This document shows positions 1 to 64,000 of a DNA stretch of 64,000 nt, piece by piece. The position numbers and the translations under genes were made by a program. Below the pieces are notes generated by a model that had not been told where the DNA came from, ran no database searches, and saw only the letters and a program-made list of their open reading frames with translations. This DNA is from Candidatus Acidiferrales bacterium (GTDB lineage Bacteria > Bacteroidota > Ignavibacteria > Kryptoniales > JAKASW01), in assembly GCA_035515795.1 (NCBI GenBank), contig DATJAY010000004.1, positions 208,753 to 272,752 on the forward strand, given 5' to 3'. Within the stretch, counting starts at the first letter, position 1. Each line of letters starts with the position of its first letter.

Positions 1-1
1 G

Positions 2-1000
2 CTCCACGCGATGTACCATGGTGATCGTTCACGGAAGATGACCCTTGTCGAATATGGATTCCGGCTCCCCTCTGCGCTGGACAACAGGCCTCTGAAATTT
101 GAAGAGTTCGAATCGATGGTTAACCAGGTCGTTTTCGTCAGTGCGACGCCGGCGGAGTATGAACTCGAGAAAAGCCTCGGCGTAATTGTGGAACAAGTAA
201 TAAGGCCGACCGGCATCGTCGATCCTGAAGTTGAAATAAGACCCGTGAAAAATCAGATGGACGATTTGATTCAGGAGATACGGGAGCGGGTGAATATAAA
301 AGAACGTGCTCTTGTGACAACATTGACGAAAAGGATGGCAGAGGATCTCACGGAATATCTCAGGAATTTGAACATCAGGGTGAGGTACATCCATTCGGAT
401 ATCGATTCCCTTGAAAGGGTCTCGATTTTGCGGGACCTGCGTCTCGGTGAATTTGACGTCCTTGTCGGAGTGAATCTTCTCCGCGAAGGGCTCGACTTGC
501 CCGAAGTTTCTCTTGTCGCAATACTGGATGCCGACAAGGAAGGATTTTTGCGTTCTGAAAAATCTCTGATCCAGACCGCCGGGAGGGCGGCGAGGAACAT
601 CGGAAGCAAAGTTATTTTATATGCTGACACGGTTACTCGAAGCATGAAAAAGATGATCGACGAGACGGAGCGACGCAGAAAAATCCAGTCGGATTACAAT
701 GTGGAGCACAATATCAAGCCGAGGTCAATATTCAAGACTGCCGAAGAAATTCGCGCCTCGACTGCTATCGCCGATGTTCGCGCCGAGAGCGAGGAGAAGA
801 CAAAGAAGCTCCAGCAGGCATCTGTCTCTGAGAAATCCGAAAAATACCTGACTGACCGGCAAAAGGGAGATTTGATAGAGAGGCTCACTAAAGAAATGTA
901 CCAGTCTGCGAAGGAGCTCGACTTCGAAAAAGCCGCAGAACTTCGAGACGAAATTCATAGACTGTCCCGCGAACGGGACCAGAGGTCGGCAAAAAATTGA
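2..1000 (+). CDS. uvrB: Excinuclease ABC subunit UvrB, C-terminal part (5' end outside window)
   Basis: Nucleotide excision repair helicase subunit that verifies damage handed over by UvrA and recruits UvrC. Only about the last 333 residues are visible; the frame is open to the left edge, so the start lies outside. Seen: the late helicase motifs ([14 protein letters not shown], then QTAGRAARN, motifs V and VI), the UvrB-typical segment [14 protein letters not shown] [14 protein letters not shown] near the start, and a C-terminal UVR domain ([16 protein letters not shown]) that contacts UvrC. Stops inside the start codon of comF (TTGA overlap), so the two are probably translated together. Family assignment is secure. 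Confidence 0.97.
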
Positions 1001-1710
1001 AACCATTTCAGAGTCTGACCCGGTTCACGGAGGCACTTGCAGATTTCATCTATCCTCCCGCATGCTCAACCTGTTGGAGAGAGTTACAGCGAGGTGAGTA
1101 CTACATTTGTCACAACTGCTGGAATGGATTCGAGCGGGTTTCGCCAACTGAGACCATCATTCAGACAATTGAAGAGAAATTTCTTGCCGACGGATGCATT
1201 GACAGAATTGATTCCGTTTTTCTTTTCGAGCAGGATCCACGCGTGAGGACCGCGATTCATCTTTTGAAATATTCGGGAGCCGAACGCATAGCGGATCGAT
1301 TTGGCTTTTTCATGGCAAAGGAAATTGTGGCCGATGAGGAACTTTCAACGAGTGACATGATTGTTCCTGTCCCGTTGCACCCCGCACGGAAACGCGAACG
1401 AGGTTATAACCAGAGCGAGTTGATTGCAGGCAAGATCGGAGTCGAGCTGAGAATAAGAAATGAATGGCACTTATTAGAGCGAATCAGGCAGACTCAAACG
1501 CAGACTCTGTTTGATGCAGAGGGAAGAAAGAAAAACATCGCGGGCGCGTTCTCTATGGGCAAACATTTGAAAGTGGCCGTAAAAGGGAAAAATATTCTTT
1601 TGATAGACGATGTGATAACGACAGGATCGACAATAAGAGAATGTGCAAGGGTTTTGAAGGAGAATGGCGCAGCCAAGGTATACGCGGCATCGGCGGCGAT
1701 AACGATATAG
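997..1710 (+). CDS. ComF family phosphoribosyltransferase-like protein
   Basis: 237-residue ComF-type protein. The N-terminus has a four-cysteine zinc-finger pattern (CSTCW ... ICHNCW), followed by the family signature [17 protein letters not shown] and the PRPP-binding loop [13 protein letters not shown] near the C-terminus. Family members are linked to DNA uptake/competence, but the substrate of the phosphoribosyltransferase fold is generally unknown, so no specific reaction is claimed. The start is TTG at 997, overlapping the uvrB stop by 4 bases (TTGA), which suggests translational coupling. Length is usual for the family. Confidence 0.9.
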
Positions 1711-1758
1711 GGATTCGATTTATTTTGGATTTTCCCGCGATTTCCTTTAAACTTCAAT

Positions 1759-2727
1759 ATGAAACGAGTCCTTTTTTTTGTGGTAATGATGTCAATTGCA
1801 TCTTCTTGTTCAAAAAAAACTGAGCAGGGACAATCTCAAAGTACGCAGCATGTTGCCCAGATTCCTTCTGTGACGATGCCGCAGTTCGACGGCAAGTCGG
1901 CTTATACTTTCTTGGTTAAGCAATGCGATTTCGGACCAAGGAATCCCAACAGCACGGGGCATGAAAAATGTCTTGCGTATTTGCAGCAGCAGTTCAGTCT
2001 TTATGCCGACTCGGTCGGTCTGCAAAGTTTTTCCGTCCCGGGATATGACGGTGTAGTCCTGCGGCTGACGAACGTGATTGCAAGTTTCAACTTGAAAGCG
2101 AAGACGCGGGTACTTGTTTCGGCTCATTGGGACACGCGGCCGCGCAACGATCGGGAAAGCAGCGGCCCCACGGACAAGCCGATCCTCGGTGCAAATGACG
2201 GCGCGAGCGGTGTCGCCGTATTGCTCGAGATGGCGAGGTGCTTTAAACAAAATCCCCCCCCCGAAGGTGTCGACCTTGTCTTGTGGGACGGAGAAGATTA
2301 CGGAAAGGAAGGAAGCCTTGACTACTATTTTCTCGGCTCGAAATACTGGGCGGCAACGAAACCATTCTCGTATTATCCGATTTTTGCGATTAACCTCGAT
2401 ATGGTCGGTGACAAAGAGTTGACTCTTCCGAAGGAATATAATTCCATCCAATATGCGGGCGACGTCGTAAACCTCGTCTGGAACACCGCTGCGGAAATGG
2501 GAATGTCGCAATTTGTCGACCGCGTCGGTGATCCGGTTTCCGATGACCATTTATCGCTCGACAACGTCGGAATAAAATGTATCGACATTATTGATTTTGC
2601 CTATCCGGATGAGTCGAACAGGTACTGGCATACTCTGGAAGACACACCGGATAAATGCAGCGCGGAAAGTCTCGCTGCTGTCGGCAGAGTCATAATTCAA
2701 GTTTTGTACAGAAAAATTCCAATTTGA
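1759..2727 (+). CDS. M28-family peptidase / glutaminyl-cyclase-like lipoprotein
   Basis: 322-residue exported zinc hydrolase. The N-terminus is a lipoprotein signal (hydrophobic stretch ending SSC at about residue 17). Metal-binding motifs of the M28/glutaminyl cyclase group are visible: SAHWDTRP (His, Asp), GANDGASGVA (bridging Asp), LWDGEDYG (acidic pair), NLDMVGD (Asp) and a late His in RYWHTLEDTPDKC. The glutaminyl-peptide cyclotransferase subgroup shares this arrangement, so the protein either cyclises N-terminal Gln or acts as an aminopeptidase; the sequence alone does not decide. In Bacteroidota, cyclisation of mature periplasmic proteins is known, which makes that role plausible. The upstream gap is 48 bases. 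Confidence 0.85.
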   Translation: MKRVLFFVVMMSIASSCSKKTEQGQSQSTQHVAQIPSVTMPQFDGKSAYTFLVKQCDFGPRNPNSTGHEKCLAYLQQQFSLYADSVGLQSFSVPGYDGVVLRLTNVIASFNLKAKTRVLVSAHWDTRPRNDRESSGPTDKPILGANDGASGVAVLLEMARCFKQNPPPEGVDLVLWDGEDYGKEGSLDYYFLGSKYWAATKPFSYYPIFAINLDMVGDKELTLPKEYNSIQYAGDVVNLVWNTAAEMGMSQFVDRVGDPVSDDHLSLDNVGIKCIDIIDFAYPDESNRYWHTLEDTPDKCSAESLAAVGRVIIQVLYRKIPI

Positions 2728-2732
2728 ATTTT

Positions 2733-3584
2733 ATGACAGATAATTATCTCCAACTAAAAATTTCCACCGACCAGCCCGTGAACGATCTGATTATAGGTTT
2801 CCTCAGCGATGTGGGTGCGGAAGGTTTTATCGAAGAGACGAACGAGCTCTCCTGCTACTTCGCAGACCGTAAATGGAATCCTTCGTTTCGTACCGACGTA
2901 AATGAATTTCTCATCAATCTGAAGAAGCAGGGAAAAATAAAAAATTTTTCCATTGAAGTCCTTGCGGTCCGCGATCAGGATTGGAACAGGGAATGGGAAG
3001 ACTCGGTTGTGCCCGTTGAGGTGACAAACAATGTCGCTATCAAGCCGAGCTGGAAAGATTATTACGGCGATGCGAAGATTGTAATCGAGATCGATCCGAA
3101 GATGTCGTTTGGTACGGGACATCACGAGACGACCCGGATGATGATCGGGTTGCTGGAAAAATTCATAAAGGGCGGCGAAGCAGTTTTGGACATTGGAACC
3201 GGAACCGGTGTTCTCGCTATTGCAGCAGTAATGTTGGGCGCCAAGAAATGTGCTGCTATAGATAACGACGATTGGTCAATTGAAAACGCCCGTGAAAACA
3301 TCGGCAGGAACGGCGTGGCGAACAAAATTGAATTGATGAAGGGGGATCTGGCTTCCGTGCCGTCTTCCGAATTCGATATAGTGGTCGCTAACCTGAACCG
3401 TAACACTCTTCTCTATCTCAGAGATGAGATATATGATCGCACCGCAAGAGGCGGGCGGTTGCTGCTCACGGGAGTGCTTACGCTTGACGAAGAAAGCATA
3501 ATCAGCGCATACGCTCAAAAAGGATTTAAATCGGAGGAGATCATTCACGAGGCCGAGTGGTCGGCTTTGGTGCTCAAGAAATGA
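2733..3584 (+). CDS. prmA: Ribosomal protein L11 methyltransferase PrmA
   Basis: 283-residue SAM-dependent methyltransferase that trimethylates ribosomal protein L11. Start placed at ATG 2733 (MTDNYLQLK), five bases after the stop of the preceding gene; an earlier in-frame start at 2655 would lie inside that gene and add residues with no family resemblance. Seen: N-terminal alpha/beta domain typical of PrmA, FGTGHHETTRMM (substrate/cofactor loop), SAM motif I AVLDIGTGTGVLAIAA, acidic AAIDND at the end of strand 2, and motif IV DIVVANLNRN. Ends in an ATGA overlap with the next gene. Confidence 0.93.
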   Translation: MTDNYLQLKISTDQPVNDLIIGFLSDVGAEGFIEETNELSCYFADRKWNPSFRTDVNEFLINLKKQGKIKNFSIEVLAVRDQDWNREWEDSVVPVEVTNNVAIKPSWKDYYGDAKIVIEIDPKMSFGTGHHETTRMMIGLLEKFIKGGEAVLDIGTGTGVLAIAAVMLGAKKCAAIDNDDWSIENARENIGRNGVANKIELMKGDLASVPSSEFDIVVANLNRNTLLYLRDEIYDRTARGGRLLLTGVLTLDEESIISAYAQKGFKSEEIIHEAEWSALVLKK

Positions 3585-4522
3585 GGTATGCTTCGATAGA
3601 CATCGGAACGAATACGATTCTGATGTTGATAGGAGAGGTAACAGGGGGAGGCGGGGAAGATTCGCTTAAGATTACTCCAATAAAAGATTTCTACAGTGTT
3701 CCGCGGCTCGGTAAAAATGTCTCCGTAACGGGAAGGCTCGATGAAAACTCAATTGAACTTGCGTTTAATGTCCTGAGAAATTATAAAGCGATAGCGGGTG
3801 AACATAAGGTCGACAGGATTATTGCTTCTGCGACAAGTGCTGTGCGAGACGCTGCAAACAGGGACGGTTTTGTCAGACGAGTGAGGAGCGAACTGGGGAT
3901 CGAAGTTGAAGTGATAAGCGGTGAGTTGGAAGCGGAGATGGACTTCATCGGTGCTGTGAGCGGAGCGCCGGATCCAAGCCAGCAAACTCTTGTTATTGAC
4001 ATTGGCGGTGGAAGCACGGAGTTGAGCTATGGAAAAGGGTTCGAGCCCTCTCTTTCTCGAAGTATCGACATCGGAGCGGTCAGAGTCACTGAAAGATTTC
4101 TCCATCATAACCCTCCGATTCTGACGGAATTAAAGAAGGCGGCCGAGTTCATAACGGCCGCTTTGAATCAATTCCCGTTCACAAAAATAAATCCTCGCGT
4201 GATCTTCGGCGTAGCGGGAACTCCGACTACGCTTGCGTTGATTGCCCAGCGGAGACATGAGTTCGACGCATCGGCTGTCACAAACTACCCAATGACGACT
4301 AGAACACTTCGGAAAGTTTTTGATGAAATCAAAAGCAAGCCTTCAGGCGAAATACTTGAGCTTACCAAAGCGGCTGAGGGCCGAGCAGACGTTCTTGTTG
4401 CGGGTGCGTTGATCCTTTTGAAAGTTCTGGAAGTAGCCAATGCGGCAGAGTTTTTGACCACGGATCGCGGATTGCGGTACGGTTACCTTTTTTGTAAGCA
4501 TAAAGGGCTTCTTGAAAAATGA
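3581..4522 (+). CDS. Ppx/GppA family exopolyphosphatase
   Basis: 313-residue member of the ASKHA-fold Ppx/GppA family, which hydrolyses polyphosphate and/or pppGpp. The ATG at 3581 overlaps the prmA stop (ATGA) and gives the family N-terminus MRYASIDIGTNTILMLI; an upstream GTG at 3557 is less likely. Phosphate-binding loops are visible: DIGTNT near residue 7, the second loop VIDIGGGSTELSYG near residue 135, and VFGVAGTPTTLALI. It is the short, single-module form (about 310 residues) without the C-terminal HD-like extension of E. coli Ppx. Which substrate is preferred cannot be told from sequence. Confidence 0.9.
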   Translation: MRYASIDIGTNTILMLIGEVTGGGGEDSLKITPIKDFYSVPRLGKNVSVTGRLDENSIELAFNVLRNYKAIAGEHKVDRIIASATSAVRDAANRDGFVRRVRSELGIEVEVISGELEAEMDFIGAVSGAPDPSQQTLVIDIGGGSTELSYGKGFEPSLSRSIDIGAVRVTERFLHHNPPILTELKKAAEFITAALNQFPFTKINPRVIFGVAGTPTTLALIAQRRHEFDASAVTNYPMTTRTLRKVFDEIKSKPSGEILELTKAAEGRADVLVAGALILLKVLEVANAAEFLTTDRGLRYGYLFCKHKGLLEK

Positions 4523-5823
4523 CGCTGTCGTCGCTCGCCGGACACGCAGTTGAACTTCTTGATAAGATTGTAAGGTCAGATCCGCCGGCGGATAAAATTA
4601 TCTCAGAGTTCTACAGACAAAGGAGATATCTCGGATCGCACGACAGGCGATGGATAACGGAAAAAGTCTACGGAATTATCCGAAACTTCATACTTCTGCG
4701 GGAAATTGTTGAGGAGTGTTCCTCTGGCTTGAAGCCACTAAATGTTTTTCTACTCTACGAGATTCTGATCGCCGGGATGGAGCCGAACGAGATCAGCAAT
4801 ATTTATTCTCAACTTCTTGAGTCGTACAGGCTTGCCGGCAGCGAAATAGATCTTGAAAGTTTATTGAAATGTTCCGCGCGTCAATTGTCGGCGCTTAAGG
4901 ACAACGAGTTTGCGTTGAATTCGTTTCCGACCTTTTTTCGCGCTGTCCTGCCTCCAAGTGTTAAAGATGAATGTGTCCAAATAATGCAGGCTCTGAACCA
5001 TGAAGCGCGAGTTTGCATTCGTGTCGACACATCGAAGATTTCGCGAGACGAAGCAATAGACTCGTTTCGAATAGAAGGCATTGAAACGTCACCGTCTTAT
5101 TTTTCTCCTCTCGGACTCTATTTACCGGGGCGGATCAATCTTAATACAGTGGCGCTCTATAAGAACGGTGCGATTGAAATTCAAGAAGAAGCAAGCCAAC
5201 TGGTCGGGCTGATTGTTGAGCCGGGAAAAGGTGAGGTTGTAGTCGACACATGTGCCGGCGGCGGGGGAAAAAGTCTGGAATTCGCGTCTTTATCAGGAGG
5301 AATGTCGGAAATCCATGCTCTTGATGTTGACAAAGAGCGGATCGATAATCTAATGGTGAGGGCCGCGAGGAGCGGCTACGGAAACATTTCTTCGAGAGTT
5401 GTTTCGAGAGAAAGTTTTGACGGTATTGAGGAACTTGTAGGCTGTGCCGACAAGGTAGTGATCGATGCGCCGTGCAGCGGAAGCGGTACCATTCGCAGGA
5501 ATCCCGATAAGAAATTTCGACTGACAAGAGAATCAGTAGGGAAAAAAGCCGCTTACCAGAAATTCTTATTAGAACATTACTCGCAGCTTGTCAGAGTCGG
5601 AGGATTGCTCTTCTACGTCACGTGCAGCATTTTTGAAGAAGAGAACCGCTCGGTCATCAAATCGTTTGCGAATTCAAATCGAAATTTCGAATTTGTCGAG
5701 GTGTCGAGCATCCTTACAGAGAAAAAATTTTCTGGCTTGATCGAAGATGGTTTTCTTTCGATATACCCGCATCGCGCAGACATGGATGGATTCTTTGTTG
5801 CAGTCATGAAACGCGTCGGCTGA
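4519..5823 (+). CDS. rsmB: 16S rRNA m5C967 methyltransferase RsmB-like (NOL1/NOP2/Sun family)
   Basis: 434 residues. The N-terminal ~130 residues look like a NusB-type RNA-binding domain; the rest is an RNA cytosine-C5 methyltransferase. Seen: SAM region VVDTCAGGGGKSLEFASL, motif IV VIDAPCSGSGTIRRNPDKKF and motif VI FYVTCSIFEEENRSV, giving both the PCS and TCS cysteines used in the family's catalytic cycle. A RsmB assignment rests on the NusB-like front end; another m5C rRNA target is possible. ATGA overlap with the preceding ppx-like gene continues the coupled run from uvrB. Confidence 0.88.
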   Translation: MTLSSLAGHAVELLDKIVRSDPPADKIISEFYRQRRYLGSHDRRWITEKVYGIIRNFILLREIVEECSSGLKPLNVFLLYEILIAGMEPNEISNIYSQLLESYRLAGSEIDLESLLKCSARQLSALKDNEFALNSFPTFFRAVLPPSVKDECVQIMQALNHEARVCIRVDTSKISRDEAIDSFRIEGIETSPSYFSPLGLYLPGRINLNTVALYKNGAIEIQEEASQLVGLIVEPGKGEVVVDTCAGGGGKSLEFASLSGGMSEIHALDVDKERIDNLMVRAARSGYGNISSRVVSRESFDGIEELVGCADKVVIDAPCSGSGTIRRNPDKKFRLTRESVGKKAAYQKFLLEHYSQLVRVGGLLFYVTCSIFEEENRSVIKSFANSNRNFEFVEVSSILTEKKFSGLIEDGFLSIYPHRADMDGFFVAVMKRVG

Positions 5824-5841
5824 TCAGGAGAAACAATTGAA

Positions 5842-5883
5842 AGCCCACATCTTCGAGGGCTGTGGACGAAAATGATGTGGGCT
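5842..5883. terminator. Hairpin between convergent genes (possible bidirectional terminator)
   Basis: AGCCCACATC (5842-5851) and GATGTGGGCT (5874-5883) form a perfect 10-bp stem with a 22-base loop. It sits between rsmB (plus, ends 5823) and the minus-strand gene ending at 5900. There is no clear U-run on either side, so a Rho-independent terminator is only one reading. Confidence 0.45.
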
Positions 5884-5899
5884 GTTACTCACTCTGATC

Positions 5900-6187
5900 C
5901 TACGAAGAACCTTTCAGAGTCTTGACCAGATCTACCATGAGGATAATCAGCGCAAATGAGCCGACAATAGCAGGTACGTAATAGACATCATGGTAATTTA
6001 GTCCGGGGAACCAGCAACCAAACACCGGCGATCCTAGCCAGGCTCCGAGCCATCCCCAAATCACTGTTCCAATGAAAGACTCAATGCCGCTTCTTACCCG
6101 AGTCTTTAGTGCGAAATGGAGAATGAGAGAGACCACCACGCTGATCACCAGCAAGATGAGAAAGCTTATGAAATCCATCCCAATCAT
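5900..6187 (-). CDS. Small membrane protein, GlsB/YeaQ/YmgE (transglycosylase-associated)-like
   Basis: 95 residues with three hydrophobic segments (about residues 4-26, 38-58 and 70-88). The middle one is glycine-rich with the pattern FIGTVIWGWLGAWLGSPVFG, which resembles the GlsB/YeaQ family of small stress-related membrane proteins, although the classical family glycine pattern is only partly kept. The molecular role of the family is not established. Good ribosome binding site (AAGGAAGGGC, read on the minus strand) just before the ATG. It stands alone, with 221 bases between its start and the cysteine desulfurase end. Confidence 0.6.
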   Translation of the reverse strand: MIGMDFISFLILLVISVVVSLILHFALKTRVRSGIESFIGTVIWGWLGAWLGSPVFGCWFPGLNYHDVYYVPAIVGSFALIILMVDLVKTLKGSS

Positions 6188-6408
6188 TTTGCCCTTCCTT
6201 TCATTTTAGATTGTCAGGATGAATAAATGATGTCCGGTCGGTCTCGCTTCACTGCGAAAAAACTCCCGCCGGTCGAAAAAAATTAACCAAAGTGATGAGC
6301 AAATACAAACCGGATTTTTTGCCTCGACTTAGCACTGCACGGGCGTGACGGAGATATGAAGAGGAAATCATGTCATTCTTTCGTGTGACAGATAGCTGAG
6401 TTTTCGAT

Positions 6409-7575
6409 CTAATTCGGTTTTCTCTTTCCGATTCGGTTCACGATCTTCACAAATTTTTCTGCGGCAGTCGTTATGTCATCTTCGGTGGTGAACCTGCCGA
6501 AAGAAAACCTCACGGTCGCCATAGTTGTTTTGTCGTCCCTCCCGATCGCCTTAATAACATGAGAAGGCTGAAGACTCCCCGAACTGCACGCCGATCCGCT
6601 GGTCACCGCAACGCCTTCAAGATCCATATTAATTATGAGTGCCTCGCCGTCAATTTCATGTTCGCTGCTGTTAATCGACACGCTGAGAATGTTTGGCAAT
6701 GAACTCTCTTCGGGAGAATTAATTATAACTTCAGGAATTTCGGCCGAAATTTTGTTTCTCAAGAGAAGATTAAATTCTGAAAGCCGCATTTGTTCTTTAT
6801 CTGAATCTTGCGCGCATAGCTCACCGGCCTTTGCGAAGCCGACGGCGAGCGGAACGCTTTCCGTGCCGGGGCGGCGATTTCGTTCTTGCGAGCCGCCATG
6901 GAACATCGGTTCAAAGTCGATCCCTCTTTTGATATAGAGTGCTCCGATTCCTTTGGGTCCATAAATTTTGTGTGCGGTAAATGAGGCAAGATCGACATCG
7001 AATTTGTTAACGTCGAATCTTGTCTTGCAGAATGATTGAACCGCATCGGTGTGAAAAAGGACTCCTCTATCGTGTGCGGCCCCTATCAGCTCGGGCAAAT
7101 TCTGAATCGTGCCTATCTCGTTGTTCGCATGAATTATGCTCACCAAAAACGTTTCATCAGTTATGGCATCCTCCAGCTCATCGCGCGAGACGAAACCCTT
7201 TGCATCCACCGGCAGGACGGTCACGTCGAATCCACTTTTCCTCAGCGACTCGGCTGCATTGAAAATGGCATGATGTTCAATTGAAGATATGATCAGATGT
7301 TTCTTGCCCGAATGCGAAAATTTCGCTGCGACTCCGAACAAGGCGGAGTTATCTGATTCTGTGCCGCCGCTCGTGAAGAAAAGCTCGGATTCTCGCGCGC
7401 CGATGAGACCCGCTATTCTTGCCCGGCTGTTCTCAAGCGCCGACTTCGCTTCTCTGCCAAAGCCATGAATGCTTGAGGCATTCCCGAATATTCCTGAAAA
7501 ATACGGGGTCATTGCCTCAACGACTCGTTTATCCGTCGGAGTCGTCGCTGCGTAATCCAGGTAAATCCTTCTCAT
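6409..7575 (-). CDS. Cysteine desulfurase (NifS/IscS type)
   Basis: 388-residue PLP enzyme that removes sulfur from cysteine for Fe-S cluster and thio-cofactor assembly. Seen: N-terminus RIYLDYAATTPTDKRV, the GNASSIHGFGREA region, PLP lysine in SFTAHKIYGPKGIGAL (about residue 200), and the catalytic cysteine loop TSGSACSSGSLQPSHV near residue 325. The longer loop and the motif ACSSG fit group I (NifS/IscS) rather than SufS. No scaffold gene (iscU, sufU) is adjacent, so its partner is elsewhere. It is divergent from the crp-type gene at 7740; the 164 bases between them must hold both promoters. Confidence 0.93.
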   Translation of the reverse strand: MRRIYLDYAATTPTDKRVVEAMTPYFSGIFGNASSIHGFGREAKSALENSRARIAGLIGARESELFFTSGGTESDNSALFGVAAKFSHSGKKHLIISSIEHHAIFNAAESLRKSGFDVTVLPVDAKGFVSRDELEDAITDETFLVSIIHANNEIGTIQNLPELIGAAHDRGVLFHTDAVQSFCKTRFDVNKFDVDLASFTAHKIYGPKGIGALYIKRGIDFEPMFHGGSQERNRRPGTESVPLAVGFAKAGELCAQDSDKEQMRLSEFNLLLRNKISAEIPEVIINSPEESSLPNILSVSINSSEHEIDGEALIINMDLEGVAVTSGSACSSGSLQPSHVIKAIGRDDKTTMATVRFSFGRFTTEDDITTAAEKFVKIVNRIGKRKPN

Positions 7576-7739
7576 TTGTGCATTTCCACGAGTTTTCTAT
7601 CATAAAATATAAAACCGTTTGAACGAATATTTAGTTCTTTTGAAAGGCAGGCTTTGTTGGCGTTGATTTTCTTTCGGTGCAGGTTTATTTTTGATGAAGC
7701 ATTTGACAACTTAATTAACAAATAAGCAGGGAGCATCCT

Positions 7740-8423
7740 ATGAAAGAGGCTATGGAGTTTTTGAAGAACGCTCCAATATTTGAGGAGCTTGAGGAAAGGG
7801 ATTTCGCGAAAATAAGTGCTTGCGGCGTCAAAAAAGATTATAAAAAGGGTGAAGTGATTTTAATGGAGGAGGAAACAGGATCTGCATTATTTGTCATAGT
7901 TGGCGGTGAAGTGAAGGTCGTTCGCGTGGGAGATGACGGGCGTGAAGTCATTCTAAGTATCCTGGGTCCGAGCGATATATTTGGGGAGATGGCGTTGCTC
8001 GATGGGGAGACTCGCTCTGCCAGCGTCGTCGCACTGGAACAATCGGAGCTATTCATGATTCATAGAAAGGATTTTCTCGCCCTGCTGCACGAGTACCCGA
8101 GCATTGCAATATCACTCTTGAGACATCTTACCCTTCGTCTAAGGAGAGCAGATGCTTTGATCAAGAGTCTCTCTCTGAAAGACGCATACCATCGCGTCGG
8201 CTATGTTATACTTCAGTTTGCCGATGAACGGGGCAGGATCAAGCAGGGTAAAGTTGAAGTCGATAATCTGCCCATTCAACAAGAGATCGCAAACATGGCC
8301 GGTACTACGAGAGAGACGGTCTCTAGAACACTCAGCAAAATGGAAAAGCTGAAACTAGTCAACGTCAATGGCAACACGCTGGTCATACTGGATTACGAAG
8401 GATTTAGACGAAAATTTAGTTGA
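7740..8423 (+). CDS. Crp/Fnr family transcriptional regulator
   Basis: 227 residues. Residues ~10-125 are a cyclic-nucleotide-binding-type beta barrel (GSALFVIVGGEVKVVR, then FGEMALLDGETRSASVVA, matching the phosphate-binding cassette with E and R). Residues ~150-225 are a Crp-type winged helix (IQQEIANMAGTTRETVSRTLSKMEK, the recognition helix). The FNR-type cysteine cluster is missing, so oxygen sensing by a 4Fe-4S cluster is unlikely. The ligand is unknown. Its stop overlaps the next gene's TTG start (TTGA), so it shares an operon with a PHP phosphoesterase and ribH. Confidence 0.9.
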   Translation: MKEAMEFLKNAPIFEELEERDFAKISACGVKKDYKKGEVILMEEETGSALFVIVGGEVKVVRVGDDGREVILSILGPSDIFGEMALLDGETRSASVVALEQSELFMIHRKDFLALLHEYPSIAISLLRHLTLRLRRADALIKSLSLKDAYHRVGYVILQFADERGRIKQGKVEVDNLPIQQEIANMAGTTRETVSRTLSKMEKLKLVNVNGNTLVILDYEGFRRKFS

Positions 8424-9286
8424 AAGAAAAAGTGGAACCACAATCCGGTATTTCCCGGACAATCGATCTTCACACCCATACTTTACATTCCGACGGGGCG
8501 TTGACTCCGCGCGAACTTATTGAAAAAGCGAAGTCAGTCGGCATCGAATTAATTAGTGTAACCGACCACGATTCCGTCGCCGGGTTGACCGAAGCACAAT
8601 CTTGCGCAAACAAAATCGGAATCGAGTTTATCCCGGGAATTGAGATTACGTCGAGCTATAAGAAATACCAACTTCATTTTCTTGGTCTTTTTATCGATTA
8701 CACAAGCAATAGTTTTAATTCGTTGCTTAGTCATCTGCGAGATGCAAGAGTGAGCCGCGCAAGACGAATAGTTGACAAGCTGAATAAGATCAAGATCCCG
8801 ATAAAGTTTGAATCTGTTCTTGAGAAATCGGGCGTCCAGAATTCAATCGGGCGGCCGCACATTGCCAGCACGATGGTTGAAAAAGGGTACGCTGAAAGTT
8901 ACGATGAAGTGTTCGACAAATATCTCGGAATCGGGAGACCGGCGTACGAAGCAAATTGCCCTTTCCCTCCAGCGGAAGCCATAAAGATGATTGCACAAGC
9001 CGGTGGCTTGAGTTTTATCGCTCATCCTTCGCATTATGTTAACGAGGATTTGTTGCGGCAGTTCCAGAAGCTCGGACTTGATGGAGTTGAAGTTGTTCAT
9101 CCTTCTCATTCGCCGGACGAAACAGAATGGCTGCGGAATTTTGCGGACGGCAATGGCTTTTTGAAATGCGGCGGCAGTGATTACCATGGCGGCTTGAAGA
9201 ACGACGACGCTAACATGGGGAAGTATTCTTCTGAAGAACGCTGGCTTGAATCAATGCAAAAAAAATTAGGCAGGAGAATCGTTTAG
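8420..9286 (+). CDS. PHP-domain phosphoesterase (RNase AM / nucleoside bisphosphatase type)
   Basis: 288 residues. Metal-binding PHP motifs are seen: [11 protein letters not shown] at the N-terminus, [17 protein letters not shown] region, FIAHPSHY and GGSDYHGG near the C-terminus. The pattern matches the YciV/RNase AM group, which removes 5' nucleotides or the 3' phosphate from 3',5'-bisphosphonucleotides. Start TTG at 8420 overlaps the regulator's stop by 4 bases; the stop overlaps the GTG of ribH by one base. The exact substrate is inferred from family only. Confidence 0.85.
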
Positions 9287-9741
9287 TGGCTATTCACGAG
9301 GGAAAATTAAACGGAAGTGGAATGAAGGTCGCGATCGTGGTCAGTCGATTTAATGGATTCGTGACGGAACGTCTGTTGTCGGGCGCAATGGACGGTCTTA
9401 ACCGTCATGGGGTTTCCGAGAGCAATATCGATATTTACAGGTGTCCCGGCGCATTTGAGATTCCCGCAGTCGCAAAAAAAGTCATTGAACAAAAAAAGCA
9501 TGATGCAGTAATTTGTCTCGGAGCGGTGATCCGGGGAGAGACGCCCCATTTCGATTACGTCGCCGGCGAATCGGCGAAAGGGGTAGGAAAACTTTCACTT
9601 GATTCCGTGATTCCGGTAATATACGGAGTGCTAACAACAGACACGGTCGAACAGGCGATCGACCGTGCGGGAGGAAAATCAGGCAACAAAGGCTACGATG
9701 CAGCAGTTTCTGCTATTGAAATGGCAAACTTGTTCAAATAA
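9286..9741 (+). CDS. ribH: 6,7-dimethyl-8-ribityllumazine synthase
   Basis: 151 residues, usual length. Catalyses the penultimate step of riboflavin synthesis, joining the pyrimidinedione and 3,4-dihydroxybutanone phosphate, in an icosahedral or pentameric assembly. Seen: [16 protein letters not shown], the conserved [12 protein letters not shown] and the active-site stretch [18 protein letters not shown] with the catalytic His. GTG start overlapping the preceding TAG by one base. No other rib genes are adjacent. Confidence 0.96.
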
Positions 9742-9801
9742 TCCGCGTCCTGGCGGAAATGAAGGACGTGTTCCAGAAGAAACGAAGGATTAGCCTGATT
9801 T

Positions 9802-12060
9802 ATGATTAGAAAATTGCCGGTTATCATCATGGTGTCCATGATGGGGTTACAAGCATCCGCACAAACTCTTATATGGAAGAATTTTTCTTCCATGTACAAT
9901 GTGAATGGAATCACCATTTTCAATGGACATGTGTGGGCTGCCACTTCAGGCGGAGTATTTTCCTATTCGCCGGTGAGCGGCACTTTTGATGAGTTCACCA
10001 CGACCGAAGGGTTGTCGAACATACAAGCGACCTCAATAATTTCCGACTCTGGAAATATCTTGGTGGGTGAAGGAGATGGAACCATCGATGAGCTCAACAG
10101 CTCCGGGGTGAGGTATAGGTCACAAAAGGACATCGAAAAATCCTCTGCGTTGTCTAAACGGGTCAGAAATCTGGCAGTTGCCGGAGACACGCTGTTTGCA
10201 TGTACCGACTTTGGTGTGATTGTCATTTCAAGAAGCTCGTTCGGAATTCTTGATAGCTATCTGCACTTCTTTCCGAAACAAGCCACCGACACCGCAAATT
10301 CAGTTGCGATTTTTCATGGTGATATTTATGTAGCGAGTCCGTTTGGTCTGTCCTTTGCGCCGCGTTCTGCGACAGATCTTGCTGCGCCAGATTTCTGGAA
10401 CGCGGTGCCGGACTCGATCGGATTCTCCTCCGGTGTGAGCTCGCTGGTGGTTTTCAACGGTTCTTTGCTGGTTGGAACGAACCATGGCATCTTTTATTCA
10501 TCCGATGGAATCACTTTTCAGCTGCTCCCAGGCACAGGCACGATGAATGTTGTAACACTTGTTGACGACGGGAATTCGTTGTTAATAAATTCGCAGAACG
10601 GACTGTTCAAGTTGCTCCCTGATAATTCCATCTCCACGATCTACAGCGGCGGCGTTTCTTTGCACAATGTAGCGGCGTATGCCGACACATTAATTCTCGG
10701 CGGAACGTCGCTAGGATTACTTTCCATCGGATCTTCAGTTCAAACCATCGTGCCCCCTGGTCCGGCTACAAATTTTGTCAACCATTTGTCTGTTGACGCA
10801 TCAGGAAATCTGTGGTGCGCGACCAGCTCAGATGACCATGGATGGGCGTTCATGAAATTTGACGGAACCAAATGGAAAAATTATAGTCTGAGTCAGACTC
10901 CGATCTTGACGACGAACCAATTTTTCCAGATCAGCGCGGTTTGCGGAAACAGAATTGTGGCAGGCGCCTGGGGCGGGCCTGGACCGAAACCGACTCCGAG
11001 GGGTGGGATAGCTCTATTGAGCAGCGATACGATAACAAAGGTGTTCAACAGTTCCAATTCACAGCTTGTCGGCATTTCGAATGACCCTACCTATGTCGTG
11101 GTGGGAGACGCTGCATGTGATGCAAATGGTAATATTTGGATGACCGATTTTGGCGCGTACAACGGGAACATATTGGCAGTCTATTCCCCTCAGGACTCTT
11201 CATGGTACACATTCAACAACCCTTATTCGCCGCCCGCCGGTTTTGTTTCAATTGCCGTCGACGGCTACGGGGGAGTGTGGGCCGGAGATCAGTTTGTAGA
11301 TAATCAGGGCAATTTTGATGGAGTGTTTTATTATAACGCGAATGGAACCCTCGATGACAAAAGCGACGATCAAAGTTTCCCTATCGGAACAAGTGACGGA
11401 CTCCTGAGCGATCAGGTAAATTCGGTGATGGTTGATAATGAAAATCAAGTATGGGTAGGGACGACTCTGGGCCTGAATGTAATCTATGACCCGACCGATC
11501 CGAGCTTGGTATTGTCAATTTACTCGATGCTGGATCAGGATATTCTGGGGATTGACTACGATGCCTTGGATAATAAATGGATTTCGACAGTGACTGGCGT
11601 ATTCGTGTTATCGAAAGACGGCAATACGCAGCTAGCACAATACAATATCACGAATAGCCCGATTCCCAATGACAATGTGGTTTCTGTTGCTTGCGACAGA
11701 ATTCACGGGATTGTGTACTTTGCGACGAACTACGGAGTAACTCAATTAAAAATGGGAGTGATACAACCGCAGACAAACTTCACCAAGATAAAAGTGTACC
11801 CCAATCCTGTGAAGTTTCCGATCAAGGACTATGTACGAATTGCGGGACTTGTCGCGGACAGCCAGATCAAGATTTTTTCCGTTGCCGGCAAAATGGTTAG
11901 TCATCTCCCCGGTCCGGCGGGAACCGTTCAAGGCGATATTGCTTATTGGTTTGGTACTGATGACGAGGGTAGACTGCTGCCGAGTGGAATCTACATAATA
12001 ATTGCTTATTCTCCGGACGGTACCCAGAGCGCCGTAACAAAAGTAGCGATAGTCCGATGA
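9802..12060 (+). CDS. Secreted beta-propeller protein with T9SS C-terminal domain, PorZ-like
   Basis: 752 residues: signal peptide (first ~20 residues, ending SASA), then repeated propeller blades of the two-component-regulator type (for example IWKNFSSMYNVNGITIF, GSVWAATSGGVFSY-like blocks spaced about 40-50 residues, LWCATSSDDHGW, VWVGTTLGLNVIYDP), then a sorting domain from about residue 665 starting KIKVYPNPVKFP and ending in SGIYIIIAYSPDG. Two propellers followed by a T9SS-type tail is the layout of PorZ, the surface protein that delivers anionic LPS to the T9SS sortase. Other propeller proteins share the pieces, so PorZ is an inference from architecture. No other T9SS gene is close. Confidence 0.65.
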   Translation: MIRKLPVIIMVSMMGLQASAQTLIWKNFSSMYNVNGITIFNGHVWAATSGGVFSYSPVSGTFDEFTTTEGLSNIQATSIISDSGNILVGEGDGTIDELNSSGVRYRSQKDIEKSSALSKRVRNLAVAGDTLFACTDFGVIVISRSSFGILDSYLHFFPKQATDTANSVAIFHGDIYVASPFGLSFAPRSATDLAAPDFWNAVPDSIGFSSGVSSLVVFNGSLLVGTNHGIFYSSDGITFQLLPGTGTMNVVTLVDDGNSLLINSQNGLFKLLPDNSISTIYSGGVSLHNVAAYADTLILGGTSLGLLSIGSSVQTIVPPGPATNFVNHLSVDASGNLWCATSSDDHGWAFMKFDGTKWKNYSLSQTPILTTNQFFQISAVCGNRIVAGAWGGPGPKPTPRGGIALLSSDTITKVFNSSNSQLVGISNDPTYVVVGDAACDANGNIWMTDFGAYNGNILAVYSPQDSSWYTFNNPYSPPAGFVSIAVDGYGGVWAGDQFVDNQGNFDGVFYYNANGTLDDKSDDQSFPIGTSDGLLSDQVNSVMVDNENQVWVGTTLGLNVIYDPTDPSLVLSIYSMLDQDILGIDYDALDNKWISTVTGVFVLSKDGNTQLAQYNITNSPIPNDNVVSVACDRIHGIVYFATNYGVTQLKMGVIQPQTNFTKIKVYPNPVKFPIKDYVRIAGLVADSQIKIFSVAGKMVSHLPGPAGTVQGDIAYWFGTDDEGRLLPSGIYIIIAYSPDGTQSAVTKVAIVR

Positions 12061-12105
12061 ATAAATGTTTCCTTTCCGCTTTCAGGAGTAACTCGATGTC
12101 GACCG

Positions 12106-13548
12106 CTACTGCCAATGTGCGCGATATACCTCCACGTGAGTGTCCTGCGTTGCGTTAATTCCAAACCCTGCCAAAGTGGCGTCATAAATTTTTTGAAGCG
12201 ATACATCTAGGTCTGGTAATCGCACGTGTACACCCGTGCGGAGAATAATGAACTCAGGCTTTTTTGCTTTTAAATATTCTTCGGTGCTTTTGTTGTAGTT
12301 GTACCAGTCTTTGTCAACCAATCCACCCAAATCGTAAATACCGCATCCCGAGTACACCCCGATTATTCCTACATCGGGGGTGGCCACGTGACAATTCCCG
12401 GTGTTTAATTTATTCAACAGTTCGGCAATCTCCGTATAATGTTTTTGGAATCCTTCGTAAAATCTGTCTGCATCGGGTTTAACTATGAACGCGGTGAAAA
12501 GAGAATTATAAAATGCTGAACCGGCAATCAGGGCGACCCAGGCGAAACGTTTTGTCCCAGTAGAGAAATTCCATCTTTGTATTACACGACCTACAAAATC
12601 TACCGTGACAAGAATTACGAGCGGCGTGATCATCAGCGAGTATCTGGAGATGATTGCGACGTTTTTTAACATGTAGAAACAGAAAAACGAAAACGTCAAA
12701 ATCATGAAAAGAAAGGTTTCTGAATTTATTCTCTTCGTGGTTATTAGTTTGGGATTTCTTGTCGGGAGGAGAAACATAGTGACCGCGACCAAAATAAATC
12801 CAATCTCAACGAGGTTTTCTGACAAAAGTAATTTTGCGTCCCGCAGCAAGGTGTAAATTTCAGTCGAAAAGAACGGATCTCCTGCCTTTGAGAGGAGTGT
12901 TGTCGGGACGATAGTTCCGTAGTATGCTATTGCAAAGGTCAGCCAGCACAATAGCGGCAGTGCTGACAAGATAATCTTGACGAAATCAAATTTCGTTTTC
13001 TGTTCTGCCAGGAGGTACGAGAAGAATATTAAGAAGACCAGACAGAACTCCGGACGTATCAACGGCGCCAACCCTAGGGGAAGATATACCGATCGTTTTG
13101 ATGTGCCATCATTTTCTTTGTAAACGATGAAGGCAAGCAAAAGCATGAAGAAACATGCTGCAGGCGCTTCCATTCCGGTAAATGACCAGCGAAGAAAGTA
13201 AGCGTTCGCGGCCAACAAAAAAGCGGCAATTGATGATTCGATTGAACCGAAACGCAGTTTCGCGGTGTAATACATCATGACTATCGAAGCCGCTGCAAAC
13301 CCGAGCGACAGTAGTCTGGCAGAGGCAACAAAGTTGTGTAGGATGAACGCAGTGGCCGCGATGAGCAGCGGCCAGAGTGGAGCAGTAGAGCCGTAGGTTT
13401 TGTTCCCGGCAAAACTGTACCCTTTTCCGCTTAATATATCCTTTGCGTATCCGATGTGAATGAAGGCATCATCGGGTATAAAATGGCGGTAGAGTAATAG
13501 TGCGGCGGCTCCAAAAACTAAGACGAGAGCGAACAGTGAGTTTTTCAT
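12106..13548 (-). CDS. Multi-span membrane glycosyltransferase-like protein (GT-C fold)
   Basis: 480 residues with roughly ten hydrophobic segments followed by a soluble C-terminal part. The first periplasmic loop reads FIPDDAFIHIGYAKDILSG with YGSTAPLWPLLIA after it, the paired-acid loop (DD) typical of GT-C polyprenyl-phosphate-sugar transferases of the ArnT/PMT/AftB kind. The sugar and acceptor are unknown. I prefer the ATG at 13548, which opens directly into the first membrane helix; an in-frame TTG at 13614 would add 22 polar residues. It converges on the propeller gene with 45 bases between stops. Confidence 0.7.
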   Translation of the reverse strand: MKNSLFALVLVFGAAALLLYRHFIPDDAFIHIGYAKDILSGKGYSFAGNKTYGSTAPLWPLLIAATAFILHNFVASARLLSLGFAAASIVMMYYTAKLRFGSIESSIAAFLLAANAYFLRWSFTGMEAPAACFFMLLLAFIVYKENDGTSKRSVYLPLGLAPLIRPEFCLVFLIFFSYLLAEQKTKFDFVKIILSALPLLCWLTFAIAYYGTIVPTTLLSKAGDPFFSTEIYTLLRDAKLLLSENLVEIGFILVAVTMFLLPTRNPKLITTKRINSETFLFMILTFSFFCFYMLKNVAIISRYSLMITPLVILVTVDFVGRVIQRWNFSTGTKRFAWVALIAGSAFYNSLFTAFIVKPDADRFYEGFQKHYTEIAELLNKLNTGNCHVATPDVGIIGVYSGCGIYDLGGLVDKDWYNYNKSTEEYLKAKKPEFIILRTGVHVRLPDLDVSLQKIYDATLAGFGINATQDTHVEVYRAHWQ

Positions 13549-13817
13549 ATCTTCGGTTTTATTTATCTTAAAAGATCCAATATCAAAGTTATTATTTGTT
13601 GGGTGGCGATTCAATGATCTGCGGTGACTTCGCTACATTTCGAACTTTTGGAGGGTTTAGAATCAAAGAACTATGCTTTGCTGAGAAACCCGCAACATGG
13701 TACGAGGAAAGAATGTTCAGTGATATATGTTCCAGAAAATTAGACTTTGCGTTCCGGAGCAAGGGGCTGAAAAAAACGAAAACTTCGGCCCGTATTATTA
13801 TTAAACAATATCAATAG

Positions 13818-13847
13818 TTGGCATTTTTCCGAACTGTCTTTTATATT
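13818..13847 (+). promoter_or_regulatory. Candidate promoter for the Spt gene
   Basis: TTGGCA (13818-13823) and TATATT (13842-13847) are separated by 18 bases. A transcript from here would start near 13854, which fits the TTG start at 13897 (about 43-base leader with a strong ribosome binding site) and not the ATG at 13855. Read by eye only. Confidence 0.4.
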
Positions 13848-13896
13848 AAACCGAATGGAAACGATTTCCACATCCACTCAAAGGAGGCAAACTCGA

Positions 13897-15090
13897 TTGG
13901 ACATATTTCAGAAATGTCGTGATTATACTTTAGCTGATGAAGTAAAAAAGCAAGGACTCTATCCTTATTTCCATGCTTTTGAAGAAAATGAAGGTCCCGT
14001 TGTCGTCATTGAAGATAGAAAAATTATCATGGCGGGATCGAATAATTATTTAGGCTTGACGACTCATCCGAGAGTACGCGAGGCAGCAAAGAAGGCTATC
14101 GATAAATACGGTACAGGGTGTTCCGGCTCCCGTTATTTGACGGGCTCGGTTACCTTGCATTTTGAGCTCGAAGAGCGACTGGCAAAGTTCATGGGCAAAG
14201 AGGCCTGCATGACTTACTCGACCGGATTCCAAACGGCCCTCGGAGTGATTTCAACTCTGGTTCAGCACGACGAGTATGTCATCTCAGACCGAGACAATCA
14301 TGCCTGCATCGTCATGGGAACATTCATATCCAAGGGGCAAACCGCGGAGTTGGTTCGTTATAAACACAACGATATGGATCATCTTGAGACGGTGATTTCT
14401 AAAATACCGTTGGATGCTCCAAAGTTAATTGTGTCGGACGGTGTATTCTCAACATCCGGAGATATTCTGGATTTGCCTCGGATGGTGGAGGTTGCAAAGA
14501 AGTACAATGCTCGTGTAATGATCGACGATGCGCACTCGGTCGGTGTCATTGGAAAAGGTGGTCGCGGCACGGCGAGCTATTTCGGGCTGGATGGTGATGT
14601 TGATCTGACCATGGGAACCTTTTCTAAGACATTTGCTTCGCTCGGCGGTTTTGTCGTCGGCGAGAGGGCTGTCATAAACTACCTGCAGCATCATTCAGCT
14701 GCGTTCATATTCAGTGCGAGTCCGACGCCCGCTTCGGTGGCTGCGGCGATTGAAGCGCTGAAGATATTGGAAGAGCAACCGGAACTTGTTGACAAGCTGA
14801 TAAGTAATGCAGATTATGTGAGACAAGGTTTGAAAAAGCTTGGTTTTAAGGTCCATGAAAACAAAACCGCGATCGTTCCTGTTATCATAGGCGATACGAT
14901 GAAGACGTTACTATTCTGGAGAAAGCTTTTCGATGCCGGTGTCTACGCGAATGCATTTGTCAGACCGGGCGTCCCGCCAGGTATGGAAATGCTCAGAACA
15001 AGTTACATGGCGACGCACGAGCGGCACCACTTAGACAAAATAGTTGAACTTTTCGGAGAGATCGGAAGAGAGCTCGGCGTGATCGCATGA
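13897..15090 (+). CDS. Serine palmitoyltransferase-like alpha-oxoamine synthase
   Basis: 397-residue PLP enzyme of the alpha-oxoamine synthase family, which condenses an acyl-CoA with an amino acid. Seen: [10 protein letters not shown] and [16 protein letters not shown], the glycine-rich [29 protein letters not shown], and the PLP lysine in [14 protein letters not shown]. These match bacterial serine palmitoyltransferase (first step of sphingolipid synthesis) better than BioF or Kbl, with YISD/H-type residues in [10 protein letters not shown]. Start chosen at TTG 13897 because AAGGAGG lies at 13881-13887; the ATG at 13855 has no ribosome binding site. The next gene, an acetyltransferase-like protein, is 46 bases downstream. 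Confidence 0.8.
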
Positions 15091-15136
15091 TGGTCATCGG
15101 CACAAATTCTTGAAACCACATACAGAGAGGAAAGAG

Positions 15137-16255
15137 ATGAGCGGAATTGACATAAAGCCCGTGCGCACAAAGAAAGACTTGATGGACTTCATAAAACTCC
15201 CTTGGAAGATTTACAGGAATGATCCATATTGGGTTCCGCCTCTTCTGATGGACAGGAAAAAACTCCTGGACACGAAGAAGAATCCGTTTTATCAACATTC
15301 CGAGATAGAAATGTTTCTTGCACATAGAAACGGAGATGTTGTAGGACGAAACGCAGCGATCATAAATTATAATCACAATAAATTCCAGGAAGAGGAAATC
15401 GGCTTCTTCGGATTTTTTGAGTCGATGAACGACCAGGAAGTCGCAAACACGCTTTTTGATGCAAGCAGGGATTGGATCAAGAAAAAAGGATATTCAGCGA
15501 TGCGGGGGCCTATTAATCCGTCGACGAACGACGAGGTCGGCCTCCTGGTCGATGGCTTCGAAAGCAGCCCGATCATGTTGATGACCTACAACCCGAGGTA
15601 CTACCTCGATTTATTCAATAACTACGGACTGAAAAAGGAGAAAGATCTTTTCGCTTTCCATGTGAACAAAGATCGCGTATTCACGGACAAGCTGGAACGG
15701 GTGGCGAGGATGATAACTCACAAGGAGGGTGTCACGTTTCGAAGCATCAATATGAAAAAGCTTGGCGAAGAGATAAAAAAAGTTAAGGATGTTTATAATG
15801 AAGCCTGGAGCAAAAACTGGGGATTCGTGCCGATGACAGATGAGGAGTTCGATTTCCTCGCCGAGGACTTGAAGCAGGTTGTCGAGCCTGAGCTTGCTAT
15901 ATTTGCCGAAGTCAACGGCAAGCCCGTGGGATTTGCACTTTCACTTCCCGATATTAATTACGCACTGAAATTCAACAAGAAAGGCCATCTGCTGCCGGGC
16001 ATTTACCATCTCTTGACCAAAAAGAAACAGATAAAATGGATAAGGATCATGGTACTCGGCGTGATTCATAGCTACCAGCAGACAGGGATCTCGGCAGTAT
16101 TGTTTTATGAAACGGCGAAACGCGCAGTTAAACTTGGATACCCCGACGGTGAGGCATCATGGGTGCTCGAGGATAATTTAATGATGAATCGGAGTGCGGA
16201 ATTATTGAATGCAGAAAAATATAAAACTTACAGAATCTACAGGAAGGATTTTTGA
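15137..16255 (+). CDS. GNAT-like acetyltransferase-fold protein in Spt operon
   Basis: 372 residues. Start at ATG 15137, preceded by GAGGAAAGAG; an earlier in-frame ATG-less extension from 15110 is not supported. The N-terminal half contains YWVPPLLMDRKKLLD and MRGPINPSTNDEVGLLVDGF, the second half GFALSLPDINYAL and TGISAVLFYETAKRAVKLGY, a GNAT-type acetyl-CoA region. Proteins of this kind often sit beside PLP acyltransferases of the Spt/Kbl group, but their reaction is not established to my knowledge. A part in N-acylation of the sphingoid base is possible and is inference from position only. Confidence 0.65.
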   Translation: MSGIDIKPVRTKKDLMDFIKLPWKIYRNDPYWVPPLLMDRKKLLDTKKNPFYQHSEIEMFLAHRNGDVVGRNAAIINYNHNKFQEEEIGFFGFFESMNDQEVANTLFDASRDWIKKKGYSAMRGPINPSTNDEVGLLVDGFESSPIMLMTYNPRYYLDLFNNYGLKKEKDLFAFHVNKDRVFTDKLERVARMITHKEGVTFRSINMKKLGEEIKKVKDVYNEAWSKNWGFVPMTDEEFDFLAEDLKQVVEPELAIFAEVNGKPVGFALSLPDINYALKFNKKGHLLPGIYHLLTKKKQIKWIRIMVLGVIHSYQQTGISAVLFYETAKRAVKLGYPDGEASWVLEDNLMMNRSAELLNAEKYKTYRIYRKDF

Positions 16256-16272
16256 TCGGAGGTTTTTGAGAA

Positions 16273-17196
16273 ATGCCAGTGAAGAAAGTTGAAAAGATAT
16301 GGATGAACGGTAAACTTGTGAATTGGGACGATGCTAAGGTTCATGTGTTATCTCATGTAATTCATTACGGCTCAAGCTGGTTCGAGGGGATTCGCTGTTA
16401 CGACACGGCGAAGGGGCCGGCAATTTTCCGGCTGGATGAGCATTTAAAACGACTTGAGAATTCGGCAAAAATTTATCGCGTGGATGCCCCTTACACAATA
16501 ACGCAGCTCAAACAGGCAGCCATGGAGACGATAAGGGCGAACAAAATGAAAGCATGTTACATCCGCCCGATTTTTTTCCGCGGCTACGGCGATGTAGGAG
16601 TGAATCCATCCAACAATCCGGTCGATACGGTCATCGCGGTCTGGGAATGGGGGCAATACCTCGGCCATGAGGCGGTTCAGGACGGAATCGATGTTTGTGT
16701 TTCCAGTTGGCGTCGAGCAGCGCCGGATACGTTTCCGACGCTCGCAAAGACCGGCGGCAACTACATGAATTCTCAATTGATAAAATTAGAGGCGATGGCA
16801 AACGGTTACACGGAAGGTGTCGCCTTGGATGCCGATGGTTATGTGAGCGAAGGAAGCGGCGAAAATATTTTTGTCGTCCGAGATGGAATTCTTTATACGA
16901 CTCCGCTGCATTCAGCAATCCTCGGAGGTATCACCAGGGCATCGGTGATCCAGCTTGCAAAGGAATCCGGCATTGAAGTGCGGGAAGAACAAATGCTCCG
17001 CGAGTTTCTTTATATTGCCGATGAAGTTTTCTTCTCAGGTACAGCCGCCGAACTCACTCCGATCCGTTCGGTAGATAAGATTAAGGTTGGAAACGGCAAG
17101 CCGGGTCAGGTCACACGGGAGTTGCAGAATAAGTTTTTCAACATTATTAGAAATGGAGAAGACACGCACGGCTGGTTGACGTTCGTGTACGACTGA
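16273..17196 (+). CDS. ilvE: Branched-chain amino acid aminotransferase
   Basis: 307-residue fold-type IV PLP transaminase catalysing the last step of Val/Leu/Ile synthesis. Seen: [41 protein letters not shown], the PLP lysine in [12 protein letters not shown], the phosphate-binding segment [13 protein letters not shown] and [13 protein letters not shown]. Length and motifs fit bacterial IlvE. GGAGG nine bases before the ATG. Only 17 bases separate it from the acetyltransferase-like gene, so it may be cotranscribed with the Spt pair. Confidence 0.93.
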
Positions 17197-17259
17197 GAAA
17201 GAGTGCTGATGGGCGATTTAAGGCTCTCAATTTTTCACCACTAACTTTGAATTTATTTT

Positions 17260-17805
17260 ATGGGCGAGCAAGTATCGGTAGTTAGCAGCGTGTGGGAAAA
17301 TTTTTTCCGCAATCATAAAAAGGATGATGATAATCTGGAAAAATTGCTTTCTGAAGTGCCGATTTTTTCTCAGTTGACTTCAAGGGAGTTGAGGCAAGTC
17401 AGCGGGATTGTGCACCGTCGGCAATATTCGGCGGGCGAGTATGTTTTCGCCCAGGGTGATCCGGGACTCGGGATGTACGTCATCGAAGAAGGAGAAGTCT
17501 CGATAATGTTCTTCGATGACGCGGGAAGGGAAAAAAAATTAGCGCTCCTCAAGTCGGGGGATTTCTTCGGCGATCTTTCGTTGCTTGACGAATCGCCGCG
17601 GAGTGCAGCGGCTATCTCGAAAACGGAATCGAAAATTATCGGTTTCTTCAGGCCCGATCTCATAAATCTTTTAAGCCGCTCACCGAAGTTAGGCACGAAA
17701 ATCCTTTTTAAGCTGGGTGAAGTCATCGGTACTCGCCTGAGAGTGACAAACGAGCAGCTTGCTAAATTGAACGCGGAGCTGGAGAAGATTCGGAACAAAA
17801 AGTAG
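17260..17805 (+). CDS. Cyclic-nucleotide-binding-domain protein without DNA-binding domain
   Basis: 181 residues. A Crp-type ligand-binding barrel occupies about residues 28-145 (GLGMYVIEEGEVSIMF; FFGDLSLLDESPRSAAA). It ends in a short charged helix (NEQLAKLNAELEKIRNKK) with no winged helix, so it is not a transcription factor. Such stand-alone domains work as sensors or as subunits of something else; the partner is unknown. UspA follows after 9 bases, which points to a stress-related two-gene unit. Confidence 0.8.
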   Translation: MGEQVSVVSSVWENFFRNHKKDDDNLEKLLSEVPIFSQLTSRELRQVSGIVHRRQYSAGEYVFAQGDPGLGMYVIEEGEVSIMFFDDAGREKKLALLKSGDFFGDLSLLDESPRSAAAISKTESKIIGFFRPDLINLLSRSPKLGTKILFKLGEVIGTRLRVTNEQLAKLNAELEKIRNKK

Positions 17806-17814
17806 GGAGGTAAC

Positions 17815-18285
17815 ATGCCGACCGTCAGTTTAAAGAAAATTCTTGTTCCTCAGGATTTTTCCGATTATTCGTTGCACGCCCTGAAATATGCTGTCACCTT
17901 AGCAGGGTTGTTCAAATCCGAACTTGTCATAATTCACGTTGTGGAGCCGATAGTTTATCCCGCGGATTTCAGCTTCGGGCAAGTGAGCATTCCTGCGATG
18001 GAAGAAGAAATTCGAAAACACAGCGAAGAACAACTGAACGAGCTAGTCGCGAAGGAAATTCCGGACAGCATAAAAGTCACATCGATAATACGAGTGGGCA
18101 AGCCGTTTATTGAAATCGTCGATGTCGCCAAGTCTGAGAGCATTGACCTTATCGTTATTTCTTCGCATGGAAGGACAGGCATGGATCACGTCCTGTTCGG
18201 CAGCACAGCGGATAAAGTGGTACGAAAAGCACCATGTCCTGTCCTCACCGTCCGGCCCCATGAACATGAATTTGTAACGCCGTAA
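17815..18285 (+). CDS. Universal stress protein (UspA family)
   Basis: 156 residues, one Usp domain. Seen: KKILVPQDFSDYSLHALKYA at the start and the ATP-binding signature SSHGRTGMDHVLFGSTADKV followed by APCPVLTVRP. The full G-2x-G-9x-G(S/T) pattern is present, so it should bind ATP. Good ribosome binding site (AGGGAGG). Paired with the cNMP-binding protein upstream. Specific role unknown. Confidence 0.92.
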   Translation: MPTVSLKKILVPQDFSDYSLHALKYAVTLAGLFKSELVIIHVVEPIVYPADFSFGQVSIPAMEEEIRKHSEEQLNELVAKEIPDSIKVTSIIRVGKPFIEIVDVAKSESIDLIVISSHGRTGMDHVLFGSTADKVVRKAPCPVLTVRPHEHEFVTP

Positions 18286-18288
18286 AGA

Positions 18289-18320
18289 TTCTCGGCTTTC
18301 GGGAGTCAGACGCCCGAGAA
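18289..18320 (+). terminator. Weak inverted repeat after the uspA-like gene
   Basis: TTCTCGG (18289-18295) pairs with CCGAGAA (18314-18320), a 7-bp stem with an 18-base loop directly after the stop. No U-run follows, so termination is uncertain. Confidence 0.25.
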
Positions 18321-18433
18321 CAGGTTCGGCCAGGGCTATCACAAAGTGGTTTTTGTGACGACGCCGTGAAAGTTGTTGGGGTATGGGAACGAAGGCAATA
18401 GAATTGCCTGTTAGTTCTTCTAAAGGAACCTCG

Positions 18434-19609
18434 ATGAAACTCCGATTGCCTTTTTCCCTTTGTGTTTTGCTCGCTGCACTCCTTTCCTTAAGCTGGAACT
18501 TCAGCAATCAAGATTGTTCAGCAGAAGGTCAAACGTACCAGCTGCCGCAGGAATCCCTGACAGACTTGAAAAATCGGGACATCAAGATGCCCACGTTGCC
18601 GTCCATCGAGGCGATGCATTGGTTCAACACCGGCGATACGCTGAATCTGAAAGGCAAAGTTGTCCTCGTGGATTTCTGGGATTACACCTGCGTAAACTGT
18701 ATCAGAACCCTGCCGTATCTCAAAGAGTGGTACGGCCGCTATAAGGATGCCGGGTTGGTGATCCTCGGGGTCCATTCGCCGGAGTTTGAGTTCGCGAAGA
18801 AGAGGGAAAACGTAATGGCTGCAATTCAGAAATTCGAAATTGACTATCCTGTTGTGATGGACAATGAATTCAAAATCTGGGATCGATTTGGGAATCAATA
18901 TTGGCCCGCAAAATATTTATTCGATAAAGGTGGGACACTTCGTTATATCCATTTTGGTGAGGGTGGATATGGCGAATTCGAAACGATGGTACAGAAGCTG
19001 CTGGAGGAGGCGAACCCGGACGCGAAACTTCCGGCTGTAATGGAACCGATACGGGCGACCGACGTTCCGGGAGCCGTTTGCTATCTCACGACACCTGAGA
19101 CTTATCTTGGATATGCCCGAGGTTCAATCGGGAACAAGGAAGGATACTCGCATAATGAGACCGTATCATACTCCGAGCCGGGCAGCATCGACAAAGACAA
19201 ATTCTATTTAGTCGGGAAGTGGGATATCGAACAACAGTTCGTACGTTACGTCGGCGGAGATGGCCTGGGGGATTCGATAAGTAGTAGGGGGAAATTGATA
19301 ATTAATTACATTGCTGCCGAAGCAAACCTGGTTATCAGGCCCGACTTCAATTCTAACCCTGGGCGTCATGATCCTTTTAGGGTCTACGTGTACCAGGATG
19401 GGAAGCCCGTCGCAAAAGAAGACTGGTCAAGCGATTTGCGCGGAGATTCGGACGGCAGAACGTACGTGACAGTCGATGCCGCGCGAATGTATTATATCAT
19501 CAAAAACAAGAATTACGGAAGGCATATATTGACTTTGCAGACGACATCTGATGAGTTCGCTGCTTATGCGTTTACGTTTGTGACGGCATGTCAGACCCCA
19601 TCCAACTAG
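18434..19609 (+). CDS. Exported thioredoxin-fold protein with DipZ-like C-terminal domain
   Basis: 391 residues. The ATG at 18434 follows TAAAGGAAC and opens a clean signal peptide (MKLRLPFSLCVLLAALLSL); an in-frame ATG at 18383 is less likely. A redoxin domain covers about residues 60-190 with active site DYTCVNCIRTLP (CVNC) and a partner segment QYWPAKYLFDKGG containing the cis-proline region. The remaining ~180 residues (YLGYARGSIGNKEGY; DKFYLVGKWDIEQQF; YVTVDAARMYYIIKN) match the beta-rich domain that follows thioredoxin in DipZ/CcdA fusions. Here the membrane CcdA part is missing. Periplasmic thiol oxidoreductase; substrate unknown, cytochrome c maturation being one option given the haem genes nearby. 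Confidence 0.8.
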   Translation: MKLRLPFSLCVLLAALLSLSWNFSNQDCSAEGQTYQLPQESLTDLKNRDIKMPTLPSIEAMHWFNTGDTLNLKGKVVLVDFWDYTCVNCIRTLPYLKEWYGRYKDAGLVILGVHSPEFEFAKKRENVMAAIQKFEIDYPVVMDNEFKIWDRFGNQYWPAKYLFDKGGTLRYIHFGEGGYGEFETMVQKLLEEANPDAKLPAVMEPIRATDVPGAVCYLTTPETYLGYARGSIGNKEGYSHNETVSYSEPGSIDKDKFYLVGKWDIEQQFVRYVGGDGLGDSISSRGKLIINYIAAEANLVIRPDFNSNPGRHDPFRVYVYQDGKPVAKEDWSSDLRGDSDGRTYVTVDAARMYYIIKNKNYGRHILTLQTTSDEFAAYAFTFVTACQTPSN

Positions 19610-19632
19610 GAGCAAAGGATGCCGACGAACCT

Positions 19633-20946
19633 CTACAAACCGTACTTTTTCCTCTTCCGCCAAAGCGTTGCAGGATCGATCCCGAGAATCTTTGAAGCTT
19701 CCTCGACCGTCAGAGATTCATGTACCACTCTCGCGATATAATCTTTCTCAAGTTCATCGAGTGAAACAAGACGCTTGTTCTCCTTACTTTGGATCTCGTC
19801 GGGCAAGTGGTAGGGTTCTATTTTTCTTCCGTGGGCAAGGAGAACTGCGCGTTCGACCACATTTTCAAGTTGACGGATGTTCCCGGGCCATTGATAACCG
19901 GTAAGCATTTTGAACGCTTCGGAACTGACCTCAGGCTGGTTTTGCTTTCCGAATTTTTCGATGAAATGTTTTATGAGAATTGGTATATCGTCGGGTCGTT
20001 CACGCAATGAAGGGAGCTTTATGGTGACTCCGTTAATCCTGTAATAAAGATCATCGCGAAATCGTCCGGAGCCCAGGGCATCTTTAAGATCGCGGTTTGT
20101 TGCCGCGATGAACCGAACATCTACTTTTATTGTTTGCGAATCGCCGACCCTTTCAAATTCCCGGCTCTGGAGAAATCGAAGGAGCTTTGCCTGAGTCGTC
20201 GTAGGTATTTCTGTGATCTCATCCAGGAATACCGTACCGCCATCTGCCATTTCAAATCTTCCCTGGCGATCTTTTACTGCCCCGGTGAACGCACCTTTTA
20301 CATGGCCGAACAGTTCACTTTCGAGGAGGCTCTCCGAAAGGGCGGCGCAGTTCACTGTAACAAAAGGACCGTCTTTGCGCGCGCTCGTATTGTGGATGAA
20401 TCTTGCCATGACTTCCTTGCCCGTGCCGCTTTCGCCTTCGATCAACACGCTTATGTTTGTGTCTGCGACTTCGCGTGCAAGATTGAGCAATGAAAGCATC
20501 TGCGGATTCGTAGTGATTATATCTTCCGACGCCTGATATAAATTTAATTGCTGCTGGAGTTGCTTGAGTTGTCTTTGAAGTTTAAAGTTTTCATGTACTT
20601 TTTGAGCGAAGTGCTGCAGCTCCTGAAAGTCAAAAGGTTTCTGAAGATAATCGTAGGCTCCTTGCTTTATGGCTTGAACCGCGGAGTCAACTGAGCCATG
20701 CGCGGTTACGATCACCGCTATTATGTCGGGGAAAATTTTCTTAATTTCAGCCAGAAGCTGGATGCCATCAAGGGGATACATTTTCAAATCCAGGAATGCA
20801 ATGTCAAATTGTTTTTGGTTGGCAATCTTCAGAGCTTCATCGGATCTTGACACTGCGGTGACCTCGAGCCCGATCGATTCCAGACAAATTTTCATCGTAC
20901 GGAGAATGTTCGGCTCATCGTCTACCAGCAAAACATTTGTTTTCAT
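19633..20946 (-). CDS. NtrC-type sigma-54-dependent response regulator
   Basis: 437 residues in three domains. Receiver at 1-120 ([11 protein letters not shown]; phosphoacceptor Asp in [20 protein letters not shown]). AAA+ domain at about 145-375 with Walker [13 protein letters not shown], the sigma-54 contact loop GAFTGA, Walker [12 protein letters not shown] and sensor/arginine region. C-terminal Fis-type helix-turn-helix ([23 protein letters not shown]). Start is ATG 20946, which overlaps the kinase stop by 4 bases. It should activate sigma-54 promoters. The neighbouring cytochrome locus is a possible target, inferred from position only. Confidence 0.93.
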
Positions 20947-22811
20947 GCCGAGATCTTTCTTTCGCCGACGATTCTTTTTCCTATCGGGATTGAAAAGGTG
21001 AAGACGGTGCCGATCCCGATTTGGCTTTCGACCCAAATCCTCCCGTCGTATAATTCAACTATCTCCTTCGCGATGGATAACCCCAAGCCGACGGAGCCGG
21101 GCGATGGGTTGGAGGAATCCTGCAACTGCACAAATTTGTCAAAGATTTTTTCCAGTTCGTCCTTTTCAATACCGCACCCCGTGTCTCGCACTGCTACAAC
21201 CAGATTATCTCCGTTCATCGCTGCATCCACGATCACCGTTCCGCCGGCATCAGTAAATCTCAAAGCATTTGTGACTAGATTGGAAATTACCCATGATAAC
21301 TGCTGATAATCAGCCAAGAAAACGGGAATTGCGCCGTCCGTATTGATAATGAGTCTAACATTTTTGTTTGTGAACTGAAGGAGAAGCGGCTGCACTGAAA
21401 ACTCAATCAATGATTTCGTCTCAACTCTGTCTTCCTTTAGCTGTATTTTTCCCGACTCTATTCTTGAAAGTTCGAGCAGTTCACGCACTAATTTGGTCAA
21501 GCGTTCAGCGTCGTGTTTTCCCGCCGCAAGAAGCTCCCGCTGCTTCTTGTTGACATGACCGATATGTTCGTCCTTAAGTATGTCGAAAGTCATGTTGATT
21601 GATGTAAGAGGAGTCCGAAACTCGTGAGAGACCCTTGCCATGAAGTCAGATTTAACTTTGTCCAGCTCTTTAAATTGTGTGACGTCCTGTAAAATCAAAA
21701 CCGCGCCGGAAATTTTTCCGGAGCTTGCCACGGTCGGGTTCAGCTTTATCCTGAAATATCTGTTCTCCCCTTCAAATTTTAATTCGAAGTACGGAGGTAT
21801 GTCGTTTAAGTTTTCTCCGTGGAGACTGCGGTCTACGTACTTGGCAAGTTCCGAATTCTTGACGACATCCTGAAATTGTTTCCCGACCACCTCTTCTTCC
21901 AAGAGGTAAAACAGATCTTCCGCCAACTTATTCATCAACACAAGCCGTCCTTCTATGTCGACGATTATTATCGGATCGGATATTGTAGAAACTATCGTCT
22001 CGGATTTTTTCTTTTCCGAGATGAGTTTTTCAATGTTTATCTCTTCATACTTTTGAAGCCGCTCAGCCATCTTGTTGAACTCGTGTGCCAACTCTCCAAT
22101 TTCATCTCGCGAATTTATGTCGGCCCTGACGTCGAGAAAACCGCGTCCGACTTTTCTGACCGTATCGATCAGCTTTTCTGCAGGTTCTGTGATATAGTGG
22201 GAAAACTGCCAGCTTGCTACTATGCTCAAGACTATTGCCAATGCCAACGCTCCGAGGACTGCGAGTGTCGCTTGATCTCCGGTGTCTGTTACTTTCGTGA
22301 CAGTCTGAACCATAGCGCTGTTGTTTATGTCGAGCAATTGGAAGCATTCAATCTTAATCTTGTCAAGAAGGGGAAGGATATTGTTGTAATGATAATAAAG
22401 GGCAGCTCTGTCACGATCCCGATAAATAATGTCTTTCAGCGTATCGGTGTCGCTGGAATATTTTGAGTAGAGGGAGTCGATTCGCTCCAATATTTTTGCC
22501 CCGCGCTGCAAACCGTTGGAGCTGACCGCTTGTTGAAATGCCGCAAAGAAATTCTTCTGGTTCTCGTGGAATTGTATGTAGCCTGCGTCGCTGTAACCGC
22601 CGAGCATTAATAATTGCGCGCTGTTGTCTTGCTCAAGGCTTCTCAACATGCTTTGCGCGGCGATAACGTTCTGGTAATTCTGTCCGATCATTGTTGTGAC
22701 GGCAGAAGTCAACTCATGAAAGTTATAGATCGACCAAACGCTGACGATCACGTTTATGATCACGAGGACAGTGAATCCAGCCGCGACTTTTGCTCTAAGA
22801 GTGCTGAACAT
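20943..22811 (-). CDS. Membrane sensor histidine kinase, partner of the NtrC-type regulator
   Basis: 622 residues. First membrane helix at about 8-28, a ~145-residue helical periplasmic sensor, second helix at about 180-205, HAMP domain, PAS domain (IISDPIIIVDIEGRLVLMN), then HisKA with the phosphoacceptor in FMARVSHEFRTPLTS, and the ATPase domain with N box LVTNALRFTD, G1 DTGCGIEKDE and G2 VGLGLSIAKEIV. The sensor region resembles the four-helix bundles found in chemoreceptors and in phosphate- or small-molecule kinases; the signal is unknown. Stop overlaps the regulator start (ATGA). Confidence 0.93.
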   Translation of the reverse strand: MFSTLRAKVAAGFTVLVIINVIVSVWSIYNFHELTSAVTTMIGQNYQNVIAAQSMLRSLEQDNSAQLLMLGGYSDAGYIQFHENQKNFFAAFQQAVSSNGLQRGAKILERIDSLYSKYSSDTDTLKDIIYRDRDRAALYYHYNNILPLLDKIKIECFQLLDINNSAMVQTVTKVTDTGDQATLAVLGALALAIVLSIVASWQFSHYITEPAEKLIDTVRKVGRGFLDVRADINSRDEIGELAHEFNKMAERLQKYEEINIEKLISEKKKSETIVSTISDPIIIVDIEGRLVLMNKLAEDLFYLLEEEVVGKQFQDVVKNSELAKYVDRSLHGENLNDIPPYFELKFEGENRYFRIKLNPTVASSGKISGAVLILQDVTQFKELDKVKSDFMARVSHEFRTPLTSINMTFDILKDEHIGHVNKKQRELLAAGKHDAERLTKLVRELLELSRIESGKIQLKEDRVETKSLIEFSVQPLLLQFTNKNVRLIINTDGAIPVFLADYQQLSWVISNLVTNALRFTDAGGTVIVDAAMNGDNLVVAVRDTGCGIEKDELEKIFDKFVQLQDSSNPSPGSVGLGLSIAKEIVELYDGRIWVESQIGIGTVFTFSIPIGKRIVGERKISA

Positions 22812-22961
22812 ATTTATTTATAAGTTTGCAAAACGGAGGATAATTATCAATGTTTGAAGATGCCGGCTGTTAATTCATTGCGTATAGCAAAAAAACGTGC
22901 GCTATGAGGGGGCGCTGCTGAAACATGAGGAAGGAGCGGTGAGTATGAAATGGCTCTGCGG

Positions 22962-22991
22962 AATTATTCCACCTAAAAACAAGGAATAATT
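22962..22991. promoter_or_regulatory. Inverted repeat between kinase and receiver-like gene
   Basis: AATTATTCC (22962-22970) and GGAATAATT (22983-22991) are perfect 9-base arms with a 12-base spacer. It lies in the divergent gap between the histidine kinase and the gene at 23105. It could be an operator; no regulator is known. Confidence 0.4.
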
Positions 22992-23064
22992 ACGCACGCG
23001 TCGCGATGTATATTTATTCAACTCCTTTTTCAGCCAAAAGTAGAGTCTTTTAAGTATCTGCACG

Positions 23065-23080
23065 ATGCCAATCGTGGCAT
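23065..23080. promoter_or_regulatory. Short inverted repeat ATGCCA-ATCG-TGGCAT
   Basis: Perfect 6-base arms around a 4-base centre, 25 bases before the ATG at 23105. It could be an operator or a small RNA hairpin covering the start region. The right arm also resembles half of a sigma-54 element, but the matching downstream half is imperfect. Confidence 0.35.
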
Positions 23081-23104
23081 ATGGCTTGATGAAATGACAC
23101 TGTG

Positions 23105-23470
23105 ATGAGAAAGTCTGAAAAAAAACATGTTTTAGGAATTGTCGCCGATGAAGATGCGATGTTCGACATTCTTGCTAAGTTCCTGACTAAAGAGGGATAT
23201 GAGGTTGAACGGGTGATCCATGAAATCGGTGAAGAGGAAGATCTTTCGTTGATTATTCACGCTCCAACCAGGTCCTCTGATCGATCGAAGAATTTCTTCA
23301 AAAATCTGAAGAAGAAAAAAATTATCATTGCCCAATCTGGAGACGATGAGTACTCAGAAATCGACGACAATACGATTTTATTTTCGGAGCGTCCGCTTAA
23401 TCTGAAGCAACTGAGTGACACGATAGAGAAGGCACTCTCAAGATCGAATCAAGATGTGACTGTTCACTGA
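23105..23470 (+). CDS. Degenerate receiver-like (pseudo-receiver) protein
   Basis: 121 residues, I do not recognise a named family. The ends resemble a response regulator receiver: the start VLGIVADEDAMFDILAKFLTKEGYEV imitates the first strand and helix, and the end LFSERPLNLKQLSDTIEKAL imitates the KPF loop and last helix. In between, the phosphoacceptor strand reads LSLIIHAPTRSS with no Asp at the expected place, and the KPF lysine is replaced by Arg (ERPL). If this is a receiver it cannot be phosphorylated normally. It lies between the two-component pair and the cytochrome locus and may work as a connector. ATG 23105 chosen over the adjacent GTG 23102. Confidence 0.5.
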   Translation: MRKSEKKHVLGIVADEDAMFDILAKFLTKEGYEVERVIHEIGEEEDLSLIIHAPTRSSDRSKNFFKNLKKKKIIIAQSGDDEYSEIDDNTILFSERPLNLKQLSDTIEKALSRSNQDVTVH

Positions 23471-23638
23471 ATAAATGCAGTTGAGATATCGAAATTGAAA
23501 ATAATTGCTGAAGCACCACATAGTGAAATGAGTTTTGGGCTGCTGATTTATATAAATGCTACTCGCTCAGGGGAAGGCACTGCCATACTTCGGCGGCCCA
23601 AAAAATTTTGTTAGAATTTCTTTTCTTTCCTCCTCCTG

Positions 23639-23676
23639 CTGCTGTCAGGGAAAAAATTTAGCGTCCCTGACAGCAG
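23639..23676. promoter_or_regulatory. Perfect 13-base inverted repeat upstream of the cytochrome locus
   Basis: CTGCTGTCAGGGA (23639-23651) and TCCCTGACAGCAG (23664-23676) are exact complements with a 12-base spacer, 62 bases before the ATG of the large cytochrome gene. No U-run follows, which speaks against a simple terminator. It may be an operator or a leader hairpin controlling the cytochrome operon; it could also end the transcript of the receiver-like gene. Confidence 0.5.
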
Positions 23677-23737
23677 TCTCCTATTAACAAGGCGCGGAAA
23701 GTTTGCTCAAGTTGCACCAAATGAGTAATATTGCAGG

Positions 23738-26413
23738 ATGAAGCATCTACTTATTTTGTCGTTCTCTGCCTCATTTCTTGGTCTAATAGGACCGGCATTC
23801 GGGCAGTCCAATGACGATTGCCTGACTTGCCACTCTGATTCCTCGTTGACAATGGAGAAAAGTGGAACAGCGGTTAGTCTTTATGTCAATGAGAAAAGCT
23901 TTAAGTCGTCCGTTCATGGGGACGCGTCCTGCGTCGATTGCCATGCGGGGTTTGATCCTAATAGCACTCCTCACAAAAAAGAAATAACTCCGGTCGATTG
24001 CGGCAGCTGCCACGATATCCCATTAGCAAAAGACACCAAACAAATGAAAGGACTGGCACACTCCAGGCTTCAATGTTTCGATTGTCATGGCAAACATGAC
24101 ATACAATCAACAGATAAAATCGCTGGAGACAGAGAATGTCTATCGTGTCATTCGGCGGAAAAGATTTTCCTTACATCTGCACATGCAAGAGCTGACATAA
24201 ATAAGAATAAAATGGGCTGCGAATCGTGCCACGATAAGGCCCACGAGGTAATGGCTGTGACGCCGGGGCGATGGGCGGCTGAAGACACTCTTTGCGCTCG
24301 GTGTCACGGAGGAATTAATTCTGCAATCGAGGCAGGAGTCCACAAGAAGGCTTTTGTCAGCGGATCTTTGACTTGTGTGAGCTGCCACGCCGCGCACGGG
24401 ACGCAAGTTTCTAAAGCAATCATCTCTCAGAACGCTTGTTTCAAGTGCCACACCGACAAAAGGCTTCTTGTTGCGGGGCGATTGTCAGGCAGCGAAATCT
24501 CTCTCGTGCAATCGTACGATCACAGCATACACGAGGAGTCGGTAAGAAAAAATGGGAAGGGTGCGACCTGCATAGACTGTCATGGCTCGCACACGATCAA
24601 ACCTGCAAGCGATCCGGCGTCTCCGGTTAACCGTGCAAATATCGTCGCGACATGCGGAAGATGTCATGCAGACATCGAAACTCATTATCTGAATTCGTCG
24701 CACGGTCAGGGCTTCAAGAACGGGCTTGCTGTTTCTCCGGTCTGCACTGATTGCCACAATGAACATAGTATTAATTCGATAAGCGATCCAAACTCGCCGG
24801 TGAGCCGCGCTAATGAACCCAAGATATGTCTTGATTGTCATATTGGTAATGAGGCGGTGTTAAAGATCGTTGGGGTTTCGCCCGCCTTTCTGGAAAGCAT
24901 AAAATACAGTGTTCATCTGGTTGCGCTTTCGAAAGGAAATCTAAAGGCTGCGACCTGCAGCGACTGCCACGGGGCGCATGATATGCTGCCCGCAGGAAAT
25001 CCTCAGTCAAAAGTTTTCAGGAATAATATTCCCAGCACATGCGGACAGAGCGGCTGTCATCAAAATGTCGCCGCAAAATATTTCGATGGGATTCACGGCA
25101 AGGCAATTCTGGCGGGGAACAACAGCGCGCCGGTTTGCACGAACTGCCACGGCGACCATCAAATATTGGCCCCCAGCAATCCGCAATCCACGGTTTCAAA
25201 CGGAAATATAGTTCAGGTTTGTTCTCAGTGTCACGGTTCCGTCAGCCTAACACAGCGTTACGGTTTGCCTCAACAGACAGTGGGGAGTTACCTGGATAGT
25301 TATCATGGACTCGCCACGCAGGGCGGATCGACGACAGTTGCAAATTGTGCGAGCTGTCATGGATCGCACGACATAAAGCCATCCTCTGATCCGACGTCGC
25401 CAATCAACAAGGCAAACCTTGCCGGAACCTGCGGAAAATGCCATTCAGGCGCTGATGCACAGTTTGCTTCTGCTGCTGTCCACGTCTTGCCTGCTTCCAG
25501 GAACGATCCGCTGCTTTATTGGATTTCTCAGATTTACGTCGTGATGATCGCAGGCATCATCGGACTTATGATTCTTCATAATATTTTTGATTTCACCAAG
25601 AAGGCAAAACGTAAGCTTAAAAAGCGGAGAAATCCATCATTCGAGCACATCCACTTTGAAGCTAGACTCCATACGAGAATGACAAAGTGGGAGATGGCCC
25701 AGCATTGGGGCTTGCTGATCAGTTTCACGCTCCTTGTTCTTACCGGATTCATGCTGAGATTTCCCGATTCGTGGTGGGTGAAATCGATCCGCGCTGTCGG
25801 AGGGGGAGGAGAAACCGTGTTTGAACTCAGGAGTCTTGTCCACCGGATGAGCGCAATCCTGCTGATTGCTACTGCTCTTGTCCACTTCTATTACATAATT
25901 TTTACAAAGAGGGGGAGAGAATTTATCCATGATATGATCCCGAGACTTAAAGATGCTCGTGACGTCAAGGATATTATAAAGTATTTCCTCGGGTTGGAAA
26001 ATCAGCGGCCGAAATTCGACAGATTCAGCTACGTCGAAAAAGCTGAATATTGGGCCCTGATTTGGGGAACGGTGGTCATGGTGACAACCGGTCTGCTTCT
26101 TTGGTTCGACAATCTCTCGTTGGGGCTATTCACAAAACTTGGCCTTGATGCTGCGACATTAATCCATTACTATGAAGCGATACTTGCTTCACTGTCGATT
26201 GTCGTTTGGCATTTATATTTTGTTGTGTTTAACCCTGATGTTTATCCGATGAACCTTTCGTGGTTGTTCGGTACGATAACCGAAGAGGAGATGTTTGACG
26301 AACATCCCTTGGAATTAGAGCGGCTGAAAGAAAAAGAGGAAAGGGCAAATGAAATCGTCGTCGAAAACGGAAATGAGACCCCATCGACGGAAGATGACAG
26401 CGTCGAGCGGTAA
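23738..26413 (+). CDS. CbcL-like inner-membrane multihaem cytochrome c with cytochrome b tail
   Basis: 891 residues. Signal peptide (1-22), then a periplasmic domain of ~570 residues with 18 CXXCH motifs and one CX4CH (CGQSGCH, near residue 436), so up to 19 haem c groups. It is built of repeated units containing a histidine and SDPxSPxxxAN linkers. From about residue 590 there are hydrophobic segments of a di-haem cytochrome b (AQHWGLLISFTLLVLTGF; LVHRMSAILLIATALVHFYY; ALIWGTVVMVTTGLLLW; IVVWHLYFVVF) with paired membrane histidines. This arrangement is that of Geobacter CbcL, a menaquinol oxidase that passes electrons to periplasmic carriers. Head of a cytochrome operon. Confidence 0.85.
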   Translation: MKHLLILSFSASFLGLIGPAFGQSNDDCLTCHSDSSLTMEKSGTAVSLYVNEKSFKSSVHGDASCVDCHAGFDPNSTPHKKEITPVDCGSCHDIPLAKDTKQMKGLAHSRLQCFDCHGKHDIQSTDKIAGDRECLSCHSAEKIFLTSAHARADINKNKMGCESCHDKAHEVMAVTPGRWAAEDTLCARCHGGINSAIEAGVHKKAFVSGSLTCVSCHAAHGTQVSKAIISQNACFKCHTDKRLLVAGRLSGSEISLVQSYDHSIHEESVRKNGKGATCIDCHGSHTIKPASDPASPVNRANIVATCGRCHADIETHYLNSSHGQGFKNGLAVSPVCTDCHNEHSINSISDPNSPVSRANEPKICLDCHIGNEAVLKIVGVSPAFLESIKYSVHLVALSKGNLKAATCSDCHGAHDMLPAGNPQSKVFRNNIPSTCGQSGCHQNVAAKYFDGIHGKAILAGNNSAPVCTNCHGDHQILAPSNPQSTVSNGNIVQVCSQCHGSVSLTQRYGLPQQTVGSYLDSYHGLATQGGSTTVANCASCHGSHDIKPSSDPTSPINKANLAGTCGKCHSGADAQFASAAVHVLPASRNDPLLYWISQIYVVMIAGIIGLMILHNIFDFTKKAKRKLKKRRNPSFEHIHFEARLHTRMTKWEMAQHWGLLISFTLLVLTGFMLRFPDSWWVKSIRAVGGGGETVFELRSLVHRMSAILLIATALVHFYYIIFTKRGREFIHDMIPRLKDARDVKDIIKYFLGLENQRPKFDRFSYVEKAEYWALIWGTVVMVTTGLLLWFDNLSLGLFTKLGLDAATLIHYYEAILASLSIVVWHLYFVVFNPDVYPMNLSWLFGTITEEEMFDEHPLELERLKEKEERANEIVVENGNETPSTEDDSVER

Positions 26414-26765
26414 GATCAGTTCGAGTTTGAAGAAACACTTTGAATCGCTGGTGACAACGAGGATCAGCATCGTACTCCAAATGATGTACGCGCATCCCGA
26501 CGAATTGGTTGATCTTGAAAGCGGCGAGAAATATATTTGCAGTGTCTGCGACCGTGAATACAAAAGGTGCGAAGTCGAACTCGATTACAGATGTGAAGTT
26601 GCAAGAAAGCTTGAAACCGAATTCAAGGAGCTTGAGCTTGCCTTAAGCAGGCTGCGTGGCGGGAATTATGGATTTTGCGAGAGATGCTATAAATTTATCG
26701 GGAAAGAAGAACTTGAGAGAATGCTTACTCGAACCGTCTGCGATTCATGCGGCGGGCTGAGTTGA
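26349..26765 (+). CDS. DksA/TraR-type zinc-finger protein
   Basis: 138 residues. The C-terminal half has the DksA/TraR finger: YGFCERCYKFIG ... VCDSCGG (two CXXC pairs 17 residues apart). A further CXXC (CSVC near residue 65) sits in front of a helical stretch. DksA-type proteins bind RNA polymerase through the secondary channel, but the N-terminal coiled coil with its acidic tip is not obvious here, so regulation of transcription is only suggested. It starts 65 bases inside the preceding cytochrome gene in another frame, after a good AAAGGG site, so the two are translationally linked. Confidence 0.7.
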   Translation: MKSSSKTEMRPHRRKMTASSGKISSSLKKHFESLVTTRISIVLQMMYAHPDELVDLESGEKYICSVCDREYKRCEVELDYRCEVARKLETEFKELELALSRLRGGNYGFCERCYKFIGKEELERMLTRTVCDSCGGLS

Positions 26766-26842
26766 CATGAAACAACCCTTGTAAGATAAAGCAGTACCAT
26801 TATTGAAAATGCAGTAGCACAAATGAAAACGGAGGTAACATC

Positions 26843-27394
26843 ATGAAATCTGTAGCGTCAGTTTTGGTGATAATTTTATTTTCGGCGATCGTGTCGATCG
26901 CGGCCGACAATAATCATCAATATGTCGGTGTTCAGGTTTGCAGCATGTGCCATAAAACTGACAAGAACGGTCAGCAGTTTCAAAAATGGCAGGCAAGCAA
27001 ACATTCACAGGCAATGAAAGCCCTCGAGACTGCCGACGCTGACAAGATAGCGGCTGCCCACGGTGTGAAAGGAAAAGCCTCTGAAGCGAAAGAGTGCATA
27101 GAATGTCACCAGACTGCTTACGATGCGCCGGCTTCCTTGCTCGGCCCGAAGTTCAGCAAAGAAGACGGCGTACAGTGTGAATCGTGCCATGGTGCAGGCA
27201 ACGACTACAAAGCGATGTCGACCATGAAAGACAAGCAAAAAGCGATTGCCGCAGGATTGACAGTTCTCTCGGTCGATGATGGCAGTGCCGAGAAACTCTG
27301 CGAAACCTGCCACAACAAGAAGAGCCCGACATTCAAATCTTTCGATTTTAAGAAGATGTGGGCCGAGATTGCTCACCCTGTTCCTAAGCAATAA
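26843..27394 (+). CDS. Tetrahaem cytochrome c, c554-like
   Basis: 183 residues. Signal peptide (1-20, ending IAA), then four CXXCH motifs: CSMCH, CIECH, CESCH, CETCH. The segment YVGVQVCSMCH, the spacing FQKWQASKHSQAMKAL and GVQCESCHGAG match the cytochrome c554 family of small periplasmic electron carriers. Good AGGAGG-like site (CGGAGGT). In this locus it would most simply carry electrons from the CbcL-like protein across the periplasm; that is inference from order. Confidence 0.88.
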   Translation: MKSVASVLVIILFSAIVSIAADNNHQYVGVQVCSMCHKTDKNGQQFQKWQASKHSQAMKALETADADKIAAAHGVKGKASEAKECIECHQTAYDAPASLLGPKFSKEDGVQCESCHGAGNDYKAMSTMKDKQKAIAAGLTVLSVDDGSAEKLCETCHNKKSPTFKSFDFKKMWAEIAHPVPKQ

Positions 27395-27562
27395 GAAGTT
27401 TGTAAGTTCGGAAGAGAAGGAAGTGGAGTTGCTGGGAGGGCCGGCGTTGGCTGCGCCTGAGGTCATTATAGGCGAGGTGCATTGCGGCAGCGTCCTTCCG
27501 TTTACCCATTCGAACGACTTAACATCTTGTTTTTTCTTTGAGAACAAAAAGAGAGGTGGGCC

Positions 27563-28930
27563 GTGAAAAGTTTCTCTCATCGGTCAGCTATTCGCACTGA
27601 GCGCTCTGCTTTCAGCTGTCGGTTACCGGTTGATAAACAAGTGCTGTTGATGATATTTGCAGCCACTTTCCTTTTTGTTGATGCCTGTGCCCAGTCATTT
27701 AGCGGGAGATTCGTTACAACCTTTTATTCATACCAGCAGTACGATACCACCAATACGTCGAAGATAAGTCTCCGCGGCTTTGAAGCTATGCAACTAAATT
27801 TTGGAACGGGCGATTATCAATTACATACCTACATTCTAGCGACGAACGATTTCATAACAAGTCAACCAAACGATCCGCTGCTTCGAGCGGAGAATTTATA
27901 CCTTGAGGCGCGCAACGTTGCCGATGCCGTTAATCTAAAGATCGGCAGGCAGCCGGTGTTTCAACAGGTGGGAATTTCTTCGTTTGATGGCTTGAGTGCC
28001 GATGCAAATTTCCTCGACAACAAAATTAGTCTCGTGGTTTTTGGAGGCTCGCTTCCTCCGGTTGATGAAAGGTTCAAGCTGAATTCTGATCTGAAAGATA
28101 ACTTGGTGTCCGGCGCACAGGCGAGCTATTCGCCTTTTGAAAATTTCAGGATTGGCGGCGCCTATGTAGACAAGACATTTAAGCCGTCGAGCTACTACGC
28201 GCTCAGAAGAGACAGTATTGATGCGCCGAGCGACGTTCGTCAGGTATTGATAGACCCATCATCAGTGGCAAGTCAGTTCGTTTCCGGCGACGTTTTCTAT
28301 TACACACAAGACGTTTCCGGATATCTCAGGCTGGATTACGACTTAAACTTTGAGGAGTGGAATCGTACCGAAGTTTCTTTTCGTTATTCGCCGATAACCG
28401 CCCTATCTGCCGATGTCGGATATTTTCATCATGATTCGAGGTTGCCATTCAACTCGATATTCTCAGTGTTCGACCATAGTGGTACTGACGAGTACGATTT
28501 TGGATTAAATTACTTTTTGATGAAAGATGTTTCTGCTTACGGCTCCGTCAATAAGATCTATTATTCCGGTGATAATTCAACCCAGTTTACAATTGGCGCG
28601 AACGTTTATTTGTTTAACCTGAACTTTTCTCACGATGATGGATTTGCCGGGAACCTGAACGGCGTAAGCGCGCAGCTCATCTATCCTTTCATGGACCGGA
28701 AGCTTATGCTGATTGCATCCGGTGAAATCACCGGTTATAAGATATTGCAGGCTGATTCTTTGCCCACAAGCCGCTTGTACAGCGGCTCGCTTGGCTTGAC
28801 GTGCAGGCCCGTAAATCTTCTATCAGTTACCTTGCAAGCTCAATACTATCAGGATCCGGTTTACAGAAACGACTTCCGCGGGTATCTGCAGGTGAGCTAC
28901 TATTTCTTCAGTAAATCAGGTATGCAGTGA
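27563..28930 (+). CDS. Outer-membrane beta-barrel protein, candidate porin of a porin-cytochrome conduit
   Basis: 455 residues. GTG start after GAGAGGTGGG; a long N-terminus precedes the hydrophobic export signal (about residues 28-45, ending ACAQ). The mature part alternates polar and hydrophobic residues in many short strands with aromatic ends (FVTTFYSYQQYD, YQLHTYILATNDF, VNLKIGRQPVFQ, DVSGYLRLDYDLNF) and ends in a strand with terminal aromatic residues (YLQVSYYFFSKS). No haem motif. Sitting between a periplasmic and two multihaem cytochromes, it could be the barrel that holds an electron conduit in the outer membrane, as OmbB or MtrB do; I see no direct sequence signature for that. Confidence 0.65.
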   Translation: MKSFSHRSAIRTERSAFSCRLPVDKQVLLMIFAATFLFVDACAQSFSGRFVTTFYSYQQYDTTNTSKISLRGFEAMQLNFGTGDYQLHTYILATNDFITSQPNDPLLRAENLYLEARNVADAVNLKIGRQPVFQQVGISSFDGLSADANFLDNKISLVVFGGSLPPVDERFKLNSDLKDNLVSGAQASYSPFENFRIGGAYVDKTFKPSSYYALRRDSIDAPSDVRQVLIDPSSVASQFVSGDVFYYTQDVSGYLRLDYDLNFEEWNRTEVSFRYSPITALSADVGYFHHDSRLPFNSIFSVFDHSGTDEYDFGLNYFLMKDVSAYGSVNKIYYSGDNSTQFTIGANVYLFNLNFSHDDGFAGNLNGVSAQLIYPFMDRKLMLIASGEITGYKILQADSLPTSRLYSGSLGLTCRPVNLLSVTLQAQYYQDPVYRNDFRGYLQVSYYFFSKSGMQ

Positions 28931-28941
28931 TGGAGGCGAGC

Positions 28942-30201
28942 ATGAGACATCTTGTGGTCTTGGGAGTCGTTTTTGTCGCAGGACTTGTGACTACTTCAAG
29001 CTTGTTTGCACTGAAAGATTCTCCGGAATCTGACAACCAAAAGCTCATCAAATTTTCTCACTCTAAACACATAAACGATGTCGGCGTCGCGTGCGCTGAT
29101 TGCCATACCGCGGTAATGACCAGTACAAAGGAGACGGATATTCTTCTTCCATCGATGGAAACATGTTACACCTGTCATGATCAGGCCACTACGAAGTGCG
29201 ATTTTTGTCATACTTCTTCCGACAGTGCAACATACAAGGACCTTGTTCAAACGAGCGGTCCGGTTTTTTTCTCACACCAGCATCACGCGGGCGACTTGAA
29301 ATTAAAATGCGAAACGTGCCATCAAGGGTTGGATAAAGTTGATTATGCGGAGCAGGACGCAAATGCTCTCCCAAAGATGGAACAGTGTGTAACATGTCAT
29401 GGCCTTGTAGAAACGAATGTCAGGACGGACAAAGTTGATTATGTCGTGAAGGCGGCTCCTGGAGGGTGCGAGACCTGTCATAAAGACCTGACAAAACTAG
29501 TTCCGGCTTCTCATCGTGAGACAGATTTTGTGAGCCAGCACAAGAATTTCGTAAATGTGTCAGGGCCGCAAAATGACTGCAAATCCTGTCACAGCCCTGC
29601 CACTTGTCAGGAGTGCCATGATGCTTCAAACATGGCAAAGGATTTAACACCAGGACAGATCTATGTGCCGTCGACTCCGTCGCTTTCTCCATTGACGACG
29701 CACGATAAAACTACCGCGGAGAAAGTTCATCCCGAGAACTATCGGTTTACACATTCCATCGACGCAAAAGGCAGAGAGAGCAACTGCTATACTTGTCATG
29801 ATGAACGGGCCTTCTGTGTGGGATGCCATACTTCAAACGCAAATGGTTCGAGGATAGAACCAGTGTGGCACGAAGGCGGGAATTTCATAACGTTTGGTGT
29901 GGGCAGCGGCGGCGGAAGACATGCGCAATATGCCCGGAAGGATATTGAAAGCTGTGCGAGCTGCCACGATGCTCAAGGAGCAGACCCGACTTGCATAACA
30001 TGCCACACCGATCCTGACGGGATAAAAGGGAACGACCCCCGAACTCATGCGGCGTTTTTTATGCATGACGTTCAAGGAAGCTGGCACGACGACGCGGGAG
30101 CAGTCTGTTACACATGCCACACCGATCCGAATGCTCATCCAGGCGGCAAGCCAGGGATAGGGTTTTGTGGCTATTGTCACGGTAGTCATCCGGGAGACTG
30201 A
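28942..30201 (+). CDS. 14-haem cytochrome c
   Basis: 419 residues. Start at ATG 28942, supported by GGAGG at 28932-28936, and leading straight into a signal peptide (MRHLVVLGVVFVAGLVTTSS); GTG 28927 and ATG 28930 are alternatives. Fourteen CXXCH motifs are seen (CADCH, CYTCH, CDFCH, CETCH, CVTCH, CETCH, CKSCH, CQECH, CYTCH, CVGCH, CASCH, CITCH, CYTCH, CGYCH), with extra histidines such as FSHSKH and FSHQHH that can serve as distal ligands. The spacing of the first part recalls c3/c7-type modules. It has no membrane anchor apart from the signal. Probable partner of the barrel protein just upstream. Confidence 0.85.
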   Translation: MRHLVVLGVVFVAGLVTTSSLFALKDSPESDNQKLIKFSHSKHINDVGVACADCHTAVMTSTKETDILLPSMETCYTCHDQATTKCDFCHTSSDSATYKDLVQTSGPVFFSHQHHAGDLKLKCETCHQGLDKVDYAEQDANALPKMEQCVTCHGLVETNVRTDKVDYVVKAAPGGCETCHKDLTKLVPASHRETDFVSQHKNFVNVSGPQNDCKSCHSPATCQECHDASNMAKDLTPGQIYVPSTPSLSPLTTHDKTTAEKVHPENYRFTHSIDAKGRESNCYTCHDERAFCVGCHTSNANGSRIEPVWHEGGNFITFGVGSGGGRHAQYARKDIESCASCHDAQGADPTCITCHTDPDGIKGNDPRTHAAFFMHDVQGSWHDDAGAVCYTCHTDPNAHPGGKPGIGFCGYCHGSHPGD

Positions 30202-30203
30202 AA

Positions 30204-31100
30204 ATGAAAAAATATTTAGGCATTGGCCGTCTGTTATTTCCCGTCAATTCGATTGTTGTCCTCGGGTTGATTTTTAGCTCCTGCAGCAAACTGCAAAATA
30301 ATGTTTTGGCACCTCCGCAATCTCAGTCCAACATTCACCCTGTGGGCTGGGGGACACAAGGTTCCGCAAACTTTCATGGAACTTACATCAGGAACAACAA
30401 TTATGACATGACAACATGCACGTCGTGTCACGGCAGCGATCTTAACGGGGGCATTGCGAAGCGTTCGTGCTATGATTGCCACGGCGGGACTAACGGCACC
30501 CTTGCGTGTAATACATGCCATGGCAGTGCTTTGAATGCTGCGCCGCCAAAGGATCTATCCGGCGACTCTGTCACAACAAATCCGACGGTTGGTGCACATC
30601 AAAGTCACGTCGCGACGAACAATTTTTTTGCAAACGTTTCCTGCTCATCGTGCCACCTTGTTCCGGAGACCGCCGGTCCCGGACTACACCCGTTCGGCAC
30701 CAAAGTTTCAGTTTTATTTTCCGGCGTGTCATTAACTCAGACAAATCTCCCGGGTTCCCGGTATTACGACAGCACCATGGCGACGGTGAAACCTGTGCCG
30801 ATATTTAATTTTCAAACACTCCAGTGCTCGAACACCTATTGTCACGGCAACTTCAAGAACGGGAATAATTTTTCACCTAAGTGGACAGCCGTCGACGGAA
30901 GTCAGGATTCGTGCGGTTCATGCCATGGTTTACCTCCGCACGGTGCGATTAACGGGATTGTCCCGGTTTATCAAAGTGAAAGTGCACAGAATTGTTTTCT
31001 TTGCCACGAGCCAATGATGGGACAGACCGGGATTCAAGACAAGTCCTTGCATGTGAATGGAAAACTTGAGCTGTACGGCAATTCTCAAGATTCATGGTAG
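30204..31100 (+). CDS. Haem lipoprotein with CX4CH/CXXCH motifs (OmcB-like family feature)
   Basis: 298 residues. Lipoprotein signal (hydrophobic run ending LIFSSC at about residue 27). Six CXXCH motifs (CTSCH, CYDCH, CNTCH, CSSCH, CGSCH, CFLCH) and one CX4CH (CSNTYCH). The combination of a CX4CH followed by CXXCH is a known mark of outer-surface cytochromes of metal-reducing bacteria. The segment VGWGTQGSANFHGTYIRNN near the start precedes the first haem. Two bases separate it from the 14-haem gene. It is the best candidate for the surface-exposed terminal cytochrome of the conduit. Confidence 0.8.
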   Translation: MKKYLGIGRLLFPVNSIVVLGLIFSSCSKLQNNVLAPPQSQSNIHPVGWGTQGSANFHGTYIRNNNYDMTTCTSCHGSDLNGGIAKRSCYDCHGGTNGTLACNTCHGSALNAAPPKDLSGDSVTTNPTVGAHQSHVATNNFFANVSCSSCHLVPETAGPGLHPFGTKVSVLFSGVSLTQTNLPGSRYYDSTMATVKPVPIFNFQTLQCSNTYCHGNFKNGNNFSPKWTAVDGSQDSCGSCHGLPPHGAINGIVPVYQSESAQNCFLCHEPMMGQTGIQDKSLHVNGKLELYGNSQDSW

Positions 31101-31345
31101 AGTGTTGTCGGTTTACCTGTGCCAATCAGACTTGAAGCGTGCGACCGCTGATTCTCGTCGAGAGCATTGCAGATGAGGGGAAGACGACGCAGGTCGTTTG
31201 GATGCAAAATGACTCGAAGAAAGTTGGCGAAATTACGCGGTCATGTTGCACTGTTCTCTCCGTAAATATCCATTAGCCTTCGTGCATCTTAAGCGACAAA
31301 ATGTTACATTTGTGTCGGTTGATTCATCTTTAATTAGGAAAGAAA

Positions 31346-32140
31346 TTGAACACACTCGATAACGTCAAGGGGTGGTTGATTGACCTGGATGGAACCCTGT
31401 TTGTCGGAGATTCGATACTGCCGGGAGCAAATGATTTTATCCGTAAGCTTCGATCTCAGAATAGAAGTTTCAGGATTGTATCGAACACGACTGTCTTATC
31501 GAGGAAGCAGATTGCACAGAAGCTGCAACGGCTCAATCTTGAAGTGGCAGTTAATGAGGTCTTTACCGCGGCGTCAGCGACAGCGGAATTGCTTCGTACC
31601 TTTGGCGGTGTTAAATGTTACCTCGTGGTGGCAAAAGACCTTGTTGAGGAATTCGATGAGATCGAGATTTCTGAAAAGAATCCGGATTATGTTGTTCTCG
31701 GGGACATCGGGAGCGAAATGAATTACGAGATAATGAATAGGGTATTCAGACTCGTGATGGGCGGTTCGGAATTAATCGCTTTGCAGAAAAATCGGTTCTT
31801 CAGAGATGCAGAAGGCTTGCAGATTGATATGGGTGCCTTTGTGGCGGGTCTCGAATACTCCAGCGGCAAACAGACAAGGATAATCGGAAAACCATCCCGA
31901 CAATTTTTTAATCTTGCGGTCCATGATATTAGGGTACAAACCGGCCAGAGGTGGCTTTCCGGAGAATTCGCCATGATAGGAGATGACATCGAGGCCGACA
32001 TTAAAGGCGCCATGGACGCAGGACTCATTGGAATACTGGTGAAGACCGGCAAGCATAATGACTCGTACAGCGAACATTTTGGGATCGTGCCGGACTGGTC
32101 TTTTGATTCTGTCAGGCAGCTGAGTGAGAGCCTCGGTTGA
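31346..32140 (+). CDS. HAD-superfamily hydrolase, subfamily IIA (NagD/HDHD2-like)
   Basis: 264 residues. Motif I WLIDLDGTLFVGD with both aspartates, motif II serine/threonine in RIVSNTTVLSRKQ, motif III lysine in IIGKPSRQFF and motif IV MIGDDIEADIKGAMDAG. The cap inserted between motifs II and III is of C2 type. Members dephosphorylate nucleotides or sugar phosphates; the substrate is not known. TTG start at 31346 after TTAGGAAAG. Possibly transcribed together with upp, 30 bases downstream. Confidence 0.88.
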   Translation: MNTLDNVKGWLIDLDGTLFVGDSILPGANDFIRKLRSQNRSFRIVSNTTVLSRKQIAQKLQRLNLEVAVNEVFTAASATAELLRTFGGVKCYLVVAKDLVEEFDEIEISEKNPDYVVLGDIGSEMNYEIMNRVFRLVMGGSELIALQKNRFFRDAEGLQIDMGAFVAGLEYSSGKQTRIIGKPSRQFFNLAVHDIRVQTGQRWLSGEFAMIGDDIEADIKGAMDAGLIGILVKTGKHNDSYSEHFGIVPDWSFDSVRQLSESLG

Positions 32141-32170
32141 AATTTAAACCATTTCTAAACTTTCCGTGCT

Positions 32171-32794
32171 ATGAAAAATCTTAATGTAATCGATCACCCC
32201 CTGATTAAGCGGGACCTGAGCATTTTGCGCGACAAGTTGACGACAAGCGAAGATTTCCGAATCGTTCTGAGGAGACTTTCGTCGCTGATGGTCTACGAAG
32301 TAACGAAAGACCTGCATGTGAATTCAAATCCGGTTGAGACTCCCCTGGAGAAGACGAATGGCTTCAAGATCGCGGACGAAGTCATTTTAGTGCCGGTGCT
32401 TCGTGCCGGACTCGGAATGATGGAGGCTTATTTGAGTTTTATTCCTAGTGCTAAGGTTGGACACATCGGTTTGTACCGTGACGAAACAACATTGAAACCG
32501 GTGGACTATTATGAAAAGCTGCCGCCTAATTTGTCAAAGAGTGCAGTGATCCTTATTGACCCGATGCTCGCGACCGGTGGAAGCGCTTCAGCTGCAATAA
32601 ACTATTTGAAGGTTCGTGAAGCAAAGAATATCAGGATGAATTGTATCGTTGCCGCACCCGAAGGCGTAAGGCTCCTTGAGAAAGAACATCCCGAAGTGAA
32701 GATATATGCTGCAGTACTCGACCGTGAGCTAAATGAGAATGGATACATCTTGCCGGGCCTCGGAGACGCAGGGGACAGAATTTTCGGGACTTAA
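32171..32794 (+). CDS. upp: Uracil phosphoribosyltransferase
   Basis: 207 residues, usual length. Converts uracil and PRPP to UMP in pyrimidine salvage. Seen: NVIDHPLIKRDLSILRD, VPVLRAGLGMMEAYLSFIPSAKVGHIGLYRDE, the PRPP loop LIDPMLATGGSASAAI, and the uracil-binding end YILPGLGDAGDRIFGT. All core residues are intact. Confidence 0.97.
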   Translation: MKNLNVIDHPLIKRDLSILRDKLTTSEDFRIVLRRLSSLMVYEVTKDLHVNSNPVETPLEKTNGFKIADEVILVPVLRAGLGMMEAYLSFIPSAKVGHIGLYRDETTLKPVDYYEKLPPNLSKSAVILIDPMLATGGSASAAINYLKVREAKNIRMNCIVAAPEGVRLLEKEHPEVKIYAAVLDRELNENGYILPGLGDAGDRIFGT

Positions 32795-32818
32795 TACTCC
32801 CCACCTTCCGATCGAGCG

Positions 32819-33547
32819 ATGAATCAAGACGAGCACGTTCACAAGTCCGATGATGAAATCTCTCCCTTGAACCTTAATTCAAAGAGGCTCTTAAAGAACT
32901 ATTACGACTGTTTCTATGAGTCCTCGGAATTTCAATATTACACCGAGAAAACCACAAGGCGATTCCTGAAAGCGTTGCTAAGAAAAGGTCGCGTTAAAAC
33001 TGGTGCAGCTGTTCTTGATGTCGGATGCGGAACTGCTTTCTACACCGAACAACTCCGTATCATCGGATTCAATGCAATTGGGATAGACATCAGTCGGGTC
33101 GGGATATTGAAAGGGCATTCAAAGTATCCGTTCGTACCGCTGATCGTAGGTGATATCTCGGCGATGCCTTTGATGCCTGCGTCGTTTGACGTCCTGTTTC
33201 TGAGCGGCTGCAGCTTAATGAATATTCCGGATGTGCAAGCAATCCGGTCAAATGTTCTGCTTTTGATGAACTATCTAAACAAGAACGGTATTTTTATATT
33301 CATAGGTAAAAGTGATTTTTCAGGTGAAACTCTAGAGACCTCGGGGTGGATTAATCACACGTATGATGAGATATTGAGTTTTGTCGATAGGGAAAAAGTC
33401 AGGACGGATGGTCCTTACTTAACTAACATTAGGCTTCTGTCTGCGTTTGGTCCCTCAGTACTTAATAAAGCTTCTTCGTCCTTCATTAAAAAACTTCCCT
33501 TGAATCGCAAGTGGAGTTTTGTCTATTTCATACGCAGAAGAAGTTAG
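32819..33547 (+). CDS. Class I SAM-dependent methyltransferase
   Basis: 242 residues. Motif I AAVLDVGCGTAFYTEQL, acidic end of strand 2 AIGIDISRVGI, and the motif IV region FDVLFLSGCSLMN. N-terminus YYDCFYESSEFQYYTEKTTRRFLKALL is typical of small-molecule methyltransferases of the Methyltransf_11/25 type. Substrate unknown. Its stop overlaps the end of the convergent VIT gene by 4 bases. Confidence 0.82.
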   Translation: MNQDEHVHKSDDEISPLNLNSKRLLKNYYDCFYESSEFQYYTEKTTRRFLKALLRKGRVKTGAAVLDVGCGTAFYTEQLRIIGFNAIGIDISRVGILKGHSKYPFVPLIVGDISAMPLMPASFDVLFLSGCSLMNIPDVQAIRSNVLLLMNYLNKNGIFIFIGKSDFSGETLETSGWINHTYDEILSFVDREKVRTDGPYLTNIRLLSAFGPSVLNKASSSFIKKLPLNRKWSFVYFIRRRS

Positions 33548-34281
33548 CTTTTGAACATTCTGCCGGCAAGAAATGTTGCAGCGGCAGCTAAACCGCCGAT
33601 GGCCATGCTTTCGAGCCCGCTGCGAAGGAAATTCTTTCCAGTGACAATTGTTTTTGCGGCCCCGACGGCGAACAAGACGCTCAACGTGATTATAACGCTC
33701 GCGATCAAACCGGATGCCGGTTGCATGAATACATAAGGTAATACGGGCATGAGAGCGCCGAAGGCGTAGGCGCATCCAGTCGCGATCCCCGACTTTGACG
33801 GCGAAGTGGACGGATCGAGAGACAATCCAAGTTCTTCGTTCATCATGATGTCCACCCACCGTTTCCTGTCAGATGTTATGTGCGAGATTATTTTCTCGAG
33901 TATCTCGCCTTTGAATCCCTTCGATTCGTATATTTCTCTGATCTCCTGCTGCTCCACGTCCGGAAAATTGTCCAGTTCATATTCTTCACGACTCATCTCG
34001 CCCCGGTAATATTCGATTTGCGATTTCGTGGAAAGGTATGCTCCCAAAGCCATGGAGATTGTTCCACCAATCAGTTCGGCAAGCCCCGCAATTAAGATGA
34101 CGCTGCTTTTCACTCCTGCGCCGTTCACCCCCGAGGCGACTGCAAATGCAGCGACAAGGCCGTCATTGGCTCCAAATACCAATTCACGGACGATGCCTCC
34201 CCCTGGAATGTGTGCCGCCTCGGTATGAATCGCAACATCTTTACCGCTGAGTATCCTTCCACGCCATGTCCATTTTGCCAT
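33544..34281 (-). CDS. VIT1/CCC1 family metal transporter
   Basis: 245 residues. Membrane protein with the family pattern ELVFGANDGLVAAFAVASGV in the first helix, GGTISMALGAYLSTKSQ in the second, an amphipathic acidic region (about residues 85-145, REEYELDNFPDVEQQEIREI) that in the family binds metal ions, then three more helices. Members move Fe2+ or Mn2+ out of the cytoplasm into a store or out of the cell. Iron handling would suit a cell with many haem proteins, but ion identity is not shown by sequence. Confidence 0.88.
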   Translation of the reverse strand: MAKWTWRGRILSGKDVAIHTEAAHIPGGGIVRELVFGANDGLVAAFAVASGVNGAGVKSSVILIAGLAELIGGTISMALGAYLSTKSQIEYYRGEMSREEYELDNFPDVEQQEIREIYESKGFKGEILEKIISHITSDRKRWVDIMMNEELGLSLDPSTSPSKSGIATGCAYAFGALMPVLPYVFMQPASGLIASVIITLSVLFAVGAAKTIVTGKNFLRSGLESMAIGGLAAAATFLAGRMFKS

Positions 34282-34506
34282 AGTCTTATCCTTTTGTTAA
34301 GAATAAATTTATGACGAAAGTAGCAATCAAGAAAATGGAAAGTCTTGCTATATCTATCATGACTTTCGAGCTTGATGATTCTCATCTTCACTATACGCTG
34401 CGGCTCAAGCAAGCTCCACAATCGCCAGGGGTTATCCGGAATTCACACTTTATCTTGATTGGTTTGCTTCAGATTGCTATATTACTGTTCAAAATTGGAG
34501 AAAGAA

Positions 34507-34947
34507 TTGTCATCTGATTATTCTACGAAGAGTTTTACTACCGAAGACGTAGAGAAAAAATGGTTCGTTGTGGACGCGGAAGGGAAGACCCTCGGAAGGC
34601 TTGCAACGAAAATAGCCGTCCTTCTTAGAGGCAAGAACAAAGCCAGATTTACTCCGCACAACGATACGGGGGACTTCGTCGTCGTCATTAATGCCGGAAA
34701 AGTTAAAGTAACGGGCAAGAAATCCGACACGAAGGTTTATTTCCATTACACCGGCTACCCGGGTGGCGCGACTTATGTGAAGTATAAGGAGCTCCTCGGA
34801 AGGAAGCCGGAGGCGGTCATTGAACATGCGGTAAAAGGAATGCTCCCGAAGAATCGGTTAGGATCAAGGTTGTTTACCAAGCTGAAAGTTTATGCCGGTT
34901 CCGATCATCCACACAAGGCTCAGAAGCCTATTGCAGTTGAAATTTAG
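34507..34947 (+). CDS. rplM: 50S ribosomal protein L13
   Basis: 146 residues. TTG start at 34507, six bases after GGAG (34497-34500); earlier in-frame starts give no family-like N-terminus. Seen: [40 protein letters not shown] and the end [16 protein letters not shown]. First gene of the conserved rplM-rpsI pair; 12 bases separate it from rpsI. Confidence 0.97.
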
Positions 34948-34959
34948 TCAGGAGTTTTG

Positions 34960-35358
34960 ATGGCTTCCATACAAAATACATCATTTGCAGTGGGAAGAAG
35001 AAAGACTTCCATTGCGAGAGCAAGACTTGTTCCAGGTACGGGAAAAATTTTTGTAAACGAGCAGCCGCATTTTGAGTATTTTCCTGTTGTGTCTGTCCAG
35101 AACGAGCTCTTTAAGCCGTTCGAAGCAACTGAAACCCAGGGGAAATACGACGTTCATGCAATTGTCGACGGCGGAGGGTTGAGTGGACAGGCCGGAGCGC
35201 TGAAGCTCGCGATCGCGAGAGCGCTGGTTAAAGAAGGTGAAGAGATGCGGGCACGGCTGCGCGCAGCAGGTGTGTTAACTCGTGACCCTAGAATGGTCGA
35301 GCGAAAAAAATACGGTCGCAAGAAAGCGCGCAAACGCTTCCAGTGGACAAAACGTTAA
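34960..35358 (+). CDS. rpsI: 30S ribosomal protein S9
   Basis: 132 residues. ATG 34960, five bases after GGAG, chosen over the TTG at 34957. Seen: FAVGRRKTSIARARLVPG, the GGGLSGQAGALKLAIARAL loop and the positively charged tail KKYGRKKARKRFQWTKR that reaches the P-site tRNA; the usual terminal SKR is TKR here. Cotranscribed with rplM. Confidence 0.97.
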   Translation: MASIQNTSFAVGRRKTSIARARLVPGTGKIFVNEQPHFEYFPVVSVQNELFKPFEATETQGKYDVHAIVDGGGLSGQAGALKLAIARALVKEGEEMRARLRAAGVLTRDPRMVERKKYGRKKARKRFQWTKR

Positions 35359-35532
35359 TTAACTGAACAAATAAATAATCATACTCCCCGAGTCCGTCAT
35401 ATATCATGGTACGGACTTCCTGTTCAAGCTCTTAGAAACAGGGATTCACTCGGTGGTGTTCCGGTGCGATGATTTCAAAGCGGAATTCTGTGTGAAGATG
35501 ACGGGAGTAGAAGAAAAACCAAAGGAAAGTCT
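35359..35532 (+). promoter_or_regulatory. Leader region of the rpsB operon
   Basis: 174 bases without a gene between rpsI and rpsB. It ends in AAAGGAAAG seven bases before the ATG. The rpsB mRNA is autoregulated by S2 in many bacteria, so a structured leader is expected; I could not fold it reliably by eye. Confidence 0.35.
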
Positions 35533-36300
35533 ATGCCAAGAGTAAGTTTAGAAGCCCTTCTTTCATCAGGCGCACATTTTGGTCACCTGACTCGCCGCTG
35601 GGATCCTAAGATGAAACCTTACATCTTCATGGAACGCAACGGCATCCACATTATAGATTTACGACAGACCCAGCAGCTCCTCGATGAAGCGTGCGAGGCA
35701 ATGGCAAATCTTGCGGCCGATGGGAAGAAGGTTCTTTACGTCGGAACAAAGAAACAGGCTCGTGAGATAATCCGGCAGCAGGCCGAGCGTGCAGGAGTCT
35801 ATTATGTCACCGAGCGGTGGCTCGGCGGGATGCTGACAAATTTCAGCACCATACGAAAAAGCGTACGCCGGCTTCAACACATTGAGAAGATGGAAGTGGA
35901 TAATACCATCGAAAGCATGACAAAGAAAGAAGGACTTCATCTCAAGAGGGAAAAGGAGAAATTGGAGAAGACACTGTCCGGCGTCCGCGAGATGAATAAA
36001 CTGCCCGGTGCCGTTTTTGTCATTGATATAAAGAAAGAACACATAGCTGTTGCTGAAGCGTCGAGACTCGGCATACCGATATTCGCTCTGGTTGACACCA
36101 ACTGCGACCCTGATCCGATCACTTACTTGGTTCCATCGAATGATGATGCGGTGACAGCGATCGAGGTGATCTTGAAAGCCCTTACCGATGCCTACGTTGA
36201 AGGAAGTCAGCGGGCAAATGAAGCGAAGATGGAGGCTATGATGGAACAGTCGTCGAAGTCTTCGGATGCCTCATCTAAGAAACAAGAGAATGTAAATTGA
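35533..36300 (+). CDS. rpsB: 30S ribosomal protein S2
   Basis: 255 residues. Seen: LLSSGAHFGHLTRRWDPKMKPYIF, KKVLYVGTKKQAREIIR, RWLGGMLTNFSTIRKSV and GIPIFALVDTNCDPDPITYLVPSNDDA. Normal length with a lysine- and serine-rich C-terminal tail. First gene of the classic rpsB-tsf-pyrH-frr order, fully present here. Confidence 0.98.
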   Translation: MPRVSLEALLSSGAHFGHLTRRWDPKMKPYIFMERNGIHIIDLRQTQQLLDEACEAMANLAADGKKVLYVGTKKQAREIIRQQAERAGVYYVTERWLGGMLTNFSTIRKSVRRLQHIEKMEVDNTIESMTKKEGLHLKREKEKLEKTLSGVREMNKLPGAVFVIDIKKEHIAVAEASRLGIPIFALVDTNCDPDPITYLVPSNDDAVTAIEVILKALTDAYVEGSQRANEAKMEAMMEQSSKSSDASSKKQENVN

Positions 36301-36401
36301 AAACGATCCGTCAGTGGCGGAACATGACGAGTAAAAGTGCTGCATAGTGGCATCCCGCATATCCTGTTTTAACAATAGTGGGCGGGAAAGGAGAATAATT
36401 A

Positions 36402-37007
36402 ATGGAAATAACTGTTGATATGGTGAAATCACTCCGCGAAATTACCGGTGCGGGAATGATGGAATGCAAGAAAGCTCTTCAAGAAGCGAATGGCGATGCT
36501 GAACAGGCAAAGAAAATTCTTCGTGCACACGGGGCGAAGGTCGCAGAGAAGCGCGCCGGTCGTGAAGCCAAACAGGGCGTTGTCGAGGCATATATCCACG
36601 CGGGCGGCAGAATAGGTGCCATGGTCGAGATCAATTGTGAAACTGATTTCGTGGCGCGCACAGACGAGTTCAAACAGCTTGCCCGGGATATCGCAATGCA
36701 GATCGCCGCGATGAGCCCGTTCGTCATTTCCAGAGAGGAAATCTCTTCGCAGATGGTTGAAAAGGAGAAAGATAATTTCCGCGCGGAAGCAAAGGGCGAA
36801 GGCAAACCCGATTCTGTCATCGAGAACATTGCGGAGGGACGCCTGGAAAAATATTTTCAGGAAGTGGTCCTTCTCGAACAAGCGTTTATCAAAGATCCTC
36901 AGCGTATGGTCAAGGACCTCATGATGGAAATGACGGCGAAAACTGGTGAAAACGTTTCTATCCGAAGGTTCCAGAGATTTGAACTCGGTGTCGATGGCGC
37001 AAAGTAA
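36402..37007 (+). CDS. tsf: Elongation factor Ts (short form)
   Basis: 201 residues. Nucleotide exchange factor for EF-Tu. Seen: VKSLREITGAGMMECKKALQEANGD, the IHAGGRIGAMVEINCETDFVART core, and a C-terminal module with LLEQAFIKDP. At ~200 residues it is the short type with a single core subdomain, as in Thermus, compared with ~280 in E. coli. Follows rpsB after 101 bases. Confidence 0.97.
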   Translation: MEITVDMVKSLREITGAGMMECKKALQEANGDAEQAKKILRAHGAKVAEKRAGREAKQGVVEAYIHAGGRIGAMVEINCETDFVARTDEFKQLARDIAMQIAAMSPFVISREEISSQMVEKEKDNFRAEAKGEGKPDSVIENIAEGRLEKYFQEVVLLEQAFIKDPQRMVKDLMMEMTAKTGENVSIRRFQRFELGVDGAK

Positions 37008-37063
37008 TTCAACCGGCGGAGGTTCTGAATCTTCGCAAGATTTGTTGAAGTCGCGCATAAAAG

Positions 37064-37096
37064 GTCCGCCCTTTGATCATGGACGGACTTTTTTTA
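37064..37096 (+). terminator. Rho-independent terminator or attenuator after tsf
   Basis: GTCCG (37064-37068) pairs with CGGAC (37084-37088), with two more C-G pairs inside around a bulged A, and is followed by a run of T (37089-37095). It lies between tsf and pyrH, so it would end or partly attenuate the rpsB-tsf transcript. Confidence 0.75.
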
Positions 37097-37133
37097 TAAT
37101 TGTATTTGAATATTGAATAACGAGGAGCAAGCA

Positions 37134-37871
37134 ATGCCGAAGGCGTCGGACAGCGTGGAACTCAAATTTAAACGCATACTTTTGAAACTAAGCGGCGAGT
37201 CACTCATGGGGGAAAAAGGGTATGGAATCGACCCGGGTATTTTAGACCAATTTTCTAACGAGGTTAAATCGGTGCGTTCTCTCGGGGCCGAAGTCGGTAT
37301 CGTCATCGGGGGGGGGAACATTTACAGAGGAATCGCGGCAGCCGCGGACGGGGTCGACAAGGTCGTGGGTGATCAGATGGGGATGCTTGCAACGGTGATT
37401 AATGCACTGGCACTGCAAAATATACTGGAGAAAAAAGGAGTCTATACAAGACTTATGAGCGCGATCAGCATGGAACAAATGGCCGAGCCTTTCATAAGGC
37501 GTCGCGCCATTCGTCATCTAGAAAAAGGAAGAGTAGTAATTTTTGGAGCTGGTACCGGCAACCCATATTTCACAACAGACACCGCCGCGGCATTGCGAGC
37601 CGTCGAGATAAGAGCGGATGTTATCATAAAGGGCACAAGAGTGGATGGAATTTATGACTCTGATCCCGAGTTGAACCCTAAGGCCATTAAGTATAACGAG
37701 ATTTCTTACATGGATGTACTGAAAAAAGATCTTAAAGTCATGGACCTAACTGCGATAACTCTTTGCAGAGAAAACAAACTACCGATCGTAGTTTTCAATA
37801 TGAACGTTCCCGGCAACTTGAGAAGGGTATTGTCCGGTGAGGCGATCGGATCAATCGTCCGTCATTTCTAG
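37134..37871 (+). CDS. pyrH: UMP kinase
   Basis: 245 residues; amino-acid-kinase fold enzyme that phosphorylates UMP to UDP. ATG 37134 is preceded by CGAGGAGC and preferred to the TTG at 37113. Seen: [49 protein letters not shown] and [22 protein letters not shown]. Sits between the tsf terminator and frr in the usual order. Confidence 0.97.
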
Positions 37872-37901
37872 AATGAATTAACTAAAAATCTGGAGGATCC
37901 C

Positions 37902-38459
37902 ATGCTGGAAAAGATTATCCATGAAACAGATGAAAAGATGAAAAAAGCTGTCGAGTTTACAAGACAGGAATTGTCTAAGCTCAGGTCGGGGAAGGCTACA
38001 GCGGCATTGTTAGATGATGTCAAGATAGAGTACTACGGCAAAAAGCTGCCGATAGCTCAAGTGGGTAGCGTGAGCACACCCGATCCGCACCTAATCACGG
38101 TTCAGCCGTGGGATAAATCCATTGTTCATGAGATTGAAAAGGCAATACTTGCCGCGAATGTCGGGCTCACTCCCTCAAATGACGGCACCGTGATCAGACT
38201 CCCGGTCCCGCCCTTGACCGAGGAGAGGAGAAAGGAACTGGTGAAGGTTGCAAGGAAATTTGTCGAAGATGGGCGAGTCTCAATAAGAAGTATCCGTCGA
38301 GACTCCAATGAGCATTTGAAAAAGGCGGAGAAAGACGAGCATGTTTCGGAAGATGAGCGCAAACGCGGCGAAACGGAAGTTCAGAAACTTACCGACAAAT
38401 CCATTAAACATCTCGATGAAATCCTGAACATCAAAGAAAAAGAGATAATGGAGGTATAG
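37902..38459 (+). CDS. frr: Ribosome recycling factor
   Basis: 185 residues, standard length. Seen: LSKLRSGKATAALLDDVKIEYYG, ISVQPWDKS-like ITVQPWDKSIVHEIEKAIL, GLTPSNDGTVIRLPVPPLTEERRKEL and RSIRRDSNEHLKK. Splits post-termination ribosomes together with EF-G. GGAGGATCCC just before the ATG. Confidence 0.98.
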   Translation: MLEKIIHETDEKMKKAVEFTRQELSKLRSGKATAALLDDVKIEYYGKKLPIAQVGSVSTPDPHLITVQPWDKSIVHEIEKAILAANVGLTPSNDGTVIRLPVPPLTEERRKELVKVARKFVEDGRVSIRSIRRDSNEHLKKAEKDEHVSEDERKRGETEVQKLTDKSIKHLDEILNIKEKEIMEV

Positions 38460-38553
38460 GATTTCCAATAGTCAAAGTCTGAGGTCTTTTTGGCTGCCTT
38501 ATTTGAAGGTGGTTATGCGTTTGGAGGTCGCCTGCTAGTCCTTTTTTGATTCG

Positions 38554-40047
38554 CTAGCCGGGCGAATCGGCCTCCAGCGACTCGGCTATCTCGTCCGTAC
38601 GTACTACCGGTAGTCTGACTGTAACAATTGTACCTTCCTCTTCCTGGCTTTCTATTTGAATTGAACCGCCATGTGCCTGCACGAGAAATCTCGAAATCGA
38701 GAGACCCAACCCCGATCCTCTTCTTGTACCGCTTGCCGACCTTGATTTATCAGCGCGATAGAACCTATCGAAAACATGGGGAAGATCGCTCGATGGAATT
38801 CCTATTCCCGTATCGATTATTTCAAGCCTTGCAAACTTGTCTTCGGTCTTCTGCACCACTTTCACAGTGCCGTTAGGTTTTGAATATTTTATCGCATTGT
38901 CGAGCAAGTTAATGAAAATGCTGAGAAGTTTATCTCTGTCCCCCTGTACGAAAACCTCCTCACTCTCATGCCCCGAGCCGCTCTTAACTTCGTAGTTTAC
39001 CCTGACACTATGCTGGGCGGCGTAGCCCGAGACTCGCGATATAGCGTCTAGAAGAAGTTCATCGATTCTCACCGGCTGCTTCAGGAGTGGAAGCTGACCG
39101 CTTTCGAGTCTGGCGATGGTCAGGAGATCATCAACAATATTAGTGATCCTCCTTATTTCCTCAACTGCGCTTTCAAGAATATTCTGGTAATCCTCGGGGG
39201 TCCTGGGATTTTTTAACGCCACTTCAATTTCGCCAAGCAAGATCGTAAGAGGGGTCTTCAGTTCGTGCGAGGCATCTGCTGTGAATTGTTTCTGGAGGTT
39301 GAATGCCTCCTCGATCCTGTCGAACATATCATTAAGTGTTCCGGACAAGCGTGAAATCTCGTCGTCAACTTTTCCTTTTTCGAGACGCTTGTCTAAGTGC
39401 TCTGCGGAAATCGACTGTGCCGTCCGTATTATCTTGTCGATCGGGTCGAAGGCTTTCTTCGCAACATAGAAACCTCCAAGTGCAGCCAGTAATATTGTCA
39501 GCGGCACCGAAATGAAAAGGAGGAGCCGAAATTGGAAGAGCGATTGATCAAGTGCCGCGGTATTCGAGGCGACCTGCACGAGATACCTTGGAATGCCGTT
39601 GTCGAGCACGGGGTAAGTGACCATTCGTAGTTTTCCATCCGTATTCAACCGCTTCGAGAACGAATTGTCAAGCGTCTCGAAAACCTGATGCTGACTCAGT
39701 GCTAGACCGAGAACCTCCGGTCCGACAGGCAATGCAAAATTCCTCAGGTTGGCGGACTTTATTATTATGTTTCCATCAAAGGACAAAACCTGTATGTACT
39801 TGTTTGTGCCGAACGGAAGAACAAAAGGACGCTGAGTCAATCCGGATATTATCTCCTGTTCCAGAAATTCGTCTCCCTTTATCAGTCCAACGACTTCGAG
39901 TGCGTCGTTACTCAGGTTGAGGTCGAAATTCTGCGCACTTTGCCTCGCATAAACCAGATACAATGCCGCAACAAAAACAGAGAGCGTAACTCCGAAGATA
40001 ATTGCAAAAAGAAAAATTATTTTAGATCTAATCGACCGTATCTTCAT
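38554..40047 (-). CDS. HAMP-containing sensor histidine kinase (CusS type)
   Basis: 497 residues. Membrane helix at about 10-30, a ~130-residue periplasmic sensor, second helix at about 170-195, HAMP, HisKA with FTADASHELKTPLTILLGE, and ATPase motifs INLLDNAIKYSKP, IDTGIGIPSSD, GSGLGLSISRFLVQAHGG. General build is that of OmpR-linked kinases such as CusS or ArlS. It overlaps the end of its regulator gene by 20 bases. The signal is unknown; metal or envelope stress would be typical for the group. Confidence 0.93.
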   Translation of the reverse strand: MKIRSIRSKIIFLFAIIFGVTLSVFVAALYLVYARQSAQNFDLNLSNDALEVVGLIKGDEFLEQEIISGLTQRPFVLPFGTNKYIQVLSFDGNIIIKSANLRNFALPVGPEVLGLALSQHQVFETLDNSFSKRLNTDGKLRMVTYPVLDNGIPRYLVQVASNTAALDQSLFQFRLLLFISVPLTILLAALGGFYVAKKAFDPIDKIIRTAQSISAEHLDKRLEKGKVDDEISRLSGTLNDMFDRIEEAFNLQKQFTADASHELKTPLTILLGEIEVALKNPRTPEDYQNILESAVEEIRRITNIVDDLLTIARLESGQLPLLKQPVRIDELLLDAISRVSGYAAQHSVRVNYEVKSGSGHESEEVFVQGDRDKLLSIFINLLDNAIKYSKPNGTVKVVQKTEDKFARLEIIDTGIGIPSSDLPHVFDRFYRADKSRSASGTRRGSGLGLSISRFLVQAHGGSIQIESQEEEGTIVTVRLPVVRTDEIAESLEADSPG

Positions 40048-40711
40048 CTTTGAGAACGTATCCTGCTCCTATGACTGTATGGATCAGCTGTTTCTTAAAA
40101 TCCTTATCCACTTTTTGACGCAAAAGTTTGACATAGACATCGATTACATTCGATTCCATGTCGAAGTTGACATTCCATACGTGTTGAGCGATGTGAACCC
40201 TTGAGAGAGTTTTTCCATTATTACGCATGAAGTATTCGAGGAGAGCGAATTCCCTTGAGGTCAGCCTGATCTGCCTCCCGTCGCGCTCGACTTTTCGAGA
40301 CACGGGATCGAGCATAAGTTCGCCGACCTGAAGGGTCGACGACTTATCCTGACTTTTCCTTCGCAACAATGCGCGAACTCTCGCAAGCAATTCCTCAAAG
40401 TGGAACGGTTTGGTGAGGTAATCATCGGCACCTGAATCAAGTCCGCGAACTTTTGCCTCGGTATCTCCTATCGCCGTCAGCATCAAAATCGGCGAGTCAA
40501 TTTTCCTTCCGCGAATTCTCTGGCACGTCTGGACTCCATCCTGCACGGGAAGAAGTATGTCGAGGATGATCAAATCGTAATCATTATGAGATGCGAGATC
40601 CTCGCCTTGTCTACCGTCATAGGCGACATCCACCGCGTAAGATTGCTCCTCCAACCCCTTTTTTATGAAAGAGGCGACTTTCTTTTCATCTTCCACCACT
40701 AGAATTCGCAA
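40028..40711 (-). CDS. OmpR-family response regulator
   Basis: 227 residues. Receiver with VVEDEKKVASFIKKGL, phosphoacceptor in LIILDILLPVQDG, TAIGD and LTKPFHFEELLARVRALLRR; then an OmpR/PhoB winged helix (LTSREFALLEYFMRNNGKTLSRVHIAQHVW; VIDVYVKLLRQKVDKDF; TVIGAGYVL). TTG start at 40711 after AAGGA. First gene of the pair with the kinase on the minus strand. Closest in character to CusR/ArlR-like regulators. Confidence 0.94.
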   Translation of the reverse strand: MRILVVEDEKKVASFIKKGLEEQSYAVDVAYDGRQGEDLASHNDYDLIILDILLPVQDGVQTCQRIRGRKIDSPILMLTAIGDTEAKVRGLDSGADDYLTKPFHFEELLARVRALLRRKSQDKSSTLQVGELMLDPVSRKVERDGRQIRLTSREFALLEYFMRNNGKTLSRVHIAQHVWNVNFDMESNVIDVYVKLLRQKVDKDFKKQLIHTVIGAGYVLKDEDTVD

Positions 40712-40918
40712 AGTGTATTCCTTGAGTAATTAGTTCGAAAAAGGTACTGAATATCCATGAGATATGATTTGCAGCTATCTGTTTTAAAATATCTTTTGAG
40801 GATGTGAAAATCAATTATATGTAGAATAAACCAATGGTTTTGAGTTTCTCGTTTGTTGTGTGTAGATTTTTGTAAAGCGCTTCTAATAACAAATGACAGG
40901 TCACGGGGAGTTGGACTG

Positions 40919-42598
40919 ATGAGGAAGATTCGGCCGTATTATTTTTCAAAACTTCGCACATCTGATTTTTTGTCGTTCTACATGAGGGTACGGAGCTGCG
41001 ACGGGATTGTCTGTTTTGATTTTGAAGACAGCATAGATGATCCGGATAAGACTCTTGCAAGGAAGCTGAAAGAAGATCAGCGCAGTGCGGTCGTCAAGTT
41101 GTTGAAATCGATGAAGTTGGATGACGAGATGAACGGGATCGGCATCAGGGTTAATTCCTGCCGCTCGGAATTTATTCAGGAGGATTTGGACGCGATAAAT
41201 TCCCTGAGAAATTTGCACTCGATATTTTTGTCGAAGGCGGAACACTCGCATGAGGTCGCACAGCTCATGAATAACTTGACGGCTGACGTTGAAGAAATAA
41301 TACCGATAATAGAAACCAGGGCGGGTTTTGACTGCGCCGGAGAAATACTCTCATTTCAGAATTCGAAATTAAAGTCGATCGCTTTCGGTCATTGTGATTT
41401 CAATTTGAGCACAAATTGCTTTCCTTTTCATCATCAGGACTCGGCGGAATACTGGGAATGGATTTCCTTTCTCAATAGAAAGGCAAAGGAAGCCGGAAAA
41501 AAGCTGATCAACTCTGTAGTTCTGTCACTCAACGATGAGAAATTGTTTCAATGGGTTTTAAGGAAACTTACCGAATACCCTTCGGTCGAAGGGCAGGCTG
41601 TTTTGAGCATGAAGCAGACAGAATGGTGCTCGCGAGCACAGTTTGAGTTTTCAAACGTCGGTGTTGGCAGGTGGAAAAAAGCCCGCAAGCCGGATTTCGA
41701 TATTGCGATCTCGGTTGTCGATAATTTTCAGAGCCACCGTTTAGAGGGAAAGTCTTTTGCCCTTGATAAGAACAGGACAGTGACCAGTCCTCAGGAGTAT
41801 ACCGCAGCAAGATCGTATCTAGAGCAATTCAATGCGGGCAAGAATATGCTTATAGTCGGAGGCTGTCTTCCGATCCAGTATAATATTCCAAAGGATAGAA
41901 CGTACCACTATACTCTCGTGAAGCTCCTCGAGAAAAAACATCTTAAGTTTGACGTGGCAATCATTCGATACGAGACACTGTCGCGGTGTCTGGAAAAAAT
42001 CATGACAGCGGCAAGAAATATTCGCATCGATGTGTTGATGTTTAATCTTCGAACCGAGCCTTTGGTGAGAATATCGAAGATACTCTATAAGTATGTTAAT
42101 GATGAAGGAGATTTGAAACGCTCGTTGAATCTCCCTTATTTAGGAATATTGAATGCCGAAAGGTATGATCCGCTAAATGTAAAACTTCTCACTTCGGATA
42201 CCGGTTCAAAAAGGAAGGAAAAGAAATGGAGGCATCTCTTAGTTGAGGCCAATTGCGTATTCGGAGCTTTGATTGGGAATAGATCCTTTGTATTGAGGAA
42301 ATATGAAGAGTTGTTTCTGGGCATAAACAAGTTTTGCGTTGAGAATAATATCAAACTCCTGGTCCTTGGGCCGGCGACAAGACCATCTTCCGGATTTGAG
42401 AACAAGCTCGCCGAAGATGTGAACGACAGGTTTTCGAGAATTGCGGAGGTCTCGGGAATCTCTTACGTCGATGTCATGGGCACTCACGATGAATCGGGAA
42501 ATGATCTGTTCTTCGAAAATGGAATACATGTTAGTCAAGCCGGACATGACAGGATGGCGAAAATGTTATTTGAGAAGATGCTTGGCGAAGTGCTGTAA
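40919..42598 (+). CDS. Fusion of a CitE/HpcH-type lyase domain and an SGNH-hydrolase-like domain
   Basis: 559 residues. ATG 40919 chosen (GGGGAG upstream); 40853 would add 22 unlikely residues. Residues ~1-285 look like the HpcH/HpaI aldolase-citrate lyase beta fold: IVCFDFEDSIDDPDK, then IIPIIETRAGFDCAGEIL (metal-binding Glu) and AFGHCDFNLSTN (Asp). Residues ~300-559 look like an SGNH/GDSL hydrolase: a strand NMLIVGGCLPIQ where GDS is expected, LLVLGPATRPSSG, and the last block FFENGIHVSQAGHDRMA. In that part the nucleophile position reads Cys and the D of DXXH reads N, so activity is doubtful. I do not recognise this fusion. It stands alone, 130 bases before an enoyl-CoA hydratase gene. Confidence 0.65.
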   Translation: MRKIRPYYFSKLRTSDFLSFYMRVRSCDGIVCFDFEDSIDDPDKTLARKLKEDQRSAVVKLLKSMKLDDEMNGIGIRVNSCRSEFIQEDLDAINSLRNLHSIFLSKAEHSHEVAQLMNNLTADVEEIIPIIETRAGFDCAGEILSFQNSKLKSIAFGHCDFNLSTNCFPFHHQDSAEYWEWISFLNRKAKEAGKKLINSVVLSLNDEKLFQWVLRKLTEYPSVEGQAVLSMKQTEWCSRAQFEFSNVGVGRWKKARKPDFDIAISVVDNFQSHRLEGKSFALDKNRTVTSPQEYTAARSYLEQFNAGKNMLIVGGCLPIQYNIPKDRTYHYTLVKLLEKKHLKFDVAIIRYETLSRCLEKIMTAARNIRIDVLMFNLRTEPLVRISKILYKYVNDEGDLKRSLNLPYLGILNAERYDPLNVKLLTSDTGSKRKEKKWRHLLVEANCVFGALIGNRSFVLRKYEELFLGINKFCVENNIKLLVLGPATRPSSGFENKLAEDVNDRFSRIAEVSGISYVDVMGTHDESGNDLFFENGIHVSQAGHDRMAKMLFEKMLGEVL

Positions 42599-42727
42599 AC
42601 AATTCTCTTTTTGTTGCCCTCCGACATTTGTTACTTTGCCGGCGAATGATCATATTTTTAGTGAAGGTATCGTGGTTTGAGGTGTGAATAGAATCAATTA
42701 CTGGAACATTTCTAAATGGAGCAATAG

Positions 42728-43507
42728 GTGGGCAAGAGAGTAGATTTGGTCGTAAAAGGCAAGATCGCGTATCTGATACTAAATCGCCCTGAAAAAAGAA
42801 ATGCCATGGATGATTTAGCAGTTGAAGAGTTAACGGGATATTTCAAGCAGGCCGATTCCAACCAGAATCTCAGGGCGATCGTGTTCGGCGGAAAAGGCTC
42901 CGCATTTTCATCAGGAGCAGACCTAAATTATCTATTGAAGCTCTCTCAGAGTTCACAGTCCGCGAATCTCGATGACTCCATGGCGCTTAAGAATCTCTTG
43001 CTGTCGGTTTACACGAGCAGAAAACTTGTTTGTGCGGTCGTGAGGGGTCCGGCACTTGCAGGAGCTTTCGGGTTGGTCTTGTCGTGTGACATTATTTTCG
43101 CTTCGGAAAGAGCGAAGTTCGGATTTACAGAAGTGAAGGTCGGGTTTGTGCCGGCGATTGTCATGAAAATTGCACTCAGAAAAATGACGGAGCCGAATGT
43201 AAGGAAATTGGTTTTAACGGGAAGGGTAATTGATGCGGCAGAGGCACTCAGAATGGGATTGATACCGGAAATCATAAGCGATCACGAAATCGACTCGCAC
43301 GTTGACGACTTCCTGAGAGAGTTCGTATCAGGCACGAGCAAAAAGGCGATCGAGCTGACAAAAGAAATGTTATCACAGGTGAAGGACCTGACTCTGGAAG
43401 ACGCGCTGAAGTATGGCGCCATGATGAACGCGAAGGCGCGTTCCCTGGAGGATTTCAAAAAAGGTATTGAAGCATTTTTAAATAAAAAACATTTGGAGTG
43501 GGACTAG
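42728..43507 (+). CDS. Enoyl-CoA hydratase/isomerase family protein
   Basis: 259 residues, crotonase fold. Seen: AYLILNRPEKRNAMDD, the oxyanion-hole and CoA-binding segment GGKGSAFSSGADLNYLLKLS, and AVVRGPALAGAFGLVLSCDIIFASERAKFGFTEVKVGFVPA. At the first catalytic position the AGAFGL stretch has Ala/Phe where many hydratases have Glu, while TEVKVGF keeps a Glu, so isomerase or another crotonase activity is possible. GTG start at 42728. Its stop shares one base with the GTG of apt. Confidence 0.85.
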   Translation: MGKRVDLVVKGKIAYLILNRPEKRNAMDDLAVEELTGYFKQADSNQNLRAIVFGGKGSAFSSGADLNYLLKLSQSSQSANLDDSMALKNLLLSVYTSRKLVCAVVRGPALAGAFGLVLSCDIIFASERAKFGFTEVKVGFVPAIVMKIALRKMTEPNVRKLVLTGRVIDAAEALRMGLIPEIISDHEIDSHVDDFLREFVSGTSKKAIELTKEMLSQVKDLTLEDALKYGAMMNAKARSLEDFKKGIEAFLNKKHLEWD

Positions 43508-44028
43508 TGAATATCGAAAACAAGATCAGGACTGTGCCAGACTTTCCCAAGAAGGGGATCATGTTCCGGGATATCACAACTTTGCTCAAAGATAAAGATG
43601 GGTTTGCGTACGCGATTGAGAAGTTTTATGAGCATTATAAGAATAAACAGATTGATAAAGTCGTGTCGGTGGAGTCGAGAGGCTTCATTTTCGGGAGCGC
43701 GCTCGCATACAAATTGGGAGCTGGCTTTGTGCCGATTCGCAAGCCTGGAAAACTTCCCGCGGAGGTCATCCGGCAGGAATATCAGCTTGAATACGGCACA
43801 GACTCAATGGAGATACACAGGGATGCGATCCAGCCGGGCGACAGAGTATTGGTACACGATGATCTTCTTGCCACCGGCGGAACGGTTGCTGCCGCATGCA
43901 AACTTTTGGAACGACTTCAGGGAAAAGTCGAGGGGATATGCTTCCTGATCGAGCTGACTCCATTGAACGGCAGGAAAGCAATTCCGGATATAGATGTTTT
44001 TTCTTTGATCAAGTACGATGTAGATTGA
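43507..44028 (+). CDS. apt: Adenine phosphoribosyltransferase
   Basis: 173 residues. GTG 43507 is eight bases after GGAG and gives the usual N-terminus (NIENKIRTVPDFPKKGIMFRDITTLL). Seen: SVESRGFIFGSALAYKLG, RKPGKLPAEVI and PRPP loop VLVHDDLLATGGTVAA. Salvages adenine to AMP. Overlaps the enoyl-CoA hydratase stop by one base. Confidence 0.96.
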   Translation: MNIENKIRTVPDFPKKGIMFRDITTLLKDKDGFAYAIEKFYEHYKNKQIDKVVSVESRGFIFGSALAYKLGAGFVPIRKPGKLPAEVIRQEYQLEYGTDSMEIHRDAIQPGDRVLVHDDLLATGGTVAAACKLLERLQGKVEGICFLIELTPLNGRKAIPDIDVFSLIKYDVD

Positions 44029-44050
44029 CCTTGTCGTCCTTGTCAAGGTC
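44027..44050. repeat. Hairpin after apt, possible relic of the REP family at 52-54 kb
   Basis: GACCTTG (44027-44033) pairs with CAAGGTC (44044-44050), and CTTGTCAAGG lies inside. The core CCTTGTCAAGG is shared with the REP hairpins near the transposase, but the second full arm is missing. It could equally be an ordinary 3' hairpin of apt. Confidence 0.35.
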
Positions 44051-44199
44051 GACAGACCATGGCATTTGACGATGACCGGGTTTCTTTTAGATTCGGAAAA
44101 TTGAACGGATTTCTTTAACTTTCACCTAGAACATTGAGGTTGGGTCTAATTAGTTCTATTGCAGTTCAGTAAAATTTATTTTTAAATTCGAGCGAGGGA

Positions 44200-45096
44200 A
44201 TGGAAAAGGTAGTTCAGTACACCGCATACAGAGATCTCAAGCTTTTCCGCCGTGGAAAAGTCCGGGATGTTTATGAGCTTTCGAATTCACTGCTCTTTGT
44301 GGCGACCGACAGGATAAGTGCTTTCGACGTCATCTTGCCGAATGGGATTCCCTTCAAAGGCAAGGTACTCAACCAGATGTCGAAGTTTTGGTTTGACTTC
44401 ACTCAGAAGATCATCAAGAATCATGTCGTCTCGGCGGATGTCACGGCTTACCCGGCAGAATGCTTGAAGTACGGCGGCGAGCTTGACGGCCGGAGCATGA
44501 TTGTAAAGAAGACAAGACCGCTCCCGTTGGAATGCATTGTGCGCGGATACATAAGCGGCTCGGGCTGGCTCGATTACCAGCGAACCAAATCTATCTGCGG
44601 GGTCCTTCTGCCGGTTGGCCTGCGGGAATCGGAGAAACTGCCGGAACCGATTTTCACACCATCGACAAAAGCGGAAATAGGGGTCCATGATGAGAACATA
44701 AGTTTCGACAAGGCGGTCAATTTGGTGGGAAAGGATGTTGCCGAGAAAGTGCGCGATTATGCGATAGAAATTTACAGAACGGCATCATGGCACGCAGAGA
44801 ACAAGGGGATCATAATTGCGGATACTAAAATGGAATTCGGCGCGGACGAAAATGGTGAGCTGGTTTTGATCGACGAGCTGCTGACGCCCGATTCGTCCAG
44901 ATTCTGGGACATGGCACATTATCAAGTTGGAAAATCGCAGCCAAGCTTTGACAAGCAATTCGTTCGCGATTATTTGATTTCTATAAAATGGAGCAAGAAG
45001 CCGCCCGCACCGAATCTGCCTGACGAGATTATCCGCGTGACAAGCGAGAAATACCTGCAGGCATTGAGCGTGCTCGCGGGAATTACGCTCGGTTGA
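44200..45096 (+). CDS. purC: Phosphoribosylaminoimidazole-succinocarboxamide synthase
   Basis: 298 residues, the longer yeast Ade1-like form. Makes SAICAR from CAIR and aspartate in purine synthesis. Seen: [80 protein letters not shown] and [31 protein letters not shown]. All ATP- and substrate-binding blocks are kept. No other pur gene is near. Converges on the GT9 gene with 11 bases between stops. Confidence 0.97.
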
Positions 45097-45107
45097 ATCG
45101 TATGCGG

Positions 45108-46115
45108 TTATATGCCCAGCAATTCTGTCGCAGCTTCGTAAACCATCTGAGGCGTTGTTCCCAGCATGCAGCGGAAATGTTTTTTCGGGCATGATTCCTT
45201 CCCGATGTGTGAACATGGACGACAACTCAACCCGCTGACCTCCATGATTTTAGTCTCAACCCCGTAAGGGAAAAATCCTAATTCCTTCACGCTCGAGCCG
45301 AATATGGCAACAATTTTTTTGCCGAGCGCGTTCGCCGCGTGCATCAGGAATGAATCGTTCGTGATAACCAGATCTGCGTGAGAAAGCATCGCGGCACTCT
45401 CGAGCATAGTCAGCTTCCCGCTGAGACTGCTAACTCCGCCGGCTCTTTCGATGGCGCCGCATATCTCTGCATCTTCCCGCCCTCCGATCAGGACAACATG
45501 GTCCTGCACAGATATCATCTTGGCAAGCGCAATCCAGTTTTCAACAGGCCAGCGCTTCGTGAAATGCTTTGATCCGGGGCAAAGGAATATTGTCCTGTCT
45601 CCTCTGGAAGCCAGCGTTTCCCAAATTTCGTTGGTCTTCTCCTTCATGCCCGGGGGGAAAAAAATATCAGGCTTCGAAACCTGTGTTATTGTCTTGTCGT
45701 AGACCTGCGCGTATTTTAGAGCGACAGGACGTACCTCACGAAAGAGATTTAGTTTCATCTTTACGAGTGCTGCTCGCTTGAAAATCTCCTTTCTGATCGT
45801 TCCGATTCTTTTTGAAGTCCCCTTTCTCAAGTAAATGCTTCTGAAATTGTTCTGAAGGTCTAAAGTGGAGTCGAATCTTTCGCCGAGCAGTTGCTGTCTC
45901 AGTCTCTCGAGTTGAACGAGATCCGTATTTTCCTGAACTAAATGCACGGTGCTTATGTTAGGGTTATATTGAATAAGGTCGGAATAAATTGACTTTACGA
46001 CAAAATGAATTTCGGAATCAGGTTCTTTTTCTTTTATCAACTTAAGGAGAGGCGAAGTAAGAATGATATCGCCCGCCGAGCTTAATCTTATCAGGAGCTT
46101 TTTTGACATTGGCAT
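45108..46115 (-). CDS. Glycosyltransferase family 9 (heptosyltransferase-like)
   Basis: 335 residues (ATG 46115, or ATG 46109 two codons later). GT-B fold: KKLLIRLSSAGDIILTSPLLKLIKE at the start, FLCPGSKHFTKRWPVENWIALA, VVLIGGREDAEICGAI and the donor-site stretch LVITNDSFLMHAANALGKKIVAIFGSS. These match ADP-heptose:LPS heptosyltransferases. Conserved cysteines near the end (SGLSCRPCSHIGKESCPKKHFRCM) are common in this branch. The sugar is inferred from family; no LPS cluster surrounds it. Confidence 0.88.
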   Translation of the reverse strand: MPMSKKLLIRLSSAGDIILTSPLLKLIKEKEPDSEIHFVVKSIYSDLIQYNPNISTVHLVQENTDLVQLERLRQQLLGERFDSTLDLQNNFRSIYLRKGTSKRIGTIRKEIFKRAALVKMKLNLFREVRPVALKYAQVYDKTITQVSKPDIFFPPGMKEKTNEIWETLASRGDRTIFLCPGSKHFTKRWPVENWIALAKMISVQDHVVLIGGREDAEICGAIERAGGVSSLSGKLTMLESAAMLSHADLVITNDSFLMHAANALGKKIVAIFGSSVKELGFFPYGVETKIMEVSGLSCRPCSHIGKESCPKKHFRCMLGTTPQMVYEAATELLGI

Positions 46116-46223
46116 TCTTAAAAGTTATGAATTAGACGATGCAGTTTCAAATGTCGGGGAAAAAATTGGTTTGCATCTTGACTGAGACGAAAATAAATTC
46201 TCAGAAGACGTGAGAGGAGAATT

Positions 46224-47765
46224 ATGAAGACATTGCCGCACACGATAGAGGAGCTCAAGAGATCCGGGTACAAAGTGCTGCCGGTGAAGGAAGAGATTAG
46301 AAAAAATCTTTCCGCGAAATTGGAAAAAGGAGAGGCGCTATTCCCGGGAATAATCGGGTACGAGAAAACTGTAATCCCGGCCATCATCAATGCACTTCTT
46401 GCCAGGCACGATCTTATTCTTCTCGGCCTGCGCGGTCAGGCGAAGACGAGAATTGCCCGGAGCCTCATCTGCCTCCTGGACGAATTTGTGCCGGTGATAA
46501 AAGGATGCGAGATAAATGACAATCCCTATAACCCGGTCTGCAAACGGTGTGTCGATCTCGTGAGCGAACATGGCGATGACGTGGAAATCGAATGGCTCCC
46601 TCCGGATCGGAGATACGGAGAGAAACTTGCGACTCCAGATGTGACAATCGCCGATCTCATAGGGGATATCGATCCGATAAAGGCGGCAGTGCAGAAGCTT
46701 CACTATTCGCACGAGGGTGCGATACATTTCGGAATCATCCCGAGAACGAATCGCGGTGTTTTCACTATCAATGAGCTCCCCGATCTCCAGCCGAGAATTC
46801 AAGTCGGACTCTTCAACATCATGGAAGAAAAAGATATTCAAATCCGCGGATTCAATGTCAGGATTCCCCTGGATGTTTTGATGGTTTTCACCGCCAATCC
46901 GGAAGATTATACGAACCGCGGCAATATTATCACGCCTTTGAAAGACAGGATCGACTCCCAGATTCTCACGCACTATCCGCACAGTATCGATGATGCGATG
47001 AAGATCACCGAGCAGGAAGCGTGGACCAGGCGCGGCAACGGAAGAGAAGTTGTGATGCCCCATTATTTGAAAGAGGTTATAGAGGAGATCGCATTCCAGG
47101 CACGCGGCAGCGAATTCGTCGATCAGAAGAGCGGAGTCAGCGTCAGGATGACGATCTCCGTAATGGAAAATCTCATCAGCAGTGCGGAACAGCGCGCAAT
47201 TATCAACAATGAAAAGGTGATCGTCCCGAGAATATGCGACCTCCAGCAGGTTCTGCCGGGCATGACGGGGAAATTGGAACTCGTATTTGAAGGCGAGCAG
47301 GAAGGTTCCGTTAAGGTGAGTCGCGCGCTTATCGGCAAAGCCGTCAGAGAGACTTTTAAAAAGTATTTTCCGGACCCGCTGCAGAAAAAAATGCGCGGCG
47401 GACAAAGCGAGGAGATGAAGAAAACTGCGAGGCAGAGCGAGGTCACGAGTTACAGCAAGGAAGACGAGTATTCTCCGATTATCAACTGGTTCGAATCCGG
47501 CAACAAGGTTGAGGTCGCCGACGACATGGCATTCGACGATTACTATTCCCAGCTTTGCAAGGTGGCACACTTAAAGGATGTCGTGAAAAAACACATGAAT
47601 GTCGATGAATCGAAGAGGTACGAATTTGCCACTTCGATGGAATTCGTTCTGGACGGCCTGCATCAATTTTCGAGGATAGCGAAGGACGATACGGAGAACG
47701 TCGTTGCATACAAGGATTTGGTCGGAAGTATTTTCCCGCCGAAGGAAAGGTTCGACGAAGATTAG
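46224..47765 (+). CDS. MoxR/BchI-type AAA+ ATPase
   Basis: 513 residues. The AAA+ core lies between about 40 and 330: Walker A region LILLGLRGQAKTRIARSL, a cysteine-containing insert NPYNPVCKRCVDL, Walker B region RGVFTINELPDLQPRIQ (Asn where Asp is usual), sensor 1 MVFTANPEDYTNRG and the arginine region LKDRIDSQILTHYP. The C-terminal ~180 residues are charged and helical. MoxR-type ATPases act with VWA proteins to remodel or insert metal into targets; a VWA gene follows at 48530 with an MBL gene between. The NELPDL form appears characteristic of this branch rather than an inactivating change. Confidence 0.85.
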   Translation: MKTLPHTIEELKRSGYKVLPVKEEIRKNLSAKLEKGEALFPGIIGYEKTVIPAIINALLARHDLILLGLRGQAKTRIARSLICLLDEFVPVIKGCEINDNPYNPVCKRCVDLVSEHGDDVEIEWLPPDRRYGEKLATPDVTIADLIGDIDPIKAAVQKLHYSHEGAIHFGIIPRTNRGVFTINELPDLQPRIQVGLFNIMEEKDIQIRGFNVRIPLDVLMVFTANPEDYTNRGNIITPLKDRIDSQILTHYPHSIDDAMKITEQEAWTRRGNGREVVMPHYLKEVIEEIAFQARGSEFVDQKSGVSVRMTISVMENLISSAEQRAIINNEKVIVPRICDLQQVLPGMTGKLELVFEGEQEGSVKVSRALIGKAVRETFKKYFPDPLQKKMRGGQSEEMKKTARQSEVTSYSKEDEYSPIINWFESGNKVEVADDMAFDDYYSQLCKVAHLKDVVKKHMNVDESKRYEFATSMEFVLDGLHQFSRIAKDDTENVVAYKDLVGSIFPPKERFDED

Positions 47766-47800
47766 AATTGTCTGAAGGAATTCATTCAGGTGGTTCACTC

Positions 47801-48445
47801 ATGCTGATCGAGAAGTTCGAAGACGGTCCGATATGGACAACAGGTTATTTGTTATACGATCGAAGGTCGCTCGAAGGGGCAGTGGTTGACGTTCCGCTAT
47901 GGTCGTCGGATAAAATGTATAAGCGGATCAAAGAACTTGATTTAGATTTGAGATTTGTCATTGCGACTCACGGACATTGGGACCACATTGGCGAAATGAG
48001 AAAGTTGAAAGCGCTGACCGGTGCGAGAATATGTGCCCACACATCCGACGAGTGGATGATGAAGGATCCGAATGGTTCTTTGATCCCTCCTCCGATACCC
48101 GTTGAAGCGGTGAACATCGATATCCCGCTGGAAGATGCCATGGAACTGCGGTTTGGCAGTTGTGTCCTGAGGGTCATTCACACGCCGGGTCATTCTGCAG
48201 GCTCAGTTTGTCTTTACGATGAAATTGACGGCGTGATGTTTACAGGTGATACTTTGTTCGCGGGTTCGATTGGGAGAACTGATTTACCGTCAGGCTCTTA
48301 CGAAGAAATAGCCGGCAGCATCTCCAACAAAGTTTTTTCTTACCCGGAAGAAACGGGGATATTTCCAGGTCACGGTATGGATAGTACATTGAAAAAAGAG
48401 AGGGCAGAAAATCCGTTCGTGCAGGTGATGTTTGCTGAAAGGTAG
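47801..48445 (+). CDS. MBL-fold metallohydrolase (glyoxalase II-like)
   Basis: 214 residues. ATG 47801 preceded by CAGGTGG; a TTG at 47768 is possible but poorly placed. Metal motifs: IATHGHWDHIGEM, later IHTPGHSAGSVCLY, VMFTGDTLFAGSIGRTDL and FPGHGMDSTLKKE. These supply all expected His and Asp ligands of a two-metal hydrolase of the glyoxalase II/persulfide dioxygenase type. Its place between a MoxR ATPase and its VWA partner is unusual; only 35 bases separate it from the ATPase. Confidence 0.87.
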   Translation: MLIEKFEDGPIWTTGYLLYDRRSLEGAVVDVPLWSSDKMYKRIKELDLDLRFVIATHGHWDHIGEMRKLKALTGARICAHTSDEWMMKDPNGSLIPPPIPVEAVNIDIPLEDAMELRFGSCVLRVIHTPGHSAGSVCLYDEIDGVMFTGDTLFAGSIGRTDLPSGSYEEIAGSISNKVFSYPEETGIFPGHGMDSTLKKERAENPFVQVMFAER

Positions 48446-48529
48446 GCTCATTTAGAATAGAGGTCGCAGCATGTTTTCGTATCGATCGTTTCGTGATGGA
48501 CGTTTAATATGATGATAGAGAGGTAAACG

Positions 48530-49636
48530 ATGAGATTCCGGTATTCGAAATGGACTGAAAGCTCGATGACAGATGAACAGCGTTTGCAGAGCATGATCTC
48601 TATGTTCAGTTATCTTCTGCTGCAAACGAGCGGCGATACTGAGGAAGCGCTCGAATGGATGAGGCAGCTGGGAAAGGAGTACGAGCTTTTCGATGAGGAG
48701 ATGACCCTCGAGGAATTCATAAACAAGCTGAAGGAGCTCGGGTACATCGAGGACGCCAAGGATGTCGTGATACTGACAGCCAAAGGAGTGCAGCGAATCC
48801 GGGAAGATGCACTTCGCGAAGTGTTTTCGAATCTAAAGAAGAGTCCTCTCGGTTCCCATGAATCGCCTCATACCGGACAGGGCGTTGATCGCTTGAGCGA
48901 AACGAAGAAATATCATTTCGGCGACCAGCCGACCAACATAGATTTGACTTCGACCCTCACGAATGTCTTGAAGCACGACACGATCGAGAACTTCAGATTA
49001 GAGGAGGACGATATCGAGGTGTATGAAACCGAGCACATGACCAGCTGTGCCACTGTAGTTCTGATCGATATCAGTCATTCCATGATTCTATACGGCGAAG
49101 ATAGAATAACTCCGGCGAAGCAGGTTTCGCTCGCGCTAGCCGAGTTGATACGCACAAAATTTCCCAAAGACCACTTGAATATTGTGGCCTTCGGCGACGA
49201 CGCGAAGGAGATAACTCTTGCGGAGCTTCCGTTCGTCACTGTGGGACCATACCACACGAACACCCGCGCGGCTCTTCGGCTCGCGAGGAGTATTTTGCGC
49301 CGGAAGGGAAATGTCAACAAGCAGATCTTTCTCGTGACTGATGGCAAACCTTCCGCGATATTCGAAGACACAGGCCGGCTTTACAGGAATTCGTTCGGGC
49401 TCGATCCTCGAATTGTGAACAAGACGCTCGACGAGGCAGTCGCATGCCGGCGGGAGAAAATTGTCATAAGCACGTTCATGGTCGCCAAGGATCCCTACCT
49501 GATCAATTTTGTCGAGGAGCTTACGCAGGCAAATAAAGGCCGTGCATATTATTCTTCGCTGAACAAGCTCGGCGAATATATTTTTGTCGATTACATCCGC
49601 AACAGAAGGAAAAAGTTCAACAGCTCTCTGCCGTAG
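48530..49636 (+). CDS. VWA-domain protein, partner of the MoxR-type ATPase
   Basis: 368 residues. The N-terminal half is charged and helical (LQLTMQ-free, with EEALEWMRQLGKEYELFDEEMTL). The C-terminal half is a von Willebrand A domain with an intact MIDAS: DISHSM, a later Thr, and TDGKPSA; the end reads KGRAYYSSLNKLGEYIFVDYIRNRR. Such proteins deliver the target to MoxR ATPases. The target here is unknown. Good AGAGAGG ribosome binding site. Confidence 0.87.
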   Translation: MRFRYSKWTESSMTDEQRLQSMISMFSYLLLQTSGDTEEALEWMRQLGKEYELFDEEMTLEEFINKLKELGYIEDAKDVVILTAKGVQRIREDALREVFSNLKKSPLGSHESPHTGQGVDRLSETKKYHFGDQPTNIDLTSTLTNVLKHDTIENFRLEEDDIEVYETEHMTSCATVVLIDISHSMILYGEDRITPAKQVSLALAELIRTKFPKDHLNIVAFGDDAKEITLAELPFVTVGPYHTNTRAALRLARSILRRKGNVNKQIFLVTDGKPSAIFEDTGRLYRNSFGLDPRIVNKTLDEAVACRREKIVISTFMVAKDPYLINFVEELTQANKGRAYYSSLNKLGEYIFVDYIRNRRKKFNSSLP

Positions 49637-49897
49637 ACCGAATTAGTTGGGGGGTGATGGGTTGAAGAGTAAGGGCGGCTGTCCATGGCAATAAGCCTAT
49701 GTGTTCTCGTGGCAATGCGTACGAGAGTATTAGGTGTTAGACACAGTCTGTCTTACTTGCACTTGATGGATGCAAGCAATAAATTAAAGTGTCAGAATAA
49801 TCAGGGTATTTGAAGGCCGGGGATGTTAAAGGCATTGCCACGGTGGCCGATAGGGATTGCTTTTCAGACTTCTTAATTCCAAAAAAGGAAAAGAACC

Positions 49898-50599
49898 ATG
49901 AAGCATTCTTACATTTTTCTCTTGGCCGTTTTGATTTCGTCTCCTCTTTCCGCTCAAATGAGATATTACGTGTCGACCGACAGCGTAGTATATCATTACG
50001 GAGACAGCATTCACATCATGATCACCGCAGTCAACACCGGAAGCACCCCCGACACGTTATATCTGAGCGGATGCGACGTCAGTTACTACGTCGACAATTT
50101 CAGCCTCCTTGGACATCGGCCCTGCCCGCTGGTAATAGTCGGTACCGTGATTCCTCCTCATGATTCGGTTAGCTGGAGCGGGGCCCCCGAGTTACCGCCC
50201 TATCCGGTCAACAAGGACACGCTGCCGGCAGGCAGACATGCCATCGTCGGCCAGGTCGGCCGCTATTGGATCTCAGACACGCTTTGGATCACGGTGAGCT
50301 CATTGAATGCAGTGAGGCACACTGCCGGCAATCCTCAGACCTATACTCTTGAAAATAATTATCCCGATCCATTCAACCCTTCAACCGTCATTACGTATCA
50401 ATTGCCCGTAAACAGCTTCGTGATGTTGAAGGTTTACGATGTTCTGGGGAGAGAAGTTCGGACACTGGTGGACAAACACCAGAGCGCGGGAAGGTACTTC
50501 TTGAGATTCGACGCCGCCAATCTGCCGAGCGGAATGTATTTCTACAGGCTGCAAGCGGGGACGTTCAGCGCGACGAAGAAACTTGTGGTGTTGAAATAA
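49898..50599 (+). CDS. Small secreted protein with BsuPI-like domain and T9SS type A sorting domain
   Basis: 233 residues. Signal peptide 1-19 (ending LSAQ). The middle (about 22-130) resembles BsuPI-type intracellular protease inhibitors: VVYHYGDSIHIMITAVNTG, a conserved Cys pair and WISDTLWITV. The end starts with the FCB-type linker NNYPDPFNPSTVITYQLP and continues VYDVLGREVRTLVD, LPSGMYFYRLQAG and KKLVVLK, a T9SS type A sorting domain. So it is exported, then secreted by T9SS and attached or released at the surface. A protease-inhibitor function is inferred only from the domain. Confidence 0.75.
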   Translation: MKHSYIFLLAVLISSPLSAQMRYYVSTDSVVYHYGDSIHIMITAVNTGSTPDTLYLSGCDVSYYVDNFSLLGHRPCPLVIVGTVIPPHDSVSWSGAPELPPYPVNKDTLPAGRHAIVGQVGRYWISDTLWITVSSLNAVRHTAGNPQTYTLENNYPDPFNPSTVITYQLPVNSFVMLKVYDVLGREVRTLVDKHQSAGRYFLRFDAANLPSGMYFYRLQAGTFSATKKLVVLK

Positions 50600-50611
50600 C
50601 TCTCAATCTGC

Positions 50612-50627
50612 CGGAAAGCGTTTTCCG
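50612..50627 (+). terminator. Short hairpin with T-rich end after the T9SS cargo gene
   Basis: CGGAAA (50612-50617), loop GCGT, TTTCCG (50622-50627), then TTT. It is small and may be a weak terminator. Confidence 0.3.
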
Positions 50628-50647
50628 TTTGTCGGGAGGCTTTGAGC

Positions 50648-51010
50648 GTGGCCCTTCGCATTCTTGTTTTCGTTCGACGGCGTGGGGGCTCCTCTAAGAG
50701 TGAAAACGAAAATGTCTTAAACGGAGCTGAAACTCTCTCAAACATAGTTGAAACTTACCCAAACATTGTTGAGAACCACTCGCACAGAGTTGAAGCTTAT
50801 TTAGATGCTGTTGAAAATGACCCGGGCAGAGTTGAAACTCATCCAGATGCTCTTGAAAGGTATTCGGGCAGAGGTGAAACTTACTCAGACGCTGTTGAAA
50901 ACGACTCAGACAGAGTTGAAACTCACTCAGACGCTGTTGAGAACTGCCTGGGCGGGGTTGAAACTCACCTGGATGCTGATGAATCTTCGTTGAGCATTCC
51001 TCGGACTTAA
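50648..51010 (+). CDS. Doubtful protein built of heptapeptide repeats (encoded by 21-bp repeat)
   Basis: If translated from GTG 50648 (eight bases after GGAGG at 50635-50639) this gives 120 residues. After a basic start (ALRILVFVRRRGG) it is made of seven-residue units of two alternating kinds, such as VETHSDA and VENDSDR, and is acidic and polar. A second frame through the same repeats is also open (about 50748-50993) and would give hydrophobic-patterned units LLKTTQT/ELKLTQT. Because the unit is 21 bp long, open frames are expected by chance, so coding is not proven. I do not recognise a family. Confidence 0.35.
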   Translation: MALRILVFVRRRGGSSKSENENVLNGAETLSNIVETYPNIVENHSHRVEAYLDAVENDPGRVETHPDALERYSGRGETYSDAVENDSDRVETHSDAVENCLGGVETHLDADESSLSIPRT

Positions 51011-51061
51011 ATGGGCGTTGTTGAGATCCCCTTGGACGTTATTGAAAACTCTTTGTGCATA
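50705..51061. repeat. 21-bp tandem repeat, 17 units, with 42-bp higher order
   Basis: Units begin mostly with GTTGA; two alternating types are seen, for example GTTGAAACTCACTCAGACGCT and GTTGAAAACGACTCAGACAGA, giving a 42-bp super-unit. The best units lie between 50789 and 50977; the first (50705), the one at 50999 and the last ones are decayed. The array runs past the stop codon at 51010. There are no unique spacers, so this is a minisatellite, not a CRISPR array. Confidence 0.85.
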
Positions 51062-51497
51062 GGCGATGCCTGCTTGTGCACTTCTTGGAATTTTTGTTTT
51101 CTGATGTGAAAGTCGGTATTCCCTCTTGACATATAAATTATTTCGTCTAATTTGTATTTGATCTCAGAGGACAAATCCGATCCTGAAGAGGATGAAGGTG
51201 AAGATTTGTGGCGGGGATAGATTCAGGGAGTTGCAGTAACCCTTTTCCTGCTCAAGCACCATTCAAACTGAAACTGACTTGAAATGCTTCGATCCGGGAA
51301 GCATTTACCCGTCTTCACTTCCGGTGAGTCCTTCGTGGTCTTTGTAAAAAGTATGGATATTGTCTGACTCTTTTTTTGTAAGAACGCCGTATTCTCCCGC
51401 AAGGGAAGATATAGAATAAACAGAAGGAAGATGCACGATCCGTGGACCGACGAATACCGGGACGGCGTGCGCTTAAACAGAAAAGAGGAGAAGGGAC
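51062..51497. other. Gene-poor gap of 436 bases
   Basis: No convincing gene on either strand. It begins at the end of the tandem repeat. A promoter-like pair lies at 51126-51153. The stretch from about 51240 onward is A+T- and pyrimidine-mixed without visible repeats. Confidence 0.5.
51126..51153 (+). promoter_or_regulatory. Possible promoter in gap before the helical protein gene
   Basis: TTGACA (51126-51131) and TAATTT (51148-51153) with 16 bases between. It would leave a leader of about 340 bases before the ATG at 51498, which is long, so support is weak. Confidence 0.3.
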
Positions 51498-52193
51498 ATG
51501 CCTTACAGCATAGGGCAGGTAACGGAAGACGGCGACAATCTCCAGCTGACGATGCAAAATCACAGGGCGGAGATGATCGCAAAGGGCTTCAAAGAGGCTC
51601 GATTCCAAAGCTTCGACGACTCGCTTAATGCGGTGGTCAGGAAAAACTCTACGCAGAAAGCCGCACACTCGACGCTTCTGCAGAGCACTTCGGATCAGAA
51701 CGATGCCATCGACGAAGGAGTGAAGATGGTGACGAAGATTCAAGACGCTGCAAAGTCGGCTTTCGGGAAAAACAGGACGAAACTGAACGAATTCAAGATC
51801 GGTGCGAAGAAGCCATATGTCGTCAGCAGGCTCGCCGCTCTCTTGGATTACCTCGCCGGCGTCTGCACAAAGTACCATGATGAGCTAATTGAGAATGGCC
51901 TGACCGAGGACGATTTCACTGCGATCACGGCGGCGTACACAAACCTTGTTTCGACAGATGCGGTGCAGGAGCATTCGAAGAAGCTGCGCAATGTAGCGAC
52001 AGAAACGAGAGACGATGCCGTTGCCGCGCTTCAGGAGGAAATGTTCAAGGTAAGAAGCTTTGCTAAGGCGGCTTTTGCAGGTAACAAGGCAGTGCTTGAG
52101 GAGTTCAAGCCGATCAAGAAGGGAAAAGGGAGAGCGGCAGCGAAGCCTCCTGTTCCGGTTCCGGAGCCGCAGGCGGCAACACAGCCGAAGTAA
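51498..52193 (+). CDS. Unknown helical protein with internal duplication
   Basis: 231 residues, not recognised. ATG after GAGGAGAAGG. Mostly charged helix with no signal peptide or membrane segment. Two halves resemble each other: AKSAFGKNRTKLNEFKIG (about residue 84-101) and AKAAFAGNKAVLEEFKPI (about 186-203), which suggests a repeated helical domain of ~100 residues. The end is a proline-rich tail (PPVPVPEPQ). It lies beside the 21-bp repeat and the REP/transposase region. No function is claimed. Confidence 0.75.
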   Translation: MPYSIGQVTEDGDNLQLTMQNHRAEMIAKGFKEARFQSFDDSLNAVVRKNSTQKAAHSTLLQSTSDQNDAIDEGVKMVTKIQDAAKSAFGKNRTKLNEFKIGAKKPYVVSRLAALLDYLAGVCTKYHDELIENGLTEDDFTAITAAYTNLVSTDAVQEHSKKLRNVATETRDDAVAALQEEMFKVRSFAKAAFAGNKAVLEEFKPIKKGKGRAAAKPPVPVPEPQAATQPK

Positions 52194-52216
52194 ACGAAAA
52201 CAATATGAGGCCTCTC

Positions 52217-52250
52217 AACCTTGTCAAGGTTAAAAAACCTTGACAAGGTT
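52217..52250. repeat. REP-like hairpin 1, upstream of the transposase
   Basis: AACCTTGTCAAGGTT (52217-52231), loop AAAA, AACCTTGACAAGGTT (52236-52250). The arms are exact reverse complements (15-bp stem), and each arm alone is also a near-perfect palindrome of 7+1+7. It ends 17 bases before the transposase ATG, so in RNA it could affect access of ribosomes. Confidence 0.9.
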
Positions 52251-52267
52251 AAGGCCATGGTGAGCAG

Positions 52268-52834
52268 ATGCGATACGAGACCGATTCATATTACCATGTT
52301 TACAACCGTGGAGCACACTCCCAGCCGATCTTCTTGGAACAAGAGAACTATAGATATCTCGTTTCATTGTTCGAGAAGAACTCGGAAAGGTACGACACCA
52401 TAGTAGCTGCATATTGCCTTATGCCGAATCATTATCACCTTGTGCTGAGGCAAAAACACGACGGTTCAATCGGTTCGTTTCTTAGAACGACGTTCAATAC
52501 CTACACTCAAGCCATGAACAAGCGATTCGGAACAAGCGGTACGTTATTTCAAGGCCAGGCAAAGATAAGGCAAATCAGTACTGAAGCGTACTGTTTGCGA
52601 ATTGTCCCGTACGTCCATTTGAATCCCGTAGCTGCAAAGCTGGTCAGTTCGGTAGACCGATGGCAATTCTCGAATTACCTCGAGTGGATCGGGAAACGAA
52701 AAAGTATCCTCATGGACATTGAATTGCGAAATGGTTATTTCCCGAATCCGGAAGATTACGAGATTTTTGTAGGAAATTATCAAACCGAAAGGGAACGTAA
52801 AGAACTCGGTGGGTTCTTGTTTGATGAATCTTGA
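52268..52834 (+). CDS. REP-associated tyrosine transposase (RAYT, Y1_Tnp/IS200-like)
   Basis: 188 residues. Single-strand HUH transposase: N-terminus YYHVYNRGAHSQPIF, HUH motif in LMPNHYHLVLRQ, KRFGTSGTLFQGQ and the block with the catalytic tyrosine IVPYVHLNPVAA. The family (TnpA-REP) cuts and moves REP hairpins and is usually a single-copy chromosomal gene without terminal inverted repeats. Here hairpins of one sequence family lie on both sides (52217-52250 and 52847-52880) and a third at 53693-53728, which ties the gene to its REP substrates. All catalytic motifs appear intact. Confidence 0.92.
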   Translation: MRYETDSYYHVYNRGAHSQPIFLEQENYRYLVSLFEKNSERYDTIVAAYCLMPNHYHLVLRQKHDGSIGSFLRTTFNTYTQAMNKRFGTSGTLFQGQAKIRQISTEAYCLRIVPYVHLNPVAAKLVSSVDRWQFSNYLEWIGKRKSILMDIELRNGYFPNPEDYEIFVGNYQTERERKELGGFLFDES

Positions 52835-52846
52835 AAACCCGGATCA

Positions 52847-52880
52847 AACATTGTCAAGGTTAAGAAACCTTGACAATGTT
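52847..52880. repeat. REP-like hairpin 2, downstream of the transposase
   Basis: AACATTGTCAAGGTT (52847-52861), loop AAGA, AACCTTGACAATGTT (52866-52880), an exact 15-bp stem. Compared with hairpin 1, one base pair differs and both arms carry matching changes. It is preceded by GGATCAAAC, which also precedes hairpin 3. Confidence 0.9.
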
Positions 52881-52903
52881 ATTGGTTATAAACGGAGATG
52901 CAT

Positions 52904-53332
52904 ATGAAAAAGATAAATTTTAATCATTTCAATTTGCTGTTCGTGTCCATCTTCATTGCCGGGTGCGGGTTTCAGGCTGCAGTTTTTGACCAGGCGGCTT
53001 ATGAGCATAGTGTTTCCCTCAAAGTCGATGCGCTTAACCTCATGGGTAAAGCGACGTCTCCTTACGATTCGTGCCGGACAGAGATTGAGGCCGTGATAGT
53101 TGAATTCCAGAAAGCCTACGAGTATGCAAAGGGACTTCCGAATAACGATGAGACCGTCAAGCAATATGAAATCATGATGGACCCGCAGCAAGCCTCGTTC
53201 TTCGGATTCCTCGCAAGGTGGGAATCGGAAGGACGGCTTGGTGCAACTTTCGTGGGCGATGCCAGGGCTGAAGTAAGCCGTCATTTCGATGATGTAATCG
53301 GACTGGAGAGCGGCAAGAAGAAGAAAACCTAA
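52904..53332 (+). CDS. Unknown lipoprotein
   Basis: 142 residues, not recognised. ATG 52904 follows CGGAG; the ATG at 52898 is too close to it. Lipoprotein signal ends IFIAGC (Cys at about residue 21). The mature part is helical, with one Cys, and ends in a lysine tail (GLESGKKKKT). First of three small genes running in the same direction after the transposase. Confidence 0.75.
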   Translation: MKKINFNHFNLLFVSIFIAGCGFQAAVFDQAAYEHSVSLKVDALNLMGKATSPYDSCRTEIEAVIVEFQKAYEYAKGLPNNDETVKQYEIMMDPQQASFFGFLARWESEGRLGATFVGDARAEVSRHFDDVIGLESGKKKKT

Positions 53333-53347
53333 AAAGGAGCATCTGTC

Positions 53348-53671
53348 ATGTCAGAATTCGATGATTTCTGGAAAGCTCTTACGGCAGGGATAGAAAATTT
53401 GGCCGTCGGGGCATTGAAAGATTACAAAGATCAAGTCGTGAAAGATGGTCAGGACTTTGCTAATGCACTGAAGGCAGATCTTACGTTGTGGACGACACAG
53501 CTTGCCAATCACGATATAACCGATAAGGATTTCGAGTGGCTGGTAGAGAGCAAGAAAGCCGAGGCAAAACTCCTTGCGCTCAAGCTGGAAGGGTTGGCAA
53601 AGGAAGCACTCAGTCGGTTTGTCGATGATCTTGTCAACCTGATTATTACTACGGCTGGAAAGTTTTTCTAG
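53348..53671 (+). CDS. Unknown small helical protein
   Basis: 107 residues, not recognised. GGAG ribosome binding site, 15 bases after the lipoprotein stop, so likely cotranscribed. No signal peptide. Amphipathic helices throughout (WKALTAGIENLAVGALKDY; KLEGLAKEALSRFVDDLVNLI) with a hydrophobic end LIITTAGKFF. It could associate with a membrane or form a coiled bundle. Confidence 0.7.
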   Translation: MSEFDDFWKALTAGIENLAVGALKDYKDQVVKDGQDFANALKADLTLWTTQLANHDITDKDFEWLVESKKAEAKLLALKLEGLAKEALSRFVDDLVNLIITTAGKFF

Positions 53672-53692
53672 ATGTTTCGGATCAAACCTTCA

Positions 53693-53740
53693 AACCTTGT
53701 CAAGGTTTCTTTTAACCTTGACAAGGTTACACAAGGTTAC
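53693..53740. repeat. REP-like hairpin 3 with extra half-copies
   Basis: AACCTTGTCAAGGTT (53693-53707), loop TCTTTT, AACCTTGACAAGGTT (53714-53728), an exact 15-bp stem with the same arms as hairpin 1. CAAACCTT is doubled before it and ACAAGGTTAC is tandemly doubled at its right end (53721-53730, 53731-53740), as if part of the element had been duplicated. GGATCAAAC lies upstream, as with hairpin 2. Confidence 0.88.
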
Positions 53741-53757
53741 ATTAAAAAGGAGATAAG

Positions 53758-54066
53758 ATGGAATCGCGTATTGGATCAGTCAGCGAGCTGGCAGTAAAAA
53801 TCGCACAGGATTCGGACCTCGCAGCAAAAATTAAGCAAAACCCGGCCGAAGCAATTGCCAGATTGGCGGCACCAGTGATTCAAACGGACGTTTGGATTTA
53901 CCGTATGGTGGTCGGCTTTCTCGGGTTGGCCGTGCTGGCCGGGGTAATCGGTGCCATCATACTATCCATGGCGGGGAAGCCGACTCCCGAAGTGCTTGTT
54001 GCTTTAGGATCTGCTGCGGTAGGTGCTTTAGCTGGACTGTTGGCTCCGTCTCCGGCAGGCAAGTAA
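53758..54066 (+). CDS. Unknown small protein with two membrane segments
   Basis: 102 residues, not recognised. GGAG site just before the ATG. A soluble N-terminus (SVSELAVKIAQDSDLAAKIKQNPAEAIARLA) recalls the short helical leader-like modules of some secreted peptides, but no peptide-maturation gene is nearby. Two membrane helices follow, at about 47-70 (VVGFLGLAVLAGVIGAIILSM) and 77-97 (VLVALGSAAVGALAGLLAP), with a short loop. The layout resembles holins or small effector proteins; no function is claimed. Confidence 0.7.
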   Translation: MESRIGSVSELAVKIAQDSDLAAKIKQNPAEAIARLAAPVIQTDVWIYRMVVGFLGLAVLAGVIGAIILSMAGKPTPEVLVALGSAAVGALAGLLAPSPAGK

Positions 54067-54429
54067 TATGTCGGGAGACGGTTAATCTGTAGCATAAGAC
54101 GGAAGCCCGGGATGGTTTCGCCTCTTTTTATTTGTCATTCGAGGGAGCGATTCGCGTGATGAGAATTGTTGGTTGAGTATTATCAGTATCGGTGAGCGAA
54201 TAGGTGCATTGCCAATATGGAAATTCCACAGTTGCGCCATGATATAGAATCATTGAATTGCATAATCGGCGACGCTATATTTTACAAGACTCATTCATTA
54301 ACTAAATGGCTTATGAAAGCAATATTTTGAGCCCCGGAAACTCAGGGAAGGGCTGGCTTAATAACATGGGGATATTTCACAGTGAATCATTGGCGGATTT
54401 GACTGATACCTGTTTGGAGGAAAAGAAGA
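54067..54429. other. Gene-free gap of 363 bases before the three-gene operon
   Basis: No gene is seen on either strand. It contains a promoter-like pair at 54253-54281. I found no direct repeats shared with the other side of the operon (58012-58135) that would mark an inserted element. Confidence 0.5.
54253..54281 (+). promoter_or_regulatory. Candidate promoter of the GHKL/methyltransferase operon
   Basis: TTGAAT (54253-54258) and TATATT (54276-54281) with 17 bases between, about 150 bases upstream of the ATG at 54430. Read by eye only. Confidence 0.4.
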
Positions 54430-55746
54430 ATGGACACCGTTAGTTTTGAACCCACGAAGCAATTGTTTATCGATGTTCTTACGAAGGACATCAGTATTCA
54501 TGATTGCGTTCTTGACTTGGCAGACAATTCTGTCGACTCATATGTTTGGCACAAATTAAGTCAGCGAAGGACTATCCAGTTAGGATTTGGCAAGGATGAG
54601 TTCCATGTTTACGATGATTGTGGAGGTATCCCTGCAAAGAAGGTAAGAGAGGAGGTGTTTCGTTTCGGGTTTTCGGATCTTAAAGCAAGGAGGTCCACGA
54701 TCGGGTTTTATGGTATTGGTTTGAAAAGGGCGGTGTTCAAAATAGCAAGGGAAATTAGATTTGAAACCGATGATGGCAATAAATACACTCGTGTGGATAT
54801 CAACGTTCATGACTGGGCCGAAAAAGAGCACGAATGGACATGGCCATTACATCCCAGCTCTGGAAAATCAAAACTGAAAAAGGCAGAGAAACCATACACT
54901 AAGATTGTTATGTCTGATCTAACAGACGAAGCAAAAGAGACTTTCGATGTAGCTTTCATAAATGATCTCAAGGAGACAATAGGTATTTATTATACCCGAT
55001 TTATTCAGAATAAAATTACTTTTATGGTCGACAAAGAAAAAATCGGCCCGTTCGATCTTGGAATTAAGTATAGCAAAGAATATCCGCCTGCCAATCATAT
55101 AGAAGAGTATGAGGGAGTGAAAATTCATATAACGTGTTGGATTCAGCCGTGGGAGGGACGTCGTACCGAGAAAGAACGTGGACGTCAAGGCTGGAACATT
55201 TTTATGAATGATCGGTTGGTTATCCATGATGACGCTTCGCCTAAAACTGGATGGTCAGGCGACGAAGGTCAGCTTCCGAAGATGCACAGCATCTTCAATC
55301 AATTTCGCGGTTTGGTTTTATTAGAATCGAAAGATCCATCAAAACTTCCCATAAATACTTTAAAAAACGATTTTCATACTGAAAATGTTGTATATAAGCA
55401 TTTGTTGAGTGAGATGATTCACGCTGCACGTCCATTGGTAAATTTTCTATCCAAGAAATACGGCCGTGCAGATGAAATTGAAGCAAAAGCAGTTCAAACG
55501 GCTATGGGATCAGAGGGCCAATCCGAAATAGAGACTGTTTCAATCGATAAGCTTACGAAGAATCGTGACTTTAAGGTTACTTCTACTCCTAAAGCAAATG
55601 ATGGGTTGGTGATGATTAGATATTGGAAACCGAAAGAACAAGTTGAATTAGTGAAAAACTATTTAAAAATAACAAAGAATCCTGACGTTGGAGTTAAGAC
55701 TTTTGACTACTTTGTAAAGGTTGAGGGGCTAGAAAATGAAAAGTAG
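54430..55746 (+). CDS. GHKL-type ATPase (HSP90/MORC/MutL-like)
   Basis: 438 residues. The N-terminal ~200 residues hold the GHKL motifs: N box VLDLADNSVDSYVW (Asp where the catalytic Glu of ELIDNS is usual), G1 DDCGGIPAKKV, and G2 with lid STIGFYGIGLKRAVFK. A second domain follows with a possible catalytic lysine region (DPSKLPINTLKNDFHTENV). ATP-driven dimer closure is expected. MORC/MutL-type ATPases act on DNA, and proteins of this kind recur in restriction and defence loci. GGAGG nine bases before the ATG. It overlaps the next gene by 11 bases; base composition is A+T-richer than the housekeeping genes around it. Confidence 0.85.
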   Translation: MDTVSFEPTKQLFIDVLTKDISIHDCVLDLADNSVDSYVWHKLSQRRTIQLGFGKDEFHVYDDCGGIPAKKVREEVFRFGFSDLKARRSTIGFYGIGLKRAVFKIAREIRFETDDGNKYTRVDINVHDWAEKEHEWTWPLHPSSGKSKLKKAEKPYTKIVMSDLTDEAKETFDVAFINDLKETIGIYYTRFIQNKITFMVDKEKIGPFDLGIKYSKEYPPANHIEEYEGVKIHITCWIQPWEGRRTEKERGRQGWNIFMNDRLVIHDDASPKTGWSGDEGQLPKMHSIFNQFRGLVLLESKDPSKLPINTLKNDFHTENVVYKHLLSEMIHAARPLVNFLSKKYGRADEIEAKAVQTAMGSEGQSEIETVSIDKLTKNRDFKVTSTPKANDGLVMIRYWKPKEQVELVKNYLKITKNPDVGVKTFDYFVKVEGLENEK

Positions 55747-56719
55747 TAGCTTCGAGAGGATAAACTACACGTTGCGTCCTAAAAAACAAATTGAACGTAA
55801 AATCTTGATCGAATTTTTTCAGCAGGTTTCCAAACATTCAAGGGAGATGGATATATGTAAATACCACTATATCGGAATGGGTTCTATTTTCTATTATGAT
55901 TTCATCCTATTCCATAAGTATTTACATATTAGACGAATGACTTCGATAGATGACAAAATCAACATCAAGAGATTCGAATTTAACAAGCCATATGATTTTG
56001 TGACCTTTCAACCCCAAAAGACGACAGATTTTTTTGGCGAAAATTCCTTAACTGACAAAGTAATAATTTGGCTCGATTATGATTACTCACTCTTCAGAAG
56101 ATTGAAAGACGGAACGATACAAACAACCAACATACTTAAAGACATTGACCTGATTACACAAAGCGTCAAAAATAAGAGTTTCTTAATCATAACCATAAAT
56201 GCAGGCTTTCCTAAACAAATAAAGGATCAGCTTACCGTGATCAGCCTTTTCAGAAAGTGGATGTCCAGGGAATTTAAATCTGGTGGAGAAATTGACGACG
56301 AGAAAGGTTTTCCTTTGGTCCAAAATATTATCCTGAATTTTATTGAGGAAAAACAAAAGTTTAATTCAACGAAATTCTACAAATTGTTCTCATTCAAGTA
56401 TAATGATGGGGCTCCGATGTTCACCCTTGTCGGGGTTTTTGATGACTCGGATGCCTTTCAGAAATCAGTTGTAAATGAGAGATTTGTAAAGATAGATGAC
56501 AGCATTGTTGATATCAACGTTCCTATACTCACTTATCGTGAGAAGCTTTATTTGGATTCACGTATTGAAGGTCTGTCGGAAAAGAATAAGGCACTTGATG
56601 ACTTAAAGTTTAAAGAGGAGTTGTCTAAGTTAGAATTTGAGTTGGATGACAGCGGCCTTATAAAATCTTATTTGGAATTTTATCCCTACTACCCGCAATA
56701 TTATGAAGGGGTGATATGA
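55736..56719 (+). CDS. Unknown protein, possibly with methyltransferase-like fold
   Basis: 327 residues, not recognised with certainty. Early on, YHYIGMGSIFYYDFILFHKYL followed by RMTSIDDK looks like the glycine loop and acidic strand end of a Rossmann methyltransferase, and VIIWLDYDYSL could be its fourth strand, but clear catalytic motifs are missing. The rest is helical and charged (LDDLKFKEELSKLEFELDD). Length is clearly longer than a simple methyltransferase. It overlaps both neighbours (11 and 4 bases), so it is a fixed part of the operon. It could be the effector, a DNA-recognition subunit or a pseudoenzyme. Confidence 0.75.
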   Translation: MKSSSFERINYTLRPKKQIERKILIEFFQQVSKHSREMDICKYHYIGMGSIFYYDFILFHKYLHIRRMTSIDDKINIKRFEFNKPYDFVTFQPQKTTDFFGENSLTDKVIIWLDYDYSLFRRLKDGTIQTTNILKDIDLITQSVKNKSFLIITINAGFPKQIKDQLTVISLFRKWMSREFKSGGEIDDEKGFPLVQNIILNFIEEKQKFNSTKFYKLFSFKYNDGAPMFTLVGVFDDSDAFQKSVVNERFVKIDDSIVDINVPILTYREKLYLDSRIEGLSEKNKALDDLKFKEELSKLEFELDDSGLIKSYLEFYPYYPQYYEGVI

Positions 56720-58011
56720 GGGGTATTCGGTATTTAATAGCTGATGCTAGAAAAAGTAAACAAATCTTCCTAAAACATGGATACCCTAAGCCTACTCTTA
56801 TTCTGACTTCTCCACCTTACCATGATATTAAGAACTACGGGAATTCGAAAAATCAACTCGGTTTCAACCAGACGTATGAACAATATTTAAAGGACGTTGC
56901 TAATGTCTTTCAGCAGTGTTACGAAATATCGAAACTCAATGCGACATTCTGGTTGGTTGTGGATACAATCAGGAAAAACGGTAGTACCGTGACCCTGCCT
57001 TTTGATATAAACAATAAGCTGCATGAACTGTATAAGAACGATACTTGGAATTTGAAAGAAATCATAGTCTGGAACAAATACAAGAACACACCATGGCAAG
57101 CAAAGGGACGCCTAAAAAATCAATTTGAGTATATTCTTTTCTTTACCAAAGGGAGAAATTTCAAATACCGAATCGACAAAACACGAGAAATAACCGACTA
57201 TAAGAATTGGTGGCTCACTTATCCAGAAAGATACAATTCTAATGGTAAGGTCCCGAGCAACATATGGGAATTCACAATCCCAATTCGAGGATGGGGAAAT
57301 AGCCGCCAAGAACACATGTGTCCTTTTCCTTTCCCGCTCATAGAGAGAATATTGTCCATTTCATCTGACAAAGGGGACATGATTTTTGATCCATTTGTCG
57401 GTTCTGGATCGACCTTGGCTCTTGCGAACGAGATGGGAAGAAGAGCAATTGGTTTCGATGTGAATTCAAAATATAAGAGAGAGTTTGAGGAAGATGTTCT
57501 GGTGGGAGCTAGGTTATATTGGAGTAAGCGTAAACAAGAATTGGATACGGTCAAAAAGAAGATAAGCAAATTCAGATCCATCAATCTAAGCCTCAGGAAG
57601 CTAAAGGCTGGTTTTGAAATAATCGAAAATCAGCCACGGAATGTAAAGAGGCAATTCCTTTTCTTTGCTCTCTTTGCCACGAGAAGGCGTGCCCAGGCTG
57701 ACCTTATCATGGTTCCAAAATCAGGAAATCAAAAGCAACTCAAGACCTCTGGGATTCAGCGGATGGCGAATGATATTTCTGAAATTTTTAGAACTAGCAT
57801 AAGCGTTAAAACCATCAGCAAGCAAAGGTTCAACCATTTATTTCCACGACGCCAGTCTTTCTTCGCATACAACAAGGACCATATTTTTAAGTACTTATTT
57901 AAAATGCGATCAAAGGAAATTGTTAATGCAAACGGTACGATCAAACCAGGTCTTTTATTCTCAGATCTAAAGCTCGCTCTTGATCCAAAGAATGCATTAG
58001 AAAAACTGTAG
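56716..58011 (+). CDS. Beta-class DNA methyltransferase (N4-cytosine or N6-adenine) with C-terminal extension
   Basis: 431 residues. Catalytic motif IV LTSPPYHDIKNYG (residues ~29-41) comes before SAM motif I FDPFVGSGSTLALANEMGRRAIGFDVN (~220-246), the order of beta-class enzymes; the TSPPY form is common among N4-cytosine enzymes. TRD-like sequence lies between (WNKYKNTPWQAKGRLKN). After the methyltransferase a ~165-residue extension follows (VKRQFLFFALFATRRRAQADLIMVPK; RMANDISEIFRTSISVK) that I do not recognise. ATGA overlap with the preceding gene. No recognisable endonuclease gene is adjacent, so it is either a solitary modification enzyme or part of a non-classical system. Confidence 0.87.
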   Translation: MRGIRYLIADARKSKQIFLKHGYPKPTLILTSPPYHDIKNYGNSKNQLGFNQTYEQYLKDVANVFQQCYEISKLNATFWLVVDTIRKNGSTVTLPFDINNKLHELYKNDTWNLKEIIVWNKYKNTPWQAKGRLKNQFEYILFFTKGRNFKYRIDKTREITDYKNWWLTYPERYNSNGKVPSNIWEFTIPIRGWGNSRQEHMCPFPFPLIERILSISSDKGDMIFDPFVGSGSTLALANEMGRRAIGFDVNSKYKREFEEDVLVGARLYWSKRKQELDTVKKKISKFRSINLSLRKLKAGFEIIENQPRNVKRQFLFFALFATRRRAQADLIMVPKSGNQKQLKTSGIQRMANDISEIFRTSISVKTISKQRFNHLFPRRQSFFAYNKDHIFKYLFKMRSKEIVNANGTIKPGLLFSDLKLALDPKNALEKL

Positions 58012-58135
58012 AATCTTTTGTAATAATTCCTTTCTTAAAGACTAAGGTCTACCGTATCCATTTTTCTTTTCAACAAACGAATGGAAATCTTTTTCATTGC
58101 GGAGTCTCAATTTCGAGACGATCCAAACCACAGCC

Positions 58136-58396
58136 TCATCTCTTCTCCCCCGTATTGCTTGCGAAGTCATTCACGGCCCGCACCAGCTTGTCGATGTGTC
58201 CGCAGACCATGGTATCGAAGGCTTTGTATCCCTCGGGCTGCAGATTGAATGCTTCCGGATAACTCTTCGCGATGATTCTCTTGACAATTGGAGTCAGGTC
58301 GTTTTCCAACGTCTTCATTTTCCACTCTTCCTCCATGGCCTCATCCCAGGCTTTGTCAAGCTCTTTCTGTCCTTCTTCCGTAATATTCTCCACCAT
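58136..58396 (-). CDS. Unknown small acidic helical protein
   Basis: 86 residues, not recognised. Strong ribosome binding site on the minus strand (AGGAGG, eight bases before the ATG) supports it as real. Predicted all-helical (EEGQKELDKAWDEAMEEEWKMK; AVNDFASNTGEKR), with one Cys. It converges on the three-gene operon. Confidence 0.6.
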   Translation of the reverse strand: MVENITEEGQKELDKAWDEAMEEEWKMKTLENDLTPIVKRIIAKSYPEAFNLQPEGYKAFDTMVCGHIDKLVRAVNDFASNTGEKR

Positions 58397-58684
58397 AAGC
58401 CTTGCCTCCTGAAGTTATGACGCTATTAATATAACATATTTGGTCAATAATAGGCTATAGTATTTCACCGCGGCTGTCTGTAACTTTTCAAACCAGATCG
58501 AGTAAATATCTGTTAGCTTATCAAACATACACTCTGAAAATATTGGAACAAGGATCAAGTAAAAACCACGGATTTCCACTGATTTCGTCGCTGCATCATG
58601 TTTGTATTCGTGATGACTTGTCCCTTTTATGTTACCCGTGTTCCATGTCTTGTTTCCCATCAATCAAAACCCTGAGGCAATAGT

Positions 58685-61600
58685 ATGAAAAGAACAGCTT
58701 TGCTCTTTGCAGCATTAATGTTTGCCGGTGCAGTCCAGCAGGCGACCGCGCAAATAGACGCGAGACTACTTCAGTATCCCGCGGTATCGAAAACACAGAT
58801 CGTCTTCGAATATGCAGGCGACCTGTGGGTGTCTCCGAAGGAAGGTGGAACGGCCAACCGGCTCACCACTCCTCCCGGAGACGAATTCCTTCCGCGTTTT
58901 TCTCCCGATGGATCGAAGATCGGGTTCACGGGCAACTACGAAGGAAACGTGGACGTGTATGTCATCCCGTCCAAAGGAGGAATGCCGTTACGGATCACGC
59001 ACCACGGCTATCCGGACAGGATGGTCGACTGGTATCCCGACGGCAAAAATCTTCTGATCGCGACCTCGATGGAAAGCGGCAGACAGAGATACGACCAGTT
59101 CTATAAAGTATCCGCCGAGGGAGGAATGCCGGAAAAACTTCCTATTCCCTACGGTGAATTCGGAACTGTATCCCCCGACGGAAACAAGATCGCCTATACT
59201 CCGATGTCGCAGGCATACCGGACGTGGAAGAGATACCGGGGCGGATGGGCGGCGGACATCTGGGTGTATGATCTCGAAAAAGGGACGGCGGAGAACATCA
59301 CGGACAATCCTGCAAACGACGAATTCCCGATGTGGCACGGCAGCACGATTTACTTTCTCTCCGACCGTGGCGAGAATGAAAGGGCAAATATCTGGGCTTA
59401 TGATATTAATACGAAACAGACGCGGCAGATAACCGACTTCAAAGATTTCGATATCCATTTCCCGTCGATCGGACCTGACGATATAGTCTTCGAAAACGGC
59501 GGCAAGCTTTATCTCCTCGACCTTGCCACGGAAAAATATCACGAGGTCAAGATCGAAGTAGTGACCGACGAGATAACGTTGATGCCGAAACCGGAAAGCG
59601 TCGAGAAGATGATCGGCAGCTTCGCCGTCTCCCCCGACGGCAAGCGCGGAGTATTCGAAGCCCGCGGCGACATTTTTTCAGTGCCCGCAGAAAACGGGAA
59701 CGTAGTCGATTTGACGAATACATCCGGAGCCTTCGAAAGATTTCCTGCGTGGTCTCCAAACGGAAGATACGTTGCATATTGGAGCGATCGATCAGGCGAG
59801 TACGAGCTCACGCTTAAGGACATGGAAAATCCCGCTGCGGAGAAGAAGCTCACTTCATACGGTCCCGGCTTCAGATACAATATTTACTGGTCGCCCGACA
59901 GCAAGAAAATAGCTTTCATCGATAAGGCTATGGACATCTACATTTATGATCTCGACAAAGACAAGACCACTAAAGTAGACAGAGAAGAATATTATTATGA
60001 GGGAGGTTTGGTTGGCTTCAAGCCATCATGGTCCTCGGACAGCCGCTGGCTTGCCTATGCAAAAGATTTTGACAACAGGCACACGGCGATCTATATTTAC
60101 GACTCGAAAGAAGCGGAGGTCCATCAAGTTACGAGCGGCTATTACAACGATGACGCGCCCTGTTTCGATCCCGATGGGAAATATCTGTATTTCTTTACGA
60201 ACAATACATTTGCTCCCGTGTACGGCGACATGGACAACACGTTCATCTACCCAAACTCAACGAGGATCGCCGCAGTTACTTTAACAGATACTCTTGCCTC
60301 CCCGCTCGCGCCGAAGGACGATACGACTTCGATCAAGAAGGATGAAGGGTCGAAGAAGGAAGAGCCGAAGAAGGATGAGGGAAAGAAGAGTGAAGAAAAA
60401 ACGAAGGAAGTGCGAATCGACTTTGAAGGCATCGCGGAAAGGGCAGTTATACTTCCGCCTCCCGCCGGCAACTACAACAATTTAGAAGCGGTTTCCGGGA
60501 AAGTTGTTTACCTGAAAGGTCCGAACAGCGGATCGGCGGATAAGAAGAACTCGATCGGATATTACGATTTGGATAAGAGGGAAGAGAAGACAATCTCGGA
60601 CGACGCGTCGAATTACATGATTTCAGCCGACCACAATAAGATCATGATCGCCAAGGATGGCTCATACTTCATCACAGACGTCGCTCCCGATCAGAAGCTC
60701 GAGAAGAGGATGCCGACGAGCCAGATGGAGGTGACGATCAACCCGCGCGAAGAATGGCATCAGATTTTCAACGACGTCTGGCGCTTTGAGCGAGACTACT
60801 TCTACGATCCGAACATGCACGGCGTCGATTGGAACGAGATGCGAAAGCAATACGGCGCACTGATAGACAACTGCATGACGCGGTCGGATGTCAACTACGT
60901 CATCGGCGAACTGATTTCCGAGATGAGCTCGTCGCACACCTACAGGTTCGGCGGAGACGTTGAGCAGTCCAAGCAGAGAGCGGTCGGATATTTAGGAATC
61001 GACTGGGAGCTCGCGAATGGAGCGTACAGGATCAAGACAATCATCAAGGCCGCGCCATGGGACAGCGATGTAAGGTCTCCGCTCGATCAGCCCGGAGTCA
61101 ATGTGAAAGAAGGGGATTACATACTTGCCGTGAATGATGTTCCCATCGACGTGACAAAGGACCCTTATGCGGCGTTCGAAGGTCTTGCGGGAACAACTGT
61201 TGAATTGACCGTCAACAGCAAACCGTCGATGGATGGCGCGAGGAAAATCGTGGTTGAAACGATGACCGACGAAGCAAGACTCCGCCAGCTTGCGTGGATG
61301 GAGTCGAATAGAAAAATCGTTGACAAAGAGACCGGCGGCAAAATTGGCTACATTTACGTCCAGGACACAGGTGTTCCAGGTCAGGACGATCTTGTCAGAC
61401 AATTGACGGCACAGTTCGACAAACAAGGATTGATCATCGACGAAAGGTTCAACAGCGGCGGACAGATTCCGGACCGGTTCATCGAGATGCTCAATAGAAA
61501 ACCGCTCGCATTCTGGGCCGTAAGAGACGGAAAAGACTGGCAATGGCCGCCTGTGGCCAACTTTGGTCCGAAGGTGATGTTGATAAACGGATGGAGCGGC

Positions 61601-61936
61601 TCGGGCGGCGACGCGTTCCCGGATTATTTCCGCGAGGCCGGTCTCGGTCCGCTCATCGGCATGAGGACATGGGGCGGGCTGATCGGGATCACCGGCGCAC
61701 CGCCGTTGATCGATGGCGGAGCGATCACTGTTCCGACATTCAGAATGTACATGCCCGATGGAAAATGGTTTGCCGAAGGACACGGAGTCGATCCCGACAT
61801 AAAAGTTGTCGACGATCCAGCTCAGCTTGCAAGAGGAATCGATCCGCAGCTCGAGAAGGGAATTGAAGTCGTGATGCAATTATTGAAAGATCATCCGCCG
61901 GTGAAACCTGAGCGGCCGGCGTACGAGAAGAGATAG
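58685..61936 (+). CDS. Tricorn protease homologue (S41 family)
   Basis: 1083 residues. Signal peptide 1-22 (ending TAQ), so periplasmic or secreted, unlike archaeal cytosolic tricorn. Order: six-bladed and seven-bladed propeller region (DGSKIGFTGNYEG; SPDGNKIAYTP; WSPNGRYVAYWSD; SPDSKKIAFID), a lysine/glutamate-rich linker near residues 545-575, a C1 helical domain with EMSSSHTYRF (active-site Ser-His), a PDZ domain (GDYILAVNDVPID), and the C2 catalytic domain with the nucleophile in INGWSGSGGDAFPDYF (Ser 971). Usual length. Cuts peptides; substrate unknown. Confidence 0.93.
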   Translation: MKRTALLFAALMFAGAVQQATAQIDARLLQYPAVSKTQIVFEYAGDLWVSPKEGGTANRLTTPPGDEFLPRFSPDGSKIGFTGNYEGNVDVYVIPSKGGMPLRITHHGYPDRMVDWYPDGKNLLIATSMESGRQRYDQFYKVSAEGGMPEKLPIPYGEFGTVSPDGNKIAYTPMSQAYRTWKRYRGGWAADIWVYDLEKGTAENITDNPANDEFPMWHGSTIYFLSDRGENERANIWAYDINTKQTRQITDFKDFDIHFPSIGPDDIVFENGGKLYLLDLATEKYHEVKIEVVTDEITLMPKPESVEKMIGSFAVSPDGKRGVFEARGDIFSVPAENGNVVDLTNTSGAFERFPAWSPNGRYVAYWSDRSGEYELTLKDMENPAAEKKLTSYGPGFRYNIYWSPDSKKIAFIDKAMDIYIYDLDKDKTTKVDREEYYYEGGLVGFKPSWSSDSRWLAYAKDFDNRHTAIYIYDSKEAEVHQVTSGYYNDDAPCFDPDGKYLYFFTNNTFAPVYGDMDNTFIYPNSTRIAAVTLTDTLASPLAPKDDTTSIKKDEGSKKEEPKKDEGKKSEEKTKEVRIDFEGIAERAVILPPPAGNYNNLEAVSGKVVYLKGPNSGSADKKNSIGYYDLDKREEKTISDDASNYMISADHNKIMIAKDGSYFITDVAPDQKLEKRMPTSQMEVTINPREEWHQIFNDVWRFERDYFYDPNMHGVDWNEMRKQYGALIDNCMTRSDVNYVIGELISEMSSSHTYRFGGDVEQSKQRAVGYLGIDWELANGAYRIKTIIKAAPWDSDVRSPLDQPGVNVKEGDYILAVNDVPIDVTKDPYAAFEGLAGTTVELTVNSKPSMDGARKIVVETMTDEARLRQLAWMESNRKIVDKETGGKIGYIYVQDTGVPGQDDLVRQLTAQFDKQGLIIDERFNSGGQIPDRFIEMLNRKPLAFWAVRDGKDWQWPPVANFGPKVMLINGWSGSGGDAFPDYFREAGLGPLIGMRTWGGLIGITGAPPLIDGGAITVPTFRMYMPDGKWFAEGHGVDPDIKVVDDPAQLARGIDPQLEKGIEVVMQLLKDHPPVKPERPAYEKR

Positions 61937-61956
61937 AAAAATTACCTCACCCTGAT

Positions 61957-61977
61957 CCCTCTCCTTGAGGGGGAGGG
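61957..61977. terminator. GC-rich hairpin between convergent genes
   Basis: CCCTCTCC (61957-61964), loop TTGA, then a G-rich arm ending GGGAGGG (to 61977), with one G-U pair. No U-run follows. It lies just after the tricorn gene and before the convergent CPBP gene end at 62084; a pattern of this type is common in intergenic regions of related genomes as I recall, so it may be a repeat. Confidence 0.4.
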
Positions 61978-62083
61978 AAATGGGTGGGGAAGTAATGCAA
62001 CGTTGGATTCGATGTGGAAGCGAGGATTGTAGGAGAGGATTGCTGGCGGCGCGGTGGCGGGAACTGATTTTTATAACATGAAA

Positions 62084-63031
62084 TCATTGTCCCGTTTCTG
62101 CAGCAAGCTCCTTTACCACAGAGTTCTTTTTGGTGGCCTGCCGGTACACGATCACAAAAACACCCGACAGAAGAATTGACGCGATAAATCCAAGAAACGG
62201 AGTCTCACCGGAGAGAAAAGCCACGACCGGATGTCCGTCCGGCATTTTATATAATGAAAGGACTGCGAGAAGATTGTTCGTGAAATGCGCCGCCATGCCG
62301 GGGAGAATGCTCTTGCTCCTGTAGTAGAAAAACCCAATGAGGATTCCCAGGAGGGAAAGTGAAATCAGGTTGATCGGCTGCATGTGATAAAGTCCGAATA
62401 TTATTCCCGCAATAAAGACGCTCTTCATTCCCATCGTGCGCTCCAGCGTTCGCTGGAAATACCCTCGAAAGAGCGTCTCTTCGCAAATTGCAGGTGTGAC
62501 GCACACAACGACGATCAGCCAAACGAACTCTCCTGTCGTGTATGATGTAAAAATTTGCGCGTCGATCTGTGCCAGGAAGTCCGGGAAGTTCAGCTGCTTC
62601 AATATGAATTCACCTATGAAACTGCTGACCGGTATAAATAGAATTGTGGTAATTACGGCGAGGAGTATCTCGCCAACCGGCACCCGGGTGAGCCTTATGT
62701 AAGAAAAGATTTTTTTCGTGTGCCAGTGCTTTATGAGCCAGATAGTCGGACCAAGCATGAAGACGAATTCACATATCATGACCGACAATCGAATCGGATT
62801 TTTTGTCGCCATGATCGTATCCTTCATTTCCTCCAGGAACGATCCGCCTTTATAATTCATTCCTCTGGAAAAGACCGCGATCGCAGCAACTATGTTCAGA
62901 CCGTAGTAATAAATGATGCCGACGATAATCAGTCCGAGGATAGCTGCTGTGGTAAGACTCTTATTTGGCCGTTCCCACGAGCCGTCATACCCCTCGCTGA
63001 TCATTTCCGGGACTTGAATATTCTCCGTCAC
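62084..63031 (-). CDS. CPBP-family intramembrane metalloprotease
   Basis: 315 residues with about eight hydrophobic segments. The family motifs are all present: ICEETLFRGYFQR (EEXXR), FGLYHMQP (FXXXH), and AAHFTNNLLA (HXXXN). CPBP/Abi proteases resemble Rce1 and cut inside membranes; in bacteria some process prenylated or peptide-like substrates or provide bacteriocin immunity. GTG start at 63031 nine bases after the stop of the preceding gene, so they form an operon on the minus strand. Confidence 0.9.
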   Translation of the reverse strand: MTENIQVPEMISEGYDGSWERPNKSLTTAAILGLIIVGIIYYYGLNIVAAIAVFSRGMNYKGGSFLEEMKDTIMATKNPIRLSVMICEFVFMLGPTIWLIKHWHTKKIFSYIRLTRVPVGEILLAVITTILFIPVSSFIGEFILKQLNFPDFLAQIDAQIFTSYTTGEFVWLIVVVCVTPAICEETLFRGYFQRTLERTMGMKSVFIAGIIFGLYHMQPINLISLSLLGILIGFFYYRSKSILPGMAAHFTNNLLAVLSLYKMPDGHPVVAFLSGETPFLGFIASILLSGVFVIVYRQATKKNSVVKELAAETGQ

Positions 63032-63040
63032 GAATTCTTT

Positions 63041-64000
63041 CTACTGAATAATTTCCGGCGGAGTGTTTTGAATATCGATCGGCGGCGGTGCCTGCATGCC
63101 GGGGAGATCATGCTTCCTGGCACGCAGGTCGAAATACATGACCACGGTGAACACAGGCGTGACGAGGAGCGAAAATAAGGAACTGATGCCGATAGCGATT
63201 CCGACTCCTGGTCCTAATGACTTCATAGCCTGGTGGATTATCTGCGGATCAGGTTCACCCCCGGAGTTGCCGATCGCCGTGAAGATTCCTCTATAGAAGC
63301 TCCACATGCTCCCGAACGTAATCGGAAGAGAAACGATCGAGATGGCGAACTGTGACAGGATGGTAAGCAGGAGCAGGATGCCGAACGTTCGCCACCAATT
63401 CTCCTTTACGAGAAACCAGCTTTGGCGAAGCGCATCGAGCGGACTGAGGCTTTCCACCGCTACCGCCGTCAATGAAAAATACCACCTATAGGCTAAATAG
63501 ATGATAACCGGAACGCCGGCAATAAGGAAGAGCGCGACCAGTATACCAAAAACTACTCCGCTGTCGATGACGACCGCGAAAGTGGATAAGAAGAAGCCGA
63601 CGACCGCGGTACCGCCCCCAATGATCAAGAGTTTCAGTGCTGCCTGTCCGATTCCGTAAAGCCACTTCATGTAAAAAGTTTCCTTCATGGCTTCATTGAG
63701 TCCGACCTCCTCTCCAAGCATTTCTTTGCCGACGGTGTAACTGATGGTAATTTCCGCAAGGAGTGTACCGAGAGCGAGGATGAGTATGGCAACGAAGAAC
63801 AGAGCCATCTCGCCGAAAAACTGCAGCATGAACGGTGAGCCCGGCTGCTCGTGGATAAGTGAGCCGTTGGATGGAAGTACCATATCTGCAATCGAGGAAT
63901 AAAAACTGTTCGCCGCAATTATCAGGAGAATGATCGGTATCACGAGAAAAATTACTGCGGCGACGATATTCCGCAGAAACGTTTTTCCGATCAAGGTGAA
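63041..64000 (-). CDS. Multi-span membrane protein, N-terminus cut by window edge
   Basis: At least 319 residues; the frame continues past 64000, so the start is outside. Six to seven hydrophobic segments, with a central region ESLSPLDALRQSWFLVKENWWRTFGILLLLT that is a common signature of the glycerophosphoryl diester phosphodiesterase membrane-domain / DUF975-like integral membrane proteins. The C-terminus is short and proline-rich (APPPIDIQNTPPEI). Role unknown. Probably cotranscribed with the CPBP protease downstream. Confidence 0.7.
   Translation of the reverse strand, partial: FTLIGKTFLRNIVAAVIFLVIPIILLIIAANSFYSSIADMVLPSNGSLIHEQPGSPFMLQFFGEMALFFVAILILALGTLLAEITISYTVGKEMLGEEVGLNEAMKETFYMKWLYGIGQAALKLLIIGGGTAVVGFFLSTFAVVIDSGVVFGILVALFLIAGVPVIIYLAYRWYFSLTAVAVESLSPLDALRQSWFLVKENWWRTFGILLLLTILSQFAISIVSLPITFGSMWSFYRGIFTAIGNSGGEPDPQIIHQAMKSLGPGVGIAIGISSLFSLLVTPVFTVVMYFDLRARKHDLPGMQAPPPIDIQNTPPEIIQ

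Follow-up and report, generated by a model that had tools for sequence, protein, structure and literature searches.

A GHKL ATPase and a PF20553 protein that travel with exchangeable DNA-modification genes: a candidate methylation-linked defence system

Organization of the locus

The window, which is the whole 64,000-nucleotide stretch of DNA analysed, contains three overlapping genes on the forward strand. The features of the locus are:

54416-54420, + strand: GGAGG, resembling a ribosome-binding site, ahead of the gene 1 ATG; identified by eye
54430-55746, + strand: GHKL (MORC-like) ATPase gene (gene 1), 438 aa ORF
55736-56719, + strand: PF20553 (Methyltransf_35) protein gene (gene 2), 327 aa ORF
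56716-58011, + strand: DNA methyltransferase gene (gene 3), 431 aa ORF

The ORF coordinates give overlaps of 11 bases between genes 1 and 2 and 4 bases between genes 2 and 3, the same values as in the sequence-only reading of this DNA. The GGAGG sequence falls within repeat D3 (54412-54435). The G+C content of positions 54430-58011 is 0.381 vs 0.474 for the remaining window. This is below the entire range (0.439-0.518) of 533 stretches of equal length outside the trio in the same window, so the visibly low G+C that had been claimed is borne out.

The ORFs flanking the trio (51498-58396) include a transposase. The other five contain no restriction endonuclease family in Pfam. The window resembles G255 from position 58743 onward and G329 from position 58736 onward, both points lying inside a tricorn-like gene. 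Neither G255 nor G329 has a blastn match to the window ahead of these points in the 18 kb compared, and the exact ends of the island were not found.

The three proteins

The gene 1 protein contains both GHKL motifs (DDCGGI and GIGLK) on which an assignment as a MORC/MutL-like ATPase had been based, and it matches PF13589 HATPase_c_3 (E 1.5e-9). The N-terminal HATPase_c_3 domain is followed by an S5/transducer-like part, with a loop that we take to be the T-x-K loop, and by a conserved C-terminal tail (I396, G421, F425). HATPase_c_3 is the only Pfam domain above the cut-off; no TIR, RE-fold or HNH domain is found. Residues D62, G66, G92, G95, G97 and R100 are kept in 108/108 relatives and N33 in 107/108. 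As the acidic N-box residue, 106 of the 108 relatives have Asp (D29), in contrast to the usual Glu of MutL, gyrase and MORC. The MORC S5 motif GhXhhpXXRhl occurs in its strict form in 86/108 and 29/120 sequences. With one position freed, it occurs in 106/108 and 119/120, and at 0.001-0.002 in shuffled sequences. The window GHKL has GWNIFMNDRLV, which misses the strict motif by one position, with M at the polar position. The gene 1 ATPase appears MORC-related, which places it near the MORC/paraMORC restriction-modification neighbourhoods published in 2008 (PMC2292703).

The middle protein had been read as lacking a clear family. This is not congruent with its Pfam match, PF20553 Methyltransf_35 ("Putative O-methyltransferase"), which covers residues 4-324 of 327 with an E of 3.2e-63. 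The protein has a conserved loop that resembles a SAM site and many near-invariant residues, among them R14/K17/R21, Y45, G47/G49, D55, R79/N83/P85, W112-D114-Y115, Y222/D224, E269 and P320. The structure model (pLDDT 89.8, pTM 0.89), a check that the sequence-only reading had called for, predicts a class I SAM-dependent methyltransferase (Rossmann-like) fold. The model has 463 PDB matches at E <= 0.001, and the 50 listed are mostly methyltransferases and spermidine synthases. The nearest folds include RNA methyltransferases. Comparison with solved structures by sequence gives no match (best 0.56). Two other identities for gene 2 were rejected. An ordinary metabolic enzyme does not fit its neighbourhood, since a GHKL gene adjoins PF20553 in the mapped loci. 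The exceptions are L014, at a contig end, and L006, where one inserted ORF (IS66-like by eye) intervenes. A response-regulator-like partner was rejected because the protein has no PF19192 match.

The gene 3 protein matches PF01555 N6_N4_Mtase (E 1.7e-43) and PADLOC MTase_II (E 1.5e-36), in agreement with the beta-class DNA methyltransferase proposed earlier. A TSPPY motif precedes DPFxGSGS, an order that we take to indicate the beta class, acting on N4-cytosine or N6-adenine. The C-terminal part of about 150 aa is weakly conserved and is present in 13 aligned relatives. The best 25 of its 67 PADLOC matches are all methyltransferases. With gene 3 represented in PADLOC by these 25, no restriction endonuclease family appears among the matches listed for the three proteins, as the sequence-only reading had also reported.

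Recurrence and exchange of modification partners

The same three genes, in the same order and overlapping, are also found in L002 (an Armatimonadetes MAG), L093, L010 and L092. Recurrence of the trio as a unit in these four loci indicates that the arrangement is more than chance. More broadly, GHKL and PF20553 genes occur together in distant bacteria and prophages next to DNA-modification genes, in a patchy distribution, and the pair travels with exchangeable modification systems. It is accompanied by a beta-class N4/N6 methyltransferase in the window and the four loci above, by C5 cytosine methyltransferases in prophages and a Pf phage, by DISARM at two loci (L005, L009) and by Dnd/GmrSD at one. 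In the DISARM cases, from Microvirga terrae and G165, the pair lies between drmMI and drmA. These loci are presumably class 1, to judge from drmD and drmMI. L010 is a chromosomal copy with housekeeping-like neighbours, and no phage genes are seen beside it (both by eye).

In viral contigs, searches with the window's middle protein or with alignment A1 gave no relatives, because the prophage branch is distant. Relatives missed in this way were recovered with the GHKL alignment as query. Among the 75 viral contigs from the GHKL profile search, PF20553 is adjacent in 63 and a C5 methyltransferase lies within 1 kb in 73; a control gene gave 0/80. In E. coli, one 5-kb copy is covered to 80% or more in 172 of 5,426 genomes, and all three genes are named in the 15 matches listed. 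The pair also occurs, together with a C5 gene, in the Pf phage PfAC20. This phage has two genes annotated as cytosine methyltransferase; where its publication describes the phage as holding only an incomplete restriction-modification system, it does not state there which of the two is meant.

The remaining 12 of the 75 viral contigs have no adjacent PF20553, and no divergent PF20553 was found in them at E 10. Eleven of the 12 have longer GHKLs (571-631 aa). In the mapped loci, PF20553 genes and longer GHKL C-termini exclude each other: every GHKL beside a C5 methyltransferase comes with one of the two, never with both. Nine of the long tails align with one another. H141 is invariant in 9/9, and the Arg of an R-x4-6-H motif is not evident. 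One tail model is similar to HEPN domains, at a level for which the aligner warns of chance resemblance between helical folds. An HEPN-like fold is predicted for the longer C-terminus with less certainty than the fold of PF20553. Pfam finds no HEPN in 10 long GHKLs and nothing over the cut-off in their tails except a low-complexity DUF963 (L087), and a tail compared with solved structures by sequence gives no match (best 0.074). The alternation of PF20553 with the longer tail likely places PF20553 in the effector position.

Comparison with described systems

The nearest kin of the trio are the restriction-modification neighbourhoods of prokaryotic MORC/paraMORC ATPases described by Iyer, Abhiman and Aravind (PMC2292703). 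As in the trio, a GHKL plus S5 ATPase lies next to DNA methylases and the spread is patchy. The partners named in sections of that paper are helicases, RE-fold, HNH, EcoRII-like, HKD, Vsr and TIR proteins and DNA methylases; unlike in the window, no further methyltransferase-like protein is among them. A DNA methyltransferase gene overlaps the pair in the window, just as a C5 gene lies close by in most viral loci. The C-terminal RE-fold or TIR of paraMORC3/paraMORC4 is not found by Pfam in the window GHKL, and not every paraMORC4 has a fused TIR. Fusions of paraMORC with HEPN (Ymh family) also occur in restriction-modification neighbourhoods, according to the part of PMC3710099 that treats them. 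The 11 long GHKLs, with a putative HEPN-like C-terminus and an adjoining C5 methyltransferase, resemble these fusions. In contrast, the window and most loci have a separate PF20553 gene in place of the longer tail.

The HEF_HK/Response_reg_2 systems, as outlined in PMC8011034, likewise combine a GHKL protein, a small alpha/beta partner, a DNA methyltransferase and often Vsr. However, the window proteins have no PF19191 or PF19192 match at E up to 10, and PF20553 is another family. DISARM shares the pair at the two loci where it is nested, but no drm gene, drmA and drmB included, is among the window's scanned flanking ORFs. The Shedu protein VcSduA is similar in that its N-terminal GHKL is hypothesized to control an antiviral effector (PMC12137116). 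That effector is a fused PD-(D/E)XK nuclease, and the word methyltransferase is absent from the paper's main text. As in type II restriction-modification, the trio contains a DNA methyltransferase, but a cognate endonuclease was not found beside it.

PADLOC 2.0.0 returns no system for the GHKL or PF20553 parts of the trio. Among nine proteins from four relatives, it gives only a weak MzaB match in two (E 8e-4 and 1.1e-3). Neither PADLOC nor PHROGs has a name for the pair. The PHROGs matches, phrog_20521 and phrog_19983, are both of unknown function. In the open-licence papers surveyed, no description was found of the GHKL + PF20553 pair or of PF20553/Methyltransf_35.

Proposed mechanism and alternatives

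A modification-linked defence role is best inferred for the trio, because the unit is conserved and patchy, its GHKL and PF20553 parts match no PADLOC system beyond the weak MzaB match, and the pair recurs within DISARM, next to Dnd and in prophages as cargo. Tentatively, with a probability of about 0.43, the trio provides antiviral defence gated by methylation, with the ATPase predicted to switch on PF20553 upon DNA without the self mark. The gene 3 methyltransferase would mark self DNA. The GHKL dimer would close on DNA like its MutL, MORC and TopoVI relatives and read the self mark or its absence. Contact with DNA that lacks this mark would make the ATPase activate the PF20553 protein. This effector would act most likely on a nucleic acid, perhaps RNA, and abort infection. 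RNA is suggested because the architectural substitute resembles HEPN and the nearest folds include RNA methyltransferases.

The proposed reading is methylation-linked immunity whose effector may have a SAM-enzyme fold, so that the predicted weapon would be methyltransferase-like and not a nuclease. Prophage genes annotated as "ATP-binding protein", "O-methyltransferase" and a lone "DNA cytosine methyltransferase" would become one testable system, and the trio offers a bacterial setting in which the handling of methylated DNA by MORC-type ATPases can be examined, a question in eukaryotes too. Less likely is a version in which the MORC-type ATPase reads DNA methylation and, on encountering foreign DNA, releases a SAM-dependent methyltransferase as the weapon. 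This would be immunity through toxic methylation, by a plug-in pair that works with 5mC, N4/N6, phosphorothioate or DISARM marks.

Unlikely, too, is a pair that only senses or licenses, detecting or tagging foreign DNA that is cut by a nuclease encoded elsewhere. MORC ATPases are tied to nucleases in passages of the 2008 paper (PMC2292703), and nucleases lie near the pair at several loci: in DISARM (L005, L009), as GmrSD (L003), as a type II restriction endonuclease with Vsr (L006) and as a DUF2161 PD-(D/E)XK protein (L002). The window trio itself has no nuclease family among its listed matches, however, and L010 is flanked by housekeeping-like genes. Across the prophage loci, the recurring genes among those profiled are GHKL, PF20553 and C5.

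The frequency of the pair in viral contigs, the adjoining modification genes and the predicted methyltransferase fold of PF20553 would suit anti-restriction or hypermodification. In this case the GHKL would power the modification of a mobile element's DNA by the methyltransferase and PF20553, which would protect the element. This is distinctly unlikely. In the DISARM and Dnd contexts the DNA is already modified, modification does not readily account for the swap against a longer, putatively HEPN-like tail of the GHKL, and L010 is chromosomal.

An addiction (toxin-antitoxin-like) module, in which the pair becomes toxic to the cell once the methyltransferase is lost, would keep the element in place with phage defence as a by-product. 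Such behaviour is classical for restriction-modification systems, and the tight gene overlaps and patchy spread are consistent with it. Sequence does not separate it from defence, but the nesting of the pair in DISARM, a defence operon, makes it quite improbable as the primary role.

An epigenetic or lysogeny switch, in which promoters carry the methyltransferase's mark and the pair, as its reader, controls expression, has a precedent in phage orphan methyltransferases that can regulate life cycles (as noted in part of PMC7549136), but it is very improbable, as the trio has no DNA-binding regulator family in Pfam and the partner type varies (N4/N6, C5, Dnd, DISARM) while the pair is constant, which suits self-marking over a fixed regulon.

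The three genes of the window

Three overlapping ORFs had been claimed here by the sequence-only reading, and ORF calling bore this out: all lie on the + strand, and their neighbouring ends are shared over 11 and 4 bases.

54430-55746, +, gene 1, GHKL ATPase (HATPase_c_3 match, E 1.5e-9)
55736-56719, +, gene 2, PF20553 Methyltransf_35 (residues 4-324 matched, E 3.2e-63)
56716-58011, +, gene 3, DNA methyltransferase (N6_N4_Mtase match, E 1.7e-43)

The trio has a G+C content of 0.381 versus 0.474 in the remaining window, and 533 other window stretches of equal size range from 0.439 to 0.518. PADLOC 2.0.0 recognises gene 3 alone, as a methyltransferase, and none of the three proteins (0/3) matches NCBIfam above its cut-offs. 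Neither "PF20553" nor "Methyltransf_35" was found in the open-licence literature, against which, together with PADLOC of 2023, novelty is judged.

In gene 3 a TSPPY motif close to the start precedes DPFVGSGS (residue 225), the order of the beta class. The S-P-P-Y motif leans to N4-cytosine methylation. The solved relatives of gene 3 include N4-cytosine and adenine enzymes alike. The window's genome holds 11 N6_N4_Mtase matches, one of them (G000:C2:113528-113968) with an in-frame TAA.

The ATPase was compared with 108 relatives, 33 from the GHKL alignment and 75 viral. D62, G66, G92, G95, G97, R100, T310 and K312 are retained in all of them (108/108). The N-box acid, usually Glu, is Asp (D29) in 106/108. 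Against solved structures, a profile picks up TopoVIB at E 1.2e-7, followed by MORC2/3/4 with E values between 4e-4 and 4e-3. The S5-domain motif typical of MORC, as defined in PMC2292703, is present in strict form in 86/108 relatives and with one position free in 106/108; the window ATPase misses the strict form by that single position.

Recurrence of the trio

The trio recurs in the window's gene order in an Armatimonadetes MAG (L002), which has a second copy with gene order unchanged (L093). The same order is found in L010, from a genome that belongs to the class of the window, where the surrounding genes by eye seem housekeeping. It is also found in L092, whose genome was sampled in the phylum survey centred on the MAG and where the ATPase is reduced to 291 aa near a contig end. 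Downstream of the L002 trio lies a DUF2161 PD-(D/E)XK gene (L002:4748-5440); no gene of this type was found directly after the window trio.

When contigs in the protein database are paired by equal size, the best PF20553 relatives share 33/119 contig sizes with the best GHKL relatives (control with sizes shifted by 1-300: mean 1.3, maximum 7) and 29/119 with the methyltransferase list. Eleven contig sizes occur in all three lists (119 used per list), and for one of these 11 sizes the proteins carry the label Methanocellales archaeon throughout.

The distribution of PF20553 is rare and patchy. Four genome surveys, each counting its centre genome, found it in 2/296, 2/294, 2/124 and 2/298 genomes, the first two samples overlapping in part. 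It is absent from the 12 same-genus genomes surveyed (0/12).

The pair and its modification partners

The ATPase and PF20553 form a pair that is constant across loci, and the modification partner varies. At other PF20553 loci the pair is retained and the N4/N6 enzyme is absent. A C5 cytosine methyltransferase gene adjoins the pair in the Pf phage PfAC20 and adjoins PF20553, where the contig starts, in the phage's viral-contig relative (L014); in L095 the order is C5, GHKL, PF20553. The R-M system of PfAC20 is listed as incomplete, in the form of a cytosine methyltransferase (PMC11878078). Two PfAC20 genes are annotated as such (ORF3 and ORF9), and ORF3 alone adjoins the pair. A dcm gene or pseudogene follows PA0718 in 21/182 Pf prophages (PMC7549136); this dcm may be the C5 gene beside the pair.

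In Microvirga terrae (L005) and in genome G165 (L009), the pair lies between DISARM drmMI and drmA, and in the latter DrmMI and DrmA are scored by PADLOC. Downstream of the L009 operon are a second, distant GHKL gene (L009:1400-3361), whose 653-aa product scores 18 bits against the profile, and an ORF that looks Vsr-like by eye (L009:912-1379). In Aliarcobacter (L003), a GmrSD-type gene stands beside the pair, and the opposite (minus) strand encodes DndC, which scores 409 bits, along with a DndD/PbeC-like protein. The small gene at 6989-7372, which separates the Dnd genes from the pair, matches nothing in PADLOC. On S. meliloti pSymA (L006), the pair is split by an inserted 560-aa ORF; genes for a type II REase, a C5 enzyme and a Vsr (431, 200.9 and 89 bits, respectively) then follow on the other strand. 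In E. coli (L090), the pair is prophage cargo, with the annotations ATP-binding protein, O-methyltransferase and DNA cytosine methyltransferase, and at least 80% of this 5-kb stretch is present in 172/5,426 E. coli genomes.

Association in viral contigs

The GHKL alignment picked out 75 loci among viral contigs. PF20553 is adjacent and on the same strand in 63/75, a C5 gene lies within 1 kb in 73/75 (all except L044 and L054), and both hold in 62/75. Near-copies are numerous, and counts by cluster are the fairer measure: 47 clusters at 90% identity give 35 with PF20553, 45 with C5 and 34 with both. Around an unrelated prophage gene, C5 lies within 1 kb in 0/80 loci and anywhere in 7/80, this control being limited to the best 80 of 408 close E. 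coli-type relatives. C5 is present in 4/4 control loci with GHKL, contigs that also belong to the 75, versus 3/76 without; PF20553 without GHKL occurs in 0/80.

Searched from PF20553, 24/25 viral loci have an adjacent GHKL gene, the exception beginning at a contig end, and 25/25 have C5 within 3 kb. This mostly re-checks the same set, because just two of the 25 contigs (L014 and L212) are new. In L061:8389-9382, PF20553 is in two overlapping ORFs (124 and 237 aa), with GHKL and C5 intact alongside.

Proposed function

We tentatively propose, with a probability of about 0.43, that the trio is a methylation-gated antiviral system. The ATP-powered GHKL protein would read the mark and switch the system on, and PF20553 would serve as effector. 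The weakest steps are the PF20553 substrate and whether PF20553 kills or tags. Among the rivals, the pair might only sense, with an outside nuclease acting, or the DNA might receive a further modification. The trio might also be an addiction module or an epigenetic switch.

Surroundings of the trio

In two of the 12 same-genus genomes that lack PF20553, G255 and G329, similarity to the window starts at 58743 and 58736, inside the gene after the trio. This gene (58685-61936) encodes a Tricorn-like protease, has 73% DNA identity to G255 and finds up to 14 matches per same-genus genome (seven searched). Between the trio and an upstream transposase are three small ORFs (52898-54066; 144, 107 and 102 aa) with no Pfam match at E 0.01. 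The transposase is a Y1 (IS200-like) ORF (PF01797; 52268-52880 region), followed by a perfect 15-bp hairpin at 52847-52880, of which a near copy lies at 53693-53728. The hairpins and the transposase are likely a REP/RAYT-type pair.
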